From assembly GCF_030122845.1 (NCBI RefSeq), contig NZ_CP126084.1, positions 4,922,501 to 4,986,500 of the forward strand: DNA of 64,000 nt. Direction: 5' to 3'. Under the pieces are notes generated by a model, which searched no databases, had not been told where the DNA came from, and worked only from the letters and a program-made list of their open reading frames with translations. Position 1 is the stretch's first letter; each line of letters opens with the position of its first letter. This document shows positions 1 to 64,000 of the stretch, one piece after another. The DNA comes from Paenibacillus woosongensis. GTDB lineage: Bacteria > Bacillota > Bacilli > Paenibacillales > Paenibacillaceae. A program made the translations under genes and the position numbers.

Positions 1-203
1 GAGTCGGAAGCGGTTCCCTGACCAGAGCTTTCTCCAGCAGCATTGCCCTGCCCTTCGTTCCCATTTGACGGGTTAGCACCCGGTTGGGACACTGCGGCCG
101 AATTATCCGGCTGCGGTGGCGTATCCTCCTTACCGCAAGCCGTTATGGCGATTGCAGCCAGTATGCAAATCAACAAGATCGATAAGATCCTTCTCTCTTT
201 CAC
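1..203 (-). CDS. Lipoprotein, N-terminal part (cut by window edge)
   Basis: The first 67 codons run off the left edge of the window. Translation starts at a GTG preceded by a GGGGGAGAGGG ribosome binding site. The product begins with a basic n-region (MKERR), a hydrophobic core of about 15 residues and a lipobox ending ITAC-G, so the mature protein should start at Cys23 and be anchored to the outer face of the membrane. After the cysteine comes a hydrophilic linker rich in Gly, Ser, Asn, Pro and Gln, as is common in Gram-positive lipoproteins before a folded domain. The functional domain lies outside the window, so no role is proposed. It is downstream of and codirectional with the DEAD-box helicase gene, 108 bases away. 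Confidence 0.75.
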   Translation of the reverse strand, partial: MKERRILSILLICILAAIAITACGKEDTPPQPDNSAAVSQPGANPSNGNEGQGNAAGESSGQGTASD

Positions 204-311
204 TTTGCCCTCTCCCCCTAACCTCTTCCCCTCAAGGACGAGGCATTATTTCTATGTTTAAAACGTATTTTAGCCACACTTTGTTGCGTTTCAACATCAA
301 GCCGACTGTAT

Positions 312-1712
312 TTACCGCCCCCGGCGCCCTCCCCGTTCCGATCTGCCGCGCCGGCCGCCGCTGTCGCTGCGGGAGGCGTGTCCGCTTCTCGTATTAGATG
401 GCTTAGCGCCCCTAGCCTGGGTGGACCGGGTGGATTGACGTTCACGGCTGCCCTTCCCGCTGCCTTGGCCGCGGCGCCCTTCGCCTGCTCTTCCGCCTGC
501 CGGCTTCCTGCCTTCAGGCCGTCTTCCTTTTCCGGCGGAATCCTTGGATTCCCGACTGCCTGCCGTATCCCGGCTCACAGAAGCTGCTGTTTCGCTCTTC
601 TCCTGACGGCGCCGTTCCAGCTTCATCCCTATGCCCCGTTCAATATGGCGCAGTGCATCGATATCTCGCGGAGAAGCAAAGGTTATCGCCACCCCTTTCC
701 CGCCAGCCCGGCCCGTACGGCCGATCCGGTGGATGTAGCTGTCCACATCCTGCGGAATATCATAATTAAACACATGGGTTACGCCTTCAACATCGATGCC
801 TCTGGCCGCTACATCGGTAGCAACGAGCAGCTCCAGTTTCGCATCGCGGAATGCGCGCATCACCTGCTCCCGTTTGGATTGGGATAAATCCCCGTGCAGC
901 TCGTCGGAGGCAAACCCGGCCTCCTGCAAAGCTTCGTTCAGCTTGCTCGCACGCCGCTTCGTCCGGCAGAAGATGACCGCCAGATAAGGGCGATGGGTGC
1001 GGATGAGCTCGATCAAAGCCCCCTGCTTGCCACGGTCCGTGCATTCCACGAGAATTTGGCGGATACTGTCCAGCGTGACACGGGAGGTCTCTGCGATGCG
1101 GATATCCCGCGGCCGGTCCATGTATGACCGGGCAAGCCGCTTGACATTGTCCGGCATCGTCGCGGAAAACAGCATGGTCTGGCGGTTTTTCGGTACCATA
1201 TGAATAATCGCCTCTACTTCGGCCAGGAAGCCCATATGCAGCATCTGGTCCGCTTCATCGAGCACGAGCATGCGTACAGCACCCAGCGTCAGCGAACCGC
1301 GGCGCAAATGATCCAGCAATCGGCCCGGTGTACCGATGACCAGTTGGGTGCCATTGTGCAATTTGCGAAGCTGCCGCTCCACATCTTGTCCTCCATACGC
1401 AGCGAGAATCGATATCCCCTCGCGGGCAGCAGCCAGCTTGCGCGCCTCCGCCGTAATTTGAATGGCCAATTCCCGGGTTGGCGTGATGATCAGCGCCTGT
1501 GGGTCAGGGCGATCCGCCTTCAGCTTGTCCATGATCGGCAGCAGGAATGCCAGCGTCTTCCCTGTTCCCGTCTGGGCCTGGACAATCGCGTCCTCCCCTG
1601 CCAGCAGGACAGGAATAGCCTCCTCCTGTACTGGTGTCGGAGTGCTGATGCCATGATGTTGTAGCGTTCGAATAAGCTCAGGCGAAATGCCCCATTGATC
1701 GAAAGTCGTCAA
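312..1712 (-). CDS. DEAD-box ATP-dependent RNA helicase
   Basis: A cytoplasmic RNA helicase of 466 residues that unwinds short RNA duplexes using ATP. Motifs appear in the correct order: Q motif near residues 7-29, AQTGTGKT (46-53), PTRELA (78-83), GG, TPGR (128-131), DEAD (152-155), SAT (183-185), then ARGID and HRIGRTGR in the second RecA domain. The last 90 residues are a basic, disordered Arg/Gly/Ser tail with RGR and GGRRGR runs, typical of RNA-binding extensions in the CshA/CshB/DeaD group. The start is TTG, supported by GAGGTGG eight bases upstream. It follows the ThuA gene but a terminator separates them. The subfamily cannot be fixed from motifs alone, so no symbol is given. Confidence 0.95.
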   Translation of the reverse strand: MTTFDQWGISPELIRTLQHHGISTPTPVQEEAIPVLLAGEDAIVQAQTGTGKTLAFLLPIMDKLKADRPDPQALIITPTRELAIQITAEARKLAAAREGISILAAYGGQDVERQLRKLHNGTQLVIGTPGRLLDHLRRGSLTLGAVRMLVLDEADQMLHMGFLAEVEAIIHMVPKNRQTMLFSATMPDNVKRLARSYMDRPRDIRIAETSRVTLDSIRQILVECTDRGKQGALIELIRTHRPYLAVIFCRTKRRASKLNEALQEAGFASDELHGDLSQSKREQVMRAFRDAKLELLVATDVAARGIDVEGVTHVFNYDIPQDVDSYIHRIGRTGRAGGKGVAITFASPRDIDALRHIERGIGMKLERRRQEKSETAASVSRDTAGSRESKDSAGKGRRPEGRKPAGGRAGEGRRGQGSGKGSRERQSTRSTQARGAKPSNTRSGHASRSDSGGRRGRSERGGRRGR

Positions 1713-1766
1713 ATATATCCACCTCGTTATTTAGTATCCTGCTTTGTTTCAGGTTTTCCCTGCTTT

Positions 1767-1809
1767 AAAAAAGGCCGAACCCGCATCCAATCAGCGTTCC
1801 GGCCTTTTG
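1767..1809 (-). terminator. Rho-independent terminator after the ThuA-like gene
   Basis: AAAAGGCC/GGCCTTTT and GAAC/GTTC arms form a hairpin with a one-base bulge and a loop of about 15 bases. On the minus strand it is followed by a T-rich run. It lies between the ThuA-like stop and the helicase start. Confidence 0.75.
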
Positions 1810-1867
1810 TAGAAGGTTGTTTTGGTTCCGTGATTCAACGCGGTATAAAGCCGCGCTTCAAATCCGC

Positions 1868-2506
1868 TTAGCCCGGCGACCTTGCCGCCCACTTCGCTGC
1901 CTGCAGCACGAGCTTGCGATACTCTGGATGCTGGAACACAGCCTGATCGCGTCCTGGAAGAAGATAGACTACACGGCCAAGCCCATAGCTATGCGCCCAA
2001 GCCGCCGGGTGCCATTCTCCATCCATCTCGTATTCCAGCAAAATCGTCGTTTCGCAAAACGGATCAAACTCAAACCGGTATGGCTCGTCCTCGATTTCAA
2101 AGGGCGAAATGTCAAGCATGATGTCATGATCCGGCGCTGTCACGCGCATCTGCAATTTCTGCAAGGAAGGATGCGATACGTTGCGGGCGCCAATGAGCTG
2201 GGCAATCTCGTATTTCTTTTGCAAAACAATGCCGTTATGAAGAACTAACAGTCCGCGCCCGCCGCTAATGCAGGACAGAAGACCTGAGGTCTGCTTGGAG
2301 GACAGCTTCTCCCTCCAACTGTCGTGATAGGAAATGCAGAGGTCGAACGACTGCAAATTGCTTTCCTCAAGCATATGGTTGTTCTCTGTACATTGTACTG
2401 AAAAGCTGTCATTCAAAATATGGGTTATTTCCCGATCAACCCCTTGCAGGGGATAAAATTTAGGATGAGTATAATCACCAATCAGCAGCGCTCTTTTCTT
2501 GTTCAT
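1868..2506 (-). CDS. ThuA-like domain protein
   Basis: A 212-residue soluble protein resembling the ThuA family (named for trehalose utilisation), which has a class I glutamine amidotransferase-like fold without a proven reaction. Supporting features are the N-terminal strand ALLIGDYTHPKFYPL, the central GGRGLLVLHNG segment, and the C-terminal pattern in which GEWHPAAWAHSYGLGRVVYLLPGRD is followed by a helix with HPEYRKL. In ThuA proteins this last block (pAW-ygkGRVfyt-lGH) is the family hallmark, here with D in place of the usual H. GGAGGAG precedes the ATG. It is codirectional with hemD, 48 bases downstream of it, and may share its transcript. Its substrate is unknown. Confidence 0.8.
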   Translation of the reverse strand: MNKKRALLIGDYTHPKFYPLQGVDREITHILNDSFSVQCTENNHMLEESNLQSFDLCISYHDSWREKLSSKQTSGLLSCISGGRGLLVLHNGIVLQKKYEIAQLIGARNVSHPSLQKLQMRVTAPDHDIMLDISPFEIEDEPYRFEFDPFCETTILLEYEMDGEWHPAAWAHSYGLGRVVYLLPGRDQAVFQHPEYRKLVLQAAKWAARSPG

Positions 2507-2554
2507 GAATTGCTCCTCCTGTCCGTAAAGTCCCCATCCCCGGCAGGGCAGGGC

Positions 2555-3388
2555 TTATTTGCCAGCCAGCAGGGGATCGCTTTCGCCGGCGAAATAACGC
2601 GCTAGTTCAACAATCATGCTCCCCATTCGTTCTTCCTTCGGAGCGACTACGCGAGGAATTCCCGCTTCATACAGTCCCTGAGCGGTTACTTTACCTACGG
2701 CAACGGCGATTACCGGCCCGCGCAGCGCAGAGATCAGCTCGTCGAAGCGGCCTTGCTTCTCCGCATATTCCAGCAGAAACCTTACCTGCGGACTGCTTGT
2801 AAAGGATACGGCATCAACTTTCCCCTCCACAATATCCAGCAATAGGCGGTTTAAGTCCTCCTCCGGGGGCGCAATATGACGATAAGGCAATATTTCCGTG
2901 CAGACCGCCCCCTGTTGCTCAAGCCATTCCACCAGCTTTGGCGCACGGTCGCCGTATAACTGCAGCAATACCGTAGCACCCTTCAATTCATATGCGGCCA
3001 GCTCGCGGATCAGTCCATCCGTGCTGCCGTCATCGTCGCGGACATGAGGCGTCAACTGGCGCTTCTTCAAAACATTCACCGTCTTATACCCCCGCGCGGC
3101 GATGCGCGAATTAGAGAGATTGGCCAGCAACACCTCCAGCAGCCCCATCTCCTCGGCCATCTCGAACAGAGCATTAAGCCCAATTCCCGTGGTAAAAATA
3201 GACCAGTCCGGAGGTTGGCTCACCCACGTCCGTATCCCCTGCCGCAGCTTCTCGTCTTCCAAAAACACAGTCCCCTGTGCTGGCCGGTAGAGCGGAATTC
3301 CGCCCATATTCTCGATCAGCTTGCCCAGCTCCTCGGCACGGCGAGGCCCGGTCAGCGCAATTCGCTTGCCTTCTAATCTTCTAGCCAC
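2555..3388 (-). CDS. hemD: Uroporphyrinogen-III synthase family protein
   Basis: Related to HemD, which cyclises hydroxymethylbilane to uroporphyrinogen III in tetrapyrrole synthesis. The two-lobed pattern is visible: an N-terminal lobe starting GKRIALTGPRRAEEL, a central ATVLLQLYGDRAP segment and a second lobe with AVSFTSSPQVRFLLEYA and VIAVAVGKVTAQGLYEAGI. Sequence conservation in this family is low, so the fold call is firmer than the activity. It is not next to hemA, hemC or hemB here, so it may be a second paralogue or serve sirohaem or nitrite-reductase haem. I chose the GTG at 3388 because GGGGGTAGAG sits just upstream; an ATG nine codons earlier (3415) has no visible ribosome binding site. 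Confidence 0.85.
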   Translation of the reverse strand: MARRLEGKRIALTGPRRAEELGKLIENMGGIPLYRPAQGTVFLEDEKLRQGIRTWVSQPPDWSIFTTGIGLNALFEMAEEMGLLEVLLANLSNSRIAARGYKTVNVLKKRQLTPHVRDDDGSTDGLIRELAAYELKGATVLLQLYGDRAPKLVEWLEQQGAVCTEILPYRHIAPPEEDLNRLLLDIVEGKVDAVSFTSSPQVRFLLEYAEKQGRFDELISALRGPVIAVAVGKVTAQGLYEAGIPRVVAPKEERMGSMIVELARYFAGESDPLLAGK

Positions 3389-3572
3389 TTCTCTACCCCC
3401 GTATTCAGCTATCATTGCCAGCAGCTTCGTTTAACATAAGCTTAAACGACACAGGGGGTTAAGTAAATCGTTCTATTGCATCTTTCTCGTTAGAATGAAT
3501 TCCGGCTGTTGCATTTATGCATCCAACTTTAGAATCAGGAACATCTAGAAAAAATCCCGCTTTAAACTCGAA

Positions 3573-3614
3573 AATGCCGCCCCGCCATCGTTTAACCGAC
3601 GGCGAGACGGCATT
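3573..3614 (-). terminator. Strong terminator of the chemoreceptor gene
   Basis: An 18-base-pair stem (a few G-U pairs in RNA) closes a six-base GUUAAA loop. On the minus strand it is followed by TTTT. It lies 28 bases past the chemoreceptor stop codon. Confidence 0.85.
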
Positions 3615-3641
3615 CCATTGTCTTAGCAGGCCTAATTCCAT

Positions 3642-4883
3642 TTAGGATTTTCGCAATCTGAACTTACCCGACATCTCTTCCAGCTGCCCCGCAATCGAGG
3701 ACAACTGGGTCGTAGAAGACGCGATTTCCTGAATCGAAGCGAGCTGCTCCTCGGCGGCTGCGGAAATCGCCCCGACATTGTCCGCACCTTCTTCCGTAAT
3801 GTTGCGGATTTCGGAGATAATCTGCGACACTTTCCCGGCCCCCTGCGTTAATTCCCGGGCCGAGCCGGACACCTCTTCGATTTTGGCTGCTGCTCCGCGT
3901 ACGGCTCTGCGGATGCGCGAGAAGCTGCGGCCGGATATATCGACGGCAACAATGCCTTCCTCTACGCCCTTCTTCGCATTCTCCATCGATTCCAGCGCCC
4001 GCTGTACTTCCGTTTGAACACCGTCAATAAGCTCCTCAATCTGATGGGCGTAGCTCTCAGAGCCTTCGGCAAGCTTCCGGACTTCCGATGCGACAACGGC
4101 AAACCCGCGCCCTTCCTCCCCGGCTCTTGCTGCTTCAATCGATGCGTTCAAGGCAAGCAGATTGGTCTGCTGGGCGATTCCTGTAATGACACCGACAATC
4201 CCGCCGATATTCTCGGTATGCTCGTTCAAGGTTTGAATGACCCCGCCGAGCTCATCGACCGTTTGATGAATATACTCGATTTTTTCAACGACGCTGAGAA
4301 CAGACGTATTTCCTTCTTCAGCCACGGCTGTAGTCTGCTCCATCGTCTCGCTGACCTCTTGAATATGGCCCGATATCGCCGCGGCTTGCCGTGAAATATC
4401 CTCGACACCTTCTACCCCGCGAATCATATTATGCGTTTGGCGTTCACTGCCAGAAGCCACTTCCTGTATAGCCTGAGTTACATGCTCGATCGCTCGGGTC
4501 GTCTGGTCTGCGCTTGCCGACAGCTGGTTCGCCGATAAGCTGACCTGATTGGACGCTTGCTGCATCTCCGTCAGCATAACATTCCATTGATCGACCGCTT
4601 CCTGCAGCCGCTTGGCCACTATGCCGATCTCATCATTACGCTCGGCTCCGCTGACCCGCTCCGACAAATCGCCTCCGCTAATTTTCTGAATAGATGCACT
4701 TAAGCGTTGAAGCGGGCCTGTTATGCTTCGAATCAATAACGCAGACACCAACAAAGCAAACACAACAGACACTACAGCCACGATCCATTTCATGGACTCA
4801 TCCAGCAGCAGCAGTAACACCACAGGAACGGCGGCAATCAATAGACTAGCCATAAATAATGAAAACGTTACGCGCCTTTTCAT
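3642..4883 (-). CDS. Methyl-accepting chemotaxis protein without a sensor domain
   Basis: A membrane chemoreceptor of 413 residues. Two hydrophobic helices (about 6-27 and 33-53) are joined by only a few residues (DESMKW), so there is no extracytoplasmic ligand domain. A HAMP domain follows ([12 protein letters not shown] to about 105), then a long coiled-coil signalling domain. The hairpin tip is seen in [38 protein letters not shown], the region that binds CheA and CheW. Methylation-type Glu/Gln/Ser/Ala helices flank it. Such receptors may sense membrane state, cytoplasmic cues or a partner protein. The gene stands alone with its own terminator. Confidence 0.93.
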
Positions 4884-5015
4884 TCAATTCAGTTCCTTTC
4901 CTTCATAGATTTGAACCTAACTTTTGACCCTAACCTGTTTTGCTTGTATATGTAATATTTATATTGTTATATTCGACATAAATCGCATATTTTCCTTTTT
5001 CGACAACGACGCATA

Positions 5016-5044
5016 AAACCGCTCGGCCGATAAGCGAGCGGTTT
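5016..5044 (-). terminator. Terminator after the winged-helix regulator
   Basis: AAACCGCTCG and CGAGCGGTTT form a perfect 10-base-pair stem with a 9-base loop. The following T run is short on the minus strand. The hairpin could act in both directions. Confidence 0.7.
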
Positions 5045-5090
5045 GCATAATTTTAATAGTATGAGCACTATTCGTTTGTAGTCGGCTCCT

Positions 5091-5915
5091 TTAATCCGCC
5101 AAACGGTATCCGACCCCTCGGACAGTCGCGATATAAGTCGGATTCGCGGCCCTGTCGCCGAGCTTCTTGCGCAGGCTCTTGATGTGCACGTCCACTACGT
5201 TGCTCCCGCCCATAAAGGAGGTCTCCCATACGTCAGCAAGCAGCTCTTCCCGGGACAGGACGCTCCCTTCATGATCCAGCAATTTAATCAGCAGCTCGTA
5301 TTCCGTCTTGGTCAGCTCGATAGCTATGCCGGACCGGTACACCTGCATCTTCTTGCGGTCGATCCAAAGATCTTTATAAGTTGACGTTCCCCCGGCTGGT
5401 AAAGCACCGGAAGCTGGACGATGATTGCTTGTGCGGATAATCCGCTGAACATGGTACAGTATCTCATGCGGCGAGGAAGGCCAGACGAGGAGCTCGAGGT
5501 GCATTAAGCTCGGGTCCATTTGCGATAGCATCGCCTCGTTCACCAGCAGCAGGGAAGGGACATCTTCGAGATCCTGCAGCATTCGCTTGGTAAGCATCGA
5601 AACCTCTTCACTGCCCCGATAAGCCGTCAAGTCAAAGATAACAAGATCGGCAGCCAGAGCATTGCGGAGGCCCTGCTCCAAATGATGAAATACAAGGACA
5701 TCGAAGCAGCCTACCGACAGATCCCTTACAAGCTCATAAATTTCGCTGGGAAATGGGCTGACGAGGATAACGCGCTGCGTCACCGGACATGCTTGAGGAT
5801 AATCATTACCGAACAGCTGCTCATTGTATCCAAGCCCTTGCTCTGGGCGCCTAAACGGAGTAACCGATCCGCTCTGTACTCTTTTCTTTACTTCTTCTGC
5901 CTGCATTCTGGGCAC
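5091..5915 (-). CDS. OmpR-type winged-helix regulator with degenerate receiver
   Basis: A 274-residue DNA-binding protein. The C-terminal 100 residues are a clear OmpR/PhoB winged helix: IELTKTEYELLIKLLDHEGSVLSREELL, VVDVHIKSLRKKL and the wing TVRGVGYRL. The middle section (about 45-165) has receiver topology, including a possible phospho-acceptor Asp in LVIFDLTAYRG. However, the acidic pair normally found after strand 1 is replaced by VILVSPFP, and the conserved Lys near strand 5 is absent (SLLLVNEA). It may therefore act without phosphorylation. The GTG start lies inside perR, overlapping it by 28 bases, which suggests translational coupling. An ATG three codons later is an alternative start. 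No histidine kinase is adjacent. Confidence 0.82.
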   Translation of the reverse strand: MPRMQAEEVKKRVQSGSVTPFRRPEQGLGYNEQLFGNDYPQACPVTQRVILVSPFPSEIYELVRDLSVGCFDVLVFHHLEQGLRNALAADLVIFDLTAYRGSEEVSMLTKRMLQDLEDVPSLLLVNEAMLSQMDPSLMHLELLVWPSSPHEILYHVQRIIRTSNHRPASGALPAGGTSTYKDLWIDRKKMQVYRSGIAIELTKTEYELLIKLLDHEGSVLSREELLADVWETSFMGGSNVVDVHIKSLRKKLGDRAANPTYIATVRGVGYRLAD

Positions 5916-6277
5916 ACCCCCCCAAATACAACATGGGCATGATGCACGTCATATCCGGTCTCCTTGGCTACATCAGCGCTCCAGTCCTCCGGAACCTTCG
6001 ACATGACTTCATCCACTCTGCCGCACACCTCGCACAGAATATGCTGGTGATCATCCAGCTTGGCGTCATAACGGCTTGCGGCCTCGCCCAGCTTCAATTC
6101 ACGGATCAGCTCTTTGTCGGTTAAGTATCTGAGCGAATTATATACCGTGCCGTATGCAAAATTATAACCCTGTTCGACAAGACGGTTCATTACTTCCGCC
6201 GCAGTCGGGTGGTCATTCGCATTGCGGACGACATCGTAAACTGCTTTGCGCTGCGTCGTTAAATTTAGTGATTTCAT
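5888..6277 (-). CDS. perR: PerR-type peroxide-sensing Fur-family repressor
   Basis: A metal-dependent repressor of 129 residues from the chosen start. The winged helix is TTQRKAVYDVVRNANDHPTAAEVMNRL with GTVYNSLRYLTDKELI. The regulatory metal site is represented by the DHPTA His and by YDAKLDDHQHILCEVCG. The structural zinc site uses CEVC and CPEC. In PerR, Fe-bound His residues are oxidised by H2O2 and the protein leaves DNA. The ATG at 6277 is preferred because AAGGA sits upstream; the ATG at 6289 falls directly on that ribosome binding site. The promoter carries a 13/15 match to the PerR box, so it is probably autoregulated. A similar box lies in front of katA in this window. Fur or Zur cannot be fully excluded from sequence, but the linkage favours PerR. 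Confidence 0.88.
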   Translation of the reverse strand: MKSLNLTTQRKAVYDVVRNANDHPTAAEVMNRLVEQGYNFAYGTVYNSLRYLTDKELIRELKLGEAASRYDAKLDDHQHILCEVCGRVDEVMSKVPEDWSADVAKETGYDVHHAHVVFGGVCPECRQKK

Positions 6278-6305
6278 ATATAGAATCATTCCTTATGATT
6301 TGTTT

Positions 6306-6342
6306 TTAGAATTAGTATAAGTCTTATTATACAATTCGTCAA
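6306..6342 (-). promoter_or_regulatory. perR promoter with PerR-box operator over the -10
   Basis: On the minus strand TTGACG (6337-6342) is followed after exactly 17 bases by TATACT (6314-6319). The 15-base sequence TTAGAATTAGTATAA (6306-6320, plus strand) matches the PerR consensus TTATAATNATTATAA at 13 of the 15 positions. It covers the -10 and the predicted start site, as expected for autorepression. Confidence 0.75.
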
Positions 6343-6454
6343 GCTGGTCTGTCCCTGCTCCGGCTCACCCCCCGGAAAAATTCAATTTCTGCATGGGAAC
6401 AGCCGGTCCATTCACATAATAAGACTATAATTCTGACCAAAAGGATGGATACCG

Positions 6455-6877
6455 ATGTTCGTGAAAAAATATGCGATTACCATTTTGTTTACCTTGTTAT
6501 GCGCTGCATTTAGCATGTGGGTTGATATCCGAACCGGCTTTCCATGGAACACCATTTTTATAAACACGAGCCATTCCTTCTTCACGGGTGCAGAAAAATG
6601 GGCTGCTAGTGCTATGCTCCTGCTTCTCGTTGTACCCGACATGTTCCGTGCTATGTATGCGAAAAAGAAAAATCCGGCCGGCAAGTCAACTTCCACCACC
6701 GCCAACCCCTCCGCCGCTTCCGGGGCCGCTTCGGGGAACTTCGTATCCGGCTCCGGAACCGCCTTCAGTTCCGGTATGGGCAGTCCCAGCGGCACTAGTG
6801 CCGGCTCCGCCCATTATCCCGTCCCCGGCTCCTGTCCCGAATCCCCCGCCGGTTCCGGTTCCGGCTCCGGGTCTTGA
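6455..6877 (+). CDS. Small membrane protein with low-complexity tail
   Basis: A 140-residue protein of unknown function. AAAGGATGG lies six bases before the ATG. Residues 5-22 and 50-64 are hydrophobic and look like two transmembrane helices separated by an aromatic, polar loop (WVDIRTGFPWNTIF). After a basic MYAKKKN stretch, the last 65 residues are low-complexity Ser/Gly/Ala/Pro/Thr. That tail lies antisense to the Gly-rich C-terminus of the germinant receptor gene from the other side, overlapping it by 192 bases. The N-terminal part has normal protein composition, so I consider the gene real, but the tail length is uncertain. TATAAT at 6426-6431 could be its -10, without a clear -35. Confidence 0.6.
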   Translation: MFVKKYAITILFTLLCAAFSMWVDIRTGFPWNTIFINTSHSFFTGAEKWAASAMLLLLVVPDMFRAMYAKKKNPAGKSTSTTANPSAASGAASGNFVSGSGTAFSSGMGSPSGTSAGSAHYPVPGSCPESPAGSGSGSGS

Positions 6878-7963
6878 ACGGAAAATAAACTTGCGAATTA
6901 CAGCTGCAATCAGAAGGATTAACGGGAGCACAATGAAAAATATCGGATCGACCAGATACAGCATTTTTCCCCCTTTCGTTAAATGCTCGCTATATGAACG
7001 GGTTTCAAAAGCCGTCAGCGCCAAAATGATGAGAGTAAGCGGGTAAATTAATTTCTGGTACGGGATATTGAAAATATTCGATATCCCTATGACCGCTGCA
7101 AAGAAGTAAATGCAAATTTTGAAGTAGATGCCAATAATAAACGCCATAACGACAAAGATATCTGGCCGCTGAATGAAGTCGGAGATTGAAGCCTTCCCGA
7201 CCATAATCAACATGGGAAAATAAGATCGCTCGGCAAGATCAGCCCCCAGCACGGCTACTGTCGTCGCCACGGCTAAACTAAGTATAAGGCCGGTAAATAA
7301 AAGGGCTAAATAACCGGCTTTAACCCCCTTTTTGGGATGATTCAGGAACGGCAGCAGCATGTTGAACGCAATGACCTCTGCAAATGGGAACTGATAATTT
7401 GTTCTGGACACCGCTCGGAGCAGCGGACCTATGCCGCCGCCCAGCACAGGCAACAGCCGATTAATATCGACAATGTGCGCGAAAGCAATGAGAAGCAGGT
7501 TTAGCGCACCGATCATCATCATGACTGTCAATAGGATCAGAGCCGTTCGGGCGAGCACCTCCAGCCCTTTATGTATCGTATAAGCAACAGTAATCATCAT
7601 GAGCATATTAACAATAAAAACGGGAGTTTCCCGCAGCGTCGTGGCAATGACCAGCAACCCGCCGTCCATTAAATCCCTTGATGCCTTATACAAGAAAAAT
7701 ACCATATAGCTGATTCCAGCCAAGGTTCCCAGGTATTTACCAAGCAGCAGTTTATCATATTCCGTAGGCAGCATATTGGGGAACCACAGGTACAGCATCG
7801 AATAGCCGGCATACAGCAAAATTCCGATGACCATCCCGAGCAGAACGGCCAGCCACTCGTCCTTGCCGGCTTCCATTCCCAAATTGACGACAAGTCCCGT
7901 ACCCAGCTCAAACAAGACTATTAACGAAAATATTTGCAAAGGAGTGATTTTGATTTTCTCCAC
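6686..7963 (-). CDS. Germinant receptor B subunit, spore germination permease (GerAB/GerKB type)
   Basis: An inner-spore-membrane protein of the GerAB family, related to amino acid permeases, that forms the germinant-binding subunit of a Ger receptor. About ten hydrophobic helices fill residues 10-360 and include family-like segments LQIFSLIVLFELGTGLVV and FPFAEVIAFNMLLP. Members are usually about 365 residues. This one has 425 because of a 60-residue Gly/Ala/Thr/Ser tail after FIFRSRPG. The GTG start follows GGGAGG, which begins right after the gerC stop. It is the last gene of a gerA-gerC-gerB operon, the order found in B. subtilis gerK. Transcription in the forespore is expected but I saw no convincing sigma-G promoter. 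Confidence 0.9.
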   Translation of the reverse strand: MEKIKITPLQIFSLIVLFELGTGLVVNLGMEAGKDEWLAVLLGMVIGILLYAGYSMLYLWFPNMLPTEYDKLLLGKYLGTLAGISYMVFFLYKASRDLMDGGLLVIATTLRETPVFIVNMLMMITVAYTIHKGLEVLARTALILLTVMMMIGALNLLLIAFAHIVDINRLLPVLGGGIGPLLRAVSRTNYQFPFAEVIAFNMLLPFLNHPKKGVKAGYLALLFTGLILSLAVATTVAVLGADLAERSYFPMLIMVGKASISDFIQRPDIFVVMAFIIGIYFKICIYFFAAVIGISNIFNIPYQKLIYPLTLIILALTAFETRSYSEHLTKGGKMLYLVDPIFFIVLPLILLIAAVIRKFIFRSRPGAGTGTGGGFGTGAGDGIMGGAGTSAAGTAHTGTEGGSGAGYEVPRSGPGSGGGVGGGGS

Positions 7964-7977
7964 TTCGCTATGCCTCC

Positions 7978-9183
7978 CTAGCGTTGATGAAATTTATAGG
8001 ATCGGTCACGCAGCTGCGTATTGCGTATGACGGAATCCACATTATATTCAACTTTAATCTGCGGAAACAGATCTTCCCATTGACCCTCAATCTTTTTCCA
8101 AACCGCAGGACTTTGACGCTCGATAACTCCTCCAAAACCAAAAATATCGCTCTTTGCCAATTGTGCTTTTTGGACAACGGCCTGCAAGTCACGAACAATC
8201 TCCTCATTCGCTTTTGCTTCAATCATGTGGAGCACCTCAGGCTGTTTCAAATCAATGGGGGTGTTTACGTCCCTTACAGACAACTGCAATTTGACTCCGA
8301 CCTGGATCACCGGGTGAAGCGGATCGTCCAGTTTGGCTTTCAAGTCGGTTTTGGAGCGAATGACGTCCATGCCCATGCTGCCTATTTCCTGATCGGGCTG
8401 CAGGACCAGCGAAGTTTTTTTCATTTTATTCTTCATCCAGACCATGCCGCGGCTTTCGTTCGGGGATAACCAATCCACCAGCTTATCGCCTTTGAAAATA
8501 GCAGGGGCGCCGATCACGATTAGCGAGCTTCTAACGCTTTCCAAATTGCTCTTCTTGCCCAGTCCACTTACGTCGCCAAACACCTCCAATCCATTGATGA
8601 CAGGTCCCCCTCCAGGAATCAGCAAGTCACGCATGATATCATCTATTGCCATAGGGTAATTTTCCCCTAGCTGGCTCGACGCAAACTCAACTTTTTCCGA
8701 AAGAGAATAGGCCATAATTTTGCCAATGGGCGTAAGCGAAGCAGTCACTTCTTCGGCGGTGAGATTTTCTTTGGCAATAACGACATCAGAGGACAACCGA
8801 ATATCGGAGTCCCTGTCCAGGAAGTCCATAATTTCCGCGATGCCTTTCCGGGCAACACTCTCAGAGATGACAATGAGCCTGGTATGCGCTGTGGAAGTCA
8901 AGCGCGGCACTTGGCGGGATGCGTTGCGGATCGCTTCGCTAATCGTGTGCCCCTTGCCATAGTAAACAGAAGTCGGAGTAGCTCCTCTGCCGGTTTTACC
9001 CGAGATTTCGTCGGCGATGATCACCTGGAAGGTTACCATAAGCAGCCCCTCCTCTCCCGGCGCATGATCGATGCCGATTCCAGAAACGACCGCCCTCCGG
9101 TTCAACTCAATAGCGTCCCAACAGCCGCTCGTCAGCACAATACAGCAGAAAGCCAAAGCGACGGCTATAGTCCTCTTTATCAT
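7978..9183 (-). CDS. Germinant receptor C subunit, Ger(x)C lipoprotein
   Basis: A 401-residue lipoprotein of the GerAC family that works with the A and B subunits on the spore inner membrane. A signal peptide ends in the lipobox LTSGC, followed by the family hallmark WDAIELNRRAVVSGIGID. Typical GerAC segments follow: SEAIRNASRQVPRLTSTAHTRLIVISE near residues 80-105, and a C-terminal domain with LKAKLDDPLHPVIQVGVKLQLSV. Length is normal for the family. GGAGGAG lies seven bases before the ATG. The gene lies 121 bases downstream of gerA and 14 bases upstream of gerB, in one operon. Confidence 0.93.
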   Translation of the reverse strand: MIKRTIAVALAFCCIVLTSGCWDAIELNRRAVVSGIGIDHAPGEEGLLMVTFQVIIADEISGKTGRGATPTSVYYGKGHTISEAIRNASRQVPRLTSTAHTRLIVISESVARKGIAEIMDFLDRDSDIRLSSDVVIAKENLTAEEVTASLTPIGKIMAYSLSEKVEFASSQLGENYPMAIDDIMRDLLIPGGGPVINGLEVFGDVSGLGKKSNLESVRSSLIVIGAPAIFKGDKLVDWLSPNESRGMVWMKNKMKKTSLVLQPDQEIGSMGMDVIRSKTDLKAKLDDPLHPVIQVGVKLQLSVRDVNTPIDLKQPEVLHMIEAKANEEIVRDLQAVVQKAQLAKSDIFGFGGVIERQSPAVWKKIEGQWEDLFPQIKVEYNVDSVIRNTQLRDRSYKFHQR

Positions 9184-9304
9184 GGTTCGCTCCTCCTGCC
9201 AGAAACAAATTAGTCTAATGAGCGGCCTGCCAGTTCAGTTCATCACATAGCCCGGCAACCCCTTATATCCTGTGATCCGAAGCCCCTTGTTGGCCTTGGG
9301 GCTC

Positions 9305-11662
9305 TTATGGGCCTTGCTGGCCTTGCTGGCTTTGCTGCCACTGCTGGCTCTGCTGGCTCTGCTGGCCCTGTTGGCCTTGCTGGCCCTGCTGCCACTGCTG
9401 GCCCTGTTGGCCTTGCTGGCCCTGCTGCCACTGCTGGCCTTGCTGGCCCTGTTGGCCTTGCTGGCCTTGATGGCCCTGTTGGCCTTGCTGGCCTTGATGG
9501 CCCTGCTGCCACTGCTGGCCCTGCTGGCCCTGCTGGCCCTGCTGGCCTTGTTGGCCCTGCTGGCCCTGCTGGCCTTGCTGGCCTTGCTGGCCTTGATGGC
9601 CTTGTTGGCCCTGTTGGTGGTTGAGTCCTATCGAGTTTTTATTCCGGCCCTCCCGAATGAGATGCTGCTCCCTGATCCTGTCTGGCGGAGTCCTTAAGAT
9701 CCAAGCCGGCATACGGATGAACGTATCCTTCTGATCCTTCGGAACAAATGGTGTAATAGGAGCTAGATACGGAACTCCAAAAGATCGGAGACTGTTCATG
9801 TGGATGATCAGCATCACAATTCCCAGAGTAATGCCGTACAATCCGAACATGCCAGCCAAGACCATGAATACGAACCGGATCAGCCGTCCAGCAACAGCGA
9901 TATTGTATGCAGTCGGCGCAAAACTGGAAATTCCCGTCAAGGCAACGACGATGACCATTCCCGGAGTAATCAGTCCCGCTTCAACCACGGCTGTTCCCAA
10001 AATAAGCGCACCCACAATCGATATCGTCTGCCCGACAGCTCTTGGCATGCGCAGCCCCGCTTCACGGAGCAGTTCAAAGGTAACCTCCATCAGCATCGCT
10101 TCGACAAATGCCGGGAAGGGTACTCCTTCCCGCTGGGCAAGCAGACTGACCAGCAGCAGTGAAGGAAGCATCTCATAATGAAATGTGGTCAGCGCGATGT
10201 ATATAGCTGGTCCAAGAAGCAGTATGATGAAGCTGAGATAGCGAATCGAACGCATTATAATGCTGATATCGAAACGCTGGGAATAATCCTCCGGCGATTG
10301 AAAGAAATGGCCGAATACGGTTGGCAAAATTAAGACGAACGGGGTGCCATCAACAAGGATGATTACCCGGCCCTCCAATAAATGTCCAGCCGCGGTGTCA
10401 GGCCTCTCTGTGTTAAATATGGTAGGGAACGGAGTAAAAGTCTTATCCTGAATAAATTCTTCGATATAACCGGATTCCAGTACTCCGTTAAGCTGAACGT
10501 TCTCCAGACGCTGCCTGACTTCCTGAACAAGCTTCGGATCAGCCAGGCTCTGAATATACATCATAGCCACATTCGTATGAGAGACAGCGCCTATTTTCAT
10601 GGTCTCCAGCCACAAATCCGTATTTTTGATTCTGCGCCGAAGGAGGGAGATGTTGGTTGCAATCGATTCTACAAAGCTGTCTTTCGGACCCCGGACGACT
10701 AGCTCCGTAGTGGATTCCGTAATGGATCTCCATTCTCCCCCACGGGTTCCGGCTATAATGGCTCTAGTGCTGCCCTCCAAAAATATAGCTGTATCCCCGG
10801 ACAAAATATCAAACACCACATGGCTCCACTCAGAAACTATTTTTGATTCACCCAGGGACAGGAACCGGGTCTGCAATTGGTCCAGCATTGCTTCCGAATC
10901 CTTCGCTTCCAATTCCCCCAGACCGGATATGGTTTCCATAACAAAGGAATTGATGATCATTTGATCGCTTAATCCATTTAAGTAAATAACAGCGATAGAG
11001 GTCGGCTTTTCTCCCCCCAAACTCATTTTGCGGACAACGATATCCGGGCTATCCCCGGTTTCTTTCTGGATGCGCTGTACGGTTTGCTGCAACTCCCCAG
11101 GAATTTCCCTATTATGGGTTCCGCCCTGTGGAATACTGCTCTGAAGAATAGGACTGCCTTGCGAATCAGCGCCTTCCTGGGAGCCGGTACTGCTCTGGGA
11201 GCCAGAAGTTCCTTGCGAGCCTGCACCTCCCTGTGCGGAATCTACCCGAGAGGTAGTTCCATTCGATGAACCGTAATCCCCCTGTGAATTTGCACCGGTC
11301 TGTGAGCTATTGCCATTTTGCAAGTTATCGCTGCTCTGTAACTCGGCTTGATTCTGCTTCCTACTGCCATTGCTCCGAGATTCAGCATCACCATGCCGCA
11401 CACTGCCGCTGCTTTCAGACCCAGCATCATTCTTATGCGTGCTACCGCTGCTTTGGATACCTGCATCATCCTGGTGTGTTCTATCGCGGCTTTGAGGCTC
11501 CGCTTGATGCTGCTGAGAATTAGCATCCTTTCGGGAATCGGTCTCGTTTTTGTCTTGGCTTGTATCCCCGTCCGGTCTGCGATGATGGTTGCCGTTCTTC
11601 CTCTGCTCTTGATTTCCTTGAATTTGGCGTCTGCTTCTACCGATAAATTGATTGCGTTTCAT
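9305..11662 (-). CDS. Germinant receptor A subunit with repetitive N- and C-terminal extensions
   Basis: A GerA-family protein of 785 residues, much longer than the usual 480-550. Residues 1-185 are a hydrophilic Gln/Ser/Asn/Asp/Gly region with five perfect-length 13-residue repeats at 53-117. The conserved soluble domain begins near REIPGELQQTVQRIQ and includes DIVVRKMSLGG, IAVIYLNGLSDQ and ILVDGTPFVLILPTVF. Membrane helices follow, with the typical LPSLLLVSLLAQREGVPFP and GQTISIVGALILG blocks. After PPDRIREQHLIREGRNKNSIGLN, about 100 residues of Gln-Gln-Gly (some QQW and HQG) triplets close the protein. The core is a normal receptor subunit that, with GerB and GerC, senses nutrients and starts germination. 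The extensions are unusual and may be species- or strain-variable. CAGGAG precedes the ATG. Confidence 0.9.
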   Translation of the reverse strand: MKRNQFIGRSRRQIQGNQEQRKNGNHHRRPDGDTSQDKNETDSRKDANSQQHQAEPQSRDRTHQDDAGIQSSGSTHKNDAGSESSGSVRHGDAESRSNGSRKQNQAELQSSDNLQNGNSSQTGANSQGDYGSSNGTTSRVDSAQGGAGSQGTSGSQSSTGSQEGADSQGSPILQSSIPQGGTHNREIPGELQQTVQRIQKETGDSPDIVVRKMSLGGEKPTSIAVIYLNGLSDQMIINSFVMETISGLGELEAKDSEAMLDQLQTRFLSLGESKIVSEWSHVVFDILSGDTAIFLEGSTRAIIAGTRGGEWRSITESTTELVVRGPKDSFVESIATNISLLRRRIKNTDLWLETMKIGAVSHTNVAMMYIQSLADPKLVQEVRQRLENVQLNGVLESGYIEEFIQDKTFTPFPTIFNTERPDTAAGHLLEGRVIILVDGTPFVLILPTVFGHFFQSPEDYSQRFDISIIMRSIRYLSFIILLLGPAIYIALTTFHYEMLPSLLLVSLLAQREGVPFPAFVEAMLMEVTFELLREAGLRMPRAVGQTISIVGALILGTAVVEAGLITPGMVIVVALTGISSFAPTAYNIAVAGRLIRFVFMVLAGMFGLYGITLGIVMLIIHMNSLRSFGVPYLAPITPFVPKDQKDTFIRMPAWILRTPPDRIREQHLIREGRNKNSIGLNHQQGQQGHQGQQGQQGQQGQQGQQGQQGQQGQQGQQWQQGHQGQQGQQGHQGQQGQQGQQGQQWQQGQQGQQGQQWQQGQQGQQGQQSQQSQQWQQSQQGQQGP
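9311..9620 (-). repeat. Nine-base tandem repeat encoding Gln-Gln-Gly triplets
   Basis: About 34 copies of a 9-base unit (CAGCAAGGC and close variants) run through the 3' end of gerA. Variants CAGCAGTGG and CATCAAGGC give QQW and HQG. The array stays in frame with gerA to its stop. It is open in several other frames, which produces Leu-rich and collagen-like Gly/Pro/Ala shadow translations. Confidence 0.9.
11312..11506 (-). repeat. Five 39-base repeats encoding 13-residue units in gerA
   Basis: Residues 53-117 of the gerA product divide into five contiguous 13-residue units. They begin QAEPQS, DAGIQS, DAGSES, DAESRS and QAELQS. Units share Asp/Gln-Ala at positions 1-2, Ser or Arg near 6-7 and a polar end. 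At DNA level the copies are degenerate. Confidence 0.75.
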
Positions 11663-11837
11663 GATGGCAGCTCCTGTCGCTTAACTTATCCCCATTATTT
11701 GCTAACAAACCCATTTTCATGCGGATTCATTACAAGTATCGCAGACGCAATCGGCAAAAGAACGAGACTAGCTATGCTTTAATTTGCCAACAACGTGGTA
11801 ATAATGAAAAACGACTGCGATTATAAGGAGGTTGCCT

Positions 11838-13391
11838 ATGAATAACCAAACTTACGGTTCTGGAGAGCTCCCCCGATACCCCCAATCCATGTGGCGGGAT
11901 ACGACCAACCTGCCCTCTTTTCCCCGGCTCCAAGAGGATATCGAGACCGACGTCGCCATTATCGGCGCTGGCATTACGGGCATTACCACCGCCTATCTGC
12001 TATGTAAGGCAGGCTTTAAGGTAGCCGTTGTGGATGCGGCCGAAATTCTTGACGGAACGACCGGGTTCACAACGGCCAAAATCACGGCCCAGCACGGACT
12101 GATTTACGACAAGCTGCGGAAGCATTTTGGAGATAAAGAGGCCAGACTCTACTATGAAGCAAATGAGGAAGCCCTCTCTTTCATTCGATCCACAGTGGAG
12201 GAGCATCAAATCGACTGCCAATTGCAGCAGCAGGATGCCTATTTATACGCCGACTCCGAGGAGCAGGCAGAGCAGCTTCGCAAAGAATGGGAGGCTTATG
12301 AGCAGCTAGGGCTGCCGGGCGAATGGTGCGACACCTTGCCGATCCCCATCCAAGTCTATGGAGCCATACGGATGAAGAACCAGGCCCAATTCCACCCGCT
12401 GCATTACCTGCGTACCCTCGTTGAATACGTAGTTTCACATGGCGGAACCCTCTACGAAAATACGACCCTGGAGGATGCGGCTGACCATACCCGGGACGGG
12501 CGGCGGCAGCTCACTACCGAGGGAGGTCATAAAATCACTTGCCAATATGCGATCTCTGCCTCGCACTTCCCGTTCTATGACGGAGGCGGGTTCTACTTCA
12601 CTAGACTACATGCGGAACGTTCTTATGTAGTTGCTATAGAGCCGGAAATTCCGCTGGAACAGGGCATGTACATTAATTGCGGCGACCCTAAGCGTTCCCT
12701 GAGATCAGCCCTGCTGAACGATGAGCAGGTTATTCTGGTCGGCGGAGAATCACACAAAACGGGTAAGGGCGAGTGCACTTTCAAGCACTATGAAGAACTG
12801 GAGAAATTCGGCGGCAAGCTGTTCGGAGCCAAACGCATCCCTTACCGATGGTCGACTCAAGATCTCGTCACAATAGACGAAATCCCTTACATCGGGGCTA
12901 TTACTGCAAACGAGGACAAGGTTCTGGTAGCCACTGGATTTGCCAAATGGGGAATGACGAACGGAACCGCAGCCGCTCTGATGTTCCGCGATCTCATTAT
13001 GGGCCACGGCAACAAGTATACGGATCTGTATACGCCTTCCCGCTTTAAGGTAAATCCGGGCATGAAGAACTTTACGGTACAGAACGCTGATGTCGCCAAG
13101 GAATGGGTATCTGGCAAGGTAGAATTGATCCGCCGTAAAGCGGAAGATTTGAAAAATGACGAAGGCGGGGTTGTGCGGCATCTCGGCAAGCGGGCCGGCG
13201 GCTATAAGGACAAGGAAGGCCGACTTTACATCGTTGATACGACATGCACACATCTCGGCTGCGAGGTGGAATGGAACGAGGCCGAGCGCTCCTGGGACTG
13301 CCCATGCCACGGATCAAGGTTCAACTACGAAGGAAAAGTGCTGGAAGGGCCGGCCACGGAAAGCTTGCCGCTGCTCAGTCAGGAGCCTTGA
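11838..13391 (+). CDS. FAD-dependent oxidoreductase with C-terminal Rieske domain (YhfW-like)
   Basis: A 517-residue cytoplasmic flavoprotein. The FAD-binding Rossmann motif is DVAIIGAGITGITTAYLLCKAG, in a DadA/glycine-oxidase-like domain. A [2Fe-2S] Rieske domain follows, with ligands C470, H472, C488 and H491 in CTHLGC and CPCHG; C475 and C490 match the usual disulfide pair. This fusion matches B. subtilis YhfW, whose substrate is unknown. AAGGAGG lies seven bases before the ATG at 11838; a TTG two codons earlier touches the ribosome binding site and is less likely. The gene is divergent from gerA and ends at its own terminator, so it is probably monocistronic. Confidence 0.93.
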   Translation: MNNQTYGSGELPRYPQSMWRDTTNLPSFPRLQEDIETDVAIIGAGITGITTAYLLCKAGFKVAVVDAAEILDGTTGFTTAKITAQHGLIYDKLRKHFGDKEARLYYEANEEALSFIRSTVEEHQIDCQLQQQDAYLYADSEEQAEQLRKEWEAYEQLGLPGEWCDTLPIPIQVYGAIRMKNQAQFHPLHYLRTLVEYVVSHGGTLYENTTLEDAADHTRDGRRQLTTEGGHKITCQYAISASHFPFYDGGGFYFTRLHAERSYVVAIEPEIPLEQGMYINCGDPKRSLRSALLNDEQVILVGGESHKTGKGECTFKHYEELEKFGGKLFGAKRIPYRWSTQDLVTIDEIPYIGAITANEDKVLVATGFAKWGMTNGTAAALMFRDLIMGHGNKYTDLYTPSRFKVNPGMKNFTVQNADVAKEWVSGKVELIRRKAEDLKNDEGGVVRHLGKRAGGYKDKEGRLYIVDTTCTHLGCEVEWNEAERSWDCPCHGSRFNYEGKVLEGPATESLPLLSQEP

Positions 13392-13433
13392 CGGCGGTGA
13401 TGGCATACCGAAGAATAAAACCTGGATTGCACG

Positions 13434-13457
13434 AAGGCACCGGCTGGTGCCTTTCTT
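13434..13457 (+). terminator. Terminator of the Rieske oxidoreductase gene
   Basis: AAGGCACC and GGTGCCTT form a perfect 8-base-pair stem with a GGCT loop. A short T-rich stretch follows. Confidence 0.75.
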
Positions 13458-13552
13458 GCATTTACTATATTGCATTATTCAGTACTGGATGATATCATGT
13501 AGAAAACTGCTGATAAATACTGCTAAATATATGAAAAAAGAGGCGATGCCAC

Positions 13553-13879
13553 TTGGATATCAGTATCCAATTCAAAAAAGGCGCCTTGGAAATTTGCGTC
13601 CTCGTACTCATCCACGAAAAGGATCGCTATGGATATGAGCTGGCCCAATCTGTCTCGGAGCACATCGAAGTGGCGGAAGGCGCCCTATATCCTCTGCTGC
13701 GCAGGCTCGTGAACGAAGGCCATTGCACGACGTATTTACAGGAATCGAGCGAAGGGCCTCCCCGTAAATATTACAAACTGACCCCTCAAGGGGAAATACA
13801 CATGAAGAAGCTGGTGATTGAATGGAAACGATTCGTCAGCAACGTATCCAATTTAATCGAGAGAGGGAACGATTTATGA
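13553..13879 (+). CDS. PadR-family transcriptional regulator
   Basis: A 108-residue repressor with the PadR winged helix. The hallmark pattern is GALEICVLVLIHEKDRYGYELAQSVSEH, then EGALYPLLRRLVNEG and PPRKYYKLTPQGE. The start is TTG (MDISIQF) behind GAGGCG. It overlaps the next gene by ATGA and begins a three-gene cassette with a DUF1700 protein and a DUF4097 protein. Such PadR/DUF1700 pairs often control and report on envelope or membrane stress, with the PadR protein repressing its own operon. The inducer is unknown. Confidence 0.92.
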   Translation: MDISIQFKKGALEICVLVLIHEKDRYGYELAQSVSEHIEVAEGALYPLLRRLVNEGHCTTYLQESSEGPPRKYYKLTPQGEIHMKKLVIEWKRFVSNVSNLIERGNDL

Positions 13880-14481
13880 CAAAGAGCGAATTCATCTCGC
13901 TGCTCAGTACTCATTTATCGGCGCTCCCGCCGGAGGAGCGCCATGAATTAATGGAGGACTATGAAGCTCATTTTGCTTTCGGCCTTCAGAATGGAAAGAC
14001 CGAGGAAGAAATCGTCCGCGAACTGGGCGATCCGGTTGAACTGGCCCAGGAAGCCCTGGGCAACCGTTCGGCTCCACAGCACCCCTTATACTGGTTTGGA
14101 GAACCGCCACAGGGACAGACCGACGCAATTCCTACCGGAGATCGCGGCACCCGCTACCGGAAAGCTGCTCCAGCAGTTTATGCCGGGTTGTTCTTCCTTA
14201 ACCTGGTCATGATGCCTTTGCTGGCATCTCTATGGGCAGCAGCCCTAGCCCTTGCACTGGGGGCCGTTGGCGGTATTGTGAGCCCTGCTGCCCTGCTGCT
14301 CGAATATGCATTTAACGGGGCTCTCTTGCCGGCAAAGGCTTTTGCCGCCCTAACCTTAGTCGGAATTGGTATCTTTCTCGCCATCAGTACGCGGCATGCC
14401 TATTCCGGCATCCTAAAACTAAGCGCGTCTTATTGGGCATGGAACGTCCGAGTCGCCAAAGGAGTTAAGATTAATGAATAA
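13876..14481 (+). CDS. DUF1700/HAAS-domain membrane protein
   Basis: A 201-residue membrane protein. The N-terminal 75 residues form the conserved cytoplasmic HAAS-type helical domain (KSEFISLLSTHLSALPPEERHELMEDYEAHF, then EEEIVRELGDPVELAQEAL). Three hydrophobic helices follow at about 95-125, 130-150 and 155-175. The ATG overlaps the padR stop (ATGA), so the two are translationally coupled. Proteins of this type accompany PadR regulators and probably relay an envelope signal. It overlaps the DUF4097 gene by 8 bases. Confidence 0.9.
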   Translation: MTKSEFISLLSTHLSALPPEERHELMEDYEAHFAFGLQNGKTEEEIVRELGDPVELAQEALGNRSAPQHPLYWFGEPPQGQTDAIPTGDRGTRYRKAAPAVYAGLFFLNLVMMPLLASLWAAALALALGAVGGIVSPAALLLEYAFNGALLPAKAFAALTLVGIGIFLAISTRHAYSGILKLSASYWAWNVRVAKGVKINE

Positions 14482-15427
14482 AAAAGGATGGAGCTTAATT
14501 GCGACCCTTTGCATCATCCTGGGCATCGGCGGGATGATCTATCAGGGCTTCGACTTCGAGAAAGAACAGCCTGCCTATACGCAGAAATGGACGTTTGGGG
14601 ATGACGAACTGCAGTCGCTGTCCATCGACAGCGACTATAATGTCAATTTCGAATTTATCCACAGCCCAGATGGCACGAATTACGTGGAAGCTAGCGGGAA
14701 TTTGCCCCAGAAATCAATTGATAAGCTGACAGGGACGAAAATCGCCGCTCAGTCCCTCGCCCTTCATTTTCAAGAGGAGTATGTCATTCGTTTCCTCAGC
14801 TTCAACTTTCGATCCTCCACCCAGCATGTGACGGTGGCCTTGGCCGATCCGGAGCGGTCGTTAAATCAAATCTCTGTCGATCTGCTGGCCAACAACGGCA
14901 ATTTCAAGGCTTTACGCGCCAAAGAAATATCATTGGAGACGAAATCAGGCAACCTGACGGCCCAGAATTTAACCGCCGACCGCTTGAAGATCCAGAACTT
15001 CTCCGGCGTAATCTCGCTGGATGAGATTGCGGCTGATACCGATATTAAGCTAACCTCTGGCAATGTGAGACTCAACAATATAAGAGGATCTTTAACTTCC
15101 GAAATGACCTCTGGGGATTTCTCAGCCCAAGATATGAAAGGCGATATTCAGGTTACAGCCACCTCGGGCAATATTAAAATCAGTGAATGGACGGGGAACG
15201 GAACCATTAAATCCACCTCCGGCAACATCACGATCAAGGAGCAGCGCTCAGACTCACTGGATATATCCATCCATTCTGGAAACGTAGCCCTTTCCGCTGA
15301 CCCTGAGTTTCAAGGCATTTACGACCTTAGGGCCACTTCGGGCCGAATCGAAGCGCCCGATTCACCTAGCGTAACCGAAGACCTCATTAAGGTGCGCTCC
15401 ACCTCAGGAAATATTACGATCAAATAA
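14474..15427 (+). CDS. DUF4097-family beta-repeat protein
   Basis: A 317-residue protein with one N-terminal membrane anchor (about 7-24) and a large external domain. From about residue 135 the sequence repeats short beta-strand units ending in TSGN, TSGD or SGRI (KSGNLTAQNL, TSGNVRLNNI, TSGDFSAQDM, TSGNIKISEW, TSGNITIKEQ). These predict a right-handed beta-helix typical of DUF4097. AAGGAG precedes the ATG, which overlaps the previous gene by 8 bases. As last gene of the PadR cassette it is a likely cell-surface sensor or effector. Confidence 0.9.
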   Translation: MNKKGWSLIATLCIILGIGGMIYQGFDFEKEQPAYTQKWTFGDDELQSLSIDSDYNVNFEFIHSPDGTNYVEASGNLPQKSIDKLTGTKIAAQSLALHFQEEYVIRFLSFNFRSSTQHVTVALADPERSLNQISVDLLANNGNFKALRAKEISLETKSGNLTAQNLTADRLKIQNFSGVISLDEIAADTDIKLTSGNVRLNNIRGSLTSEMTSGDFSAQDMKGDIQVTATSGNIKISEWTGNGTIKSTSGNITIKEQRSDSLDISIHSGNVALSADPEFQGIYDLRATSGRIEAPDSPSVTEDLIKVRSTSGNITIK

Positions 15428-15452
15428 CTGTTCTAATCTATCCTATTCAAAA

Positions 15453-15485
15453 AATAGCCCCCGGCTCTAAAAGCCAGGGGCTATT
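15453..15485. terminator. Bidirectional terminator between converging genes
   Basis: AATAGCCCC and GGGGCTATT arms plus inner GGCT/AGCC pairs form a stem with a single mismatch. It lies between the plus-strand DUF4097 gene and the minus-strand zincin-like gene and can serve both. Confidence 0.8.
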
Positions 15486-15515
15486 ATGACATATGACATA
15501 CTGAAATGCGATTCG

Positions 15516-15965
15516 CTAGGCGATTTCGCCCGCGATGGCATCGCGGTATGACTTCAGCGAGTAATAAATGACCGTCTGCATAATGCTCTTATCTTCCTCC
15601 GGAATCAGCGTCTTGGCATAGTCCCAGGCGTTCTCTTCGATACGAAGAGCAATTCTCCTGCGCTCCAGCTCGTTGTCGGTCGCATCCAGAAGATCCGACA
15701 GCTCCTTCAGACTGGCATCCTCCGCATGCCCGAGTTCATGGGCGAACACGATACTCAGCACCTGCGGGAAAACATCCAGCGAACCAAAGAGACTTAGGCA
15801 TTGCTTCTTGATTTCCTCCAAATACATCGTGACGTTATGGTTGGCGATACTGTATTTGCCGCCAACGTTCCGACCACCGGGGAAGCGCGAACGAACGTCG
15901 AGGGTAACCGTGCTGCCGGACTGCTTCAGCAGCTGATCCATAATAAGTTGTGCTGTTCTTTTCAA
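15516..15965 (-). CDS. Zincin-like protein with HELGH motif
   Basis: A 149-residue soluble protein I do not recognise by family. It carries AHELGHAED, a zinc-metalloprotease HExxH motif, with a downstream EENAWDYAK helix that could supply a third Glu ligand as in gluzincins. Upstream segments with beta-strand character (GSTVTLDVRSRF, KYSIANHNVTMYLEEI) resemble the small ImmA/IrrE-like or minimal metalloprotease fold. There is no signal peptide, so it would act in the cytoplasm. I prefer the TTG start at 15965, which has AGGGGAG five bases upstream; a GTG at 15998 would add 11 residues. It is a single-gene unit. Confidence 0.7.
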   Translation of the reverse strand: MKRTAQLIMDQLLKQSGSTVTLDVRSRFPGGRNVGGKYSIANHNVTMYLEEIKKQCLSLFGSLDVFPQVLSIVFAHELGHAEDASLKELSDLLDATDNELERRRIALRIEENAWDYAKTLIPEEDKSIMQTVIYYSLKSYRDAIAGEIA

Positions 15966-16100
15966 GTAGACTCCCCTTATTTCATGTAAGATTGACACCT
16001 CGTAATCTGATTTTCCTCCACCAGCACGTTTTTGCCTTCCTCATTATAATGCAACGGATTTCAGAAATAAATAACAGAGCAACCACATTTTTTACATGGC

Positions 16101-16769
16101 TTATTTGACGGCAAAACGATCGAGCCGTTTCTCCATATGCGACTGCAATGCCGAAAGAACCGTGCTGAACAGCAAATAGATCAAAGCGACCTCGCTATAC
16201 ACGAGGAGCGGCTCATAGGTCACAGATGTGATTTCCTGCGCCTTGCGGAACATTTCCGCATAGGTGACCGTAAAGGCCAGCGAGGTATCCTTCACTAGAC
16301 TGATGAAGGAGTTGCCCAGCGGCGGAACCGATACGCGGGCCGCCTGAGGCAGTATCACGTAATATAGCGCCTGGATCCGGCTCATCCCCAGTGAATAGGC
16401 GGCCTCCCATTGCCCCTTCTCTATCGACAATATCGCTGCGCGGACGATTTCCGATCCGTAGGCTCCGACGCTTAACGTGAAACCGATGACCGCCGCGGAA
16501 AAAGGCTTCAGCGTAATGCCGACACTAGGCAAGCCGTAGAAAATAATAAACAGCTGCACGAGGAGCGGAGTTCCCCGTATAACCCATACGTAGAACTTCG
16601 CGGCTTGACGAATCAGCGTCCACTTGGACAGCCTCGCCAGGGCGGTCAATATGGCCACTAGCATGCCAAGGCCAAAGGTAATCAACGTAAGGGGAATAGT
16701 AAAAGCAACCCCCGCTTTAAGCAGGGGCAGCAGCGAATCGATAAATATTTGTACAAGCCTATCGTTCAT
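16101..16769 (-). CDS. Amino acid (cystine-type) ABC transporter permease
   Basis: A 222-residue inner-membrane permease of the HisM/TcyB class. It has about five membrane helices, the RGTPLLVQLFIIFYGLP block and the EAA loop EAAYSLGMSRIQALYYVILPQAAR, where the ATPase docks. The family resemblance is closest to L-cystine permeases such as TcyB or TcyL, but polar amino acid specificity cannot be read from sequence. It lies 54 bases downstream of the binding-protein gene in one operon. No ATP-binding subunit follows: the next gene is the zincin-like protein. Confidence 0.9.
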   Translation of the reverse strand: MNDRLVQIFIDSLLPLLKAGVAFTIPLTLITFGLGMLVAILTALARLSKWTLIRQAAKFYVWVIRGTPLLVQLFIIFYGLPSVGITLKPFSAAVIGFTLSVGAYGSEIVRAAILSIEKGQWEAAYSLGMSRIQALYYVILPQAARVSVPPLGNSFISLVKDTSLAFTVTYAEMFRKAQEITSVTYEPLLVYSEVALIYLLFSTVLSALQSHMEKRLDRFAVK

Positions 16770-16823
16770 ATCAAGACATCCTTTGCGGGCAGACCGGCGG
16801 AATCACCCTGTTCCGGATTCAGT

Positions 16824-17690
16824 TTATTTAGATACGTCTGCGCCAAAATATTTGTTGGAAATCTCCAGGTACGTGCCATCTTCCTTTATCGCTGCCAGCG
16901 CTTCATTGACGGCGGCTACAAGCTCGTCATTTCCTTTGTTGAACAGCGCTGCGCTTTCTGCAGCCTCCGGCAGCTCATCAACGACTTTCAGCGGCACGTC
17001 CGGCTTTTGATTTTTCAAATCCAAGAAGGACAACCCGTCGTTCACCGTTGCATCGATCCGCTTCGAAAGCAGCAGGTCGATCGCCTGGTTAAAGCCTTCG
17101 GTTCCGACGATTTCCGCCCCGTTCTCCCTGGCGATATCCGTTAAATTGCTCGTCAGCGACTGCCCGGCTTTTTTCCCGTTAAGATCAGCAAATTTCGCAA
17201 TGTCGTTATTATCCTCGCGGACGATCAAAGCGGCACGGGATACGATGTAGGCATCCGAGAAGTCGTATTTCTCCTTGCGATCCTCGCGAATGGTGACCTG
17301 ATTGAACACGGTATCGAACCGCTTCGCATCCAGTCCGGCGAAAATGCCGTCCCACGGCGTCTCGATGAACTCGGCCTCTACGCCAAGACGCTTGGCAACC
17401 TCCTGAGCCAGCTCTACGTCAAAACCTGTCAGCTTGCCGTCTTTATCATGGAACGTGAACGGCGCGTACGTTCCCTCCGTTCCGATCCGGATTTTGCCGT
17501 TTGCCTTGATCGTTTCAAGCAGGTTCTTCTCCCCAGAGGCTGTCTCCGTCTGCGCTCCTGCGCCAACATTGCCTTTACCCGCAGAGTCATTTGCCGTATT
17601 GCCAGAGCCGTTATTCGTTCCACCGCCGCAAGCGGCTGCAAGCAGGACCGTCAATACTAGGGTTAGAACTGTTAAGCTGAGTTTCTTCAT
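16824..17690 (-). CDS. Amino acid (cystine-type) ABC transporter substrate-binding lipoprotein
   Basis: A 288-residue solute-binding lipoprotein. The signal peptide ends at LAAAC, followed by a Gly/Asn/Ser linker. The SBP_bac_3 fold starts GKIRIGTEGTYAPFTFHDKDGKLTGFDVELAQEVAKRLG, with later EFIETPWDGIFAGLDAKRFDTVFNQVTI and YLEISNKYFG. This pattern matches the TcyA/FliY cystine-binding group. Its promoter is well formed (TTGACG, 17 bases, TAATAT). The permease follows directly. Confidence 0.9.
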   Translation of the reverse strand: MKKLSLTVLTLVLTVLLAAACGGGTNNGSGNTANDSAGKGNVGAGAQTETASGEKNLLETIKANGKIRIGTEGTYAPFTFHDKDGKLTGFDVELAQEVAKRLGVEAEFIETPWDGIFAGLDAKRFDTVFNQVTIREDRKEKYDFSDAYIVSRAALIVREDNNDIAKFADLNGKKAGQSLTSNLTDIARENGAEIVGTEGFNQAIDLLLSKRIDATVNDGLSFLDLKNQKPDVPLKVVDELPEAAESAALFNKGNDELVAAVNEALAAIKEDGTYLEISNKYFGADVSK

Positions 17691-17754
17691 ATCTACCAGA
17701 CCCCTATCTATAATTTAAATTTAATTCATATAATTCAACTCGGATTAATTGAAT

Positions 17755-17783
17755 ATATTACGCTTCAACCCCGATTTCGTCAA
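17755..17783 (-). promoter_or_regulatory. Promoter of the cystine-type transporter operon
   Basis: On the minus strand TTGACG (17778-17783) and TAATAT (17755-17760) are separated by exactly 17 bases. The start of the binding-protein gene lies about 65 bases downstream. Confidence 0.75.
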
Positions 17784-17812
17784 TCCCTTTTTTTATATCA
17801 GCAAAAGGGCTG

Positions 17813-17841
17813 TTGAAAATAAATGCCAAAACGGATACAAT
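17813..17841 (+). promoter_or_regulatory. Promoter of the 51-residue membrane protein gene
   Basis: TTGAAA (17813-17818) and TACAAT (17836-17841) are separated by 17 bases. The GTG start of the small gene lies 34 bases after the -10. Confidence 0.75.
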
Positions 17842-17874
17842 TTAAATAATTATATTTAGAAGGAGGTGGGTAGA

Positions 17875-18030
17875 GTGGATCGCAAGCTCGTATGGAATCG
17901 AATTAGCCAATTGCCTATGGCGTTATTTGGCATTTTTTATGGTGTGGCTGTCAACGGGATTAGTCTGTCCATTTTTAGCTATTCGATATCCAAATTACAC
18001 TTGCGAAATGCCGCTCCTACCTTAACCTAA
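17875..18030 (+). CDS. 51-residue small membrane protein
   Basis: A short gene of unknown function with complete expression signals: a promoter with 17-base spacing, an AGAAGGAGGTGGG ribosome binding site before the GTG, and a strong terminator 18 bases after the stop. The product begins MDRKLVWNRISQL, continues with a hydrophobic stretch of about 25 residues (PMALFGIFYGVAVNGISLSIF) and ends in a polar tail with KLHLRN. One membrane helix with a basic N-terminus predicts an inside N-terminus. It sits alone between the divergent cystine transporter operon and an ABC-F gene. I recognise no family. Confidence 0.7.
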   Translation: MDRKLVWNRISQLPMALFGIFYGVAVNGISLSIFSYSISKLHLRNAAPTLT

Positions 18031-18047
18031 CGGAACGTTACGTGAAG

Positions 18048-18076
18048 AAGGCTGCAGAATTTCTGCAGCCTTTTTT
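18048..18076 (+). terminator. Terminator of the 51-residue gene
   Basis: AAGGCTGCAGAA pairs with TTCTGCAGCCTT, followed by TTTTTT. In RNA the innermost pairs open to form the loop. Confidence 0.88.
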
Positions 18077-18135
18077 CGTCTCCAAGGTAGCTTTGCTTCG
18101 CTGGAAGCGGCATGAGCCAAAGGAGATTATAAAGA

Positions 18136-20139
18136 ATGATTATCCAATGTATAAATGTCCAAAAATATTACGGTGCCGAGCTGGTGCTCAGCGATGTTAC
18201 CTTTGAAATCAAATCCGGCGAGAAGGTAGGCTTGATCGGCCGCAACGGAAGCGGCAAGACGACGCTGATGCGTCTTTTATCCGGCAGTGAAACGCCCGAT
18301 CATGGCTCTATCGCCATCCGCAAGGACACTACGTTGGGCGTTCTCGCCCAGATTCCTGACTATGCCAGCCATATGACGGTATACGATGTGCTGCAATCCG
18401 CCTTTGAGCCTTTGCTCGTGATCCATGCGCAAATGAGGCAGCTGGAAGCAGAAATGTCCGCGTTATCCTCGTCAGGCATGAACACCTCTAACATGGACCG
18501 CCTGCTCCAGCAGTATGGAACCTTGCAGGAAGCCTTTGAGCGTAACGGCGGCTTTGAAATGGAGGCGTCCATCGAGCGGGTGACTCATGGGCTCGGTATC
18601 TCTGCCAGTTCCTACAAGCAGGCCTTCAGCTCCTTATCCGGCGGAGAGAAGACGAAGATCGGTCTAGCCGTCATTTTGCTGCAGCAGCCGGATGTTCTTC
18701 TGCTTGACGAGCCGACCAATCATTTGGACCTGGCTGCCGTCCATTGGCTAGAGGAATTTCTGCATGCTTTTAAAGGTACCGTTACCGTGATCTCCCATGA
18801 CCGCTACTTTCTGGACAGGGTAGCCGATAAAATCATCGAAATCGAGGACGGTGAAGCATTTACCTACCCCTGCAGCTATAGCGAATACAAAAATGAGAAA
18901 GAACGCAGGCTGCTCCAGCAATTTGCCAACTATCAAGAACAGCAGAAGAAAATTAAGAAAATGCAGGAGGCCATCAAGCAGCTGATTGAGTGGGGAAACC
19001 GTTCCAACCCGCCGAACGCGGGATTCCACCGCAGAGCAGCCTCCATGCAAAAGGCGCTGGACCGCATGGTCAAGCTGAAAAGGCCCGTGCTCGAACGAAA
19101 GCGCATCGACCTGCAGCTGTCGCAGTCTGACCGTTCCGGCAAAGATGTCATCGTCCTGCGGGAAGCAGGTAAAAGCCTCGGGGAACGCACGCTGTACCGC
19201 GGTATAAATCATACGCTTCGCTACGGAGAGAACGCTGCCTTAATCGGCGGCAACGGTGCTGGAAAAACGACGCTCATGAAGTGCATTCTAGGCATGGAAC
19301 CCGTTCAGGAGGGGGAGATTCGGCTCGGCTCGCGGGTGGAAACCGGCTATCTTGCACAAGAATCGGCACCCAAGGACGACCCCTGCACGGTACTGGAGTA
19401 TTTTCGGAATGGACTCGGCATGGAAGCCGGGGAAGCCCGTAATCAGCTTGCGCGCTTCCTCTTTTACGGAAGTGACGTTTTCAAGAAGGTTCATAGTCTG
19501 TCAGGCGGTGAATGGACGAGGCTGAGATTGGCTATGCTGATGTACCGCAAACCGAATTTGCTGCTCCTGGATGAACCGACCAACCATCTGGACATCGACT
19601 CCCGGGAAGCCCTGGAGGACGCGCTCGAGGAATATCCCGGCTCTGTGCTCGTCATCTCCCATGACCGATATTTTATCAACAAAATCGCAGACCAGATATG
19701 GGAGCTTGCTGGGGGCAAGATGTTCATTACCGAGGGCGGCTATGCGGACTATCAGGCTGAGCTGAATAAGCGGAAGCCTGCGTCACACGGACAGTCCGCG
19801 CAGGCATACGAATTCAACGCGGCGAGAGATTCCGCTCTCCCCAAATTGCCCGCTCCGGAAGCTTCCCCTAACGGAAAAATGCGAAATAAAGCAGAGCAGA
19901 CCTCGGGGCAAGAGCACGATCATTCAGCCTCTTCCGCCGCTAACCCTGCCACGCTTCGCAAAATGGAACAGGAGATATCCTCCCTGGAGCAGAGGATTGC
20001 ACAGATCGATGAGGCTATGCTTGATCCGGGCATCGGGAGCGACGCAGATAAGCTGAACGTTCTGCTGGAGGAGCGTGTTGAAGTTCAGCGGAATCTTGAT
20101 CCGCTCATTGATAAATATATTTCCCTTTTAGAAAAGTGA
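18136..20139 (+). CDS. ABC-F family ATPase (ribosome-associated)
   Basis: A 667-residue cytoplasmic protein with two ABC domains and no membrane part. Walker A motifs are GRNGSGKTT (about 35-43) and GGNGAGKTT. The signatures are LSGGEKTKIGL and LSGGEWTRLRL. Both Walker B segments carry LLLDEPTNHLD. The linker between domains (about 245-325) is charged and helical, as in translation factors and ribosome-protection proteins that reach into the E site. A second coiled coil fills the last 80 residues, as in YdiF- or Uup-like members. Whether it confers antibiotic tolerance or is housekeeping cannot be told. AAAGGAG precedes the ATG. The alkA-like gene follows closely. Confidence 0.93.
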   Translation: MIIQCINVQKYYGAELVLSDVTFEIKSGEKVGLIGRNGSGKTTLMRLLSGSETPDHGSIAIRKDTTLGVLAQIPDYASHMTVYDVLQSAFEPLLVIHAQMRQLEAEMSALSSSGMNTSNMDRLLQQYGTLQEAFERNGGFEMEASIERVTHGLGISASSYKQAFSSLSGGEKTKIGLAVILLQQPDVLLLDEPTNHLDLAAVHWLEEFLHAFKGTVTVISHDRYFLDRVADKIIEIEDGEAFTYPCSYSEYKNEKERRLLQQFANYQEQQKKIKKMQEAIKQLIEWGNRSNPPNAGFHRRAASMQKALDRMVKLKRPVLERKRIDLQLSQSDRSGKDVIVLREAGKSLGERTLYRGINHTLRYGENAALIGGNGAGKTTLMKCILGMEPVQEGEIRLGSRVETGYLAQESAPKDDPCTVLEYFRNGLGMEAGEARNQLARFLFYGSDVFKKVHSLSGGEWTRLRLAMLMYRKPNLLLLDEPTNHLDIDSREALEDALEEYPGSVLVISHDRYFINKIADQIWELAGGKMFITEGGYADYQAELNKRKPASHGQSAQAYEFNAARDSALPKLPAPEASPNGKMRNKAEQTSGQEHDHSASSAANPATLRKMEQEISSLEQRIAQIDEAMLDPGIGSDADKLNVLLEERVEVQRNLDPLIDKYISLLEK

Positions 20140-20178
20140 TGGGGCCGTTATTTCAGCAAAATAAGGAGTGAATGTCCG

Positions 20179-20841
20179 ATGAACCCGATATCCTTCCATC
20201 TTCAGATGGATGACCCTCGCCTGGCCGCCTTGTCTGAGGCCGATGACCGCATGGGGGCCTTGATCACGCTGATTGGCGAGATCAAGACGGCGCCGCAAGG
20301 CCCGCATTTCGCTGCCCTTGCCCGCTCGATCATCAGCCAGCAAATTTCCGTCAAGGCTGCGGCAACGATCCGGGGCAGGGTGCTGGAATTAGCTGGCGAG
20401 CTCTCCCCGGACGCCTTATCGGCGGTAAATGACGAAGCCTTGCGGGGCGCGGGACTGTCCGCTTCCAAGGTGGCATATCTTCGCGACCTGTCCGGCAAAG
20501 TGCAATCGGGCGAAATCGTACTGGAGCGCCTGCACGAAAAGAGCGACGATGCGGTCATCCAGGCGCTGACTTCAATTAAAGGCATCGGCAGATGGACGGC
20601 CGAGATGTTCCTGATCTTCGGGCTCGGCCGCGAGAATGTCGTATCTGTGGGGGATGCCGGGCTTCAGCGCGCCGCCAAATGGCTCTATGACCTGGAAGAG
20701 CGGGTGGACCGCAAGTATCTGCAGCAGGTCATGGATCTATGGAGCCCTTACGGTTCCATCGCCTCCCTCTATTTATGGGAAGCAATCAATATCGGACATG
20801 TAGACTCCGGCCAAACGCTCAGCGAGCTTCTCTACAAATAA
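20179..20841 (+). CDS. DNA-3-methyladenine glycosylase II-like (HhH-GPD)
   Basis: A 220-residue DNA repair enzyme that removes alkylated bases. The HhH-GPD superfamily signature is present: FAALARSIISQQISVKAA near residues 44-61, the helix-hairpin-helix SIKGIGRWTAEMFLIFGLG and the catalytic Asp in VVSVGDAGLQRAAKWLY. It lacks the N-terminal domain of E. coli AlkA and is close in size to short Gram-positive AlkA/Mag enzymes. AAGGAG lies ten bases before the ATG. It is 39 bases downstream of the ABC-F gene and may be cotranscribed. Confidence 0.9.
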   Translation: MNPISFHLQMDDPRLAALSEADDRMGALITLIGEIKTAPQGPHFAALARSIISQQISVKAAATIRGRVLELAGELSPDALSAVNDEALRGAGLSASKVAYLRDLSGKVQSGEIVLERLHEKSDDAVIQALTSIKGIGRWTAEMFLIFGLGRENVVSVGDAGLQRAAKWLYDLEERVDRKYLQQVMDLWSPYGSIASLYLWEAINIGHVDSGQTLSELLYK

Positions 20842-20966
20842 AATTGAATATTACACTCTGGAACGTTTTATAATTACGGGATATTTTCCCATAATATATG
20901 TTATATGAACATTGCCTATTTAAAACGCCGCAACTTGTTTATATATATATTTGAATATTTTCTAGA

Positions 20967-22274
20967 GTGGAGTTGAAGCTTTTGTTCGGAATTGGAGGAG
21001 TGAGCCGCGGGGCCAAGCTGTATTTAGCCGTTTTAATGGCTTTTGTTGGTATTGTTTCCTGTGTCGTTGTTTTGGCCTATAATAATTACTTTTTTCTTGG
21101 CGATCCGCTTAAGCCTAACAATGATGACGTCAAATATATGCAGACCTCCCGCCTTCTGCTGAATGAAGGCGTGCTTGCCTATAATACCGGAGACAAGCCG
21201 ACGGCCTTCATCATGCCCGGCCTTCCGCTTATTCTGGCGGGATTCATGGCCCTGTTCGGTCAAGAGGAAGGCGGAGTCATCGCTTACCGGCTATATCAAT
21301 GCATCCTGCAAGTGCTGTCGATCTATCTGATCTTCTGGCTGGGCAAGCGCATCTTTAACACCCGGACGGCTCTCGTTGCCTGTACGATCAGCGCGATTTA
21401 TTTGCCGGATTATTTCTCTTCTGGCGTCATTCTATCGGAAACGACCTTTAGAACGATCCTCCTGCTTCTGCTATGCGTCACCATCATGGCCCTGGACAAA
21501 AATACGGCGCGTTATTATATCCTGATAGGAGCGCTGACCGCTGCAGCGGCTTATTTCAAGCCCCATGCCTCCCTCTACCCTGCCGTATTTCTCGTTCTCT
21601 GGTGGAGGCATCGGCTCCCATGGCGTTCCATGCTGAAGTATGCCCTGCTCATGATCGGGGTTTATATCCTTCTGCTCACTCCCTGGTGGATCCGGAACTG
21701 GCTGACGTTCCATGAGTTTATCCTGTTCACGAATTCCGGGGGAAGCCCCTTCCTGCTTGGAACCCGAATCCATGGGCAGCTGCCGCCAGCAGGCTTCTTC
21801 GAGGCCTATCCACAATACGACCCGGACACCTTGTTCCAAGGCGCTGACCGCATGGCGATTCAAAAGGGAATCGATATGATCAAATACGGCTTCCAGCATG
21901 AACCCTTGAAATATCTCTACTGGTTTACGGCAGGCCGATGGGTTGAGCTGTATTTTCATCCTTTCTACTCCCGCCCGATCTGGCCCGTAACGAGGCCGGT
22001 GATGAATGTGATTCAAATCATCCTGATGATCATCAATATGCTCGGCATTTGCCGGGCTCTGCTTAAGCATCGCTGGGACAAGCTTCTCCCGCTCGTTTTG
22101 GCACTCGGTTATTTCACCGTTATTTATATCCCCTTCGTTGCTTTTAACCGGTATGGCTATCCGAACATGATTCTGTTAATACTATTCGGATCATATTTCG
22201 TAGAACAGCTTCTCGGGTACTTCAGCAAGCTTTATAACAATGGCTTCAGAAGAAGGAGGACGGTAACCCCATGA
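20967..22274 (+). CDS. GT-C membrane glycosyltransferase (GT39/ArnT-like)
   Basis: A polytopic membrane protein of up to 435 residues with about ten hydrophobic helices. The first outer loop carries NNDDVKYMQTSRLLL, an Asp-containing loop typical of polyprenyl-phosphate-sugar-dependent GT-C enzymes such as ArnT and PMT. TPWWIRNWLTFHEFI also matches the PMT_2-type pattern. It would transfer a sugar from a lipid carrier to an outer acceptor. Start choice is uncertain: GTG at 20967, TTG at 20982 (better spaced from GTGGAG) or GTG at 21000. It leads a four-gene operon with a GT2 enzyme, a DUF2304 protein and an SMR-type protein. Confidence 0.83.
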   Translation: MELKLLFGIGGVSRGAKLYLAVLMAFVGIVSCVVVLAYNNYFFLGDPLKPNNDDVKYMQTSRLLLNEGVLAYNTGDKPTAFIMPGLPLILAGFMALFGQEEGGVIAYRLYQCILQVLSIYLIFWLGKRIFNTRTALVACTISAIYLPDYFSSGVILSETTFRTILLLLLCVTIMALDKNTARYYILIGALTAAAAYFKPHASLYPAVFLVLWWRHRLPWRSMLKYALLMIGVYILLLTPWWIRNWLTFHEFILFTNSGGSPFLLGTRIHGQLPPAGFFEAYPQYDPDTLFQGADRMAIQKGIDMIKYGFQHEPLKYLYWFTAGRWVELYFHPFYSRPIWPVTRPVMNVIQIILMIINMLGICRALLKHRWDKLLPLVLALGYFTVIYIPFVAFNRYGYPNMILLILFGSYFVEQLLGYFSKLYNNGFRRRRTVTP

Positions 22275-22975
22275 AAACTCTCATTATCATCCCGGCATAT
22301 AATGAGGAAGGCAGCATTGCCTCCGTAATCGCGGATATCCGCAGACATGTGCCGGAAACAGATATTGTCGTCATCAACGACGGTTCTACCGACCGGACGG
22401 AAGAGATTGCCAAGGCCAGCGGCGCCAGCGTCTTGACGATGCCTTACAATGTCGGAATTGGCGGCGGCATGCAGACCGGTTATATATATGCAAAAATGCA
22501 AGGATATGATGTGGCCGTGCAAATGGATGCCGACGGCCAGCATCCGGCAAAAGAGCTGCCTAAATTGATCGAACAGGCGTCCAGATACGATCTCGTGATC
22601 GGCTCCAGGTACGTGAAATCCACGTCATACCGCTCGCCGCATATGCGCCGCATCGGCATGATCTTTTTCTCCCAGCTGGTCTCGCTCATTACGAGACAGC
22701 GGTTCACGGATACGACCAGCGGTTTCCGGGCAGCCGGACGCAAAGTCATCAATTTGTATGCCAGCTATTATCCGATCGATTACCCTGAGGTGGAATCCCT
22801 CGTCTACCTTAAGCGCCATGGCTGCAAAATTACGGAGGTATCCACGGAAATGCAGCGGAGACAGGCAGGCCGATCCTCGATCACGCCCGCAAGGTCCGTT
22901 TACTATATGGTTAAAGTAACTCTCTCTGTCATTATGAGCGCAATGCGATATAATAGAACGGCGGTGATCAAATAG
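22271..22975 (+). CDS. GT2 family glycosyltransferase (polyprenyl-phosphate sugar synthase type)
   Basis: A 234-residue GT-A enzyme resembling DPM1. It has IIIPAYNEEGSIASVI, the DDG-type VVINDGSTDRTEEIA and the DAD metal-binding motif in QMDADGQHPAKELPKL, then DLVIGSRYV and TSGFRAAGRKVI. It lacks the C-terminal membrane helices of GtrB/CsbB and so is a short form acting at the inner face of the membrane. It probably loads a sugar onto undecaprenyl phosphate. GGAGG precedes the ATG, which overlaps the upstream stop by four bases (ATGA). Confidence 0.92.
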   Translation: MKTLIIIPAYNEEGSIASVIADIRRHVPETDIVVINDGSTDRTEEIAKASGASVLTMPYNVGIGGGMQTGYIYAKMQGYDVAVQMDADGQHPAKELPKLIEQASRYDLVIGSRYVKSTSYRSPHMRRIGMIFFSQLVSLITRQRFTDTTSGFRAAGRKVINLYASYYPIDYPEVESLVYLKRHGCKITEVSTEMQRRQAGRSSITPARSVYYMVKVTLSVIMSAMRYNRTAVIK

Positions 22976-23323
22976 ATGTTTATCAACATTCTATCAGTGT
23001 CGGTCGCGATTGCTTTTCTCGTCATCGTATTGGAACTCGTGCGAAGACAGAGGCTGAAAGAACAGTATTCCCTGCTATGGATATTATTCAGCATCGTACT
23101 GCTCATCGTTTCATGGAATGTATCCTTGATGGAATGGATCGCGGACCAGCTTGGCGTAAAATACGCTCCGGCCGTCCTTTTCCTGTTCGGCCTGCTGTTC
23201 TGCTTTTCGCTCATACTTCATCTTACGATCGTCATTACCAAGCTGACGAGCCAGGTACTCCGCCTGAGTCAGGAAGTGGCGATCTTAAAGGCTCGGGAGG
23301 CGCTTTATGGAAAAAACAATTAG
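22976..23323 (+). CDS. DUF2304 membrane protein
   Basis: A 115-residue protein with three membrane helices (about 2-20, 34-52 and 66-88) and a charged C-terminal coiled segment QVLRLSQEVAILKAREAL. This matches DUF2304, a family regularly encoded beside GT2 enzymes of envelope glycosylation clusters. The role is not established. The ATG follows the GT2 stop directly, and the gene overlaps the next by 17 bases, so all four genes are probably coupled. Confidence 0.85.
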   Translation: MFINILSVSVAIAFLVIVLELVRRQRLKEQYSLLWILFSIVLLIVSWNVSLMEWIADQLGVKYAPAVLFLFGLLFCFSLILHLTIVITKLTSQVLRLSQEVAILKAREALYGKNN

Positions 23324-23651
23324 TTATGTAATGCTCTTCGGCAACATTCTGCTGCTGGTCACGGGGCAGGTTCTCTTTAAGATCGGACTGACGCGGTCAG
23401 GAGGGCTCGTATGGAACAAGCTGCTTCTGTCCCCGATGATTCTCGGCGGCGTTGCACTTTATGGGCTGGCCACGATTCTGTGGTTTGCCGTTCTGACCCG
23501 TTTGCCGCTAAGTGTAGCCTATCCGATGCAAGCCTTCGCCTACGTTCTCGCACTTATACCTGCTTACTACCTGTTTGGCGAATCCATCTCGGCTGCTAAG
23601 CTGGCCGGCGTTGCCGTCATTCTGTTCGGCGTATACCTGCTGGCGAAATAA
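23307..23651 (+). CDS. SMR/EamA-type small membrane transporter (lipid-sugar flippase candidate)
   Basis: A 114-residue protein with four membrane helices. The pattern GNILLLVTGQVLFKIGL at the start and LSVAYPMQAFAYVLALIPAYYLFGESISAAKLAGVAVILFGVYLLAK at the end is that of ArnE/EmrE-like proteins. In this operon the likely role is flipping the lipid-linked sugar made by the GT2 enzyme to the outside, where the GT-C enzyme uses it. A dimer would be expected. A strong terminator follows 18 bases after the stop. Confidence 0.87.
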   Translation: MEKTISYVMLFGNILLLVTGQVLFKIGLTRSGGLVWNKLLLSPMILGGVALYGLATILWFAVLTRLPLSVAYPMQAFAYVLALIPAYYLFGESISAAKLAGVAVILFGVYLLAK

Positions 23652-23668
23652 CCGCATATCTGCAAACA

Positions 23669-23694
23669 AAAAAGACGCCGTTTGGCGTCTTTTT
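23669..23694 (+). terminator. Terminator of the glycosylation operon
   Basis: AAAAAGACGCC and GGCGTCTTTTT form an 11-base-pair stem with a GTTT loop. The symmetric A/T flanks allow action in both directions. Confidence 0.88.
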
Positions 23695-23764
23695 GAATTT
23701 TATCAGTTTAAATGTGATCGACAGCAGCTTTCCTTACTGGGAGAACGCGTTGGCATACGCTTCA

Positions 23765-25618
23765 TCATACCTCGGACAGAGCCTCTATCTTCCTGCGGAC
23801 TTCGGCAATTGCCCGCATCAATTCCTCCCGTTCTCCGGGAGATTCCGGCTCCTCACGCGCCATCAGAACAGCCAGCTCCAGCCCCAGGCGCTCCCGTTCG
23901 TTGTCAGCCATTTGCCCGTCGGAATCCCGCCGGTTCACCCGATCCTTGGATTCATATTCCTCCACCGTACCCGGGAACCACTCCGGCTCCTCCCTCCCGT
24001 CCAGCAGCAGCAGCCGATTGCAGACCTTGCGAGCCAAATACCTGTCATGCGTCACAATCATGAGCGCTCCCGGATACGCGCATAACGCTTCCTCAACGAC
24101 TTCACGCGTGTCAATGTCCAGGTAATTTGTTGGCTCGTCGAGAATCAACAGATTGGACTGGCCGAAAAACAGCTTCAGAAACGCTACCCGACATTTCTCG
24201 CCCATGCTCAAATCGCCGATTTTCTTATACACCTCATCCCTGGAAAATAAAAAACAGCCCAGAATCGTCCTTGCATGCGATTCGGTCATATCCGGCAGCA
24301 CCAGCAGGCTGTCCAGAATACTCATGCCTTCATCCAGGTTATGCAGCTCCTGGGCAAAATAGCCGATCTGTGCCTGCGGATGCAGGGCAACCGCGCCTGA
24401 AGACGGGGCAAGCTGCCCCGTTACCAGCTTGAGCAGCGTAGACTTGCCCGTTCCGTTAGGCCCCAATACGCCGACCCGGTCCCCCCGTTCTACCTGCAGG
24501 TTGAACTGGCGGAACAGCAGATCCTGCCCGTAGCCGAAGCCAACATCGTTCATGCGCAGCAAGGTCGACGCCGCAAACGCTCCGTCCTGCAGGTTCATTC
24601 GAAGCTTTTTCGCCTCGCGGGGCTTCTCCACCCGATCCCGCTCCAGTCGCTCCAGCTCCTTCTGTTTCGCATGATAACGCGAAATATTCTTCTTCGCCTT
24701 CGCCTTGTAGAAGCTCGCCGTGATCGCCACATCCAAATTATCCGCGCGGGCAGCCCGGTGGGCCTGATGGAACCATTCCTGGTAGCGCCGGATGGATTGC
24801 TCCAGAGCCTGCTTCGCCTGCTCCTGCTTTTTGTACGTCGTCATTTGGGTGCGCCACTCGACCTCCTTCTGCTGCCGGTAATCGCTGTAGCCGCCTGCAT
24901 AACGCCGGCATCCGTCAGCCTGCAGCTCCAGAACGGACGTAGCCGTCCGGTCCATGAATGTCCGGTCATGCGACACGTACAGGATCGTCCCTTCATAGGT
25001 GCGAACCCACTCTTCCAGGTCGTTCAGGGACTGGGTATCGAGATGGTTCGTCGGCTCATCCAGCAGGATGAACTTCGGCTCGCGAACCATCAGGGCAGCG
25101 AGCTGCGCTCTCGTCTTCTGCCCGCCGCTCAGCCGCTCAAACGGCAAATTCCACAGCTCCGGCGGCAGGTTCATTTGCCCCAGGCGCTTCTCTGCTTTGA
25201 CCTCCCAATCATAGCCGCCAAGCTGCATATACCGCTCATAAATCAAACCGTATCGCTCCACGCTTGCCTCCGAGGCTTGACCGGATCCCATTTCGCTCTG
25301 CAATTGCTCCAGTTCTTTTTTCAACTCATAGATTTCTCCGGATCGGGACAGCACGTATTCCAGCAGCGTTAATGGCGAATCGAGGTCGACCTGCTGCTCC
25401 ATCCAGCCCCATTCTTCGAGCGGCAGCACTCTGTGGACACGCCCCTCCTCAAAGCTGATCTTGCCCAGCAGGCCCTGCAGCAAAGTCGTCTTCCCGGAGC
25501 CATTGCGGCCGAATAGCGCCACCCGCTCTCCGCTGCCTACTTCAAACGAGAGGTCTGTAAACAATACCTCTCCATTCCATTCCTTCCTTAAACCCTTAAC
25601 TGTTAAAACCATCGTCAT
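23765..25618 (-). CDS. Antibiotic-resistance-type ABC-F protein
   Basis: A 617-residue twin-ABC ATPase without membrane segments. Walker A motifs are GRNGSGKTT and GPNGTGKST; the signatures are LSGGQKTRAQL and LSMGEKCRVAF; Walker B segments are ILLDEPTNHLD and LILDEPTNYLD. The interdomain linker (about 245-335) is long, with helices and an ARADNLDVAITASFYKAKAKKNISRYHAKQ tip. That is the hallmark of ribosome-protection proteins of the Vga/Lsa/VmlR group, which displace antibiotics from the peptidyl transferase centre. The leader upstream has an attenuator, consistent with drug induction. The ATG at 25618 or 25612 can serve, behind GGGGGATG. The actual drug spectrum cannot be inferred. Confidence 0.9.
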   Translation of the reverse strand: MTMVLTVKGLRKEWNGEVLFTDLSFEVGSGERVALFGRNGSGKTTLLQGLLGKISFEEGRVHRVLPLEEWGWMEQQVDLDSPLTLLEYVLSRSGEIYELKKELEQLQSEMGSGQASEASVERYGLIYERYMQLGGYDWEVKAEKRLGQMNLPPELWNLPFERLSGGQKTRAQLAALMVREPKFILLDEPTNHLDTQSLNDLEEWVRTYEGTILYVSHDRTFMDRTATSVLELQADGCRRYAGGYSDYRQQKEVEWRTQMTTYKKQEQAKQALEQSIRRYQEWFHQAHRAARADNLDVAITASFYKAKAKKNISRYHAKQKELERLERDRVEKPREAKKLRMNLQDGAFAASTLLRMNDVGFGYGQDLLFRQFNLQVERGDRVGVLGPNGTGKSTLLKLVTGQLAPSSGAVALHPQAQIGYFAQELHNLDEGMSILDSLLVLPDMTESHARTILGCFLFSRDEVYKKIGDLSMGEKCRVAFLKLFFGQSNLLILDEPTNYLDIDTREVVEEALCAYPGALMIVTHDRYLARKVCNRLLLLDGREEPEWFPGTVEEYESKDRVNRRDSDGQMADNERERLGLELAVLMAREEPESPGEREELMRAIAEVRRKIEALSEV

Positions 25619-25785
25619 TTCACATCATCCCCCGTTTCGCGAATATGGAACGCAAATAACCGTGGCCAGCGGCACACGGTCAGATACAGCGAAATAGGGG
25701 TACAACCATAAGCAGAAACAGACTCAGACGCCAAAATGAGCGCTGGTTCAGCTTTCCTTATGATTGTATCTGTCTTTTTGAGTAC

Positions 25786-25913
25786 AAAAAAAGAAGACCC
25801 TAAGTCGACACACGTATCCCTGACCGGCTCCCGATGTCTCGAGAGCGCCGCTTGCCTGCTGACAAGTTGTCTTGTGGGAACGTGTTCTTACTCCATCGTC
25901 TAAGGGTCCTCCT
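25786..25913 (-). promoter_or_regulatory. Attenuator leader of the ABC-F gene
   Basis: On the minus strand the 5' arm ACCCTTAGACGA pairs with TCGACTTAGGGT (10 of 12), and AACACGTTCCC pairs with GGGATACGTGT with one bulge. A run of seven T follows (25786-25792), so the full structure is a terminator. The ribosome binding site AGGAGG (25908-25913) and a two-codon reading frame (ATG GAG TAA) lie in the 5' arm. A small hairpin ACAAG-ACAA-CTTGT lies inside. A ribosome held on the short frame would block the stem and allow read-through. The 167 bases between this leader and the gene show no other clear signal. Confidence 0.75.
25888..25896 (-). CDS. Two-codon leader reading frame (Met-Glu-stop)
   Basis: ATG GAG TAA follows AGGAGG after 11 bases, in the 5' arm of the attenuator. 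It is too short to encode a functional peptide. Its likely role is to place a ribosome on the leader RNA so that inhibited initiation or termination prevents formation of the terminator. The spacing is slightly long, and no conservation data are available here. Confidence 0.5.
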   Translation of the reverse strand: ME

Positions 25914-25950
25914 GAATAGTTAAAATAATGGGTTGCTTCTTACTCTTTTA

Positions 25951-25979
25951 TTATTACCATGATTTCCAGCCGAGAGCAA
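25951..25979 (-). promoter_or_regulatory. Promoter of the ABC-F leader transcript
   Basis: On the minus strand TTGCTC (25974-25979) and TAATAA (25951-25956) are spaced by 17 bases. Transcription would start near 25944, about 30 bases before the AGGAGG of the leader frame. Confidence 0.6.
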
Positions 25980-26021
25980 GCCGCCTTTCCGGATTTACCG
26001 GATTAAACGAATTTAGCGGGC

Positions 26022-27914
26022 TTACCCGACTTCGAGATCAAAGCCGCCTTTGGAGAATTGGCTGTTGTACAGATCAGCGTAGAATCCGCCTTGTGCCAGC
26101 AGTTCTTCATGGGTACCCTGCTCGATGACCGAACCGTGATTCATGACTAGAATCAAGTCCGCATCCTTGATCGTCGACAAGCGGTGCGCAATGACAAAGC
26201 TCGTGCGCCCTTTCATCAGCTCATTCATCGCCTTCTGGATATAAATTTCCGTCCGCGTATCCACGCTGCTCGTCGCTTCATCCAGGATAAGAATCGCCGG
26301 ATCGGCGAGAACAGCCCGAGCGATGGTCAGAAGCTGCTTCTGGCCTTGTGAGATGTTGGAGGCTTCTTCGTTCAGGATCGTATCATACCCGTCCGGCAGC
26401 GTGCGGATGAAATGATCGGCATGCGCCGTCTTCGCGGCCTGGATGATCTCCTCCTCCGTCGCTCCTTCACGCCCATAGGCAATATTATCGCGAATCGTAC
26501 CGTTGAACAGCCAGGTATCCTGAAGCACCATACCGAATAGACTGCGCAGGTTCCCCCGGCTCATCTCCGTAATATCGACCCCGTCGATTGTAATCGAGCC
26601 GCCGTTCAATTCATAGAAACGCATCAGCAGATTGATCAGCGTCGTCTTCCCGGCGCCCGTTGGGCCGACGATGGCGATCGTCTGTCCTTTCGAGGCATGA
26701 ATATTCATATCGTCGATCAGTATCGCCTGATCCTGGTAGCCAAAACGGACATGATTGAAGGAGACCTCTCCCTTCGGCTCTTCAATTTGAACAGGGTGAG
26801 CCGGATCTGGAACTTCCTCGGTTTCGTCCAGCACTTCGAATACACGCTCCGAGGAAGCGACGGTGGATTGAATGATATTGGCAATGTTAGCCGTTTGCGA
26901 AATCGGCATGGACAGCTGTCTCGTATACTGGATGAATGCCTGAATGTCACCGATCTTGATTTTTCCCTTCAGGACCAGAACGCCGCCTACCACGGCAACA
27001 AGCACATAACCGATATTGCCGATGAAGCTCATGATTGGCATGATCACGCCAGAAATGAATTGCGCCTTCCAGCCCGCCTCATACAGGCGTTCGTTGATCT
27101 CATCAAATTGCTGCAGCGACTTCTGTTCGCGGCCGAACACTTTGACCACCTTATGGCCCGTGTACATTTCCTCCACATGACCGTTCAGCATGCCAAGCTC
27201 CTTCTGCTGGCGGACAAACTGGCGCTGGGAACGCTTGGCGATCGAAGTGATCGCCATGATGCTTAGCGGGATCGTCAATACCGCGATCAACGTCATTAAC
27301 GGACTGATCGAGAGCATCATCACGATAACCCCGATAATGGTCAGAACCGATGAAATCAGCTGGGTCATGCTCTGCTGCAGGGTGGAGCTGATATTGTCCA
27401 TATCATTCGTCACCCGGCTGAGAATTTCCCCATGCGTTCTGGCGTCATAATATTTGAGCGGCAGACGCGACAGCTTGTCGTTCACTTGCTTCCGCAAATT
27501 GTAGACCGTCTTCTGCGAGACATCCGCCATTAAATACTGCTGGAAGTAGCTGAATAGAGCACTCAATAAGTACAGTCCAAGCAAAGTAAGAATAATTCTT
27601 CCGATGGCATCGAAGTCGATAGCCGCCCCCGGAATTCCCTTCATTTTCCCCATGATTCCTTCGAATAGTATGGTCGTCGCATCCCCCATAACCCTCGGGC
27701 TAAGAATGGCGAATACCGTACTGAGGACAGCCATGAGGACCACGGAACCAATCTGCAGCCGGAACGGACGCATATAAGTTATAAGGCGTCTGAGCGTACC
27801 TTTGAAATCCTTTGCCTTTTCGGCCGGTACGCCCATTCCGGGCGGGCCGCCATGCCCCCGGCCTCCGCCGAAGCCGCCTGGTCTTTTTGCGCTTTGTTGG
27901 TGACTCTGACTCAT
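26022..27914 (-). CDS. Heterodimeric ABC exporter subunit with intact catalytic site
   Basis: A 630-residue half-transporter with a Gly-rich N-terminus (PGGFGGGRGHGGPPGMG), six membrane helices (about 50-340) and a C-terminal ATPase. Walker A is GPTGAGKTT, the signature is ISQGQKQ (a weakened LSGGQ), Walker B is ILILDEATSSVD with the catalytic Glu, and the H-loop is IAHRLSTI. Its partner, encoded upstream, is degenerate at these points. The pair therefore has one consensus and one degenerate ATP site, as in LmrCD, BmrCD and TM287/288. The ATG overlaps the partner stop by ATGA. Substrates are probably amphipathic drugs or lipids. Confidence 0.93.
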   Translation of the reverse strand: MSQSHQQSAKRPGGFGGGRGHGGPPGMGVPAEKAKDFKGTLRRLITYMRPFRLQIGSVVLMAVLSTVFAILSPRVMGDATTILFEGIMGKMKGIPGAAIDFDAIGRIILTLLGLYLLSALFSYFQQYLMADVSQKTVYNLRKQVNDKLSRLPLKYYDARTHGEILSRVTNDMDNISSTLQQSMTQLISSVLTIIGVIVMMLSISPLMTLIAVLTIPLSIMAITSIAKRSQRQFVRQQKELGMLNGHVEEMYTGHKVVKVFGREQKSLQQFDEINERLYEAGWKAQFISGVIMPIMSFIGNIGYVLVAVVGGVLVLKGKIKIGDIQAFIQYTRQLSMPISQTANIANIIQSTVASSERVFEVLDETEEVPDPAHPVQIEEPKGEVSFNHVRFGYQDQAILIDDMNIHASKGQTIAIVGPTGAGKTTLINLLMRFYELNGGSITIDGVDITEMSRGNLRSLFGMVLQDTWLFNGTIRDNIAYGREGATEEEIIQAAKTAHADHFIRTLPDGYDTILNEEASNISQGQKQLLTIARAVLADPAILILDEATSSVDTRTEIYIQKAMNELMKGRTSFVIAHRLSTIKDADLILVMNHGSVIEQGTHEELLAQGGFYADLYNSQFSKGGFDLEVG

Positions 27915-29638
27915 GCGATCTCCTCCTCTGACAGCTGGGACAAGACGATTTCCCGATACACCTCGCAGGTCTCCATCAATTCCTGATGCTTGCCGATCCC
28001 CGCGATTCGGCTCTCGTCCATCACGATGATCTGATCGGCATCCAGTACGGTACTTACCCGCTGAGCGACGATAATGACGGTGGATTCCCCGGTCTCCTGC
28101 TTGAGCGCTGCGCGCAGCTTGGAATCCGTCTTGAAGTCAAGCGCCGAGAAGCTGTCGTCGAAAATATATATCTCCGCCTGGCGTACCAATGCCCGGGCAA
28201 TGGAGAGACGCTGCTTCTGACCGCCGGAGACGTTGGAGCCGCCCTGCGCAATTGGGGAGTCATACCCATGCTCCATCTTAGAGATGAAGTCGGCCGCTTG
28301 GGCAATTTCCGCCGCATGCCGCACCTCCTCATCGCTGGCATCCTCTTTCCCGTATCGGATATTGTCGCTGATCGTGCCTGTGAACAGTACGGCTTTCTGC
28401 GGAACGAAGCCGATCTTCGAGCGCAGCTCATGCTGGGACATGTCCCTGACATCGGTGCCGTTCACCAGTACCCGGCCTTCCTCCACGTCATAAAACCTCG
28501 GAATGAGATTAATCAGCGTGGATTTGCCGGAGCCTGTACCGCCGATGATCGCCGTTACCTCGCCGGGACGGGCCGCAAAGCTGATATCCTGGATTGCCGG
28601 CTTCTCGGCGCCAGGGTAGCTAAACGACACGTTCTGGAACTCGACATGGCCTTTTTGCCCATTCGCGGGCGCCGGCGCATCCGTATCCTTGATGACCGGG
28701 GCCATATCCAGCACCTCATTGATCCGGACAGCCGAAGCCGACGCGCGCGGAATCATCACGAACATCATCGACACCATTACAAGCGAGAACATAATTTGCA
28801 TCGCATACTGCAGGAACGCCATCAGATCCCCAACCTGCATCATTTCCGCGTTGATGCGCAGCCCGCCGAACCAAATAATTGCTACCGACGACAGGTTCAT
28901 CACCAGCATCATGACCGGCATCATGAAAGCCATAATTTTGTTTACTTTAATCGAGGTATCCGTCAAGTCATAGTTCGCTTGGTCAAAGCGCATTTTCTCA
29001 TGCTGAACCCGGTTAAAGGAACGGATGACGCGAATTCCCGTCAGATTCTCCCGCATAACCAGATTCAACTTGTCGATCTTCTTCTGGATCGCCTTGAACA
29101 GCGGAATGCCCTTCCGGGCAATTAGAAAAATAGCCAGCGCCAGCACAGGCAGAACTACCACGAAAATGAGCGACAGCGTAGCGTCCTTCGAGACGGCCAT
29201 AATGATTCCGCCTATACAGAGCATCGGCGCCATGACCATCATCCGCAAAATCATGATCAGTACCTGCTGGACTTGCGTAATGTCGTTCGTCGTACGCGTA
29301 ATCAGCGAAGCCGTGCCGAGCTTGTCGAATTCCTCCAGAGAGAAATTCTCGACATGGTTAAAAACCTTCGCCCGCAGCAGCTTACCGAATCCTGTCGCCG
29401 CCCGGGAGGCGAAATAGCTGGCTGCGATGGAGCAGAGCATTCCTCCAAGCGCTACCAGCAGCATAAAGGAGCCAACCTTCCATATATATGGTGTATCGCC
29501 GTTGACTACGCCAATATCCACGATATCCGCCATCAGCGTCGGCAGGTAAAGCTCGGATAGCGATTGAAAAAACACCAGCACGAGCACGGCCAGAATCGGC
29601 AGCCGGAACGGCTTCAAAAACCGAAAAAGCTTAGTCAT
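27911..29638 (-). CDS. Heterodimeric ABC exporter subunit with degenerate catalytic site
   Basis: A 575-residue half-transporter. Six membrane helices fill residues 12-310 and the ATPase follows with Walker A GGTGSGKST and signature VSGGQKQRLSIARA. Walker B reads IYIFDDSFSALD, with Asp where the catalytic Glu should be, and the switch His is replaced by Gln (IVAQRVSTV). These changes define the non-hydrolytic site contributed by this subunit. It overlaps marR and the second exporter gene by four bases each, so the three genes form one coupled operon under MarR control. Confidence 0.93.
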   Translation of the reverse strand: MTKLFRFLKPFRLPILAVLVLVFFQSLSELYLPTLMADIVDIGVVNGDTPYIWKVGSFMLLVALGGMLCSIAASYFASRAATGFGKLLRAKVFNHVENFSLEEFDKLGTASLITRTTNDITQVQQVLIMILRMMVMAPMLCIGGIIMAVSKDATLSLIFVVVLPVLALAIFLIARKGIPLFKAIQKKIDKLNLVMRENLTGIRVIRSFNRVQHEKMRFDQANYDLTDTSIKVNKIMAFMMPVMMLVMNLSSVAIIWFGGLRINAEMMQVGDLMAFLQYAMQIMFSLVMVSMMFVMIPRASASAVRINEVLDMAPVIKDTDAPAPANGQKGHVEFQNVSFSYPGAEKPAIQDISFAARPGEVTAIIGGTGSGKSTLINLIPRFYDVEEGRVLVNGTDVRDMSQHELRSKIGFVPQKAVLFTGTISDNIRYGKEDASDEEVRHAAEIAQAADFISKMEHGYDSPIAQGGSNVSGGQKQRLSIARALVRQAEIYIFDDSFSALDFKTDSKLRAALKQETGESTVIIVAQRVSTVLDADQIIVMDESRIAGIGKHQELMETCEVYREIVLSQLSEEEIA

Positions 29639-30126
29639 CGTCCATCATCTCCACTTTCCCTATAAATGTCGCTCTTCTCTTTCATACCAGCCTCCAAATG
29701 CTCATAGACCTGTTCAAGCAGCGAGGCCAGCTGCTCCGTCTTCTCTTTTCCCAGACGCTCGTACAGCTCCTTGAATCTGCGCGCTACATCCTCCTTGGCC
29801 TGCTTTGTCACAGCCTTTCCCTGCTCCGTCAGCTTCACTCTGACAACGCGCCGGTCCTCCTGGTCGTTATACCGGGTGACCAGCCCCCCGCGTTCCAGAT
29901 TCTTGATGAGCTGGGTAATGGTCGGCGAGGTAACCTCCATCATGGAGCTTAGTGAAGAGACGGATGAGCCTCTCTCATCCTGAGTGCACCCATACTGGAT
30001 GCAGAGCAGCATTTTGATTTCGCTATTGTTCCATCCGCCAACCGCCATCTTGTGCCAGTCTGCCCGGCGAAAACGGTGAAGCGCATCAATAAGCCTCTGG
30101 GCTACCGGATCGTCGCCCATAATCAT
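29635..30126 (-). CDS. MarR-family transcriptional regulator
   Basis: A 163-residue winged-helix repressor. The recognition region SSMMEVTSPTITQLIKNLERGGLVTRYNDQEDRRVVRVKLTEQGKAV is standard for MarR. A C-terminal helix completes the dimer interface. GGGGGTG precedes the ATG. It heads the operon with the heterodimeric exporter and probably represses it until a ligand binds. Inverted arms ATAATTAG (30162-30169) and CTAATTAT (30191-30198) in the upstream region are possible operator halves. Cysteines are few, so an oxidation sensor role is not indicated. Confidence 0.92.
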   Translation of the reverse strand: MIMGDDPVAQRLIDALHRFRRADWHKMAVGGWNNSEIKMLLCIQYGCTQDERGSSVSSLSSMMEVTSPTITQLIKNLERGGLVTRYNDQEDRRVVRVKLTEQGKAVTKQAKEDVARRFKELYERLGKEKTEQLASLLEQVYEHLEAGMKEKSDIYRESGDDGR

Positions 30127-30239
30127 GCAATCACCCCCTGTGCATTTATTTATACTATTTAATAATTAGCATTCCTATTTATTAGTACACCTAATTATAT
30201 TTCCGTCATTTTTCAAAGTCAAATATCTATGGAGCAGCA

Positions 30240-30401
30240 ATGTTATCCAATATGCAGACAGTAAATTTGCAGGCGAAAAATGCCACAACTGAAACCGGTG
30301 ATCCAGACATGACCTATACCACGCGACCTAATACCACGAACCGCGGACCGAAACCGCGACCTATACGGGAACCGAAGCCGAGATCTAGATCAGGAACGTG
30401 A
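30240..30401 (+). CDS. Possible 53-residue basic protein
   Basis: A short reading frame divergent from marR. GGAG lies five bases before the ATG. The first half (MLSNMQTVNLQAKNATTETGD) has mixed composition and the second half is Thr-, Pro- and Arg-rich, ending PKPRSRSGT with the doublets GPKPRP and EPKPRS. The nucleotide sequence of the second half contains degenerate short repeats around GACCTATA, so it could be decayed repeat DNA that happens to be open. There is no recognised family and no clear terminator. Confidence 0.3.
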   Translation: MLSNMQTVNLQAKNATTETGDPDMTYTTRPNTTNRGPKPRPIREPKPRSRSGT

Positions 30402-30468
30402 CGGCGACCGACACTTTATAACGGATCTCACAAGCGCTATTTGTTTGAAAGTAGCCCCTGTCAAAATG

Positions 30469-30612
30469 TAACTAATCTAGGGAGCGTTATTTTACTTTTT
30501 TCTGCACCAAGCAGAGGATAATTGGCAAATAGAGTGGCTAGCAACCGTTAGAATTAAAATCATCGCAAATATGTACAAATAACGTGGATGAGATCCGTTA
30601 GATCGGACTAAC
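30469..30612. repeat. Intergenic 21-base TAAC-N13-GTTA repeats
   Basis: Three 21-base units begin at 30469, 30530 and 30580. Each has TAAC (TAGA in the second) and GTTA separated by exactly 13 bases; units 2 and 3 share GTGG and CCGTTAGA. A further palindrome GTTAG-ATCGGA-CTAAC spans 30597-30612. The rest of 30402-30818 shows no supportable gene. Confidence 0.55.
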
Positions 30613-30818
30613 AGCCAAATGCCGCCTCCTTCGAGTTGTCTTGTTTGGTGGGTTCATCCGCACGGACGAGAACCTGGCCTTTTACTACAGAATTTGCTTG
30701 AAAAAGTTGCAGCGACAAGGGCCCCAATGCTCGCTTCCCTCGCGATCATATAAGAAAAAACTTCTGTCGACATAATGTCCAGGATGGTTCCACTAAAAAC
30801 TTATATTCTATAACCCAA

Positions 30819-30845
30819 TAAGACCCCGCCGCAGGCGAGGTCTTA
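30819..30845 (-). terminator. Hairpin downstream of pdaA
   Basis: TAAGACC/GGTCTTA and CGCC/GGCG form a stem with one mismatch and a GCA loop, just after the pdaA stop on the minus strand. The T tract is weak. Confidence 0.65.
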
Positions 30846-30863
30846 AACATGTATGCTTTTGCT

Positions 30864-31661
30864 CTAAAATGGCAGCTTAATTCCCTCCAGCTCAGGGAGT
30901 GCTCTGAATTCATAGCCTTGCCGCCTAGCCTCGTCGATGATGGAACCCAGTGCCTCCATGTTATCCTTCGATACCGAGTGCAGCAAAATTACGGCTCCCG
31001 GATGCAGCTGCCCAACTACCTTCTTGAACGCATAGCCGCTTCCCTTCTGATCCTTCGTATCCCAGTCCTTGTAGGCTGCGGACCAGAAGACATTGGTGTA
31101 GCCAAGCTCTTTCGTCACTCGCAGCGTCCGTTCGTTAAAGATGCCTCGCGGGGGGCGAAGGTATCCCATATCGCTCTGTCCAGTCAAAGCGACGATCTCT
31201 TTATTTACCCGTTCCAGCTCTTCCTTGATCTGTGCGTCGGAGATGGTCGTCATGTCCGGATGGCTCCACGAGTGGTTCCCGACGATATGCCCTTCGGCGG
31301 TCATCCGTTTGACGAGCGCAGGCTGATCTTTTACAAAATGCCCGGTGACAAAAAATATCGCCGGCACCTTTTTCGCTTTAAGCGTATCAAGAATCGGTGC
31401 CGTATAACCGTTCTCATAACCATTGTCGAACGTCAGGAATAAATCCTTGCGTGAGGTATCGCCCAGAAAGATTGCGCCATGCTTATCGACGATCGGTTTA
31501 AATCCCTCCTCGTCGATAGAGGGAAGCTGCCCGCCCACGCTCCGCTTAAAGCCGAAATGATAAGGCCCGTCTGCTGCGGCCGAGGCCGAAGCTGCCGTCC
31601 CGATCGGCAGGATGCCCAGGAGACAGCATACCGCCATCGCCGTCAACAACGCCATTCTCAT
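30864..31661 (-). CDS. pdaA: PdaA-type polysaccharide deacetylase (spore cortex muramic delta-lactam)
   Basis: A secreted NodB-family deacetylase of 265 residues. The signal peptide is MRMALLTAMAVCCLLGI and ends near SASAAA. The family-specific start YHFGFKRSVGGQLPSIDEEGF and DKHGAIFLGDTSRKDLFLTFDNGYENGYT match PdaA closely. The NodB metal site is seen as TFDNGYE and NHSWSHPDM, with RPPRG further on. PdaA removes the acetyl group from muramic acid before delta-lactam formation in spore cortex peptidoglycan, needed for germination hydrolysis. AAGGAGAG supports the ATG at 31661 rather than one eight codons earlier. It fits the sporulating host implied by the ger genes. Confidence 0.93.
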   Translation of the reverse strand: MRMALLTAMAVCCLLGILPIGTAASASAAADGPYHFGFKRSVGGQLPSIDEEGFKPIVDKHGAIFLGDTSRKDLFLTFDNGYENGYTAPILDTLKAKKVPAIFFVTGHFVKDQPALVKRMTAEGHIVGNHSWSHPDMTTISDAQIKEELERVNKEIVALTGQSDMGYLRPPRGIFNERTLRVTKELGYTNVFWSAAYKDWDTKDQKGSGYAFKKVVGQLHPGAVILLHSVSKDNMEALGSIIDEARRQGYEFRALPELEGIKLPF

Positions 31662-31815
31662 CCTTGGTTCTCTCCTTTTTATCATGATAGGTCATTGTAT
31701 TTTCAGCTGTATAGGCAAAAAATATGCATCCGCTCGCAACAAATAAGGCTATCCTGCGCAGTCTCTTGTATAGACTGGCTGAATAGCCCATTCCATATGT
31801 CCTTATATTAAATCC

Positions 31816-32865
31816 TTAGCCGCGGTGATCCAGGGGAAGCACCCGTCCCTGGGAGTGGCTCTCCATAGCCAGCTCGATAATCCGAATCACATCACGGGCA
31901 TCTTCGGCCGCGACAGGAGAAGGCTGTCCTGCGCTAATGGCATCTGCCAGCTTCCGGTAGAATGTTTCATAGCTCCCCGTCAGCGTCTCCACCGTTCCGC
32001 TGACAGCGAGGCCGCCGATATCCGTGGTCAGCTTGCCATAATTCGCTTCGTTATCCCGGCCCCAATTCTCGTCGCCAGGGCCTGACCCTTTCCGGAGCTG
32101 AGCTTCCTGCGGGTCGAATCCGTGCTTGATGAAGCTGCCTCGATCCCCGTGCAGAATGAAGCGCGGGCCTTGCTCCCGTACCAATGATCCGGAATGAAGG
32201 ACGACCCGCAGGTTCGAATAGCCGAGCACAAGGTGAAAATAATCATTAGCCTTGCTGCCTTTGCGTTCCTTGCGCAAGTCCGCCCATACGGTGTTCGGTT
32301 TTCCAAATAACGTCAAAGCCTGATCAATCAGATGCGAACCGAGATCATAGAGAATACCCGAGCCCGGTAAATCCTGTTCGCGCCAGCGTCCGGTCACTTC
32401 CGGCCGAAAGCGGTCGAAGTGAGCTTCGTAGTACGAAACGCTGCCCAGTACGCCTGAATCCAGCAGGCGGCTAATAGTCAAGAAATCATTATCCCAACGC
32501 CGATTATGATAAACCGTAAGCAGCAGCTTCTTCTCCTTAGCAAGCGCGATCAAACGATCCGCTTCCGCCGAGCTATTCGTAAATGGCTTCTCCACGACGA
32601 CATGCTTGCCTGCCTCCAGCGCATGGGCCGCATATTCATAATGGGTTAAATTCGGACTGGATACGACCACAAGCTGAATATCCGGATCGCTCAGCAGTGT
32701 TTCTACATCCTCATATACCTTCGCTTGGGGATAAATTCCCTTCACTTTAGCTGGCTGAGAAGATACGACGGCAGCGAGCGTCATACCTTCCGACCGATCA
32801 ATGAGCGGAGCGTGAAATACGGAGCCCGATAGGCCGAAACCGATAAGTCCTACCTGAATTGCCAT
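31816..32865 (-). CDS. Gfo/Idh/MocA-family oxidoreductase (scyllo-inositol dehydrogenase-like)
   Basis: A 349-residue NAD(P)-dependent oxidoreductase. The Rossmann motif is VGLIGFGLSGSVFHAPLI, followed by VVVSSPNLTHYEYAAHALEAGKHVVVEKPFT with the conserved EKP Lys. The C-terminal domain contains LYDLGSHLIDQAL, whose Asp and His are the usual substrate-site residues. The GFGLSGSVFHAP form and overall length resemble YvaA/IolW, the NADP-dependent scyllo-inositol dehydrogenase, but substrates in this superfamily cannot be deduced with confidence. It appears monocistronic. Confidence 0.9.
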   Translation of the reverse strand: MAIQVGLIGFGLSGSVFHAPLIDRSEGMTLAAVVSSQPAKVKGIYPQAKVYEDVETLLSDPDIQLVVVSSPNLTHYEYAAHALEAGKHVVVEKPFTNSSAEADRLIALAKEKKLLLTVYHNRRWDNDFLTISRLLDSGVLGSVSYYEAHFDRFRPEVTGRWREQDLPGSGILYDLGSHLIDQALTLFGKPNTVWADLRKERKGSKANDYFHLVLGYSNLRVVLHSGSLVREQGPRFILHGDRGSFIKHGFDPQEAQLRKGSGPGDENWGRDNEANYGKLTTDIGGLAVSGTVETLTGSYETFYRKLADAISAGQPSPVAAEDARDVIRIIELAMESHSQGRVLPLDHRG

Positions 32866-33006
32866 TCCTGTTCCCCCTCTGTTTCAAGTCCCAATGATGG
32901 TTTGTGCAAATCGAATAATGCCCCTATTATACCATCGGACAACTCTAGCAGCCCATGGAATGCAAAATATCTTTGAAATGCAGCGCCTTTCCTAGCAGCA
33001 CTATTA

Positions 33007-33897
33007 TTAAAACACCTTTGACAGCTCCGATTTGGCAAATGCGATCCACTCCCGGGTAGCAAACGACATATAACGGTCATCGCGCCATATGATACCGAGC
33101 TTCCACGGAATGACGGGCTTCACGAGAGGAATGATCTTAACCCGCTTATTATCGATCTCCCGGCAGATCGTCTCTGGAAGAAGTGTAATGCCCAGACCTA
33201 CGGCCACCATTTCACTGATTAAGTCCCATTGCGAGCTCTCGTAGATAACATGCGGCTGAAATCCAAATCTGGCGCACTCGCCGATAATCCGGTCATGCAG
33301 CGTAAAATCTTCCCGAAACAAAACGAAGTCGTCCTGGGCCAGCTCCGCCAGCTCAACTTCCGTTCGCTCCGCAAGCGGGTGGGTAGGATGCACGACCAAA
33401 TTCAGCTTCTCCTCCACGAACGGGAAGCTGCATAATCCCTCATGCGTCGTCGGCAGGACGACAACGCCGACTTCCAGCGTGCCGGAAGCTACTTCAAGCT
33501 CTACCTTTTTCGCCCCGTCTTCATAGAGCTGGATCGTAATATCTGGATACCTCTTATGAAATTGCCCGATCACCTTGGGAAAGAAGCTGGCGCCTACCAT
33601 AGGGGGGAGCCCAATTCGGATATGCCCCTTCTTCAAATTACGAAGATCATCCAGCTCCGAGGTCAGGTTGTGGAACGAAGCGACGATCTGCTGAGCCTGT
33701 CCGGCAATCATCTGTCCGGCATCCGTCAACTCCACTCTCTTGCCCAGACGGTCGAACAGCACGACGCCAAGCTCGTCCTCCATCGCCTTGATCGCTTTGC
33801 TGATCGCCGGCTGCGTGATATACAATGCACTCGCGGCTTTGGTGAAGCTGCCATGCCGGGCGACCTCGATTAAATATTGAAGCTGCCGAATATCCAT
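33007..33897 (-). CDS. cidR: LysR-family regulator of cidAB (CidR-like)
   Basis: A 296-residue LysR protein. The N-terminal helix-turn-helix is FTKAASALYITQPAISKAIKAMEDELGVVLFDR. The effector domain holds two Rossmann-like lobes, with GHIRIGLPPMVGASFFPKVI opening the first. It is divergent from cidAB, 134 bases apart, as CidR is in staphylococci and bacilli, where it activates cidAB in response to acetate and overflow metabolism. A LysR-type dyad TTCAT-N7-ATGAA lies between them. The symbol rests mainly on this gene order. Confidence 0.85.
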   Translation of the reverse strand: MDIRQLQYLIEVARHGSFTKAASALYITQPAISKAIKAMEDELGVVLFDRLGKRVELTDAGQMIAGQAQQIVASFHNLTSELDDLRNLKKGHIRIGLPPMVGASFFPKVIGQFHKRYPDITIQLYEDGAKKVELEVASGTLEVGVVVLPTTHEGLCSFPFVEEKLNLVVHPTHPLAERTEVELAELAQDDFVLFREDFTLHDRIIGECARFGFQPHVIYESSQWDLISEMVAVGLGITLLPETICREIDNKRVKIIPLVKPVIPWKLGIIWRDDRYMSFATREWIAFAKSELSKVF

Positions 33898-33956
33898 AGA
33901 CTCTAATAATCTCCTTTCTTATCGATAACTTTTTGGAATAGTATACATTATTTATA

Positions 33957-33999
33957 TTCATTTTACTCATGAAAGTAATTAATGTAATATTTTCATTAC
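33957..33999. promoter_or_regulatory. LysR-type dyads between cidR and cidA
   Basis: TTCAT-TTTACTC-ATGAA (33957-33973) is a perfect 5-base inverted repeat with 7-base spacer, the layout of LysR sites. A second dyad GTAAT...ATTAC spans 33975-33999. No convincing -10/-35 pair was found. Confidence 0.5.
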
Positions 34000-34031
34000 C
34001 AACCGAAAACAATGAAAGGAACCGGCTTCCC

Positions 34032-34412
34032 ATGAATAAATTACGTCACATCGCCTTGAGCGTGCTGCAAATCACTCTTTTATTCTTCATTTCGATGGCG
34101 ATGAACCAGCTGGCCGGTATGCTTCATTTACCTATCCCTGGGTCCATACTGGGCATTATCGTCATCTTTGCACTGCTCAAACTGAATGTCATCAAGCTGA
34201 CCTGGATCGAACAAGGGGCCAATCTGCTTCTAGCCGAGCTGCTCCTGTTCTTCATCCCTTCCGCGGTCGGCATCATGAAATATATTCCGCTGCTGGAGAG
34301 CGACGGGGTTCGCATTCTAATTGTCGTCATTTCCAGCACGTTTATCGTCATGCTAAGCTCAGGGCTCATTGCCTCAAGAATTACCAAACGAAGGGAGAGC
34401 AACGCGTCATGA
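34032..34412 (+). CDS. cidA: CidA/LrgA-family holin-like protein
   Basis: A 126-residue membrane protein with four helices. Typical CidA/LrgA features are NQLAGMLHLPIPGSILGIIVIFALLKLNVIKLTWIEQGANLLLAELLLFFIPSAVGIM, with the conserved PGSxxG and FFxPxxVG blocks. With CidB it forms a system first seen as holin-like in cell death and also linked to export of small metabolites such as pyruvate. AAAGGA precedes the ATG at 34032; upstream in-frame codons lack a ribosome binding site. It overlaps cidB by ATGA. Confidence 0.92.
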   Translation: MNKLRHIALSVLQITLLFFISMAMNQLAGMLHLPIPGSILGIIVIFALLKLNVIKLTWIEQGANLLLAELLLFFIPSAVGIMKYIPLLESDGVRILIVVISSTFIVMLSSGLIASRITKRRESNAS

Positions 34413-35095
34413 TCACCGGTCTATTCTGGCTGGCCCTTACGCTTCTCATCTACGCGCTGTCCAAACGATTGTATCAGGCCAAACCCAGCGTCTACCTGTC
34501 CCCGCTGCTGGTGACTCCGATCGTGCTCGTAATCGGCCTGATGTGGGCGCATATTCCTTATGAGTCTTACAATTCAGGCGGCAAATGGCTTAGCGATATG
34601 CTGCAGCCTGCGACGATTGCCTTTGCCGTACCGCTGTACAAATACTATAACGTGCTCAAAAAACACGCAGCAGTCATCATCGTCAGCGTGCTGTCGGGCT
34701 CGATCGTCGCCATTATTTCTTCGGCAATGCTGGCTGAGTGGCTGCGCCTGGACCATGAACTGGTCAGCAGCCTGATCCCCCGCTCTATCACGGCTCCCAT
34801 CGCGATGAGCGTGTCCCAGGCCATCGGCGGAATTCCTGGTATGACAGCAATTTTTGCCGTTATTACCGGCCTGCTCGGTAGCATTATCGGGCCTTATGTA
34901 TTGAAGTGGTTCCGCATCGAGAATGAAATTGCCCGCGGCGTACTGCTGGGAACCGGCGCCCATGGCACGGGGACCTCCAAAGCGTTCGAGCTTAGCTCCT
35001 TGACCGGAACGATATCCAGCATTTCGATGATTCTCGCCGCTTTGTTCACGCTGGGAGCGGCTCCTGCCCTCATCACTCTATTATTCTATGGATAA
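34409..35095 (+). CDS. cidB: CidB/LrgB-family membrane protein
   Basis: A 228-residue polytopic protein. The signature is MLQPATIAFAVPLYKYYNVLKKH and PRSITAPIAMSVSQAIGGIPGMTAIFAVITGLLG, with the late ARGVLLGTGAHGTGTSKAFE block characteristic of LrgB. It partners CidA. The ATG overlaps the cidA stop. A terminator with a TCTTTTTTT tail follows. Confidence 0.94.
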   Translation: MITGLFWLALTLLIYALSKRLYQAKPSVYLSPLLVTPIVLVIGLMWAHIPYESYNSGGKWLSDMLQPATIAFAVPLYKYYNVLKKHAAVIIVSVLSGSIVAIISSAMLAEWLRLDHELVSSLIPRSITAPIAMSVSQAIGGIPGMTAIFAVITGLLGSIIGPYVLKWFRIENEIARGVLLGTGAHGTGTSKAFELSSLTGTISSISMILAALFTLGAAPALITLLFYG

Positions 35096-35149
35096 GTGCG
35101 AAGTGTGTTAATTTTAGGGTTCCTCCAAAATTTATATAGATTGGATTCA

Positions 35150-35180
35150 GGCTTTGCCGGATGGCAAGGCCTCTTTTTTT
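35150..35180 (+). terminator. Terminator of cidAB
   Basis: GGCTTTGCC and GGCAAGGCC form a 9-base-pair stem with a GGAT loop, followed by TCTTTTTTT. Confidence 0.88.
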
Positions 35181-35211
35181 CACATAATGAACCTCTTCTT
35201 GTCGGCGCACG

Positions 35212-35243
35212 CCAAAAAAGACCGAGAGACGAGCTCTCGGTCT
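35212..35243 (-). terminator. Terminator of the beta-rich protein gene
   Basis: AGACCGAGAG and CTCTCGGTCT form a 10-base-pair stem with a 5-base loop. TTTTTT follows on the minus strand. Confidence 0.88.
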
Positions 35244-35303
35244 AATCTGTGCAGTTCGTGCAAAATCCTGCTGACTGAAAGGGAGGTTTCTACTCTGCCG
35301 GAG

Positions 35304-35720
35304 TTACGGAGCTGTAGCCAGCGCGCTGAATACAATCGGGCCGATGACTCTAGCTGTATTTGTAGCAGCCGCAATTTGTTCCACGGATAAGATGTAGTCA
35401 TGCACCCCGGGAGCTACGTTCGAATCTACAGCTATCAATGTGGTGAGATTGACGTTCTCGAAATTCGTTTCAACAGCCTGTTCAGCGTAATAGATTTCGT
35501 GGCCGTCACGGAGAATCCGAAACAATACGCGGGGAATTCCCGTCAAGCCCTGTAATCCAACTGTCGCCGTCAATTCGACCGTATTTACAGGCGCGTTGGC
35601 AGGAATGGAAACGCGCACCAGTGCAATGCCCTGGCCAGCCGGAGTTTGCGGCACATTAATTGCCGCTCCGTTGGTAATAGGGGTTGGCACATTTGTGACA
35701 TGTTGAAGAAGCACAGCCAT
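35304..35720 (-). CDS. Small beta-rich protein of unknown function
   Basis: A 138-residue protein that I do not recognise with confidence. It has no signal peptide, no cysteine and no membrane helix. Alternating hydrophobic strands (GIALVRVSIPANAPVNTVELTATVGLQG, PRVLFRILRDGHEIYYAEQ, HDYILSVEQIAAATNTARVIGPIVFSALA) suggest a jelly-roll or similar beta sandwich, a type found in spore-surface and exosporium proteins. AAAGGAG lies 11 bases before the ATG at 35720; an ATG seven codons earlier precedes the ribosome binding site and is unlikely. It is a single-gene unit with a strong terminator, suggesting substantial expression. Confidence 0.7.
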   Translation of the reverse strand: MAVLLQHVTNVPTPITNGAAINVPQTPAGQGIALVRVSIPANAPVNTVELTATVGLQGLTGIPRVLFRILRDGHEIYYAEQAVETNFENVNLTTLIAVDSNVAPGVHDYILSVEQIAAATNTARVIGPIVFSALATAP

Positions 35721-35835
35721 ATTTCTATCAACTCCTTTCATGGAATACTACATATTATGAAGGAGCGATAGAATGCGATCGGGCGGCTATTCTAAGGATT
35801 TTGCTCATCTTTACGAGAAAGCTAGATTAGAAACG

Positions 35836-36816
35836 TCACATCGCCGGAACGGGGACCGGCTTGCCGCTTAATGACGACTCGAGGGCTGCGCAGGTCACCG
35901 CCTGGGTGCGGACGGCATCCGCATAGTCAGAACGAATCCGCGATGCATCTCCTGTTCGCACCGCATGGATAAATGCGGCCGTTTCGGCAGCGTATGGATT
36001 GTCCGTGCTGGAATAGCTCGTGGACACTCCGTTGTTTTTGACCTCCAGCTTATCGGGGTCCCATGCCAGGATGCCCTGCTCGGTATAGAAGCTCAGGCCG
36101 ATTTCTCCTACCGCCCCCGGCAGCACGCAGGTATTCGAGATATTGGCTATGGCTCCGCTAGAGAGCTTTAACGTGACCGTACCGACATCCGGAACCGTCA
36201 CTCCTTCATGCTGCCCCTTCACGATTCGATCGCCGTAGGCCGCATAGACTTCCTCCACCTCGCCGGCGGTATAGCGCAGCAAGTCGACCAAATGCGTTGT
36301 CTGCTCGATGAACTGTCCGCCCGAGCCTTCCTGTTTTCTCCACCAGCCTACGCCAGGCATGCTGCCCATCCAGGCGCCAAGAGCCATGCCGATCGTTTGT
36401 CCTTGCAGCAGCTCCTTAAGCTGCGCAACCGACTGTTTGTAACGAAAATGGTATCCGACCGACGTCATGACGGGACTCTGGCGGAGCTGCTCCAGAATGC
36501 GGCGGGGACCATCCAAGTTGACGCCTAGCGGTTTTTCTACAAGAAAAGGAATTCCCCGGGCGATCAGTTCCGTCTCCACGCCCTCATGCGACATTGGCGG
36601 GATGCATAAATACACGGCATCCAGCCGCTCGCTGTCCAGCATGGCCGTCAAGCTGTCATAGCCCTTTGCGCCGGGATAGCGGGAAGCAAGCGCATTCGCT
36701 TTTTCCATGCTTGTCCCGCAGGCTGCCGCTACACGCACGCCCTCGGTTTCCGCTAGAATGTCCCCATGCACCTTGCTGAACCAGCCTGTACCCACAATTC
36801 CGATATTCAAAGTCAT
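35836..36816 (-). CDS. Gfo/Idh/MocA-family oxidoreductase
   Basis: A 326-residue NAD(P)-dependent oxidoreductase unlike the one at 31.8 kb in detail. The Rossmann motif is IGIVGTGWFSKVHGDIL, and LIARGIPFLVEKPLGVNL carries the EKP Lys. GQFIEQTTHLVDLLRYTAGEVEEVYA matches the substrate domain, with His and Asp in place. The ATG at 36816 has AAAGGAGAG seven bases upstream, so an in-frame start 16 codons earlier is rejected. Substrate is unknown; sugar or inositol derivatives are usual for the family. Confidence 0.9.
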   Translation of the reverse strand: MTLNIGIVGTGWFSKVHGDILAETEGVRVAAACGTSMEKANALASRYPGAKGYDSLTAMLDSERLDAVYLCIPPMSHEGVETELIARGIPFLVEKPLGVNLDGPRRILEQLRQSPVMTSVGYHFRYKQSVAQLKELLQGQTIGMALGAWMGSMPGVGWWRKQEGSGGQFIEQTTHLVDLLRYTAGEVEEVYAAYGDRIVKGQHEGVTVPDVGTVTLKLSSGAIANISNTCVLPGAVGEIGLSFYTEQGILAWDPDKLEVKNNGVSTSYSSTDNPYAAETAAFIHAVRTGDASRIRSDYADAVRTQAVTCAALESSLSGKPVPVPAM

Positions 36817-37036
36817 TGCTATTCTCTCCTTTATCTGCTCTGGTATAGACGATATCCGGCCCATTGCCGCTTTAAATTTAAGCGTAACCGCTCTACCAAT
36901 AAATCACAAGAATAAAACCCAACCGTTTAGAATGCCGGACATTTGGCACATCCCTGTCACAATTTCGATCATCTTTTTCATTAAAACTATGTCATTTTTC
37001 ATATAATAAAGTAATGAAGTATCCTGCCAGTACCCC

Positions 37037-37108
37037 GAAGTTCATCTCAGTATGGCATGAAGTTCATCTAAATAAAGTTTTGTTTAGAAATGGATTACAT
37101 ATTACAAT
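37037..37108 (+). promoter_or_regulatory. gdhA promoter with paired activator-type direct repeats
   Basis: TTGTTT (37080-37085) and TACAAT (37103-37108) are 17 bases apart. Upstream, GAAGTTCATCT occurs twice (37037-37047 and 37059-37069), 22 bases apart from start to start, or about two helical turns. The repeats lie about 45-80 bases before the predicted start of transcription, where activators bind. Confidence 0.7.
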
Positions 37109-37145
37109 TGATTCAGACAAATCGTGAAAAAGAGAACACGTTTGA

Positions 37146-38549
<1,404 letters not shown>

Positions 38550-38599
38550 GGATGAAGGAAGACATTTAAATCAGCACAAACAATTAGAGCTAACTAAAT

Positions 38600-38648
38600 A
38601 GGAGCTGTCCCTAAAGCAGATTTCTCTGCCAGGGCGGCTCCTTTTTGT
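38600..38648. terminator. Terminator between gdhA and gltC
   Basis: AGGAGC...GCTCCT with further pairing of GTCCCT and AGGGC gives a long stem. CTTTTTG follows on the plus strand for gdhA. It may also stop convergent gltC transcripts. Confidence 0.8.
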
Positions 38649-38671
38649 CTTCCTTTTCTAAATAAAAGCAG

Positions 38672-39568
38672 CTAAGATCCGAATTTAGGCGCCATTTCTT
38701 TCAGGAAGTCATAGAACAGCTTCTCCGTAGGCGGCAGCTCCCGGTTCGCCGGAATGATCACACCGACATCACGCGTAACCAGCGGCTCCGTGATTGGCAA
38801 GGCGGCTATAGAATCGGGAAGATATTCGCCAAGCGCGATTTCCGGCAGCACCGTCAGGCCAAGACCTGCAGAGACAAGGCCCTTGATCGCATCCAGATCG
38901 TCCCCCTCGAACGTCACCTTCGGCTTGAAGCCGAGATCGCCGCAGGCGTTCACGACGATTTCCCGCAGCACAAAGCCTTCAGGGAACAACACGAACAAAT
39001 CGTCCTTCAAATCGCTGAGCTTGACCGAGGGCCGGCCCGCCAATGAATGCTTGGCAGGAAGCAGCGCCTTGAACTTTTCCCGGAACAGCACCTCGACTTT
39101 GATTTGCGACTCGTTTTTTGGCACAGGGCCCATAATAGCCAGGTTCATATCCCCTTTGATTACGGAATCGACGAGCTCGCGGTACGAACCATGCTGCAGC
39201 TGAAAATGTACGGCAGGGTAGCGCTCCCGAAAGGCGGACACGACGCCGGGGATCATCTGGGACGCCAGGCTGCTTGGAAATCCGATCCGCACCGTTCCCC
39301 GCTCGGGGTCCAGAAACTCGCTGATCTCCTGACGCGCGTTATCTAGTACTTTGGTCAACTGCTCCATATGAGCGAGAAATAATTTGCCGATGGGGGTCAG
39401 CTTTACCTTCCGGCCTTCATGGATGAATAAATCGACGCCTAACTCGGACTCCAGTTTGAAAATCTGCCTGCTGACAGCGGACTGCGAGACATGAAGCGCA
39501 TAAGAAGCTTCCGTCACATGCTCCAGCTTCGCCACCTCGATGAAATATAAAATTTGCCTCAATTCCAT
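38672..39568 (-). CDS. gltC: GltC-like LysR transcriptional regulator
   Basis: A 298-residue LysR protein that resembles B. subtilis GltC along its length. Key blocks are LEHVTEASYALHVSQSAVSRQIFKLESELGVDLF, DPERGTVRIGFPSSLASQMIP, FVLFPEGFVLREIVVNACGDLGF and GDDLDAIKGLVSAGLGLTVLPE. GltC activates glutamate synthase (gltAB) and interacts with glutamate dehydrogenase in Bacillus. Here no gltAB is adjacent; instead the gene converges with gdhA, so gdhA is a possible extra target. A cre-like site lies about 80 bases upstream of its start. Confidence 0.92.
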   Translation of the reverse strand: MELRQILYFIEVAKLEHVTEASYALHVSQSAVSRQIFKLESELGVDLFIHEGRKVKLTPIGKLFLAHMEQLTKVLDNARQEISEFLDPERGTVRIGFPSSLASQMIPGVVSAFRERYPAVHFQLQHGSYRELVDSVIKGDMNLAIMGPVPKNESQIKVEVLFREKFKALLPAKHSLAGRPSVKLSDLKDDLFVLFPEGFVLREIVVNACGDLGFKPKVTFEGDDLDAIKGLVSAGLGLTVLPEIALGEYLPDSIAALPITEPLVTRDVGVIIPANRELPPTEKLFYDFLKEMAPKFGS

Positions 39569-39645
39569 TCCGCCGCTTCACCTCCGGGTTCCCTATAGTA
39601 TAGCCCTTATTATATAAGTTAAGCTGACAGAACAAAAGCAGGGGA

Positions 39646-39714
39646 TGAAAACGTTCCCCTTATGTCACAGTAATTATTCTATTTATTGAATAATTTACAA
39701 TTATAAGGTAATAT
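39646..39714 (+). promoter_or_regulatory. Promoter and cre-like site of the xyloglucanase gene
   Basis: TTGAAT (39686-39691) and TAATAT (39709-39714) are 17 bases apart, predicting a leader of about 280 bases before the GTG start. TGAAAACGTTCCCC (39646-39659) matches the CcpA consensus TGWAARCGYTWNCW at 12 of 14 positions and lies upstream of the -35. The remaining leader (39721-40000) holds an AAAAAGGAGGTG segment near 39795 without a convincing reading frame. Confidence 0.55.
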
Positions 39715-40004
39715 TAATCTGCCTATCCTATTATTTTCACTACTTTTCATAGTAAAATCTGCTGTCTAATACCACAATCTGAAATGGCTTAGAAAAAGGA
39801 GGTGTTCCTGCACATATCTGATGTGATGCCGCGCGCCTTTGTATACTAACTGCAGATCATTACCTGCGACCACCCAGATACCACTCTGCAAAGCAACCAA
39901 CTCATGGCCATTTGAAATTCCCGATCTTTAAATTGTTAACGTGTGCATAGAAAGGAGCCCTGTTCTATCATTTAAAATCATTCCATTGTGAGGAGGTTTA
40001 TTAA

Positions 40005-43000
40005 GTGCCAAAAACATCTATTTTCAAGAGAATTCCTTATAAAAGATTCCATCTCGTGCTATTATCTATCTTTATTGCAGGATCTGTGTATACAGGCTTG
40101 TTGGGCGCAGACCGCGCGCATGCTGCGGCAAGCGAAAGCTACCAGTGGCGCAAAGTGATGACCGGCGGGGGCGGCGGCTTTGTGCCGGGGATTATTTTCA
40201 ATCCGACCGAACGCAATCTCATTTACGCCCGGACCGATATCGGCGGAGCTTACCGCTGGAACCCGGCCGATAACAGCTGGGTTCAGCTGCTGGACTGGGT
40301 AGGCATGGATGAATGGGGCAAGACCGGGGTTGATGCCTTGGCTACGGATCCAGTCGACCCGAACCGCCTGTACCTCGCCGTCGGCACTTATACGAACAGC
40401 TGGGATCCCAATAACGGCAGCATTCTGCGCTCTACAGACAAAGGAAACACCTGGCAAGTATCCAATCTGCCCTTCAAGGTAGGCGGGAACATGCCTGGGC
40501 GTTCGATGGGCGAACGGCTCGTCATTGATCCGAACAAAAATAACATTCTTTATTTCGGAGCGCGCAGTGGCAACGGACTATGGAAGAGTACCGATTACGG
40601 GGCCACCTGGAGCAAGGTAACGAGCTTCCCGAATCCCGGCACCTATGTCGAAAATCCCGATTACGAGTACCAGAGCGACATCGTGGGGCTGGCCTGGATT
40701 ACGTTCGATCCTTCGACCGGCTCGCCCGGACAAGCTACACAAACGATTTATGTAGGCGTCGCGGACAAAAATGAAAGCGTATACCGAAGTACGGATGGCG
40801 GGGCGACCTGGTCTGCCGTTCCGGGTCAGCCGACAGGGTATCTTCCACATCACGGCGTCCTAGCCTCCAATGGACAGCTGTACATTCCGTACAGCGATGG
40901 CGTAGGCCCTTACGACGGAACGAAGGGCGATGTCTGGAAATTTGACACGGCTACAGGAGCCTGGAGTAACATCAGTCCGATTCCGTCCAGCAGCAGTGAC
41001 AGCTACTTTGGCTACGGAGGATTGGCCGTGGATGCCCATCATCCGAACACCCTTGTCGTCGCTACGCTCAATTCCTGGTGGCCGGATGCCATCCTGTTCC
41101 GCAGTACGGACGGCGGAGCTACCTGGAGCCGCATTTGGGATTGGGACGGGTATCCGAACCGGACGTTCCGTTATACCCAGGATATCTCCGGCGCCCCATG
41201 GCTCGATTTCGGAAACAACCCTTCCCCGCCGGAGGTTACGCCGAAGCTCGGCTGGATGATCGGCGATCTGGAGATCGATCCCTTTAACTCCGACCGGATG
41301 ATGTACGGAACCGGAGCTACGATTTACGGGACGAACAACCTTACCGCTTGGGATACAGGCGGCAAAGTCAACATTAGCGTAATGGCCAAAGGCATTGAAG
41401 AGACTGCGGTCAGCGCTCTGATCAGCCCGCCGTCAGGCGCGCATTTGATTAGCGGACTGCTGGATGTGACCGGATTCCGGCACGATGACCTGACCCAGCC
41501 TCCAGCCAAAATGATGACCAACCCGAACAGCACGACGGGCATCGACTACGCCGAGCTGGATCCAAGCTTTATCGTGCGCGTAGGACAGGCGGACAAATCC
41601 GCTAACCCGAATGCCAAATCCATCGGCTTCTCCCGGGACGGCGGCTCGAACTGGTACGCCGGAAACGGCGAGCCTGCCGGAACCGCGGGCGGGGGCCAGG
41701 TTGCGCTTTCCGCTAATGGGAATGCTATTCTGTGGAGTACTCCGGACGTGGGCGTCTTCTATTCCAGTAATGGAGGGAATTCCTGGGCGGCAAGCACTGG
41801 CGTGCCAAAGGGAGCAAAAATCGCCTCTGACCGCGTCAACTCCAATAAATTCTACGCTTGGGCGGCAGGGAATTTCTATGTAAGCACCAACGGCGGAGCC
41901 GCGTTTACCAAAACCGCGGCGACAGGACTTCCTGCCGAAGGAGACCTGGACTTTAAAGCGGTGCCTGGCATTGAGGGTGATATCTGGCTCGCGGGAGGTC
42001 ACGCAACGGGCGGCAAATACGGCCTGTGGCATTCTACCGATTCCGGGGCATCCTTTACGAAGCTCGCCAACGTTCAGGAGGCTAACGTGATCGGATTCGG
42101 CAAAGCTGCGCCTGACCAGAGCTATATGGCACTCTACACCAGCGCCAAGATTGACGGTGTGCGGGGCATTTTCCGCTCCAATGATGCGGGGGCTACCTGG
42201 ATAAGAATCAATGATGACAAGCATCAATATGCCTCTACCAACTCGGCCATAACCGGGGATCCGAGAATTTATGGCCGCGTATATATCGGTACGAACGGAC
42301 TTGGAATCGTATACGGGGACGCGCTGGCGAATCCGCCAGAACCGGAGCAGCCGACGACACCTGACTCTACGATCTCGCCTACGACAGCCGCCTTCGACAA
42401 GAACGCCAGCAATCAGGCCAACGTGACGGTAACCATGACGCTTAACGGGAATACATTAACCGCTATTCGCAACGGGTCCACCGCATTGACGCAGGGCAGC
42501 CATTATACGGTTTCCGGCTCCACCGTCACGATTCTCGGCAGCTATTTGGCTTCACAGCCGCTCGGCCAGCTCAGCTTGACGTTTCAGTTCAGCGCTGGGG
42601 CTGCTTCGGTGCTGAACATTACGGTGAAGGACTCGACCGTGACGACACCTGCCGGAGGCATTAAGGTGCAAATGTACAATGGATCCGTAACAAACGTAAC
42701 GAACACCCTTAATCCGCGGATTAAGCTAACGAATATCGGCAGCCAGGCCATCAGCCTCTCCGACGTCAAGCTGCGTTACTACTATACCATTGACGGAGAG
42801 AAGCCCCAGACCCTGTTCTGCGACTGGACGCAGGTCGGCAGCTCCAATGTGACAGGCACCTTTGTCAAGCTGCCGACTGCGGCAAGCGGGGCGGATTACT
42901 ATGCGGAGATCGGCTTTACTAGCGGGGCGGGCAGCTTGGCGGCAGGCCAAAGCATCGACCTGCAAATTCGCATCTCCAAGAACGACTGGAGCAACTATTC

Positions 43001-43106
43001 GCAAAGCGATGATTACTCCTTCGACCCTGCTTCGACTTCCTATCAGGATGCCCTGCGTGTCACTGGCTACGTAGCGGGCAGTCTGCAGTGGGGAGTCGAG
43101 CCGTAA
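40005..43106 (+). CDS. Secreted xyloglucanase, GH74 with X2 and CBM3 modules
   Basis: A 1033-residue secreted enzyme that cuts the beta-1,4-glucan backbone of xyloglucan. The signal peptide (FHLVLLSIFIAGSVYTGLLGA) is cleaved near AHA-AAS. The GH74 domain (about 45-770) consists of two seven-bladed beta-propellers with repeated Asp-box motifs such as STDGGATWS, STDKGNTW and SNDAGATW. The expected catalytic Asp pair is D78 in YARTDIGGAYRW and D487 in GLLDVTGFRHDD. An X2 module follows (about 785-880, SPTTAAFDKNA...), then a family 3 cellulose-binding module (about 885-1033, IKVQMYNGSVTNVTNTLNPRIKLTN). GAGGAGG precedes the GTG. It is monocistronic with a cre-like site upstream, consistent with carbon catabolite control. 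Confidence 0.96.
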   Translation: MPKTSIFKRIPYKRFHLVLLSIFIAGSVYTGLLGADRAHAAASESYQWRKVMTGGGGGFVPGIIFNPTERNLIYARTDIGGAYRWNPADNSWVQLLDWVGMDEWGKTGVDALATDPVDPNRLYLAVGTYTNSWDPNNGSILRSTDKGNTWQVSNLPFKVGGNMPGRSMGERLVIDPNKNNILYFGARSGNGLWKSTDYGATWSKVTSFPNPGTYVENPDYEYQSDIVGLAWITFDPSTGSPGQATQTIYVGVADKNESVYRSTDGGATWSAVPGQPTGYLPHHGVLASNGQLYIPYSDGVGPYDGTKGDVWKFDTATGAWSNISPIPSSSSDSYFGYGGLAVDAHHPNTLVVATLNSWWPDAILFRSTDGGATWSRIWDWDGYPNRTFRYTQDISGAPWLDFGNNPSPPEVTPKLGWMIGDLEIDPFNSDRMMYGTGATIYGTNNLTAWDTGGKVNISVMAKGIEETAVSALISPPSGAHLISGLLDVTGFRHDDLTQPPAKMMTNPNSTTGIDYAELDPSFIVRVGQADKSANPNAKSIGFSRDGGSNWYAGNGEPAGTAGGGQVALSANGNAILWSTPDVGVFYSSNGGNSWAASTGVPKGAKIASDRVNSNKFYAWAAGNFYVSTNGGAAFTKTAATGLPAEGDLDFKAVPGIEGDIWLAGGHATGGKYGLWHSTDSGASFTKLANVQEANVIGFGKAAPDQSYMALYTSAKIDGVRGIFRSNDAGATWIRINDDKHQYASTNSAITGDPRIYGRVYIGTNGLGIVYGDALANPPEPEQPTTPDSTISPTTAAFDKNASNQANVTVTMTLNGNTLTAIRNGSTALTQGSHYTVSGSTVTILGSYLASQPLGQLSLTFQFSAGAASVLNITVKDSTVTTPAGGIKVQMYNGSVTNVTNTLNPRIKLTNIGSQAISLSDVKLRYYYTIDGEKPQTLFCDWTQVGSSNVTGTFVKLPTAASGADYYAEIGFTSGAGSLAAGQSIDLQIRISKNDWSNYSQSDDYSFDPASTSYQDALRVTGYVAGSLQWGVEP

Positions 43107-43200
43107 CACGGTGTCGGGGTTAAGCTGCCGGGCGCCATGATCAAACTGGTGGATGCCATGATGCGCGCGGCCTTTTGCTGAACACCGTAAGCAGTGTGCA

Positions 43201-43238
43201 GTGCCGTGGGCGACGGGCGGTGCCGTGGGCGGCGGGCG
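43201..43238. repeat. Two tandem 19-base GC-rich repeats
   Basis: GTGCCGTGGGCGACGGGCG and GTGCCGTGGGCGGCGGGCG stand head to tail, followed by a partial third copy. The stretch is richer in G than its surroundings and lies 95 bases past the xyloglucanase stop. Confidence 0.6.
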
Positions 43239-43276
43239 GTGCGGCAGGCAGTGGCGATTTCTGCGCGGTAGCGAAA

Positions 43277-43350
43277 AGAACCTTACCTGTGAAGTGCCCC
43301 TATGTTAGGTTAGACCTAGCATAGGGGCACTGTCATTCCAGTGAGGTTCT
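43277..43350. repeat. Long intergenic palindrome, possible mini-insertion element
   Basis: AGTGCCCCTATG-T-TAGGT and ACCTA-G-CATAGGGGCACT form an 18-base-pair stem around TAG. Outer arms AGAACCTTAC and GTGAGGTTCT extend it to 74 bases. The inner 46 bases begin TGAAGTGCCCC and end GGGGCACTGTCA, that is TG...CA, as seen at ends of IS3-type elements. There is no T tract, so a terminator role is less likely. Confidence 0.55.
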
Positions 43351-43420
43351 GCCTGGTTGAAGTGTTTCCCTCCAATCAATTAAAAACTATTGATTTATGG
43401 CTAGATGGTCAGGATCCGGT

Positions 43421-43613
43421 AACTAGATGTATTTCATGCAGTTAGTTCATCGGTTTTGGCCATGGTTAGAGGGAACTAACTGCAAAACCTGCATTTAGTT
43501 TTAAGCTATTTCGACGAATTCGCTCCATTCAAGCAAACTAACTGTATGCTTTACATTTAGCGCATAGTTTTTTTATAAAACAGCTTAACTAGCTGTATAA
43601 AATACATTTAGTT
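43421..43613. repeat. Four 27-base palindromic repeats
   Basis: Units start at 43421, 43474, 43536 and 43587, each 27 bases. The pattern is AACTA-N-CTGTAT-N3-ATACA-TTTAGTT with variation; each is an imperfect dyad able to form a hairpin. Spacing is 53, 62 and 51 bases. Apart from these and the palindrome above, 43107-43718 holds no supportable gene. Confidence 0.7.
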
Positions 43614-43718
43614 TTGAATTATCAATGAAGGTTACATTCTGCCGGGGTGTGACCGTCTTTTTCCTCCTGGGCATTCTGCACTTTCGCATCCATTTGCCCT
43701 ATCTGTTACCTGAAAGGA

Positions 43719-43744
43719 GAAAAATCCTGCATCCTAGCAGGATT
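43719..43744 (-). terminator. Terminator overlapping the cydC stop codon
   Basis: On the minus strand AATCCTGC and GCAGGATT pair around TAGGAT, followed by TTTTT. The TAG at the start of the loop is the cydC stop codon, so the stem includes the last coding triplets. Confidence 0.85.
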
Positions 43745-45758
43745 CATCTTCAATGGTGGCAACAGTACATATCTGCCCTATATCCTCCGGCCGATCCAGC
43801 GCATAAAGGCTGCGGTACCGCGGCTCCCGTGCCAGCAGCTCCTCGTGCGTACCGCGCATTAGGATCTCGCCGTGCTCCATAAAGACGATCTCGTCCATCA
43901 TCTCCGCGCCGACCAAATGGTGTGTGACCCATACGAGCGTCTTGCCCTCCGTCGACCGGAAGATGGTCGACAGCAGCTCGCGCTCGGTGCGCGGATCCAG
44001 CCCCACGGTCGGCTCGTCTAGGACGAGCACCGGCGCATCCTGCAGCAGGATGCGCGCAAGCGCCACGCGCTGCCGCTCTCCGCCGGAGAAGCGCTGCCCG
44101 GTCTCGCGCATCGGCGTGTCCAGGCCCGCCGGCAGCGTGGCGATCAGCCCGTCAAGCTGCGCTTGCTGCACAGCTAGGCCAAGCTCCTCCTCCGTGGCGC
44201 TTTGACGCCCAAGCCGGATGTTGTTCGCTACCGTCGTATCGAACAGATGCGGGCTTTGGTTTAATACGGAGATGACCTTGGAGATGTCATCCCCAAGATG
44301 CGCCGCGGGAACGCCGTTAATCAGCACGCTGCCTTCAACCGGCGAGATGGCGCCCTGGATGAGCTTCAGCAGCGTTGATTTGCCAGCACCGCTGCGGCCG
44401 ATCACCATGACCCGCTTGCCTTGCGGAAGATTAAGCGACACATCGCGGACGGAATACAGGATACCCTCAGCAGCCGTTTGCGCCACCTTCTGGTTATGGT
44501 TCTTCTGCTCACGGCCATTCTCCTTGGCCCGCTCAGCCGTTTGCGCCACCTTCTGCTCGCGTTCCTTCTGCGTATTCCGCTCAGCCTCATAGGCGAAGGA
44601 GACGCCCTGCAGCTCCAAATGCACGTCCATGGCCTGGGCAGCCGCAAGCACAGCGGCCACGCGTTGCTGGTGTAAAGCCAACTCCGCATGTGTCCCGTCC
44701 ACCACAGTGTCCATGGACCTTACCAATGCGGGCTGCGTTATCCGGTCCAAGCGGCGCAGCGATTCCTGGTACTGCGGCGTGCGCTCAATCGCTTCAGACA
44801 GAGGCAGGAATGCATCGGCCAGCGGGAATACGACAAGCACGAAGGCCGCGATCAGCACAGGGTCAATCTGTCCAGCCGCCGCCTGGCCGCCCGACCAATA
44901 AATCATCGATAAGACGGCAATTCCAACGACAAGCTGCCCGATCAGGCTTCTCCATCTTGCCCAGGCACGCAGCTTGCGTTCCTTGCGGGCTACAACATCC
45001 TCGTCATGCTCGTAAGACTCCAGAAACTCTGCCGGACGGCCGCTAACCACCCAATCTCCGATGCCCATGACCGCATCCGTCAGCTTCTGATATAACCCGT
45101 TACGCTCCCGCTTCACCTCGGCATTCGTGCGTCTGGTCAGCATCAGCGAAATATAAGGCAGCACGGCAACGAGAATGAAAATATATCCCGCTACCAGCAG
45201 GGCAAACAGCCAGTCAAACTGCCCTAAAGCGATGACAGCAATCCCATAGATAATCACGGCAACGAGACTAGGGAAAACCGTACGGATATACACGTTCTGC
45301 AGCTGCTCGATGTCGTCCGCCAGCACGCCGAGAATATCCCCCGCCCGGTAGCGGGAGCGGATAAACAGCGCCTGGGGCTCCAATATGTTGTACAAACGAA
45401 CCCGCATTTTCGATAAAATCCGCAGCACCGCATCATGTCCAACCAGCCGCTCCACGTAATGAATGACCGCCCGGCCGATCCCGAACGCCCGAATGCCGAC
45501 AATCGGTACGTACACGAGCAGAATATTGTAGGGCTGCAGCGACGATTTGGAAATCAGGAACCCGGAAGTGAACATCAGCATACTGGCCGCTAGGATTGTC
45601 AGCGTACCGAGAATTAAATACAAGGCGAAGCGTCCGCTGTAAGCACGGAAATATGGAGTAATCCACTGCCCCTGCTGCCCCTGCTGCCCCTGCCCGGCCG
45701 AGTGCCCGGCAGGGCTCTTTTCGCGGTTCCAGTTCATGGCGTCCTCCCTCATGCTCAC
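43734..45758 (-). CDS. cydC: Thiol reductant ABC exporter subunit CydC
   Basis: A 674-residue half-transporter needed for assembly of cytochrome bd. Six membrane helices (about 35-310) precede an ATPase with Walker A GRSGAGKST, signature FSGGERQRVALARI and Walker B VLVLDEPTVGLD. Two oddities lengthen it beyond the usual 570-590. The N-terminus contains a GQGQQGQQGQ run, and before the Walker A strand there is a charged insert (about 380-425) with the sequence EQKVAQTAE appearing twice, the result of an imperfect in-frame 63-base duplication. The GTG start overlaps the cydD stop by four bases; an ATG at 45737 behind GGGAGG is an alternative. With CydD it exports cysteine and glutathione to the outside. 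Confidence 0.92.
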   Translation of the reverse strand: MSMREDAMNWNREKSPAGHSAGQGQQGQQGQWITPYFRAYSGRFALYLILGTLTILAASMLMFTSGFLISKSSLQPYNILLVYVPIVGIRAFGIGRAVIHYVERLVGHDAVLRILSKMRVRLYNILEPQALFIRSRYRAGDILGVLADDIEQLQNVYIRTVFPSLVAVIIYGIAVIALGQFDWLFALLVAGYIFILVAVLPYISLMLTRRTNAEVKRERNGLYQKLTDAVMGIGDWVVSGRPAEFLESYEHDEDVVARKERKLRAWARWRSLIGQLVVGIAVLSMIYWSGGQAAAGQIDPVLIAAFVLVVFPLADAFLPLSEAIERTPQYQESLRRLDRITQPALVRSMDTVVDGTHAELALHQQRVAAVLAAAQAMDVHLELQGVSFAYEAERNTQKEREQKVAQTAERAKENGREQKNHNQKVAQTAAEGILYSVRDVSLNLPQGKRVMVIGRSGAGKSTLLKLIQGAISPVEGSVLINGVPAAHLGDDISKVISVLNQSPHLFDTTVANNIRLGRQSATEEELGLAVQQAQLDGLIATLPAGLDTPMRETGQRFSGGERQRVALARILLQDAPVLVLDEPTVGLDPRTERELLSTIFRSTEGKTLVWVTHHLVGAEMMDEIVFMEHGEILMRGTHEELLAREPRYRSLYALDRPEDIGQICTVATIEDESC
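44472..44597 (-). repeat. Imperfect 63-base tandem duplication within cydC
   Basis: The same 21-base segment (minus strand CAGAAGGTGGCGCAAACGGC plus T) occurs at offsets of exactly 63 bases, starting near 44472 and 44535 on the plus strand. The remainder of each unit has diverged. It encodes the repeated QKVAQTAE segment of CydC. Confidence 0.6.
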
Positions 45759-47500
45759 AATATCCCCTCCCGGTGTAATGTTAACAAGCGATAATATGCG
45801 CCCTTTCTTGCGACCAGCTCGTCATGGGTACCCATCTCGGCAATCCGGCCCTGCTCCATAACGATAATGCAGTCCATGTCCCGCATCCAGTGCAGGCGGT
45901 GGGTCGCCAGCAGCACAAGCTTGCCTTCGAACAAAGGCAGCATCGTCGCCTTCAATTCATATTCCGTCTCGATGTCCAAATGAGCTGTCGGCTCATCCAG
46001 CAGCAGGACCGGCCGCTCGCTGAGCAAAGCTCGAGCCAGCGCCACACGCTGCTCCTGGCCGCCGCTCAAGGCGCGCCCGCCCCCGCCGATAGGCTCATCA
46101 TACCCGGCGGGCAGCGAAGCCGCTAAAGCGCCTAGCCCCGCGGCGGCAGCGGCCTGCTCGATTGCAGTACGGGAAGCGCCCGGCGAATAGAAAGCAATAT
46201 TCTCTGCCAGCGTACCGCTGAATATATAAGGATTTTGCGGGATGTACGTAATCTGCTTTCGCCACTCCGCGCTCGCCAAATCCCCCAGCTTCACGCCGTT
46301 CAGTTCGATTTCACCCTCCGTCGGGCGCAGGAAGCCGCCCAGCACATCGATCAGGGTCGATTTGCCGGCTCCGCTCTCGCCGATAATGCCGATTTTGCCC
46401 ATACCGCCCAACTCAAGCTCGGACAGATCCAACGAAGGCAGCGAAGTCTGACCCTCCTCCTCATGCCGTACCTTCAGCGATGACAGCTTCATGACACTGT
46501 TCGCGTGCCACACCAGCGATGCCCCTTCGGGCAGCTGCGCCAAGGCGGCTTTCTCCGCCTCTCCTTCGGCGATGATCGCATTCATCGCTTCGCCGGCCTC
46601 CTTGCCATCAAGAGTCGCATGATAATCTGCCCCGACCATCCGGACAGGCAGGAAGTACTCCGGGGCCAGAATGAGGATCGTCAGTCCCGTCAACAGCGTC
46701 ATGTTGCCGTCGATCAAGCGCAGGCCAAGGCTGACCGCTACGGATGCGACCGACAGCATCGTGAAGAAGTCAAGGGCAAACGAGGACAGGAACGCTACGC
46801 GCAGCGTCCGCATCGTCGCGGAGCGGTAAGAATCGCTCACTTTCTCGATCGACTTGCTATGCCGCTTGCTGTGCCCGAGAAATTTCAAAGTCTCCAGCCC
46901 GCGCAGCGAATCCACGAAATGATTCGACAAGGTGCGGTACGATTTCCACTGGCGATCCATCTGCTTGCGCGCAGCCAATCCTACTAGAATCAAGAAAGCG
47001 ATGAGAATCGGCAAAGTGATGACCAAAATGACAGCCGCCGTAACATCCAGGGTAAATACATACAGCAGAATCAACGCTGGTGTCATCCCAGTTGCCAGCA
47101 TTCGGGGAAGGAACAGCTCCAGATAGTTGCGGAACTTCGTTACGCCGTCCAGGACAAGTGTCACCAGATTGCCGGTGCCCTCTCTTTTCGCAAACCGGGG
47201 GCCCAGCTCGAACAGCTTCTCCATTACCTGCTTGCGCAGCTCCTTGCCTGTCCGCTCAGCGAAGCGGTGAGCTATCCGCTGCTGCAGAAGCGAGGAAATT
47301 TGCCGGACGATAAAAGCAAGCAGGAACAAGACGGCCCCGCCGAATTGCTCCTGCAGCTTAGCGCCGGCAAACAGGACGGAGACAACCTCCGCCAGCCATT
47401 TGGCCTGCAATATGATAGCGATGCTCTGAATGAGGGTCAGAACGCCGATCCCGGCAAGAACCGGCTTGATCCCTTTAAACTTCATTAAATCGCGTCCCAT
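45755..47500 (-). CDS. cydD: Thiol reductant ABC exporter subunit CydD
   Basis: A 581-residue half-transporter, partner of CydC. It has six membrane helices in the first 310 residues, Walker A GESGAGKST, the strong signature ALSGGQEQRVALARALL, Walker B VLLLDEPTAHLD and an H-loop ATHRLHWM. The start ATG overlaps the cydB stop (TAATG). GRDLMKF offers a second ATG five codons on. The order cydA-cydB-cydD-cydC is the usual Bacillales operon, although the Bacillus literature names these two genes in the opposite order. Confidence 0.93.
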   Translation of the reverse strand: MGRDLMKFKGIKPVLAGIGVLTLIQSIAIILQAKWLAEVVSVLFAGAKLQEQFGGAVLFLLAFIVRQISSLLQQRIAHRFAERTGKELRKQVMEKLFELGPRFAKREGTGNLVTLVLDGVTKFRNYLELFLPRMLATGMTPALILLYVFTLDVTAAVILVITLPILIAFLILVGLAARKQMDRQWKSYRTLSNHFVDSLRGLETLKFLGHSKRHSKSIEKVSDSYRSATMRTLRVAFLSSFALDFFTMLSVASVAVSLGLRLIDGNMTLLTGLTILILAPEYFLPVRMVGADYHATLDGKEAGEAMNAIIAEGEAEKAALAQLPEGASLVWHANSVMKLSSLKVRHEEEGQTSLPSLDLSELELGGMGKIGIIGESGAGKSTLIDVLGGFLRPTEGEIELNGVKLGDLASAEWRKQITYIPQNPYIFSGTLAENIAFYSPGASRTAIEQAAAAAGLGALAASLPAGYDEPIGGGGRALSGGQEQRVALARALLSERPVLLLDEPTAHLDIETEYELKATMLPLFEGKLVLLATHRLHWMRDMDCIIVMEQGRIAEMGTHDELVARKGAYYRLLTLHREGIL

Positions 47501-48516
47501 TAGTACTCTAAATGCTCCTTCTCATTAATGCGTTTATGAAAGACGAAGTAACTCCAAATTTGGTAGCCAAGTACAAATGGCAGCAAGGTCAGCGCAACAA
47601 TCGTCATGATCTTTAATGAATATGGACCAGACGCCGCATTGTGAATCGTCAGCGAGTAAGCTTCGCTGATCGAGCTGACCATGACGCGCGGGAACAACCC
47701 AATAAATACGGAAGAGATTGAAAGGGCGATCAACGTACCCGTCATCCCAAAAGCCCAGCCGTCTCTTTTCTTGCTGATGAACCGTCCGGCAAGTAGGAAG
47801 GCCCCCAGGCCAACCACTGCGATCAGCGTCAGCGGCAAGGCACGGACCTCGAATACATCCGTTTGGAAGTACGTCATCACTCCAAAGATAACGAACAATG
47901 CCGCTAGCGGAATAAGCAGCTTATGCGCCAGCTTGCGGGCACGTTCCTGCAAACTGCCCGTCGTCCGCAAGGTCGTGAACAGCAAACCGTGGACGAGACA
48001 CAGAACAACAACGGTAATCCCGCCGATAAGAGTGTATAGATTGACCATATCGAACAATCCGGCCTTCATCTCCATATCGCTGTCGATTGGCAGTCCTTTG
48101 AGCAGCCCGGAGAACACCACGCCGAGCAGAAACGGAGGCAGCAGACTTCCAAGGAAAATGGCCAGATCCCAAGTGTTCTTCCAGCGCTGGCTCTTCCCCT
48201 TGCCGCGGAATTCAAAGGCGACCCCGCGGCCGATCAAGGCCAGCAGCAATACGACAAGCGGTGTGTAGTAGCCGCTGAACAGCGTGGCATACCAGTTCGG
48301 GAAGGCCGCAAACATCGCGCCGCCCGCCGTCAGCAGCCAGACTTCGTTCGCATCCCAGAAGGGACCGATCGAGTTAATCAGCACCCTTCTTTCCATATCA
48401 TTCTTAGCTAGAAACCGCGTACTCATCCCTACCCCGAAATCAAAGCCCTCGAGGAAGAAGAAACCGATAAACAGAACTGCAACGAGGATGAACCAGAGCT
48501 CATTAAGAGATAGCAT
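47500..48516 (-). CDS. cydB: Cytochrome bd ubiquinol/menaquinol oxidase subunit II
   Basis: A 338-residue membrane protein with about eight helices that partners CydA. The N-terminal block LNELWFILVAVLFIGFFFLEGFDFGVGM and the following FWDANEVWLLTAGGAMFAAFP are diagnostic of CydB. The ATG at 48516 has AAGGAGGG eight bases upstream; upstream in-frame Met codons lack this. The gene overlaps the end of cydA by 14 bases. Confidence 0.96.
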   Translation of the reverse strand: MLSLNELWFILVAVLFIGFFFLEGFDFGVGMSTRFLAKNDMERRVLINSIGPFWDANEVWLLTAGGAMFAAFPNWYATLFSGYYTPLVVLLLALIGRGVAFEFRGKGKSQRWKNTWDLAIFLGSLLPPFLLGVVFSGLLKGLPIDSDMEMKAGLFDMVNLYTLIGGITVVVLCLVHGLLFTTLRTTGSLQERARKLAHKLLIPLAALFVIFGVMTYFQTDVFEVRALPLTLIAVVGLGAFLLAGRFISKKRDGWAFGMTGTLIALSISSVFIGLFPRVMVSSISEAYSLTIHNAASGPYSLKIMTIVALTLLPFVLGYQIWSYFVFHKRINEKEHLEY

Positions 48517-49909
48517 GGTATCCCTCCTTACCATATGGATCTGCCGATTGCTCATCATCATTCGCATTGTCGGCATAAGGGCCTTTCTTAATCACTTTAA
48601 CGAATAAATACACCATCACTGCAGCCAATACCGCATAAATTGCCGTAAATGCGATAAGCGAGAATAGGATCTGGCCGGAGGTGACGCTCGGCGATATGCT
48701 GTCCTCGGTCCGCATGTAGCCGAACACCGTCCACGGCTGACGTCCGATTTCCGTCATGATCCAGCCTGACGTATTCGCAATGAACGGCAAGGAAATCGCC
48801 CACAGCATGATGCGGTAGTACCATTTGTTCGGACGGTCCAGCTTTTTGCGCCATGCCAGATAGGTGCCGTACATCCCGAGCACGATCATCAATGATCCTG
48901 CCGCAACCATGACCCGGAAGCTCCAGAAGGTGGTCCGCACGGGCGGAACGTAGTCGCCGGGACCGTAAGTTTGCTCGTATTCGGCCTGCAGCTCGTTCAT
49001 CCCTTTCACCTCGCCGGAGAATTCGCTATAGGACAAGAAGCTGAGCAGATACGGAATTTTGATTTCAAACGTGTTTTCTCCGGTCTTCGGATCGATATGC
49101 GCATATACCGTCCAAGGTGCCGGATCGCCGCTCTTGCCCCATAAGCTCTCAGCGGCTGCCATTTTCATCGGCTGGGTCTTTACCAAATACTGCGCCTGCT
49201 GGTGACCGTACAATGCCGTGGCAAACGAAGTAATCAAACCGATAATAATCGCGATGGTGAACGATTTTTTGAAGAGCTCCACATCCTGGCGTTTCATCAA
49301 TTTATAGGCGCTGATGCCCGTAATGAGGAACGCTCCTGTCGCAAATGCGCCGAGCACCGTATGCGGGAATTCCACCCACAGCTGACCGTTGCTGATCAGT
49401 GCGAAGAAGTCATTCATTTCCGCCCGGCCGTTATTGATCGTAAAACCGACAGGACGCTGCATAAACGAGTTGGCCGCCAAAATCCAGAAGGCGGATGCAA
49501 TCGTACCGAGAGATACGAGCCAAATGCTAAGCAAGTGCACTCGCTTGGACAGTCGGTCCCATCCGAAAATCCACAACCCGATAAACGTTGATTCCATAAA
49601 AAAGGCGAATAGCGCTTCAACGGCCAGTGGAGCACCGAAGACGTCGCCCACAAAGCGCGAGTAGTCCGACCAGTTCATGCCGAACTGAAATTCCTGCAGA
49701 ATCCCGGTTACGACCCCCACGGCGAAGTTAATGAGGAATAATTTCCCCCAGAACTTGGCCATGCGCTTGTAGATTTCTTTCCCTTTGGCCACATACATGG
49801 TTTCCATGATCGCGATGAGCAGCACCAGACCTATGGACAACGGCACAAAGAAGAAGTGAAAGATTGTTGTTGCTGCAAATTGGATACGCGCAAGCATTAC
49901 CGGATCCAT
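48503..49909 (-). CDS. cydA: Cytochrome bd oxidase subunit I
   Basis: A 468-residue membrane protein that carries the haems of the bd-type terminal oxidase, which reduces oxygen with high affinity. MLARIQFAATTIFHFFFVPLSIGL contains the N-terminal His ligand, and GRQPWTVFGYMRTEDSISPSVTSGQILFSLIAF near the C-terminus is the typical closing block. The length fits the short Q-loop form common in Firmicutes. AAAGAAGGGTG precedes the ATG at 49909. Two TTGTGA-N6-TCAC sites upstream suggest redox and oxygen control. Confidence 0.96.
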   Translation of the reverse strand: MDPVMLARIQFAATTIFHFFFVPLSIGLVLLIAIMETMYVAKGKEIYKRMAKFWGKLFLINFAVGVVTGILQEFQFGMNWSDYSRFVGDVFGAPLAVEALFAFFMESTFIGLWIFGWDRLSKRVHLLSIWLVSLGTIASAFWILAANSFMQRPVGFTINNGRAEMNDFFALISNGQLWVEFPHTVLGAFATGAFLITGISAYKLMKRQDVELFKKSFTIAIIIGLITSFATALYGHQQAQYLVKTQPMKMAAAESLWGKSGDPAPWTVYAHIDPKTGENTFEIKIPYLLSFLSYSEFSGEVKGMNELQAEYEQTYGPGDYVPPVRTTFWSFRVMVAAGSLMIVLGMYGTYLAWRKKLDRPNKWYYRIMLWAISLPFIANTSGWIMTEIGRQPWTVFGYMRTEDSISPSVTSGQILFSLIAFTAIYAVLAAVMVYLFVKVIKKGPYADNANDDEQSADPYGKEGYHAIS

Positions 49910-49944
49910 AAAAATACACCCTTCTTTCATCTTTGGTTTCACTA

Positions 49945-50014
49945 TTGTGAATTCTATCACGGATTTATGAAAATAAACGGGTAAAAAGTAATCGTTTTGT
50001 GACAAGAATCACAT
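49945..50014 (-). promoter_or_regulatory. Two Rex/FNR-type operators upstream of cydA
   Basis: TTGTGA-ATTCTA-TCACGG (49945-49962) and TTGTGA-CAAGAA-TCACAT (49997-50014) share the TGTGA-N6-TCACA core used by Rex and by CRP/FNR proteins. The spacer of the first reads TAGAAT on the minus strand and could be the cydA -10, fitting repression. The second is centred 52 bases further upstream, near -60 of that start, a usual activator position. No good -35 was seen. Confidence 0.6.
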
Positions 50015-50263
50015 AATGCGGTGTTCAGCGTGTTGACAACGCCGGAAACCCGCATCGCGACAAGGTTTTTTCGAGACATTTGCATTTGTGGAGATATTGT
50101 GAATGGGCCTCTTGAGCAAAACGGCAACCTGCATCTTTTGCCTTTGACCGTAACTTTTCATCCCTATGCAGCGTCTAAACATGAGGTACAGAAAACTGGA
50201 AGTGGCTACGTACTCATTTATTCTAATTGTCAAATATTTAATAGAAGGAGTCATTATATCAAG

Positions 50264-52543
50264 ATGAAATTGAAAAGCATTTCTCTAGCAGCTGCGCTCC
50301 TCGTCTTACAGGCCGCACTGGCTGTACCTGCCGCTATGGCGCAGGCACCCGTTTATGGTTCAGTCGTCCAGGAGGAGAACCTGCCAGGCCATCAGGTACA
50401 TACTTTAACAAATGCGGTAGCCGCTGGCACTACAGATTCGAACGGCGTTCCGGCACAAAGTCCGGCAGACGCGACTGTACCGGGCAATACCGAATCCGGC
50501 AACGCTGAAGCCGGCAATACTAGCGAAGGTTCAACCAAGCCGCAAGCTCCTGAAGCTCCCGCATCGGAGCAGCCGGCAGGCGATTCAGCATCAGACCATT
50601 CTACGCCAGATACTTCCGTACCGGGTAGTCCATCCGACACTGCGGCCGATAACCCAGCTGCCCCGCCAAGCGGAGGAGGCCAGCTGATTCTTTATATGAA
50701 CAGCACGCGCATGGAGCAGGACGGCCAGGAGTATACCTCTTCCCAGCCCATGACCGTGAAGGACGGCGTATCCTATGTCAGCATTCGCTCCCTGGTCGAC
50801 CGGGTCGGTTACCAAATCGCCTATGACGCGAAGACGAAGGAGACGATTATCAAATACGGGGACGATGAGCTCCGCTTCAAGACCGACAGCAAGACTTACC
50901 GTGTGAACGGCAAAACGATGACGATGAAGGGCGCCAGCTACCAGGACAATAACGTGTTCATGGTGCCGCTCACCTCCATCACCCAGGCCCTCAACATTTC
51001 TTATAAAGTAGAGGGCAAAAAGGTCATCATGCAGTTGTCCACCAAACCCGTTGCTTCCTTCACGGTGCTGAACGACAAAATTATAGCCGGTGAAACGACG
51101 GTGCTCTATCAAACGAAGTCCTCCTCCCCTAAAGGCGTGCCCATCGTCGATGAGAGATGGGAAGGACGGCAGGACATCTTTGCATCGGCGGGCACTTACA
51201 CGGTTTCCTATTCCGTCCAGGATGCCAATGGAGAGTGGAGCGATCCTTATGTCCGGACGATCGTCGTCGCCAATCCGAACGTTCCTCCTGTAGCCCAGTT
51301 CAAGACGGACAAGGACCAATACAAGATGGGCGAACCGATTACGATTACCGACCTGAGCTATGACGAAGACGGCGAGATCGTCGACCGGCAATGGATGAAC
51401 AACTATCCGGCTTTCTTTACGCCGGGGCCCGTCATTATCCAATTGATCGTTACGGACAACGACGGGGCATCCTCAAAAATTGAGCATACGATCAATATTA
51501 CGACGGAGACGCTGTATACGAAGGATGAGTTCTCCAAGCTCTTCACCCCGATCGGCAGCAACTTTACGATCAACGGCGGAGAAGCCCTTGGCTACGAACG
51601 GCTCACCTACACCTATTCGACGGAGCCGTACACGCTGTTCAAGGATAATGGCCCTGAGCCTGTGTACTCCGAAGGCATGCTGTACCGGGATACGATTAGC
51701 GGCCTGACACGGTTCATGACGCACCATGTCAATAAAACCGAGGAGAAGGGCAAAGTCTACATTATCGCCAAAAATATCAACGAGGTACCGGCCAATTTGG
51801 AGGTCATCACCTCAGGCATGGCCGGCCCGGATATTTATGCCGAAATTACCGGGACGAAATCCGTCGCCCGTTATTTTGAGAATTACAAGAATGACAGCAA
51901 GAAGCAAACGATCACGCTGGCTCCCGGCGAGAGCAAAATCATCTTCGATGACATGATTAAGCTAGCCCTGAAGCCGCAGGAGACGATCTCTTTCCTGGGC
52001 GATCTTTATAGTGACTCGCCGATTGAATACACCAGTGTCTTCGTCAAAGACGGTCAAGACCCGCTCGAAGTTGTAGACACGCTGCCGGTGCTCGACCCGA
52101 TTCAATCGGTCATGCGCGGCACATTTACGGATTCCACGCGGATATTCGAGCATTACGAAACGATCGGCGGCGGCAAGAACTACCGCCTGTCCCTGACGGA
52201 TAATTCCGCCGATCCTTTCCAGATCGGGACGGACACGGTGCTGGGCGTATCCAGCGTCAATGCGGGCAACTACGGCGTTATCTATAAAATCAAGCTGCGC
52301 GTAGCTCCTCGCACGCTAATCACGTTTAATCCGCGCGGAGGATTGTACATGGGAGCTGCCCTGATCAACGGCAACCTGGTCAGCTTCTCCCATACAGGCA
52401 AAGACAATGTTTCCAGCCAGACCAGCGTGCTGCACCGTACCGGAGATTCCGAAGAAATCGTAGAAATTTGGACGACACCGTCCGCAGGAAGCAACTTGCC
52501 ATTTTCCATTCTGTTCATGCCTCTTCCTGAAATTAAGCACTAA
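50264..52543 (+). CDS. Secreted protein with copper-amine-oxidase-N-like stalk domain and PKD-like repeat
   Basis: A 759-residue exported protein. The signal peptide (LKSISLAAALLVLQAALAVPAAMA) ends near AMA-QAP. A 90-residue linker rich in Ala, Pro, Ser, Thr and Gly follows. Residues about 145-260 match the stalk (Cu amine oxidase N1) domain: SSQPMTVKDGVSYVSIRSLVDRVGYQIAYD and VFMVPLTSITQALN. A PKD-like module follows, with PPVAQFKTDKDQYKMGEPITITDLSYDEDGEIVDRQW. The remaining 350 residues are beta-rich and unassigned. Such proteins are common on Paenibacillus envelopes and the domain name does not imply an oxidase. AGAAGGAG supports the ATG at 50264. The gene is monocistronic. Confidence 0.85.
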   Translation: MKLKSISLAAALLVLQAALAVPAAMAQAPVYGSVVQEENLPGHQVHTLTNAVAAGTTDSNGVPAQSPADATVPGNTESGNAEAGNTSEGSTKPQAPEAPASEQPAGDSASDHSTPDTSVPGSPSDTAADNPAAPPSGGGQLILYMNSTRMEQDGQEYTSSQPMTVKDGVSYVSIRSLVDRVGYQIAYDAKTKETIIKYGDDELRFKTDSKTYRVNGKTMTMKGASYQDNNVFMVPLTSITQALNISYKVEGKKVIMQLSTKPVASFTVLNDKIIAGETTVLYQTKSSSPKGVPIVDERWEGRQDIFASAGTYTVSYSVQDANGEWSDPYVRTIVVANPNVPPVAQFKTDKDQYKMGEPITITDLSYDEDGEIVDRQWMNNYPAFFTPGPVIIQLIVTDNDGASSKIEHTINITTETLYTKDEFSKLFTPIGSNFTINGGEALGYERLTYTYSTEPYTLFKDNGPEPVYSEGMLYRDTISGLTRFMTHHVNKTEEKGKVYIIAKNINEVPANLEVITSGMAGPDIYAEITGTKSVARYFENYKNDSKKQTITLAPGESKIIFDDMIKLALKPQETISFLGDLYSDSPIEYTSVFVKDGQDPLEVVDTLPVLDPIQSVMRGTFTDSTRIFEHYETIGGGKNYRLSLTDNSADPFQIGTDTVLGVSSVNAGNYGVIYKIKLRVAPRTLITFNPRGGLYMGAALINGNLVSFSHTGKDNVSSQTSVLHRTGDSEEIVEIWTTPSAGSNLPFSILFMPLPEIKH

Positions 52544-52565
52544 TAAACTCATACCTATAAATATC

Positions 52566-52614
52566 AACAGCCACCCCTCGCAGCATTGCTGCATATTGGG
52601 GTGGCTGTTCCTTT
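52566..52614. terminator. Terminator between converging genes
   Basis: AACAGCCACCCC pairs with GGGGTGGCTGTT, with an inner GCAGC/GCTGC hairpin, and CCTTTT follows. It ends the stalk-domain gene and may also stop the opposing operon. Confidence 0.82.
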
Positions 52615-52694
52615 TGCGAGCCAGTGCATCCGCGTCATGCCGGGAAGCCGCTGTACAGTTCGGGCCACGCGGTGCTGCAATACATGACGGCGGT

Positions 52695-53117
52695 CTAGAT
52701 GCTGCGGCTGGTTCTGCCGTCGAGGACATGGCGGAAAGCGAGCCAGGGATGCCTGAACAGCATTCGAGCCCCGGCATAGCGCATCACCCGCCTGATCTCC
52801 TCCTGCTCTTGCGGTGCGTAGCAGTGAACCGGACAGTTGGCACAGGTCGTCTTCTCCTCGCCAAAGCGGCAGTATGTCAGACGCTTTTGACTGTAATTGT
52901 ACAAGGCATAGCAATCCTCGCATAAGAGGGTGCGTTTGGCAGAGTTGTTTTTTTCCGCATCCTTCGTCCGTTTCTTTCCCCTGTCTATAACCGAGTGGCG
53001 CTTCTCCGCTTCCAGATGCACACCTTGGCAATATATAAGCATCATATGGGCGACAGTCTCCTTCTCACGGCGGATTCTCGGCCCTTCCTGCCTTGCTGCT
53101 TTCGCTTCAGATACCAT
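52695..53117 (-). CDS. YgbA-family (nitrous oxide-stimulated promoter) Cys-rich protein
   Basis: A 140-residue cytoplasmic protein. It matches the YgbA_NO family by RIRREKETVAHMMLIYCQGVH, LLCEDCYALYNYSQKRLTYCRFGEEKTTCANCPVHCYAP and VMRYAGARMLFRHPWLAFRHVL. Seven to eight Cys and several His residues suggest a metal site. The E. coli gene is among those induced by nitric oxide through NsrR, but the biochemical role is unknown. The ATG at 53117 is preferred; AGGAGG lies 13 bases upstream and a TTG at 53129 is closer to it. It follows the ABC permease with an 17-base gap, probably in the same operon. Confidence 0.85.
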   Translation of the reverse strand: MVSEAKAARQEGPRIRREKETVAHMMLIYCQGVHLEAEKRHSVIDRGKKRTKDAEKNNSAKRTLLCEDCYALYNYSQKRLTYCRFGEEKTTCANCPVHCYAPQEQEEIRRVMRYAGARMLFRHPWLAFRHVLDGRTSRSI

Positions 53118-53134
53118 GGTTAAATACAAGCCTC

Positions 53135-54784
53135 CTATTTAGCGTTCGATGATGAGAATACCCGGCTCCAGGTCACAACATTTAGTATAAGCAAAACAAC
53201 CAAATAAATATAAACGCCATAACTTACGGAAGCAGCTGCCAGGTGAAGGCCAGCGAGCACGGCGATCAGCAGCATCAGCATGAATACACGCAGGCCTTCG
53301 CTTTGCTGGGCAGCCTCGAAGGGCTGGGAGAAAGGCAGCACCTTGGATAGAAAGGCGAACGAAACGACCGAGAAGAGCATAATGACAAAGCCGAACACGA
53401 TCAAATCCAGAATGATGGCTGGGCCAAACAAGAAGACAAAAATGACGCTTTCCAGCACATAGACGGGAAGAACCAGACGAATCAGCGCCGCCAAAACCGT
53501 TCCTCTATGGATGGCGGACCGTTCGGCAACCGGAACGGTATGGTAAATCCAGGCTGCCTTATACTTGCCCGAATAACGCAGCATCATAATCACCGTCGGG
53601 ACAAGCAGCGCGCAGGAATAAATGAACAGGTGCAGCTTCGTGCCAGGGAGTCCACGCAAGCCGATATCCTTCAACTGCGTAAATATGAATATAAACGGGA
53701 AGATAAGCGAGAAGCCTAAAGAAGGATACACCTTCAGCTTAAATTCACGCTCATTGCCGATCATCGTCCACGCAAAACGAAAGAAGGCTTTCTCCTGCGG
53801 GCCTACGGGAAGGAGCCTTGCGATGAATCTGCTCCACCCGGCTCCGGCCTTATCGCTGCGCTCGCCTGGATCGGCCAGCTTCTGAAGATTTCGCTCCAGC
53901 AGTGGCATCAGCTTAATATACATGGCAATGGCCAGGATCGGCACCAGCAGGCCAAGCAGCGTAAAGAAAATAAACAGCGGATCGCGATTCCCTTGCAGAA
54001 GCACCTCAAACGGAGCGCCAAACCAGACCGGCACGATAAAAATCTGCCACCATTTCGGCTGGAACACCACATCGAGATTTACGATATTAAACAGCCGGAT
54101 GAGCAGCTGATAGCCGATCGTAATCGCAATCGTAAGGCCGATTTGCACATAATTGATCATGTCCTTCAGCTTCTCGCCGTCGAAGAACCGCAGAACCACA
54201 ACATATAGCATCGCGGTGAGTACGACGACAAACAGATCCATCAGGATTAAAGCCAGCAGAAAGACAATAAAGAACAGCACACCATGCTTCACCAGGCCGA
54301 CAACGAGCGGAATGATTCCGAGAGCCCCGGTCAAAAACACCATATAAATGAACACATGAACGGTCTTCGCCATCGATATCGTCTTCCTGCTGATCGGTTT
54401 CGTGCCAAGAATATTCCGGTCCCGGACATCGAGCAGCACGGAGGAGAAATCAGAAATCAGCGCCGTAAGCGTCATAAACATAAAAATGCCGAACAGCAGG
54501 CTCATTTGAAAAATATAATTATGGCCAAGCAGAATGAACGGTGTGCTGAACGCACCAAATACGCCGTAAATCCACAGGGAGCCGAGAAAATTGTTGCTGT
54601 CCTTCGCGTCCTCCCGGTCGGCGGATTTCTTCCCTTTTCTATTGTTCATGAAAGAAGGCACTCGGCGGGCGTCCATCATCAGCTTCGCCTGCAGAATATG
54701 CCGCATAACAGCATAATCTACACCGGCCTTCTCAAACAGGCCTCGAAAGCGGTCCAATATGAGCAAGGATTTGTAATTTTTCAT
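53135..54784 (-). CDS. ABC-2-type exporter permease
   Basis: A 549-residue membrane protein with about a dozen hydrophobic helices arranged in two sets, typical of large ABC-2 permeases. A charged linker LPLLERNLQKLADPGERSDKAGAGW lies in the middle. The 5' region AVMRHILQAKLMMDARRVPSFMNNRKGKK is cytoplasmic and basic. It begins three bases after the ATPase gene and pairs with it. Substrate is unknown; bacteriocin, lipid or drug export are all possible. Confidence 0.85.
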   Translation of the reverse strand: MKNYKSLLILDRFRGLFEKAGVDYAVMRHILQAKLMMDARRVPSFMNNRKGKKSADREDAKDSNNFLGSLWIYGVFGAFSTPFILLGHNYIFQMSLLFGIFMFMTLTALISDFSSVLLDVRDRNILGTKPISRKTISMAKTVHVFIYMVFLTGALGIIPLVVGLVKHGVLFFIVFLLALILMDLFVVVLTAMLYVVVLRFFDGEKLKDMINYVQIGLTIAITIGYQLLIRLFNIVNLDVVFQPKWWQIFIVPVWFGAPFEVLLQGNRDPLFIFFTLLGLLVPILAIAMYIKLMPLLERNLQKLADPGERSDKAGAGWSRFIARLLPVGPQEKAFFRFAWTMIGNEREFKLKVYPSLGFSLIFPFIFIFTQLKDIGLRGLPGTKLHLFIYSCALLVPTVIMMLRYSGKYKAAWIYHTVPVAERSAIHRGTVLAALIRLVLPVYVLESVIFVFLFGPAIILDLIVFGFVIMLFSVVSFAFLSKVLPFSQPFEAAQQSEGLRVFMLMLLIAVLAGLHLAAASVSYGVYIYLVVLLILNVVTWSRVFSSSNAK

Positions 54785-54787
54785 CCG

Positions 54788-55576
54788 CTACACCTCTTGA
54801 ACGATGCTCACAAACTGTTCCGCGATCGCCCGATGCTCATTGAATCCAGTCAGCTGGTTGAATATTTGCTCCAGCGAGCCCTCCTGGCTGCGCTCCTTCA
54901 GCTCTTCAAACGTGCCGTCGGCCACGATACGCCCCCCGTCGAGCAGAATGATCCGGCTGCTGATCTTCTCAACGACCTCCATAATATGCGAGGAGTAGAA
55001 AATCGTCTTGCCGTTGGCAGCTAGAATCGCCAGCAGCTCCTTAATCACCATTACGCTGTTTGCATCCAGGCCGCTCAGCGGCTCGTCCAGAAACAGAATG
55101 TCCGGGTTGTGCAGCAGACTGGAGGTGATGAGCACCTTCTGCTTCATCCCCTTGGAGTATGTCGCGATTCGCGTATCCAGCACATGGCCGAGGCCGAGCT
55201 GCTCCAGCAGTCGCCGCCCTTTCCTCTCCGCGTCCTCCGCCGTCAGCCCGTACAACTCCCCAATAAACGTTAAATATTCCCGGGCTGTCAGCGTGTCGTA
55301 CATTTCGGCAATTTCGGGCACATAGCCGATTTTGCGCTTATATTCCACATCCCCGTCCTTCGGACTTTGGCCAAGCACGCGCACTTCCCCGTCATAGCCG
55401 TCCACCAGGCCAAGCATGATTTTCACCGTGGTGCTCTTGCCTGCCCCGTTAGGTCCGATGTATCCGATAATTTGTCCCGGATAAACCTCCAGATCAATCC
55501 CGTTAAGCACATACTTGTCCTCGAACTTCATGCGTAAATCCCGGATCGAAATTAGAGGTTGCCTTGGTTCGTTCAT
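54788..55576 (-). CDS. ABC transporter ATP-binding protein
   Basis: A 262-residue ATPase of the ABC-2 exporter class. Walker A is GPNGAGKST, the Q-loop lies in IGYVPEIAEMYDTLTAREYL, the signature is YSKGMKQKVLI and Walker B is ILFLDEPLSGLD. The YSKGMKQ signature is usual for drug, bacteriocin and lantibiotic immunity exporters. It leads an operon with the permease and the YgbA-family gene. Confidence 0.93.
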   Translation of the reverse strand: MNEPRQPLISIRDLRMKFEDKYVLNGIDLEVYPGQIIGYIGPNGAGKSTTVKIMLGLVDGYDGEVRVLGQSPKDGDVEYKRKIGYVPEIAEMYDTLTAREYLTFIGELYGLTAEDAERKGRRLLEQLGLGHVLDTRIATYSKGMKQKVLITSSLLHNPDILFLDEPLSGLDANSVMVIKELLAILAANGKTIFYSSHIMEVVEKISSRIILLDGGRIVADGTFEELKERSQEGSLEQIFNQLTGFNEHRAIAEQFVSIVQEV

Positions 55577-55655
55577 TCCCTCAGTCCCTTCTTCAGCAAT
55601 ATTCCTAATTCATATTATCCAGGATATGTATAGTTTTCTCAATGATACGACTAAC

Positions 55656-55697
55656 AAAAAGAGACTGGCCCCAAGCCGCGGCATGGGAATCAGTCTC
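55656..55697 (-). terminator. Terminator of katA
   Basis: On the minus strand GAGACTG and CAGTCTC, with inner CCC/GGG pairs, form an interrupted stem followed by TTTTTG. Confidence 0.82.
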
Positions 55698-55726
55698 AGT
55701 ATATTTATGAAGGCATGAAGATGGAA

Positions 55727-57184
55727 TTAGGACTCTTTCGGCAGAAAACCGCTAATATCTACACCAAGCCCCTGGGCCACGCGCATGCCGTACTCCGCAT
55801 CAGCGCGGAAGAAGTTGCATACAGCGCGAAGCTGAGTCTGCTCTGGGGTCTGGCTCAGATCATTAACCAGATTCAGAATCAGATTGTTCTTCTCCTCCGC
55901 CGTGAAGCTGCGGTACAGTTCTCCGGCTTGCGTGAAATCGTCCGTCTTGGCGATGCGCTCACGGCCTGCTTGACCGGATACCGGCATTACGCTCTCGCGG
56001 TAAGCCGGCGCTTCCTTCGGACTATCATCGAAGCTGTTCGGCTCGTAGTTGATCGGGGAAGGATCCTGCTTCACGTTCATAAGCCCGTCTCTTTGGTGAT
56101 TGCGCACCGGAGCATAAGGGCAGTTGACCGGAATTTGCAGATAATTGGCCCCCAAGCGGTAACGCTGGGTATCCGGGTAGGAGAACAGTCTGCCCTGCAG
56201 CAGCTTATCCTCGGACGGCTCAATGCCGGGAACAAGTACGCTCGGCGAGAAGGCGGACTGCTCTACCTCGGCGAAGAAGTTTTCCGGATTCCGGTTCAGC
56301 GTCATTGTACCGACCTTTACCAGCGGATAGCTGTCCTCCGGCCATACTTTCGTAGGATCGAGCGGGTCGAAGCTCCAACGGTCCAGATCCTCTACAGGCA
56401 TTAATTGCACATGCAGCTCCCACTGCGGGAATTGGCCCCGTTGAATATGGTCGTACAGGTCGCGGGTCGCATGGTTGAAATCCCGGCCTTGCACTTCACC
56501 GACTTCGGCAGCGGAGAAGGTAGCGACGCCCTGTTTCGACTTCCATGTATATTTTACGTAAGTCACTTTGCCCGCGGCATTCACCCATTTGAAGGCGTGC
56601 ACACCGAAGCCGTCCATTTGGCGATAGTTGGCCGGGGTCCCGTGATCAGAGAACAGCCAGGTCATCATATGCGTAGATTCCGTAGACAGCGTCATGAAAT
56701 CCCAGTAACGGGCGGGATCCTGAATATTCGTATCCGGCGCAGGCTTCAGGGAATGAACCATATCCGGGAACTTGATCGCATCGCGAATAAAGAATACCGG
56801 CAAATGGTTGCCCACGAGATCATAGTTTCCTTCCTCAGTATAGAACTTTACGGCAAACCCCCTTGGGTCGCGGGCCGTCTCCGGCGATCCCTGACCATGA
56901 ATAACCGTCGAGAACCGGACGAACACCGGAGTCTGTCTACCGGCCTCCTGCAGGAAATGAGCTCGCGTATACGGGGCCATACTGCTCTCCGTCACGAACA
57001 CCCCGTGCGCCCCAGCACCCCGGGCGTGAACGACTCGCTCAGGGATGCGCTCGCGGTCGAAATGCGCCAGCTTCTCAAGCAAATGATAATCTTCCAGCAG
57101 TGTAGGCCCGTTCTGTCCGGCCGTTCTTGAGTTCTGGTTATCTCCTACAGGAGCACCGTGATTCGTTGTCATCCAATTCGTCAT
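55727..57184 (-). CDS. katA: Haem catalase
   Basis: A 485-residue monofunctional catalase that breaks down hydrogen peroxide in the cytoplasm. The distal His lies in RIPERVVHARGAGAHGVF, the distal Asn in VGNHLPVFFIRDAIKFPD, and the proximal Tyr in RLFSYPDTQRYRLG. VFVRFSTVIHGQGSPETARDPRGFAVKFYTEEG is the strongly conserved core. Length is that of small-subunit clade 3 enzymes. The ATG at 57184 follows AGGGTGA; a second ATG four codons later is possible. The upstream PerR-type box predicts induction by peroxide. Confidence 0.96.
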   Translation of the reverse strand: MTNWMTTNHGAPVGDNQNSRTAGQNGPTLLEDYHLLEKLAHFDRERIPERVVHARGAGAHGVFVTESSMAPYTRAHFLQEAGRQTPVFVRFSTVIHGQGSPETARDPRGFAVKFYTEEGNYDLVGNHLPVFFIRDAIKFPDMVHSLKPAPDTNIQDPARYWDFMTLSTESTHMMTWLFSDHGTPANYRQMDGFGVHAFKWVNAAGKVTYVKYTWKSKQGVATFSAAEVGEVQGRDFNHATRDLYDHIQRGQFPQWELHVQLMPVEDLDRWSFDPLDPTKVWPEDSYPLVKVGTMTLNRNPENFFAEVEQSAFSPSVLVPGIEPSEDKLLQGRLFSYPDTQRYRLGANYLQIPVNCPYAPVRNHQRDGLMNVKQDPSPINYEPNSFDDSPKEAPAYRESVMPVSGQAGRERIAKTDDFTQAGELYRSFTAEEKNNLILNLVNDLSQTPEQTQLRAVCNFFRADAEYGMRVAQGLGVDISGFLPKES

Positions 57185-57213
57185 CTATATCACCCTTCAA
57201 TTTGTTATTGTAT

Positions 57214-57228
57214 TTAGACTTAATCTAA
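57214..57228 (-). promoter_or_regulatory. PerR-type box upstream of katA
   Basis: TTAGACT-T-AATCTAA is a 7-1-7 dyad. It matches the box at perR (TTAGAATTAGTATAA) at 11-12 of 15 positions. On the minus strand TACAAT lies just downstream and can be the -10. Confidence 0.65.
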
Positions 57229-57406
57229 GTTCTGTAATAGATATTACCATGTTCTCACTCCGGTTTGCATGAAGTTTGAATGAGGGATTTATGAAGAAGC
57301 CATGTGGAACATCAGCAACATCTTCATCTTCTCTTCATTGCCATTATACAGACGCCCTTCGGTGCCATAACTGAGTAGATTGGGATAGACTCTCGCTATT
57401 ATTTTC

Positions 57407-57541
57407 AAATGGATTTCATGTAGCTATTTGTAGTTCAGTTGCGGACTTTTCCCAATTAAATGGATTCCGTGTGCCTAGATCACCACTTTTTCCCATAACT
57501 CCCTTAATCTCTTTCTTTACCTGCAGAGAATCCAGTTAATT
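57407..57541. repeat. Dispersed-repeat remnants between katA and the sugar transporter
   Basis: AAATGGATT occurs at 57407 and 57458, 51 bases apart, each followed by a related segment ending in CTTTT or TTTTT and CCC. CAGAGAATCCAGTTAATT (57524-57541) is an inverted copy of AATTAAATGGATTCCGTG with 15 of 18 matches. No gene is supported in 57229-57586. Confidence 0.5.
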
Positions 57542-57586
57542 GTACATATCGCCATGGACAGCTTAATTTAAGCACAACAAACACAG

Positions 57587-57781
57587 CTATAATGTATGCC
57601 GCCCGGTTTGTTGATTTGCGGAAAGAAGGACAAGCATTTCTACCGGTATGCCTGGCTCTTCCATCAGCAATTGCCCACCAATGAGCTCGTTGTCATTCCA
57701 CAAGTAAGTCATCAAATCCCAACTAAAGAAGCAGGAATATGAAACAGGCTGATTCAGCAATTCCTCGATAAATGCAACCCA
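57587..57781 (-). pseudogene. Possible gene remnant without a start codon
   Basis: Sixty-four sense codons are open to a TAG. The translation reads VAFIEELLNQPVSYSCFFSWDL near the start and NDNELIGGQLLMEEPGIPVEM further on, with protein-like composition. It begins right after a stop codon and has no ATG or ribosome binding site at its head, so it may be the 3' end of a decayed gene or chance. The family is not recognised. Confidence 0.3.
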
Positions 57782-57790
57782 TCATAAACA

Positions 57791-57822
57791 AGAAGAACCT
57801 CGCCTAATGGCGAGGTTCTTCT
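57791..57822. terminator. Perfect hairpin after the sugar ABC transporter operon
   Basis: AGAAGAACCTCGCC and GGCGAGGTTCTTCT form a 14-base-pair stem with a TAAT loop. On the minus strand CTTGTTT follows, a weak T tract. Confidence 0.75.
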
Positions 57823-57867
57823 GTTGGATTTATAGAATTGGGGTTCTTGAAATCCATTTGGCAGGCG

Positions 57868-58713
57868 TTAGCCCTTTAAGCCCGTGGTCGAAATACCTTC
57901 CACGAAATATTTCTGAGCGAAGAAGAACAGCAGGATGCATGGCACGATACTTACGACGGACATGGCCAGCACCTGGTTCCAGGACACGGCCGACGAAGCG
58001 TCCAGCGACAGCCGGAGCCCCAGCGATACGGTAAACTTCTTGACGCTGCTGATGTAGATGATCGAGTTGAAGAAGTCGTTCCACGTCCACATGAACTGGA
58101 ATATGCCTACCGAGAAAATCGCTGGCTTGCACAGTGGCAGCAGCACCCGGGTCAGCACGGTAAACGAGTTGCAGCCGTCGATGGTGGCCGCCTCGTCCAG
58201 ATCCCGGGGCAGGCCGCGCAGAAACTGGATCATCATGTAGACGAAGAAAGCGCCTGTAGCGAATGCCGCTGGAATGATAAACGGCAAGTACGTATCGAGC
58301 CAGTTCATTTTGTTAAACAAGATATACCGCGGGATCATGATCGAGGCATTTGGGAGCATCAAGGTCGCGATCATGATCGAGAACAGCATTGTTTTCAGCG
58401 GAAACTCGAATCTGGCAAACCCGTAAGCAACGATCACACTGGATATAATCGTAAATATGACCGTTGGCACAACCAGAATCAAAGTGTTGATGAAGAAATC
58501 CTGAAAGCCATACTGCCCCGTTCCCTGCCAGCCGAGAGCGTAGGAATCCCACACATAGGTCGTCGGCAGCAGCTTGCTGGAGCCGAATATATCCGCGTTC
58601 GTCTTGAACGAAGAGGTAAACAGCCAAATGAGCGGGTATACCATAATGAAGCCGAGGACGATCAGAAAACTATAATTAAGCATGGTGTTTGTCTTGCTGC
58701 TGGTTTCTCTCAT
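57868..58713 (-). CDS. Carbohydrate ABC transporter permease (MalG type)
   Basis: A 281-residue permease of the CUT1 family with six membrane helices. The EAA loop is LPRDLDEAATIDGCNSFTVLTRVLLPLCKPAIF, the docking site for the shared ATPase. The C-terminus has KYFVEGISTTGLKG, the usual end of MalG-type proteins. It begins four bases after the partner permease gene. No ATPase is encoded here; in Bacillales a shared MsmX-type ATPase usually serves such transporters. Confidence 0.94.
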   Translation of the reverse strand: MRETSSKTNTMLNYSFLIVLGFIMVYPLIWLFTSSFKTNADIFGSSKLLPTTYVWDSYALGWQGTGQYGFQDFFINTLILVVPTVIFTIISSVIVAYGFARFEFPLKTMLFSIMIATLMLPNASIMIPRYILFNKMNWLDTYLPFIIPAAFATGAFFVYMMIQFLRGLPRDLDEAATIDGCNSFTVLTRVLLPLCKPAIFSVGIFQFMWTWNDFFNSIIYISSVKKFTVSLGLRLSLDASSAVSWNQVLAMSVVSIVPCILLFFFAQKYFVEGISTTGLKG

Positions 58714-58716
58714 GAT

Positions 58717-59658
58717 TTATCCTCTCCCGTCCTCGTAATATACCCAGCTATTGGATGTTTTGAAGATCACGGCGGTAACCGTCATGATAATAATGAACAA
58801 AATCCAGGATAAAGCCGAGGCGTACCCCATCTTGAAGAAGCTAAAGGCTTCTTCATAGAGCTTCAGAGCGTACAGGAAGGTCGATTTCATTGGCCCGCCG
58901 TTTGTAATGACGAAGGCTCCGGTAAACTCCTGAAAGGCATTGACCATCTGCATGACCAGGTTGAACAATACGATTGGCGTAAGCAGCGGCACCGTGATTT
59001 TGAAGAACATACGCGGCTTCGACGCTCCGTCGATCGCTCCCGCCTCGTACAAATCGCCCGGAATTTGCTGAATTCCTGCCAGGAACAGCACCATTGACGA
59101 ACCGAATTGCCAAACGGTCAGCAGCCCTAGCGTATAAAGAGCTATATCCGGGCTTCCGAGCCAGTCAACCGGACCGATATGGAGATAGCCCAGCATATTG
59201 TTGATGACCCCTTCTTTCATAAAGAGGAAGCGCCACAGTACGGAAATCGCTACGCTCCCGCCCAGAATCGAGGGTAAATAATAGACGGTTCTGAAGAAAT
59301 TAATCCCTTTCAGCTTAGCGCTGAGCAGCATCGCAATGAATAGCGCGAAGGCCAATTTAACTGGCACCGCGAGCAGTACGTAAATCCCCGTAACCTTGAG
59401 AGACTGGTAAAAGTCAGGGTCGGCCGTAAAGATTTTTTTATAGTTATCTAAGCCGATAAATTTAGGCGTGCTGACCATGTTATAATCCGTAAACGAATAG
59501 TACAGGGATGACAAAAACGGATAAAACTGAAAGATGAGCAAACCGATAATCCATGGTGCGATGTATAACAGTCCGATGTACTGATAGTTTTTCTTGGCTT
59601 TTACCTTCTGTCGCGTTTTCTTCTGAGCCTTGGCCAATACCGAATGTGATGCAGACAT
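58717..59658 (-). CDS. Carbohydrate ABC transporter permease (MalF type)
   Basis: A 313-residue CUT1 permease. A basic N-terminus is followed by six helices. LLYIAPWIIGLLIFQFYPFLSSLYYSFTDYN and the EAA loop IPGDLYEAGAIDGASKPRMFFKITVPLLTP are diagnostic. GGGAGAGAG precedes the ATG. It pairs with the MalG-type permease and the binding protein in one operon. Confidence 0.94.
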   Translation of the reverse strand: MSASHSVLAKAQKKTRQKVKAKKNYQYIGLLYIAPWIIGLLIFQFYPFLSSLYYSFTDYNMVSTPKFIGLDNYKKIFTADPDFYQSLKVTGIYVLLAVPVKLAFALFIAMLLSAKLKGINFFRTVYYLPSILGGSVAISVLWRFLFMKEGVINNMLGYLHIGPVDWLGSPDIALYTLGLLTVWQFGSSMVLFLAGIQQIPGDLYEAGAIDGASKPRMFFKITVPLLTPIVLFNLVMQMVNAFQEFTGAFVITNGGPMKSTFLYALKLYEEAFSFFKMGYASALSWILFIIIMTVTAVIFKTSNSWVYYEDGRG

Positions 59659-59701
59659 AGCGGACTCTCTCCCTTCCTATCCTTTAAAGCTCTATTTTGT
59701 T

Positions 59702-61051
59702 TTATTGTCTGGCTTTGATCTCGTTCAGCTTGGATGTCAGACTGGCGATGAGCTCATCTGCGGCTTGCTCCGGCGTTGCTTTACCATAGCTGACCTTTTG
59801 AATGACGTCCTCAAGCACCTTCTGCACCTCAGAGTTGTTCGCGACGCTGTTATCTACGATGCCGGCATGGCTCAGTCCGAGCTCAACTGCATTTGTGATG
59901 GCCGCATCAATTTTGCCTGCTGCGACGGCCGCCTCCTGCGAAGACTTCACCGGCGGAACGGAACGCACGTCACCGAGAATCGCGGCAGCCTCCGGATCAT
60001 TCATGAACCAGTTCAGGAATTTGACGGCCTCATCCTGATGCTTGCTCTTGTTGCTAATAGCGAACAGCTGCGAAGGTCTTACCAGCACGCCCGTATCCTT
60101 GGCATCCTTGGCGATGACCGGCAGGCCCGTTACGATTTCAACATCCTCAGGCAGCACGTTCTTCAGCGACAGCAGCGTACTGCTCATCGAAGGAGCCAGC
60201 GGAATTTCCTGGTTGATCCATTTCGGATTCTGATCGATCTTGCCAAAGAAGAGATCGCTCTCCCCGATCGGCTGGTATACGCCAGCTTCCATCGCTCTAT
60301 GGAGCCAGTCAAAGCTGGCTACCGCGTCTTCTTTGCTGAAGCCGACCGTATAATCTTCATTGACCCATTGGTTGCCTGTACGCTGCTTCAGCATCGTGAC
60401 GATATCCTGACGCAGAGCCGCATGGTCAGCAAGCAGAAGATATTTGGAGCTGTCTTCGGCATGCAGCTTCTTCCCTGCTTCATAAATAGTTTCCCAATCC
60501 CACTGCGCATCGGTCGGAATACCGAGCTTGTCCGCAAGCGTCTTATTGATGATCATGCAGTAAGCATTGACGCCAGTCGGAACCGCCACCAGCTTGTCGC
60601 CGTATACCCCGAAATTGCTGAGGAAATTCTGGTCGAAGCCGGAAGCATCAAAATCGGAATGCTCCTTCAAATCGATAAAGAAGTCACCTTTACTTGTCAG
60701 CTCCTGCAGCCACGGAAGGTCAAGCTGCATAATGTCCGCAGACGTTCCGCCCGACAGCTGGGTTTTGATCTTCTGTTCATAACCGTCGAAGCCCTGGTAT
60801 TCCGCTTCGATCGTTACGTTTGGCGCAACCTGCTTATACGCCTCGATCGCTGCCAGCGTAGCCGCATGGCGATCCTCCCCGCCCCACCAGCTAAAGCGCA
60901 AGGTGACTTTCTCATCAGCGGAGGCTTGTTTCCCCTCGGAAGTGTTTCCTTGATTTGCGGAATCACCATTCCCCGAGGAGCATCCGCTCAGCATAGACAA
61001 GATGAGTGCAACAGCAATAAATAACGCCCCTACTTTATTTCTCTTCATCAT
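59702..61051 (-). CDS. Carbohydrate ABC transporter substrate-binding lipoprotein
   Basis: A 449-residue extracellular solute-binding protein, family 1. The signal peptide ends at the lipobox LSGC (ILSMLSGCSSG). The mature protein has VTLRFSWWGGEDRHAATLAAIEAYK, an early SBP_bac_1 pattern, and WDWETIYEAGKKLH and AVKFLNWFMNDPEAAAILG later. The ligand is probably an oligosaccharide, but its identity cannot be read. AAAGGAG precedes tandem ATGs. It is first in the operon, behind a promoter overlapped by a cre site and direct repeats suited to the adjacent response regulator. Confidence 0.94.
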   Translation of the reverse strand: MMKRNKVGALFIAVALILSMLSGCSSGNGDSANQGNTSEGKQASADEKVTLRFSWWGGEDRHAATLAAIEAYKQVAPNVTIEAEYQGFDGYEQKIKTQLSGGTSADIMQLDLPWLQELTSKGDFFIDLKEHSDFDASGFDQNFLSNFGVYGDKLVAVPTGVNAYCMIINKTLADKLGIPTDAQWDWETIYEAGKKLHAEDSSKYLLLADHAALRQDIVTMLKQRTGNQWVNEDYTVGFSKEDAVASFDWLHRAMEAGVYQPIGESDLFFGKIDQNPKWINQEIPLAPSMSSTLLSLKNVLPEDVEIVTGLPVIAKDAKDTGVLVRPSQLFAISNKSKHQDEAVKFLNWFMNDPEAAAILGDVRSVPPVKSSQEAAVAAGKIDAAITNAVELGLSHAGIVDNSVANNSEVQKVLEDVIQKVSYGKATPEQAADELIASLTSKLNEIKARQ

Positions 61052-61073
61052 GCATTCTCCTTTGAGTAATTGA

Positions 61074-61116
61074 TGTAAGCGCTTTTAATTATAGAGCTCC
61101 CGCCATGCTTTTTTAA
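61074..61116 (-). promoter_or_regulatory. Promoter and cre site of the sugar transporter operon
   Basis: On the minus strand TTAAAA (61111-61116), a 17-base spacer and TATAAT (61088-61093) form the promoter. TGTAAGCGCTTTTA (61074-61087) matches the CcpA consensus at 13 of 14 positions. It lies directly after the -10, across the predicted start of transcription. Confidence 0.78.
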
Positions 61117-61136
61117 GGTAGCTGATCTTAGAAAAA

Positions 61137-61196
61137 GGTATCATTAAATGCGTTCTTTGCCGACAAAGGTATCCTCTTGTTATGAAATGTATCATT
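61137..61196 (-). promoter_or_regulatory. Three direct repeats upstream of the sugar transporter promoter
   Basis: On the minus strand AATGATACA, AGGATACC and AATGATACC occur at 61188-61196, 61168-61175 and 61137-61145, separated by 20 and 31 bases. The nearest lies about 20 bases upstream of the -35. They are candidate sites for the YesN-type regulator. Confidence 0.55.
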
Positions 61197-61220
61197 TTTA
61201 CAGATCATGGCCCCCGCTTG

Positions 61221-61260
61221 TTAAATCGCTTACATCGCAAACCTTCCAATCTGCTATAAT
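61221..61260 (+). promoter_or_regulatory. Possible promoter and cre-like site of the two-component operon
   Basis: TATAAT (61255-61260) is a good -10, though no -35 stands out. TTAAATCGCTTACA (61221-61234) matches the CcpA consensus at 12 of 14 positions. Confidence 0.4.
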
Positions 61261-61299
61261 GCAAATGGAAGCGATAACAACATGCGTGTGGGGTGGAAC

Positions 61300-62052
61300 A
61301 TGTATAATCTGTTGATTGTTGATGATGAGGCCGAGACGCGTGAAGCCTTGTCGAGCTATTTTCCATGGGGTGAGGTTGGATTCGAGGTCATCGGCCAAGT
61401 CAATAACGGACAAGAAGCGCTACAGTTCATCTCGGAAAATGATCACGTCGAGGTGGTCCTTACCGATATCAAAATGCCAGTCATGTCTGGCGTTGAATTG
61501 GCGGAGCAGCTGTACATCAACCATCGGCACATCAAGATTGTCTTTATCAGCGGTTACCGGGACTTTGAGTACGCTCAAAAGGCGCTGCACTACCGTGTGA
61601 AAAACTATGTGCTCAAGCCCGCCAAATACAATGTGCTTATGGAGGTATTCCTCGAAATCAAAGCGGAGCTCGAAGCTGAACAAGCAAGGCTGGAGACCCA
61701 GCCGGCCGAGGAGCAGCCCAGAAACGACGAAAGCCTGATCATTCATAAAATAAAATCCTATGTCAAAGAAAACTATAAGGACGCTTCCCTGGAAGAGGTA
61801 GCGCGGCTTGTCCATATGAACGCCAACTATCTCAGCTTCTTTTTCAAGCAAAAGACGGGACAGAACTTCTCTGATTATTTGATAAGAACCAAAATGGAGG
61901 TCGCTGTTCATTTGCTGCAGGACGTCAGCTACAAGACGTATGAAATTAGCGAAATGGTCGGATACAGCAATGCCAAAAATTTCACACGCACCTTCAAAAG
62001 CTATTATGGCAAAACGCCAAGCGAGTATAGAAATGGCCCGGTCGCACCATGA
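61300..62052 (+). CDS. AraC-type response regulator (YesN-like)
   Basis: A 250-residue regulator. The receiver domain starts NLLIVDDEAETREALSSYF, has phospho-acceptor D56 in VVLTDIKMPVMSG and the conserved Lys in YVLKPAKYN. The C-terminal 100 residues form an AraC-type double helix-turn-helix: ASLEEVARLVHMNANYLSFFFKQKTGQNFSDYLIRTKM and TYEISEMVGYSNAKNFTRTFKSYYGKTPSEYR. This is the YesN class that controls sugar transport beside it. GTGGGGTGG precedes the ATG at 61300; an ATG six codons earlier lacks support. It overlaps the kinase gene by ATGA. Confidence 0.93.
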   Translation: MYNLLIVDDEAETREALSSYFPWGEVGFEVIGQVNNGQEALQFISENDHVEVVLTDIKMPVMSGVELAEQLYINHRHIKIVFISGYRDFEYAQKALHYRVKNYVLKPAKYNVLMEVFLEIKAELEAEQARLETQPAEEQPRNDESLIIHKIKSYVKENYKDASLEEVARLVHMNANYLSFFFKQKTGQNFSDYLIRTKMEVAVHLLQDVSYKTYEISEMVGYSNAKNFTRTFKSYYGKTPSEYRNGPVAP

Positions 62053-63809
62053 GGGAGAAGTATTTCATCAAGCATCTGGCAACCTTCCTCATACCGCTGC
62101 TTGTTCCGATCGTCATTTTCGGCGCCTTGTCAACGGTGACGTCGCAGCATGACATCAAGGCCGATATAAATCAGAACAGCAGCTTTCTGCTGCAGCAGTC
62201 GCAGACCCAGCTGGAGATGATTCTGAATGAGCTGGATACGCTATATTTGGCACTCTATGACAATAAAGATATTTTTAACGAGTTGTCGGCTGTGCTGGTC
62301 AATCCGTACTATACCTACGAGAGCTCAACGTCCAACCGGATTATCTCCAGCTTCTTGAATGCTTTTACCAGCTCCAAGCCTTATATTCAATCCTTCTATC
62401 TATATGTCGATAATCCGAACCAGCGCTTCCTCTCCTCTGTCGACGGTCTGGTGACGCTGGATCATTATTACGATACGGCCTGGTATGAGCAGTTCATGGC
62501 CTACAGTGGACCGCCTACTAAGTGGACTGTGCGGAGGAATATCCGCTTCTATGATTTCGAGACGAATCCTACGGCGATCGTGACGTTCTATAACGTACTG
62601 GTGCCGCAGAAGATCGGGATTATTCTAAACATCCGCCCGAAATACATCGAGAGCATTCTCGATGACATTACAACTTATGAGGGGCAGCAGCTGCTTGTGC
62701 TCGATGAAGAGAACAACGTCATCTTCTCCAACCACCACGGGGACTTGTTTCAGGATAAGGACATCGAGTGGATCGCAGGGCAATCCTCGGCGTTCTTCGA
62801 TATGAAGACCTCGCAGGGGCTGGTCAATATCACCAAAGTCGAGTCGGAGCGCTACAAGTGGAAATATGTATCGGCCATTCCCCATTCCGAGCTGTACAAG
62901 ACCCCGACGCGCATTTTCAAATACACGGTGCTCTTTGTGGCGATAGCGGTGGTGTGCGGACTGATTCTTACATATTACGTCGTTAGCCGCAATTACAAGC
63001 AGCTGAGAATGATTCGGATGCTGATCAAATCGGCTGAGGATCGCCATGTGCCCTTGAAGCCGCCGGGGAAAGTGAGGGACGAGTACTCCTATATTCTGCA
63101 CAATATGATTACGCATTTTATTGAGCACCGGTATATCCGAACCCAGCTTCTGGAGAAAAAATACCGGCTGCAGTTCATGGAGCTGCTCGCCCTGCAGTCG
63201 CAAATCAACCCGCATTTCCTTTATAACACCCTGCACTCGGTGTATTGGGAATCGGTCGCCTTGACGGGCAAACCTAACAAAGCCAGCGAAATGATCGAGG
63301 ATCTGTCCGATATCCTCTCCTACTCCTTCAGCGAACCGACAAAATCAGTCACCTGGAAGGAGGAAATCGCCAATGCCGTCAGCTATGTCAACATTCAGAA
63401 GAAGCGATATAAAGATAAGTTCGACGTCATCTTCGAGTATGAGGAGGAGATTACACAGCTGTTTACGATGAAGCTGCTCCTGCAGCCGCTTCTTGAGAAC
63501 AGCATCTACCACGGCATTAAAGAGAAGGAAGGTCCCGGATTGATCAAGGTGAAGCTTGTCCGACAGGAAGAGCGGCTGCGCATCACTGTTATCGACAACG
63601 GCATTGGCATCGAACCTGGAACGCTGGCAGAAATCCGGAGCCGGCTCGATTCGGACGAGGAGCGGACGAAGCATGTCGGCATGTTTAATACGAACAAGAG
63701 GCTGAAGCTGATGTACAACCATATGTACAGCTTCCAGATTCGCAGCAAGCCGGGCCTTGGCACCATGGTTGAGATGATTCTCCCTGTACAGGAAGTGCGG
63801 CATGACTGA
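62049..63809 (+). CDS. Sensor histidine kinase (YesM-like)
   Basis: A 586-residue membrane kinase. A first membrane helix (about 9-30), a large external sensor domain (about 35-285, cache-like) and a second helix (about 291-312) are followed by a HAMP-like linker. The His_kinase block is LQFMELLALQSQINPHFLYNTLHSVYWES, with H389 as phosphorylated residue. The ATPase region has LLLQPLLENSIYHGI and ITVIDNGIGIEPG. It probably senses a carbohydrate or binding-protein complex and phosphorylates the upstream response regulator. The stop codon lies in the loop of a perfect hairpin. Confidence 0.93.
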   Translation: MREKYFIKHLATFLIPLLVPIVIFGALSTVTSQHDIKADINQNSSFLLQQSQTQLEMILNELDTLYLALYDNKDIFNELSAVLVNPYYTYESSTSNRIISSFLNAFTSSKPYIQSFYLYVDNPNQRFLSSVDGLVTLDHYYDTAWYEQFMAYSGPPTKWTVRRNIRFYDFETNPTAIVTFYNVLVPQKIGIILNIRPKYIESILDDITTYEGQQLLVLDEENNVIFSNHHGDLFQDKDIEWIAGQSSAFFDMKTSQGLVNITKVESERYKWKYVSAIPHSELYKTPTRIFKYTVLFVAIAVVCGLILTYYVVSRNYKQLRMIRMLIKSAEDRHVPLKPPGKVRDEYSYILHNMITHFIEHRYIRTQLLEKKYRLQFMELLALQSQINPHFLYNTLHSVYWESVALTGKPNKASEMIEDLSDILSYSFSEPTKSVTWKEEIANAVSYVNIQKKRYKDKFDVIFEYEEEITQLFTMKLLLQPLLENSIYHGIKEKEGPGLIKVKLVRQEERLRITVIDNGIGIEPGTLAEIRSRLDSDEERTKHVGMFNTNKRLKLMYNHMYSFQIRSKPGLGTMVEMILPVQEVRHD

Positions 63810-63826
63810 TCATGCCGCACTTTGAA
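63793..63826 (+). terminator. Terminator overlapping the kinase stop codon
   Basis: AAGTGCGGCATGA and TCATGCCGCACTT form a 13-base-pair stem with a CTGA loop that contains the TGA stop. Only a short T run follows. Confidence 0.75.
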
Positions 63827-63907
63827 TTTAACTGGGGCGTCGCTTTGTTGTTGACTTTATTTGCACACTGTTTACACATATTGGGGCGTAAGTTCGTTCC
63901 CAAGGCC

Positions 63908-64000
63908 TTACACTTTGTTCTGCTTGCGGTACTGCAGCGGGGAACGCTTGGCAATCTGCTTGAACACCCTGCCGAAATGAGCGATGCTGTCAAAGCCGGT
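63908..64000 (-). CDS. AraC-family regulator, C-terminal end (cut by window edge)
   Basis: The last 30 codons of a gene entering from the right edge. The translation, TGFDSIAHFGRVFKQIAKRSPLQYRK plus a short tail, is the second helix-turn-helix of an AraC-type domain (GFDS-FxRxFKxxxGxSPxxYR pattern). It converges with the kinase gene. Nothing can be said about its sensor part. Confidence 0.8.
   Translation of the reverse strand, partial: TGFDSIAHFGRVFKQIAKRSPLQYRKQNKV

Follow-up and report, generated by a model that had tools for sequence, protein, structure and literature searches.

The leader of an ABC-F gene in Paenibacillus woosongensis is very probably a ribosome-mediated attenuator of that gene, as in vmlR and cplR, with sensing at the start codon of an upstream open reading frame (uORF) of two codons. 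A short uORF with its own Shine-Dalgarno sequence (SD) is conserved among homologues, in 118 of 120 leaders and in all 20 loci found with a covariance model. Sequence and fold predict intrinsic terminators at a run of seven U after the uORF hairpin (P1) and at a distal hairpin, while folding with a ribosome on the uORF predicts an alternative, antiterminator fold for the leader and those of its clade. The parts, their conservation and the alternative folds come from sequence or computation, and from these we infer transcription, uORF translation, termination and the response to drug.

The leader and its ABC-F gene

The leader lies on the minus strand of the 64,000-nucleotide stretch analysed (the window), which comes from a genome consisting of a single contig of 5,289,572 bases. 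The gene downstream starts 278 nt after the uORF ATG-GAG-TAA and encodes a protein of 617 amino acids, which scores above the NCBIfam threshold for ribosomal protection-like ABC-F proteins (NF000355, 477.9 bits against 380). Judged by sequence, the product is an ABC-F ribosomal-protection protein, and protection against drugs is predicted. Among the best 25 models, the cut-offs of the named classes were not reached (Sal 403.5/725, Vga 351.5/725, CplR 282.7/780, Msr 274.7/680, Lsa 240.2/750 and OptrA 271.9/1450). The nearest solved structure by sequence is 7p48 (ABC-F type ribosomal protection protein, E 1.3e-87), and the closest solved relatives are 7p48, 7nhl, 6ha8 and 8buu; we take 7p48 to be Sal(B) and 6ha8 to be VmlR. 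Entry 8BUU is named in the VmlR2 paper. Among named relatives the protein is closest to entries from Paenibacillus humicus and P. woosongensis (97% identity), followed by those from P. ihumii and P. fonticola (about 86-87%). The features of the locus are as follows.

25951 to 25979, minus strand: putative promoter TTGCTC-17-TAATAA, with TGG directly 5' of the -10 (read directly; near-identical in closest relatives)
25908 to 25913, minus strand: SD of the uORF, AGGAGG, within the P1 5' arm (read directly, fold; GGAGG invariant in 57 aligned leaders)
25895 to 25912, minus strand: P1 5' arm (fold; P1 pair counts)
25888 to 25896, minus strand: two-codon uORF ATG-GAG-TAA, Met-Glu-stop (read directly; frame conserved)
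25876 to 25885, minus strand: P2 5' strand ACACGTTCCC, 8 nt after the start codon (fold, aligned leaders)
25851 to 25866, minus strand: P3 hairpin CTTGTC...GGCAAG (fold; pair counts)
25827 to 25846, minus strand: P4 hairpin (fold; both-side changes in 5 of the 5 pairs of the helix)
25810 to 25826, minus strand: conserved core CGGTCAGGGATACGTGT, containing the P2 3' strand in the predicted off state and the antiterminator strand 25826-25813 in the on state
25792 to 25809, minus strand: P1 3' arm (fold), of which 25809-25798 pairs with 25699-25689 in the predicted ribosome-on fold
25786 to 25792, minus strand: U7 run after P1, putative proximal terminator of the window's clade (read directly; base stem -16.1 kcal/mol)
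25701 to 25768, minus strand: long spacer hairpin between the two halves (fold)
25689 to 25700, minus strand: anti-SD strand CCCCTATTTCGC, predicted to pair with the ABC-F SD strand when off and with the P1 3' arm when on
25653 to 25682, minus strand: distal hairpin 25682-25671/25667-25657, overlapping TTATTTG (fold; weak terminator or pause site)
25629 to 25640, minus strand: ABC-F SD strand, with GGGGG at 25633-25629 (fold; sequestered by 25700-25689)
23765 to 25618, minus strand: ABC-F ribosomal protection-like gene, 617 amino acids

The leader itself is a confirmed observation, and the SD, the frame and the T run lie on the minus strand exactly where the first-pass annotation had placed them. 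Its promoter was also correctly located (-35 TTGCTC at 25979-25974, a 17-nt spacer and -10 TAATAA at 25956-25951), but is a poor match to the consensus, with 3/6 positions in each hexamer, and a promoter scanner made no call at this stretch. Shifting the -10 by one base to AATAAT, with a spacer of 18, raises the match to 5/6, and the promoter-like stretch is almost unchanged among the closest relatives. Directly upstream, at 26022-29638 on the minus strand, are two MsbA-like ABC exporter genes whose scores fall below the model cut-offs, and on reading, the 0.5 kb preceding them resembles the end of a MarR-type regulator gene.

Folding predicts that the SD, along with most of the start codon, lies within P1 (25912-25895 with 25809-25792, 16 bp), and that P2 (25885-25876 with 25820-25810) encloses the hairpins P3 and P4. 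The annotation had put the whole block from SD to stop codon inside the 5' arm of the stem; this holds for the SD and most of the start codon, but GAG-TAA is unpaired in the bulge between P1 and P2. It had also described a long stem ending in seven U, and the T run is indeed present at 25792-25786, although two of the seven U are pulled into the P1 stem in the nascent-RNA fold. The 160-nt leader has a minimum free energy of -54.6, where its shuffles average -38.83 (z -4.13, with 0 of 200 shuffles as good), and a 351-nt leader gives z -4.60 (0 of 100). A consensus terminator scanner flagged neither P1-U7 nor the distal hairpin on the minus strand; it is silent on P1-U7 because the loop is longer than its rule permits.

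The earlier reading was incomplete: besides the uORF hairpin, folding of the leader also shows an antiterminator, a stem that conceals the ABC-F SD and a distal hairpin. In the predicted fold, the distal hairpin sits inside the stem 25700-25689/25640-25629. An Rfam 15 search of the window returned no family at its gathering threshold. The RNA rli32, according to a review a secreted ncRNA that stands alone, scored 27 bits against a threshold of 100, with its match on the spacer and distal hairpin, and was treated as a chance hit. A second copy of the core elsewhere in the genome, for example in rRNA, was discarded, as the sole match with three or fewer mismatches is the leader itself. A plasmid search with the 328-nt leader gave no match.

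The window holds a second ABC-F gene at 18136-20139 on the plus strand (NF000355, 492.5 bits). In front of it is a 54-codon frame (17866-18030, plus strand) whose SD is strong. Upstream of this gene, in the region 17866-18206 of the plus strand, is the hairpin GGCTGCAGAATTTCTGCAGCC followed by six T, and judging by sequence this region is possibly a second, different attenuator.

Conservation and covariation among relatives

We identified a homologue (E ≤ 1e-160) in 189 of 394 genomes of the family, and 121 upstream regions were read. Outside this set were L019, L020 and L022 (genomes fetched twice), L017 and L021 (only N upstream), the own-genome paralogues L002-L010, and L032-L051, 20 distant loci of at most 31% identity. 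Removal of L029, a second contig of the same strain as L028, left 120 regions, and a rule-based search matched the tiny frame in 118 of them, a count that is not blind, as the search was confined to second codons seen in the first leaders and to a limited codon number. Cleaner tests of the frame are the spacing within 57 aligned leaders and the 20 model-found loci described below. One of the two unmatched regions, L147, visibly has ATG-AAG-TAA and failed the 3' anchor. The other, L030 from Alicyclobacillus acidiphilus, has a candidate six-codon frame ATGAAGACCACCCGTTTGTAA upstream of its ABC-F gene, with a GGAGG that ends 17 nt 5' of it, and was left uncounted.

The 118 frames comprise 58 of two codons, 37 of three, 2 of five, 13 of eight and 8 of nine. 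Among the two-codon frames, 46 encode Met-Lys, 8 Met-Glu, 3 Met-Asn and 1 Met-Val, and 57 of the 58 end in TAA. A stop codon follows within three codons in 95 of the 118 uORFs, though the uORF had been selected for shortness, and in 70 of the 674 other ATGs in the same leaders. Fifty-seven leaders form alignment A1 (chosen by eye; 25 two-codon and 32 three-codon frames) and 28 form alignment A2, while the remaining 33, including those with eight- and nine-codon frames, are in neither. Throughout A1 the start codon occupies one fixed column, GGAGG and ATACGT are invariant, and P2 starts 8 nt past the start codon in 55 leaders and 7 nt past it in 2, independent of frame length. In A2, ATG-[AG]AG-TAA is found in 28 of 28. 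The leaders are related to one another, and these counts are not independent. Taken together with the model-found loci, these results answer the annotation's call for a conservation check: the short frame is kept among orthologues.

Peptide-level selection on lysine was rejected. The second codon is AAG 64 times and AAA once in the 118 leaders, compared with 357 and 262 in the window's long frames, and this bias in codon use points to selection on RNA or shared ancestry. Longer frames form groups of their own. In one genus (L131, L133, L140-L142, L145, L148 and L154) the uORFs have nine codons, Leu-Ile is the ending of 7 of the 8, and besides a distal terminator there is a U-run close to P1; L098, L101 and others carry eight-codon frames such as MDTHDCSL. 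Frames of eight or nine codons extend into P2, and their mode of sensing may be different.

Run on the raw MAFFT alignment, RNAalifold returned only 7 pairs, in our opinion because P3 and P4 vary in length, and the structure used was obtained by averaging single-sequence pair probabilities. As this procedure leans toward the observed pairing, it was controlled with slid and shuffled structures. In A1 (57 leaders), cells with changes on both sides numbered 154 against 76.5 +/- 7.9 in shuffles (0 of 500), with slid structures giving at most 78, while further pair types showed no excess (217 of 500 shuffles as high). A2 (28 leaders) gave 41 against 21.2 (0 of 500), with no excess of pairs with both-side changes (235 of 500 shuffles as high) or of further pair types (362 of 500). 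For the 20 model-found loci, whose alignment is fitted to the model, the figures were 118 and 42.5 (0 of 500; slid structures at most 40). The covariation check that the annotation had proposed thus yields an excess of cells with both-side changes in all three sets and none by some other measures in A1 and A2; as far as sequence comparison goes, the leader pairing covaries, though not by every measure.

A covariance model built from the 57 leaders found one copy in the source genome. Within the family it matched 77 of 394 genomes (E ≤ 0.001), many of which had supplied rows of the model itself; it also matched 57 of 344 from a draw of the order (E ≤ 0.01), 15 of them in two other families, with several of these 15 weak, and 3 of 398 from a draw of the phylum (E ≤ 0.001), all three in the same family. 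These many-genome counts are lower bounds, the filters being stricter and the model covering one leader class. We took 20 loci from other families or from genomes of the family without a listed homologue; 19 of the 20 rows are absent from the model's alignment, and L204 is on the same contig as L031, which is part of it. An ABC-F homologue lies downstream on the same strand in 18 of the 20, at 46-59% identity to the query (three aligned in two pieces), at a distance of 96-276 nt in 17 loci and about 930 nt in L192. The exceptions are L205, where the contig ends, and L191, where a short decayed ABC-F piece lies behind an intact-looking leader. The latter (G512, around 320-700) has the appearance of an orphan switch, a leader outliving its decayed ABC-F gene.

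Thirteen of the 20 model-found frames have two codons, 5 have three and 2 have five. Two-codon frames in another family include ATG-ATA-TGA and ATG-ATT-TGA, in which the second codon and the type of stop have both changed and the length has been kept; we regard this as the best sign of selection on a reading frame rather than on a base pattern.

Terminator position varies among the relatives. Under a permissive rule that also counts TTATTTG, 117 of 118 leaders have a stable distal hairpin with a T-run after it, and the distal U-run is longer in most relatives than in the window. A T-run within 45 nt past the 3' anchor occurs in 25 of 118, including all six of the window's clade. The other 93 have no U-run just past the frame-bearing hairpin, and there the distal hairpin is likely, by sequence, to be the terminator. 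The terminator that the annotation had assigned to the frame-bearing hairpin is, with its U7, a putative proximal terminator of the window's clade. This clade appears to have moved its main terminator onto the uORF hairpin and to have weakened the distal one. The window's TTATTT fits TTNTTT, described as a NusG pause motif in vmlR, and by analogy the distal site may be a pause site here.

A predicted switch and competing explanations

In the mechanism that we propose, ribosomes would, without drug, pass both codons and depart fast, P1 and P2 would form, and transcription would end at U7 after P1 or at the distal hairpin. In RNA that reads through, the ABC-F SD would be hidden in the stem 25700-25689/25640-25629. 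By analogy with vmlR and cplR, the inducer would be a drug that blocks the first peptide bonds, that is, a lincosamide, pleuromutilin or streptogramin A. Held by the drug on the start codon of the uORF, a ribosome would occlude the 5' arm of P1 together with the beginning of the P2 5' strand, because P2 begins 8 nt on and the front edge of the held ribosome in the vmlR toeprint reaches about +16 (PMC9226507). With P1 prevented, the proximal terminator would fail; the freed core and P1 3' arm would pair with the region before and inside the distal hairpin, which would fail in turn, and the same re-pairing would strip the anti-SD strand from the ABC-F SD.

We modelled the ribosome as a 31-nt mask on the uORF in 117 leaders (L143 was skipped), with control masks further downstream and with ABC-F starts assigned by rule, of which that of L027 looks wrong. 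The masked window refolds with 25826-25813 paired with 25688-25677, 25809-25798 with 25699-25689 and 25856-25847 with 25673-25664, a fold that dismantles the distal hairpin (probability 0.96 to 0.00) and engages the anti-SD strand. Among the six leaders of the clade, the probability of this hairpin falls from 0.89-0.98 to 0.00-0.14 and stays at 0.95 or above under two control masks. A drop of more than 0.3 was seen in 37 of the 117 leaders, compared with 9 and 3 for the controls. In the model, distal antitermination is thus clear in the window's clade and partial elsewhere, and thermodynamics alone does not make it general.

The ABC-F SD responded in a larger share of leaders. With the uORF masked, the cost of opening it decreases from 11.07 to 6.56 kcal/mol in the window and by 2.54 kcal/mol on average, with a decrease of more than 1 kcal/mol in 92 of the 117; masks set at three positions further downstream gave means of 0.25, 0.02 and 0.11 kcal/mol, with 19, 6 and 13 of 117 leaders above 1. 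After removal of identical elements, the comparison was 87 of 111 leaders against 18, 6 and 13. Six of the 117 leaders moved by more than 1 kcal/mol in the opposite direction, including the close relative L018 of the same clade (6.74 to 8.70). In minimum-free-energy folds of the masked full-length window leader, the SD stem survives in one and is absent with slightly different ends.

The core is complementary to both the P2 5' strand and the distal region. In a test of its pairing with the latter (56 of 57 leaders passed the anchor, 50 of them distinct), the core paired more stably with the distal region of its own leader than with shuffled versions of that region, which preserve base composition only, in 47 of the 50 (mean -17.9, and -12.0 for the shuffles). 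Swapped cores paired equally well (own core better in 26 of 50, p 0.82), because the core hardly varies. Our explanation is that pairing with two partners, as modelled, would account for conservation of the core.

This bears on whether the branched domain is instead a riboswitch that binds a small molecule, perhaps the drug, with the frame incidental. The strong sequence conservation, including the invariant ATACGT in 57 leaders, and the branched fold with two hairpins within P2 would suit such a domain, but the complementarity of the core to the distal region offers a ligand-free reason for that conservation, and its role with two partners makes a ligand-binding RNA less likely. The reading frame also survives changes of codon and stop, and no Rfam family reached threshold in the window; we consider a riboswitch very unlikely. 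Still more improbable is that the leader is an unregulated terminator between genes, there to insulate the ABC-F gene from the exporter genes, which finish at 26022 immediately upstream on the same strand. A promoter-like site separates exporter from leader, upstream neighbourhoods appear by eye to vary among relatives in which the leader is kept, and a conserved SD and frame, an SD-hiding stem and a response to the mask would serve no purpose in an insulator.

A closer competitor keeps the same switch and changes the signal: slow termination or peptidyl-tRNA drop-off at a two-codon minigene, which would make it a reporter of release, recycling or translation stress in general rather than of a drug at the start codon. 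In its favour, no frame length is commoner than two codons (58 of 118), and nearly all of these frames share the stop TAA. However, the stop varies in position (2, 3, 5, 8 or 9 codons) and in kind (TAA, TAG or TGA) while in the aligned leaders the start stays fixed 7-8 nt before P2, and published ABC-F uORFs stall at the start, which together make this version unlikely. In the ABC-F uORFs that have been examined, lincosamides, pleuromutilins and streptogramin A arrest ribosomes at the start; vmlR (PMC9226507) and two ARE5 ABC-F genes studied in Streptomyces are among the cases. For a stall of this kind a two-codon frame would suffice, and such a frame would be too short to place a peptide in the exit tunnel.

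Attenuation by a ribosome paused at the tiny frame, the mechanism that the annotation had suggested, is thus supported by the alternative folds, the conserved frame and the ABC-F gene downstream. Its suggestion of sensing by initiation, rather than by peptide, is likewise favoured, as the start position is fixed while the second codon, stop and length vary among aligned leaders, and published stalls agree. A bolder version, which we advance only tentatively and hold to be rather less probable than not, is that the leader is a peptide-free sensor: its two-codon frame, only loosely constrained in second codon and stop, would have been kept purely to hold a ribosome on an AUG at a set distance of 8 nt from the next helix and would read arrest of the first peptide bond (or, more boldly, minigene termination or drop-off) by any cause, and in the window's clade the parked ribosome would lift two terminators and a hidden SD together.

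Comparison with known ABC-F attenuators

Work on vmlR left the role of uORF peptide identity open (PMC9226507); of the peptide variants reported there, two were at least as good as the native one and a third was worse. The natural two-codon family, in which Lys, Glu, Asn, Val or Ile is the sole other residue, makes this question directly testable. The analysis also supplies a covariance model of a regulatory RNA for which the window gave no Rfam 15 match at threshold. If confirmed, the switch would show how many members of the group silence such ABC-F genes until they are needed.

In vmlR of B. subtilis, as here, an ABC-F gene is preceded by a tiny uORF (Met-Ile-Asn) situated in a bulge of the first stem-loop, the uORF stem opposes an antiterminator, an intrinsic terminator and an SD-hiding stem are present, and induction is attributed to arrest of initiating ribosomes (PMC9226507). 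The two differ, by description rather than leader sequence, in that vmlR has three codons against two here, and a separate terminator hairpin, whereas in the present leader the uORF hairpin is itself followed by U7 as well. In C. difficile, cplR likewise has a short uORF (Met-Arg-Ile) in a 5' hairpin, and its terminator and hidden ABC-F SD act jointly (PMC10201436); there, however, the terminator hairpin itself hides the SD, a role taken here by a separate outer stem. The same source predicts uORFs of MK[L/Q] for VmlR2 and MAGN for LsaA, so that cplR, VmlR2 and LsaA have three or four codons where the window has two. The Listeria rli53-lmo0919 leader is a lincomycin-responsive attenuator of a similar resistance gene, and its tiny ORF overlaps an anti-antiterminator (PMC8079631); compared by description rather than sequence, it differs in its three-amino-acid ORF. 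Two-codon leader frames that affect a downstream gene are known from the axe-txe and LEE1 minigenes (PMC8708949), but act there on downstream translation or mRNA protection, and drug sensing or a terminator switch is undescribed in the portion available.

The window's uORF therefore falls below the three or more codons of the published ABC-F examples, as do those of 58 of 118 leaders. Open-licence papers on ABC-F attenuation and uORFs, Paenibacillus and minigenes, as far as their text was available, describe neither this element nor a two-codon ABC-F uORF. A transcriptome study of P. riograndensis compared long 5' UTRs with Rfam and, in the accessible text, names no such element. The uORF finder used for ABC-F genes has a default minimum of nine nucleotides, or three codons (whether the stop is included is unstated in the part available), and two-codon frames may therefore have escaped earlier surveys. 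As far as we have searched, the two-codon frame and, in the window's clade, a frame-bearing hairpin that itself ends in U7 are new within the literature covered. The kind of switch is already known; its two-codon form is unusually small and recurs in many relatives.
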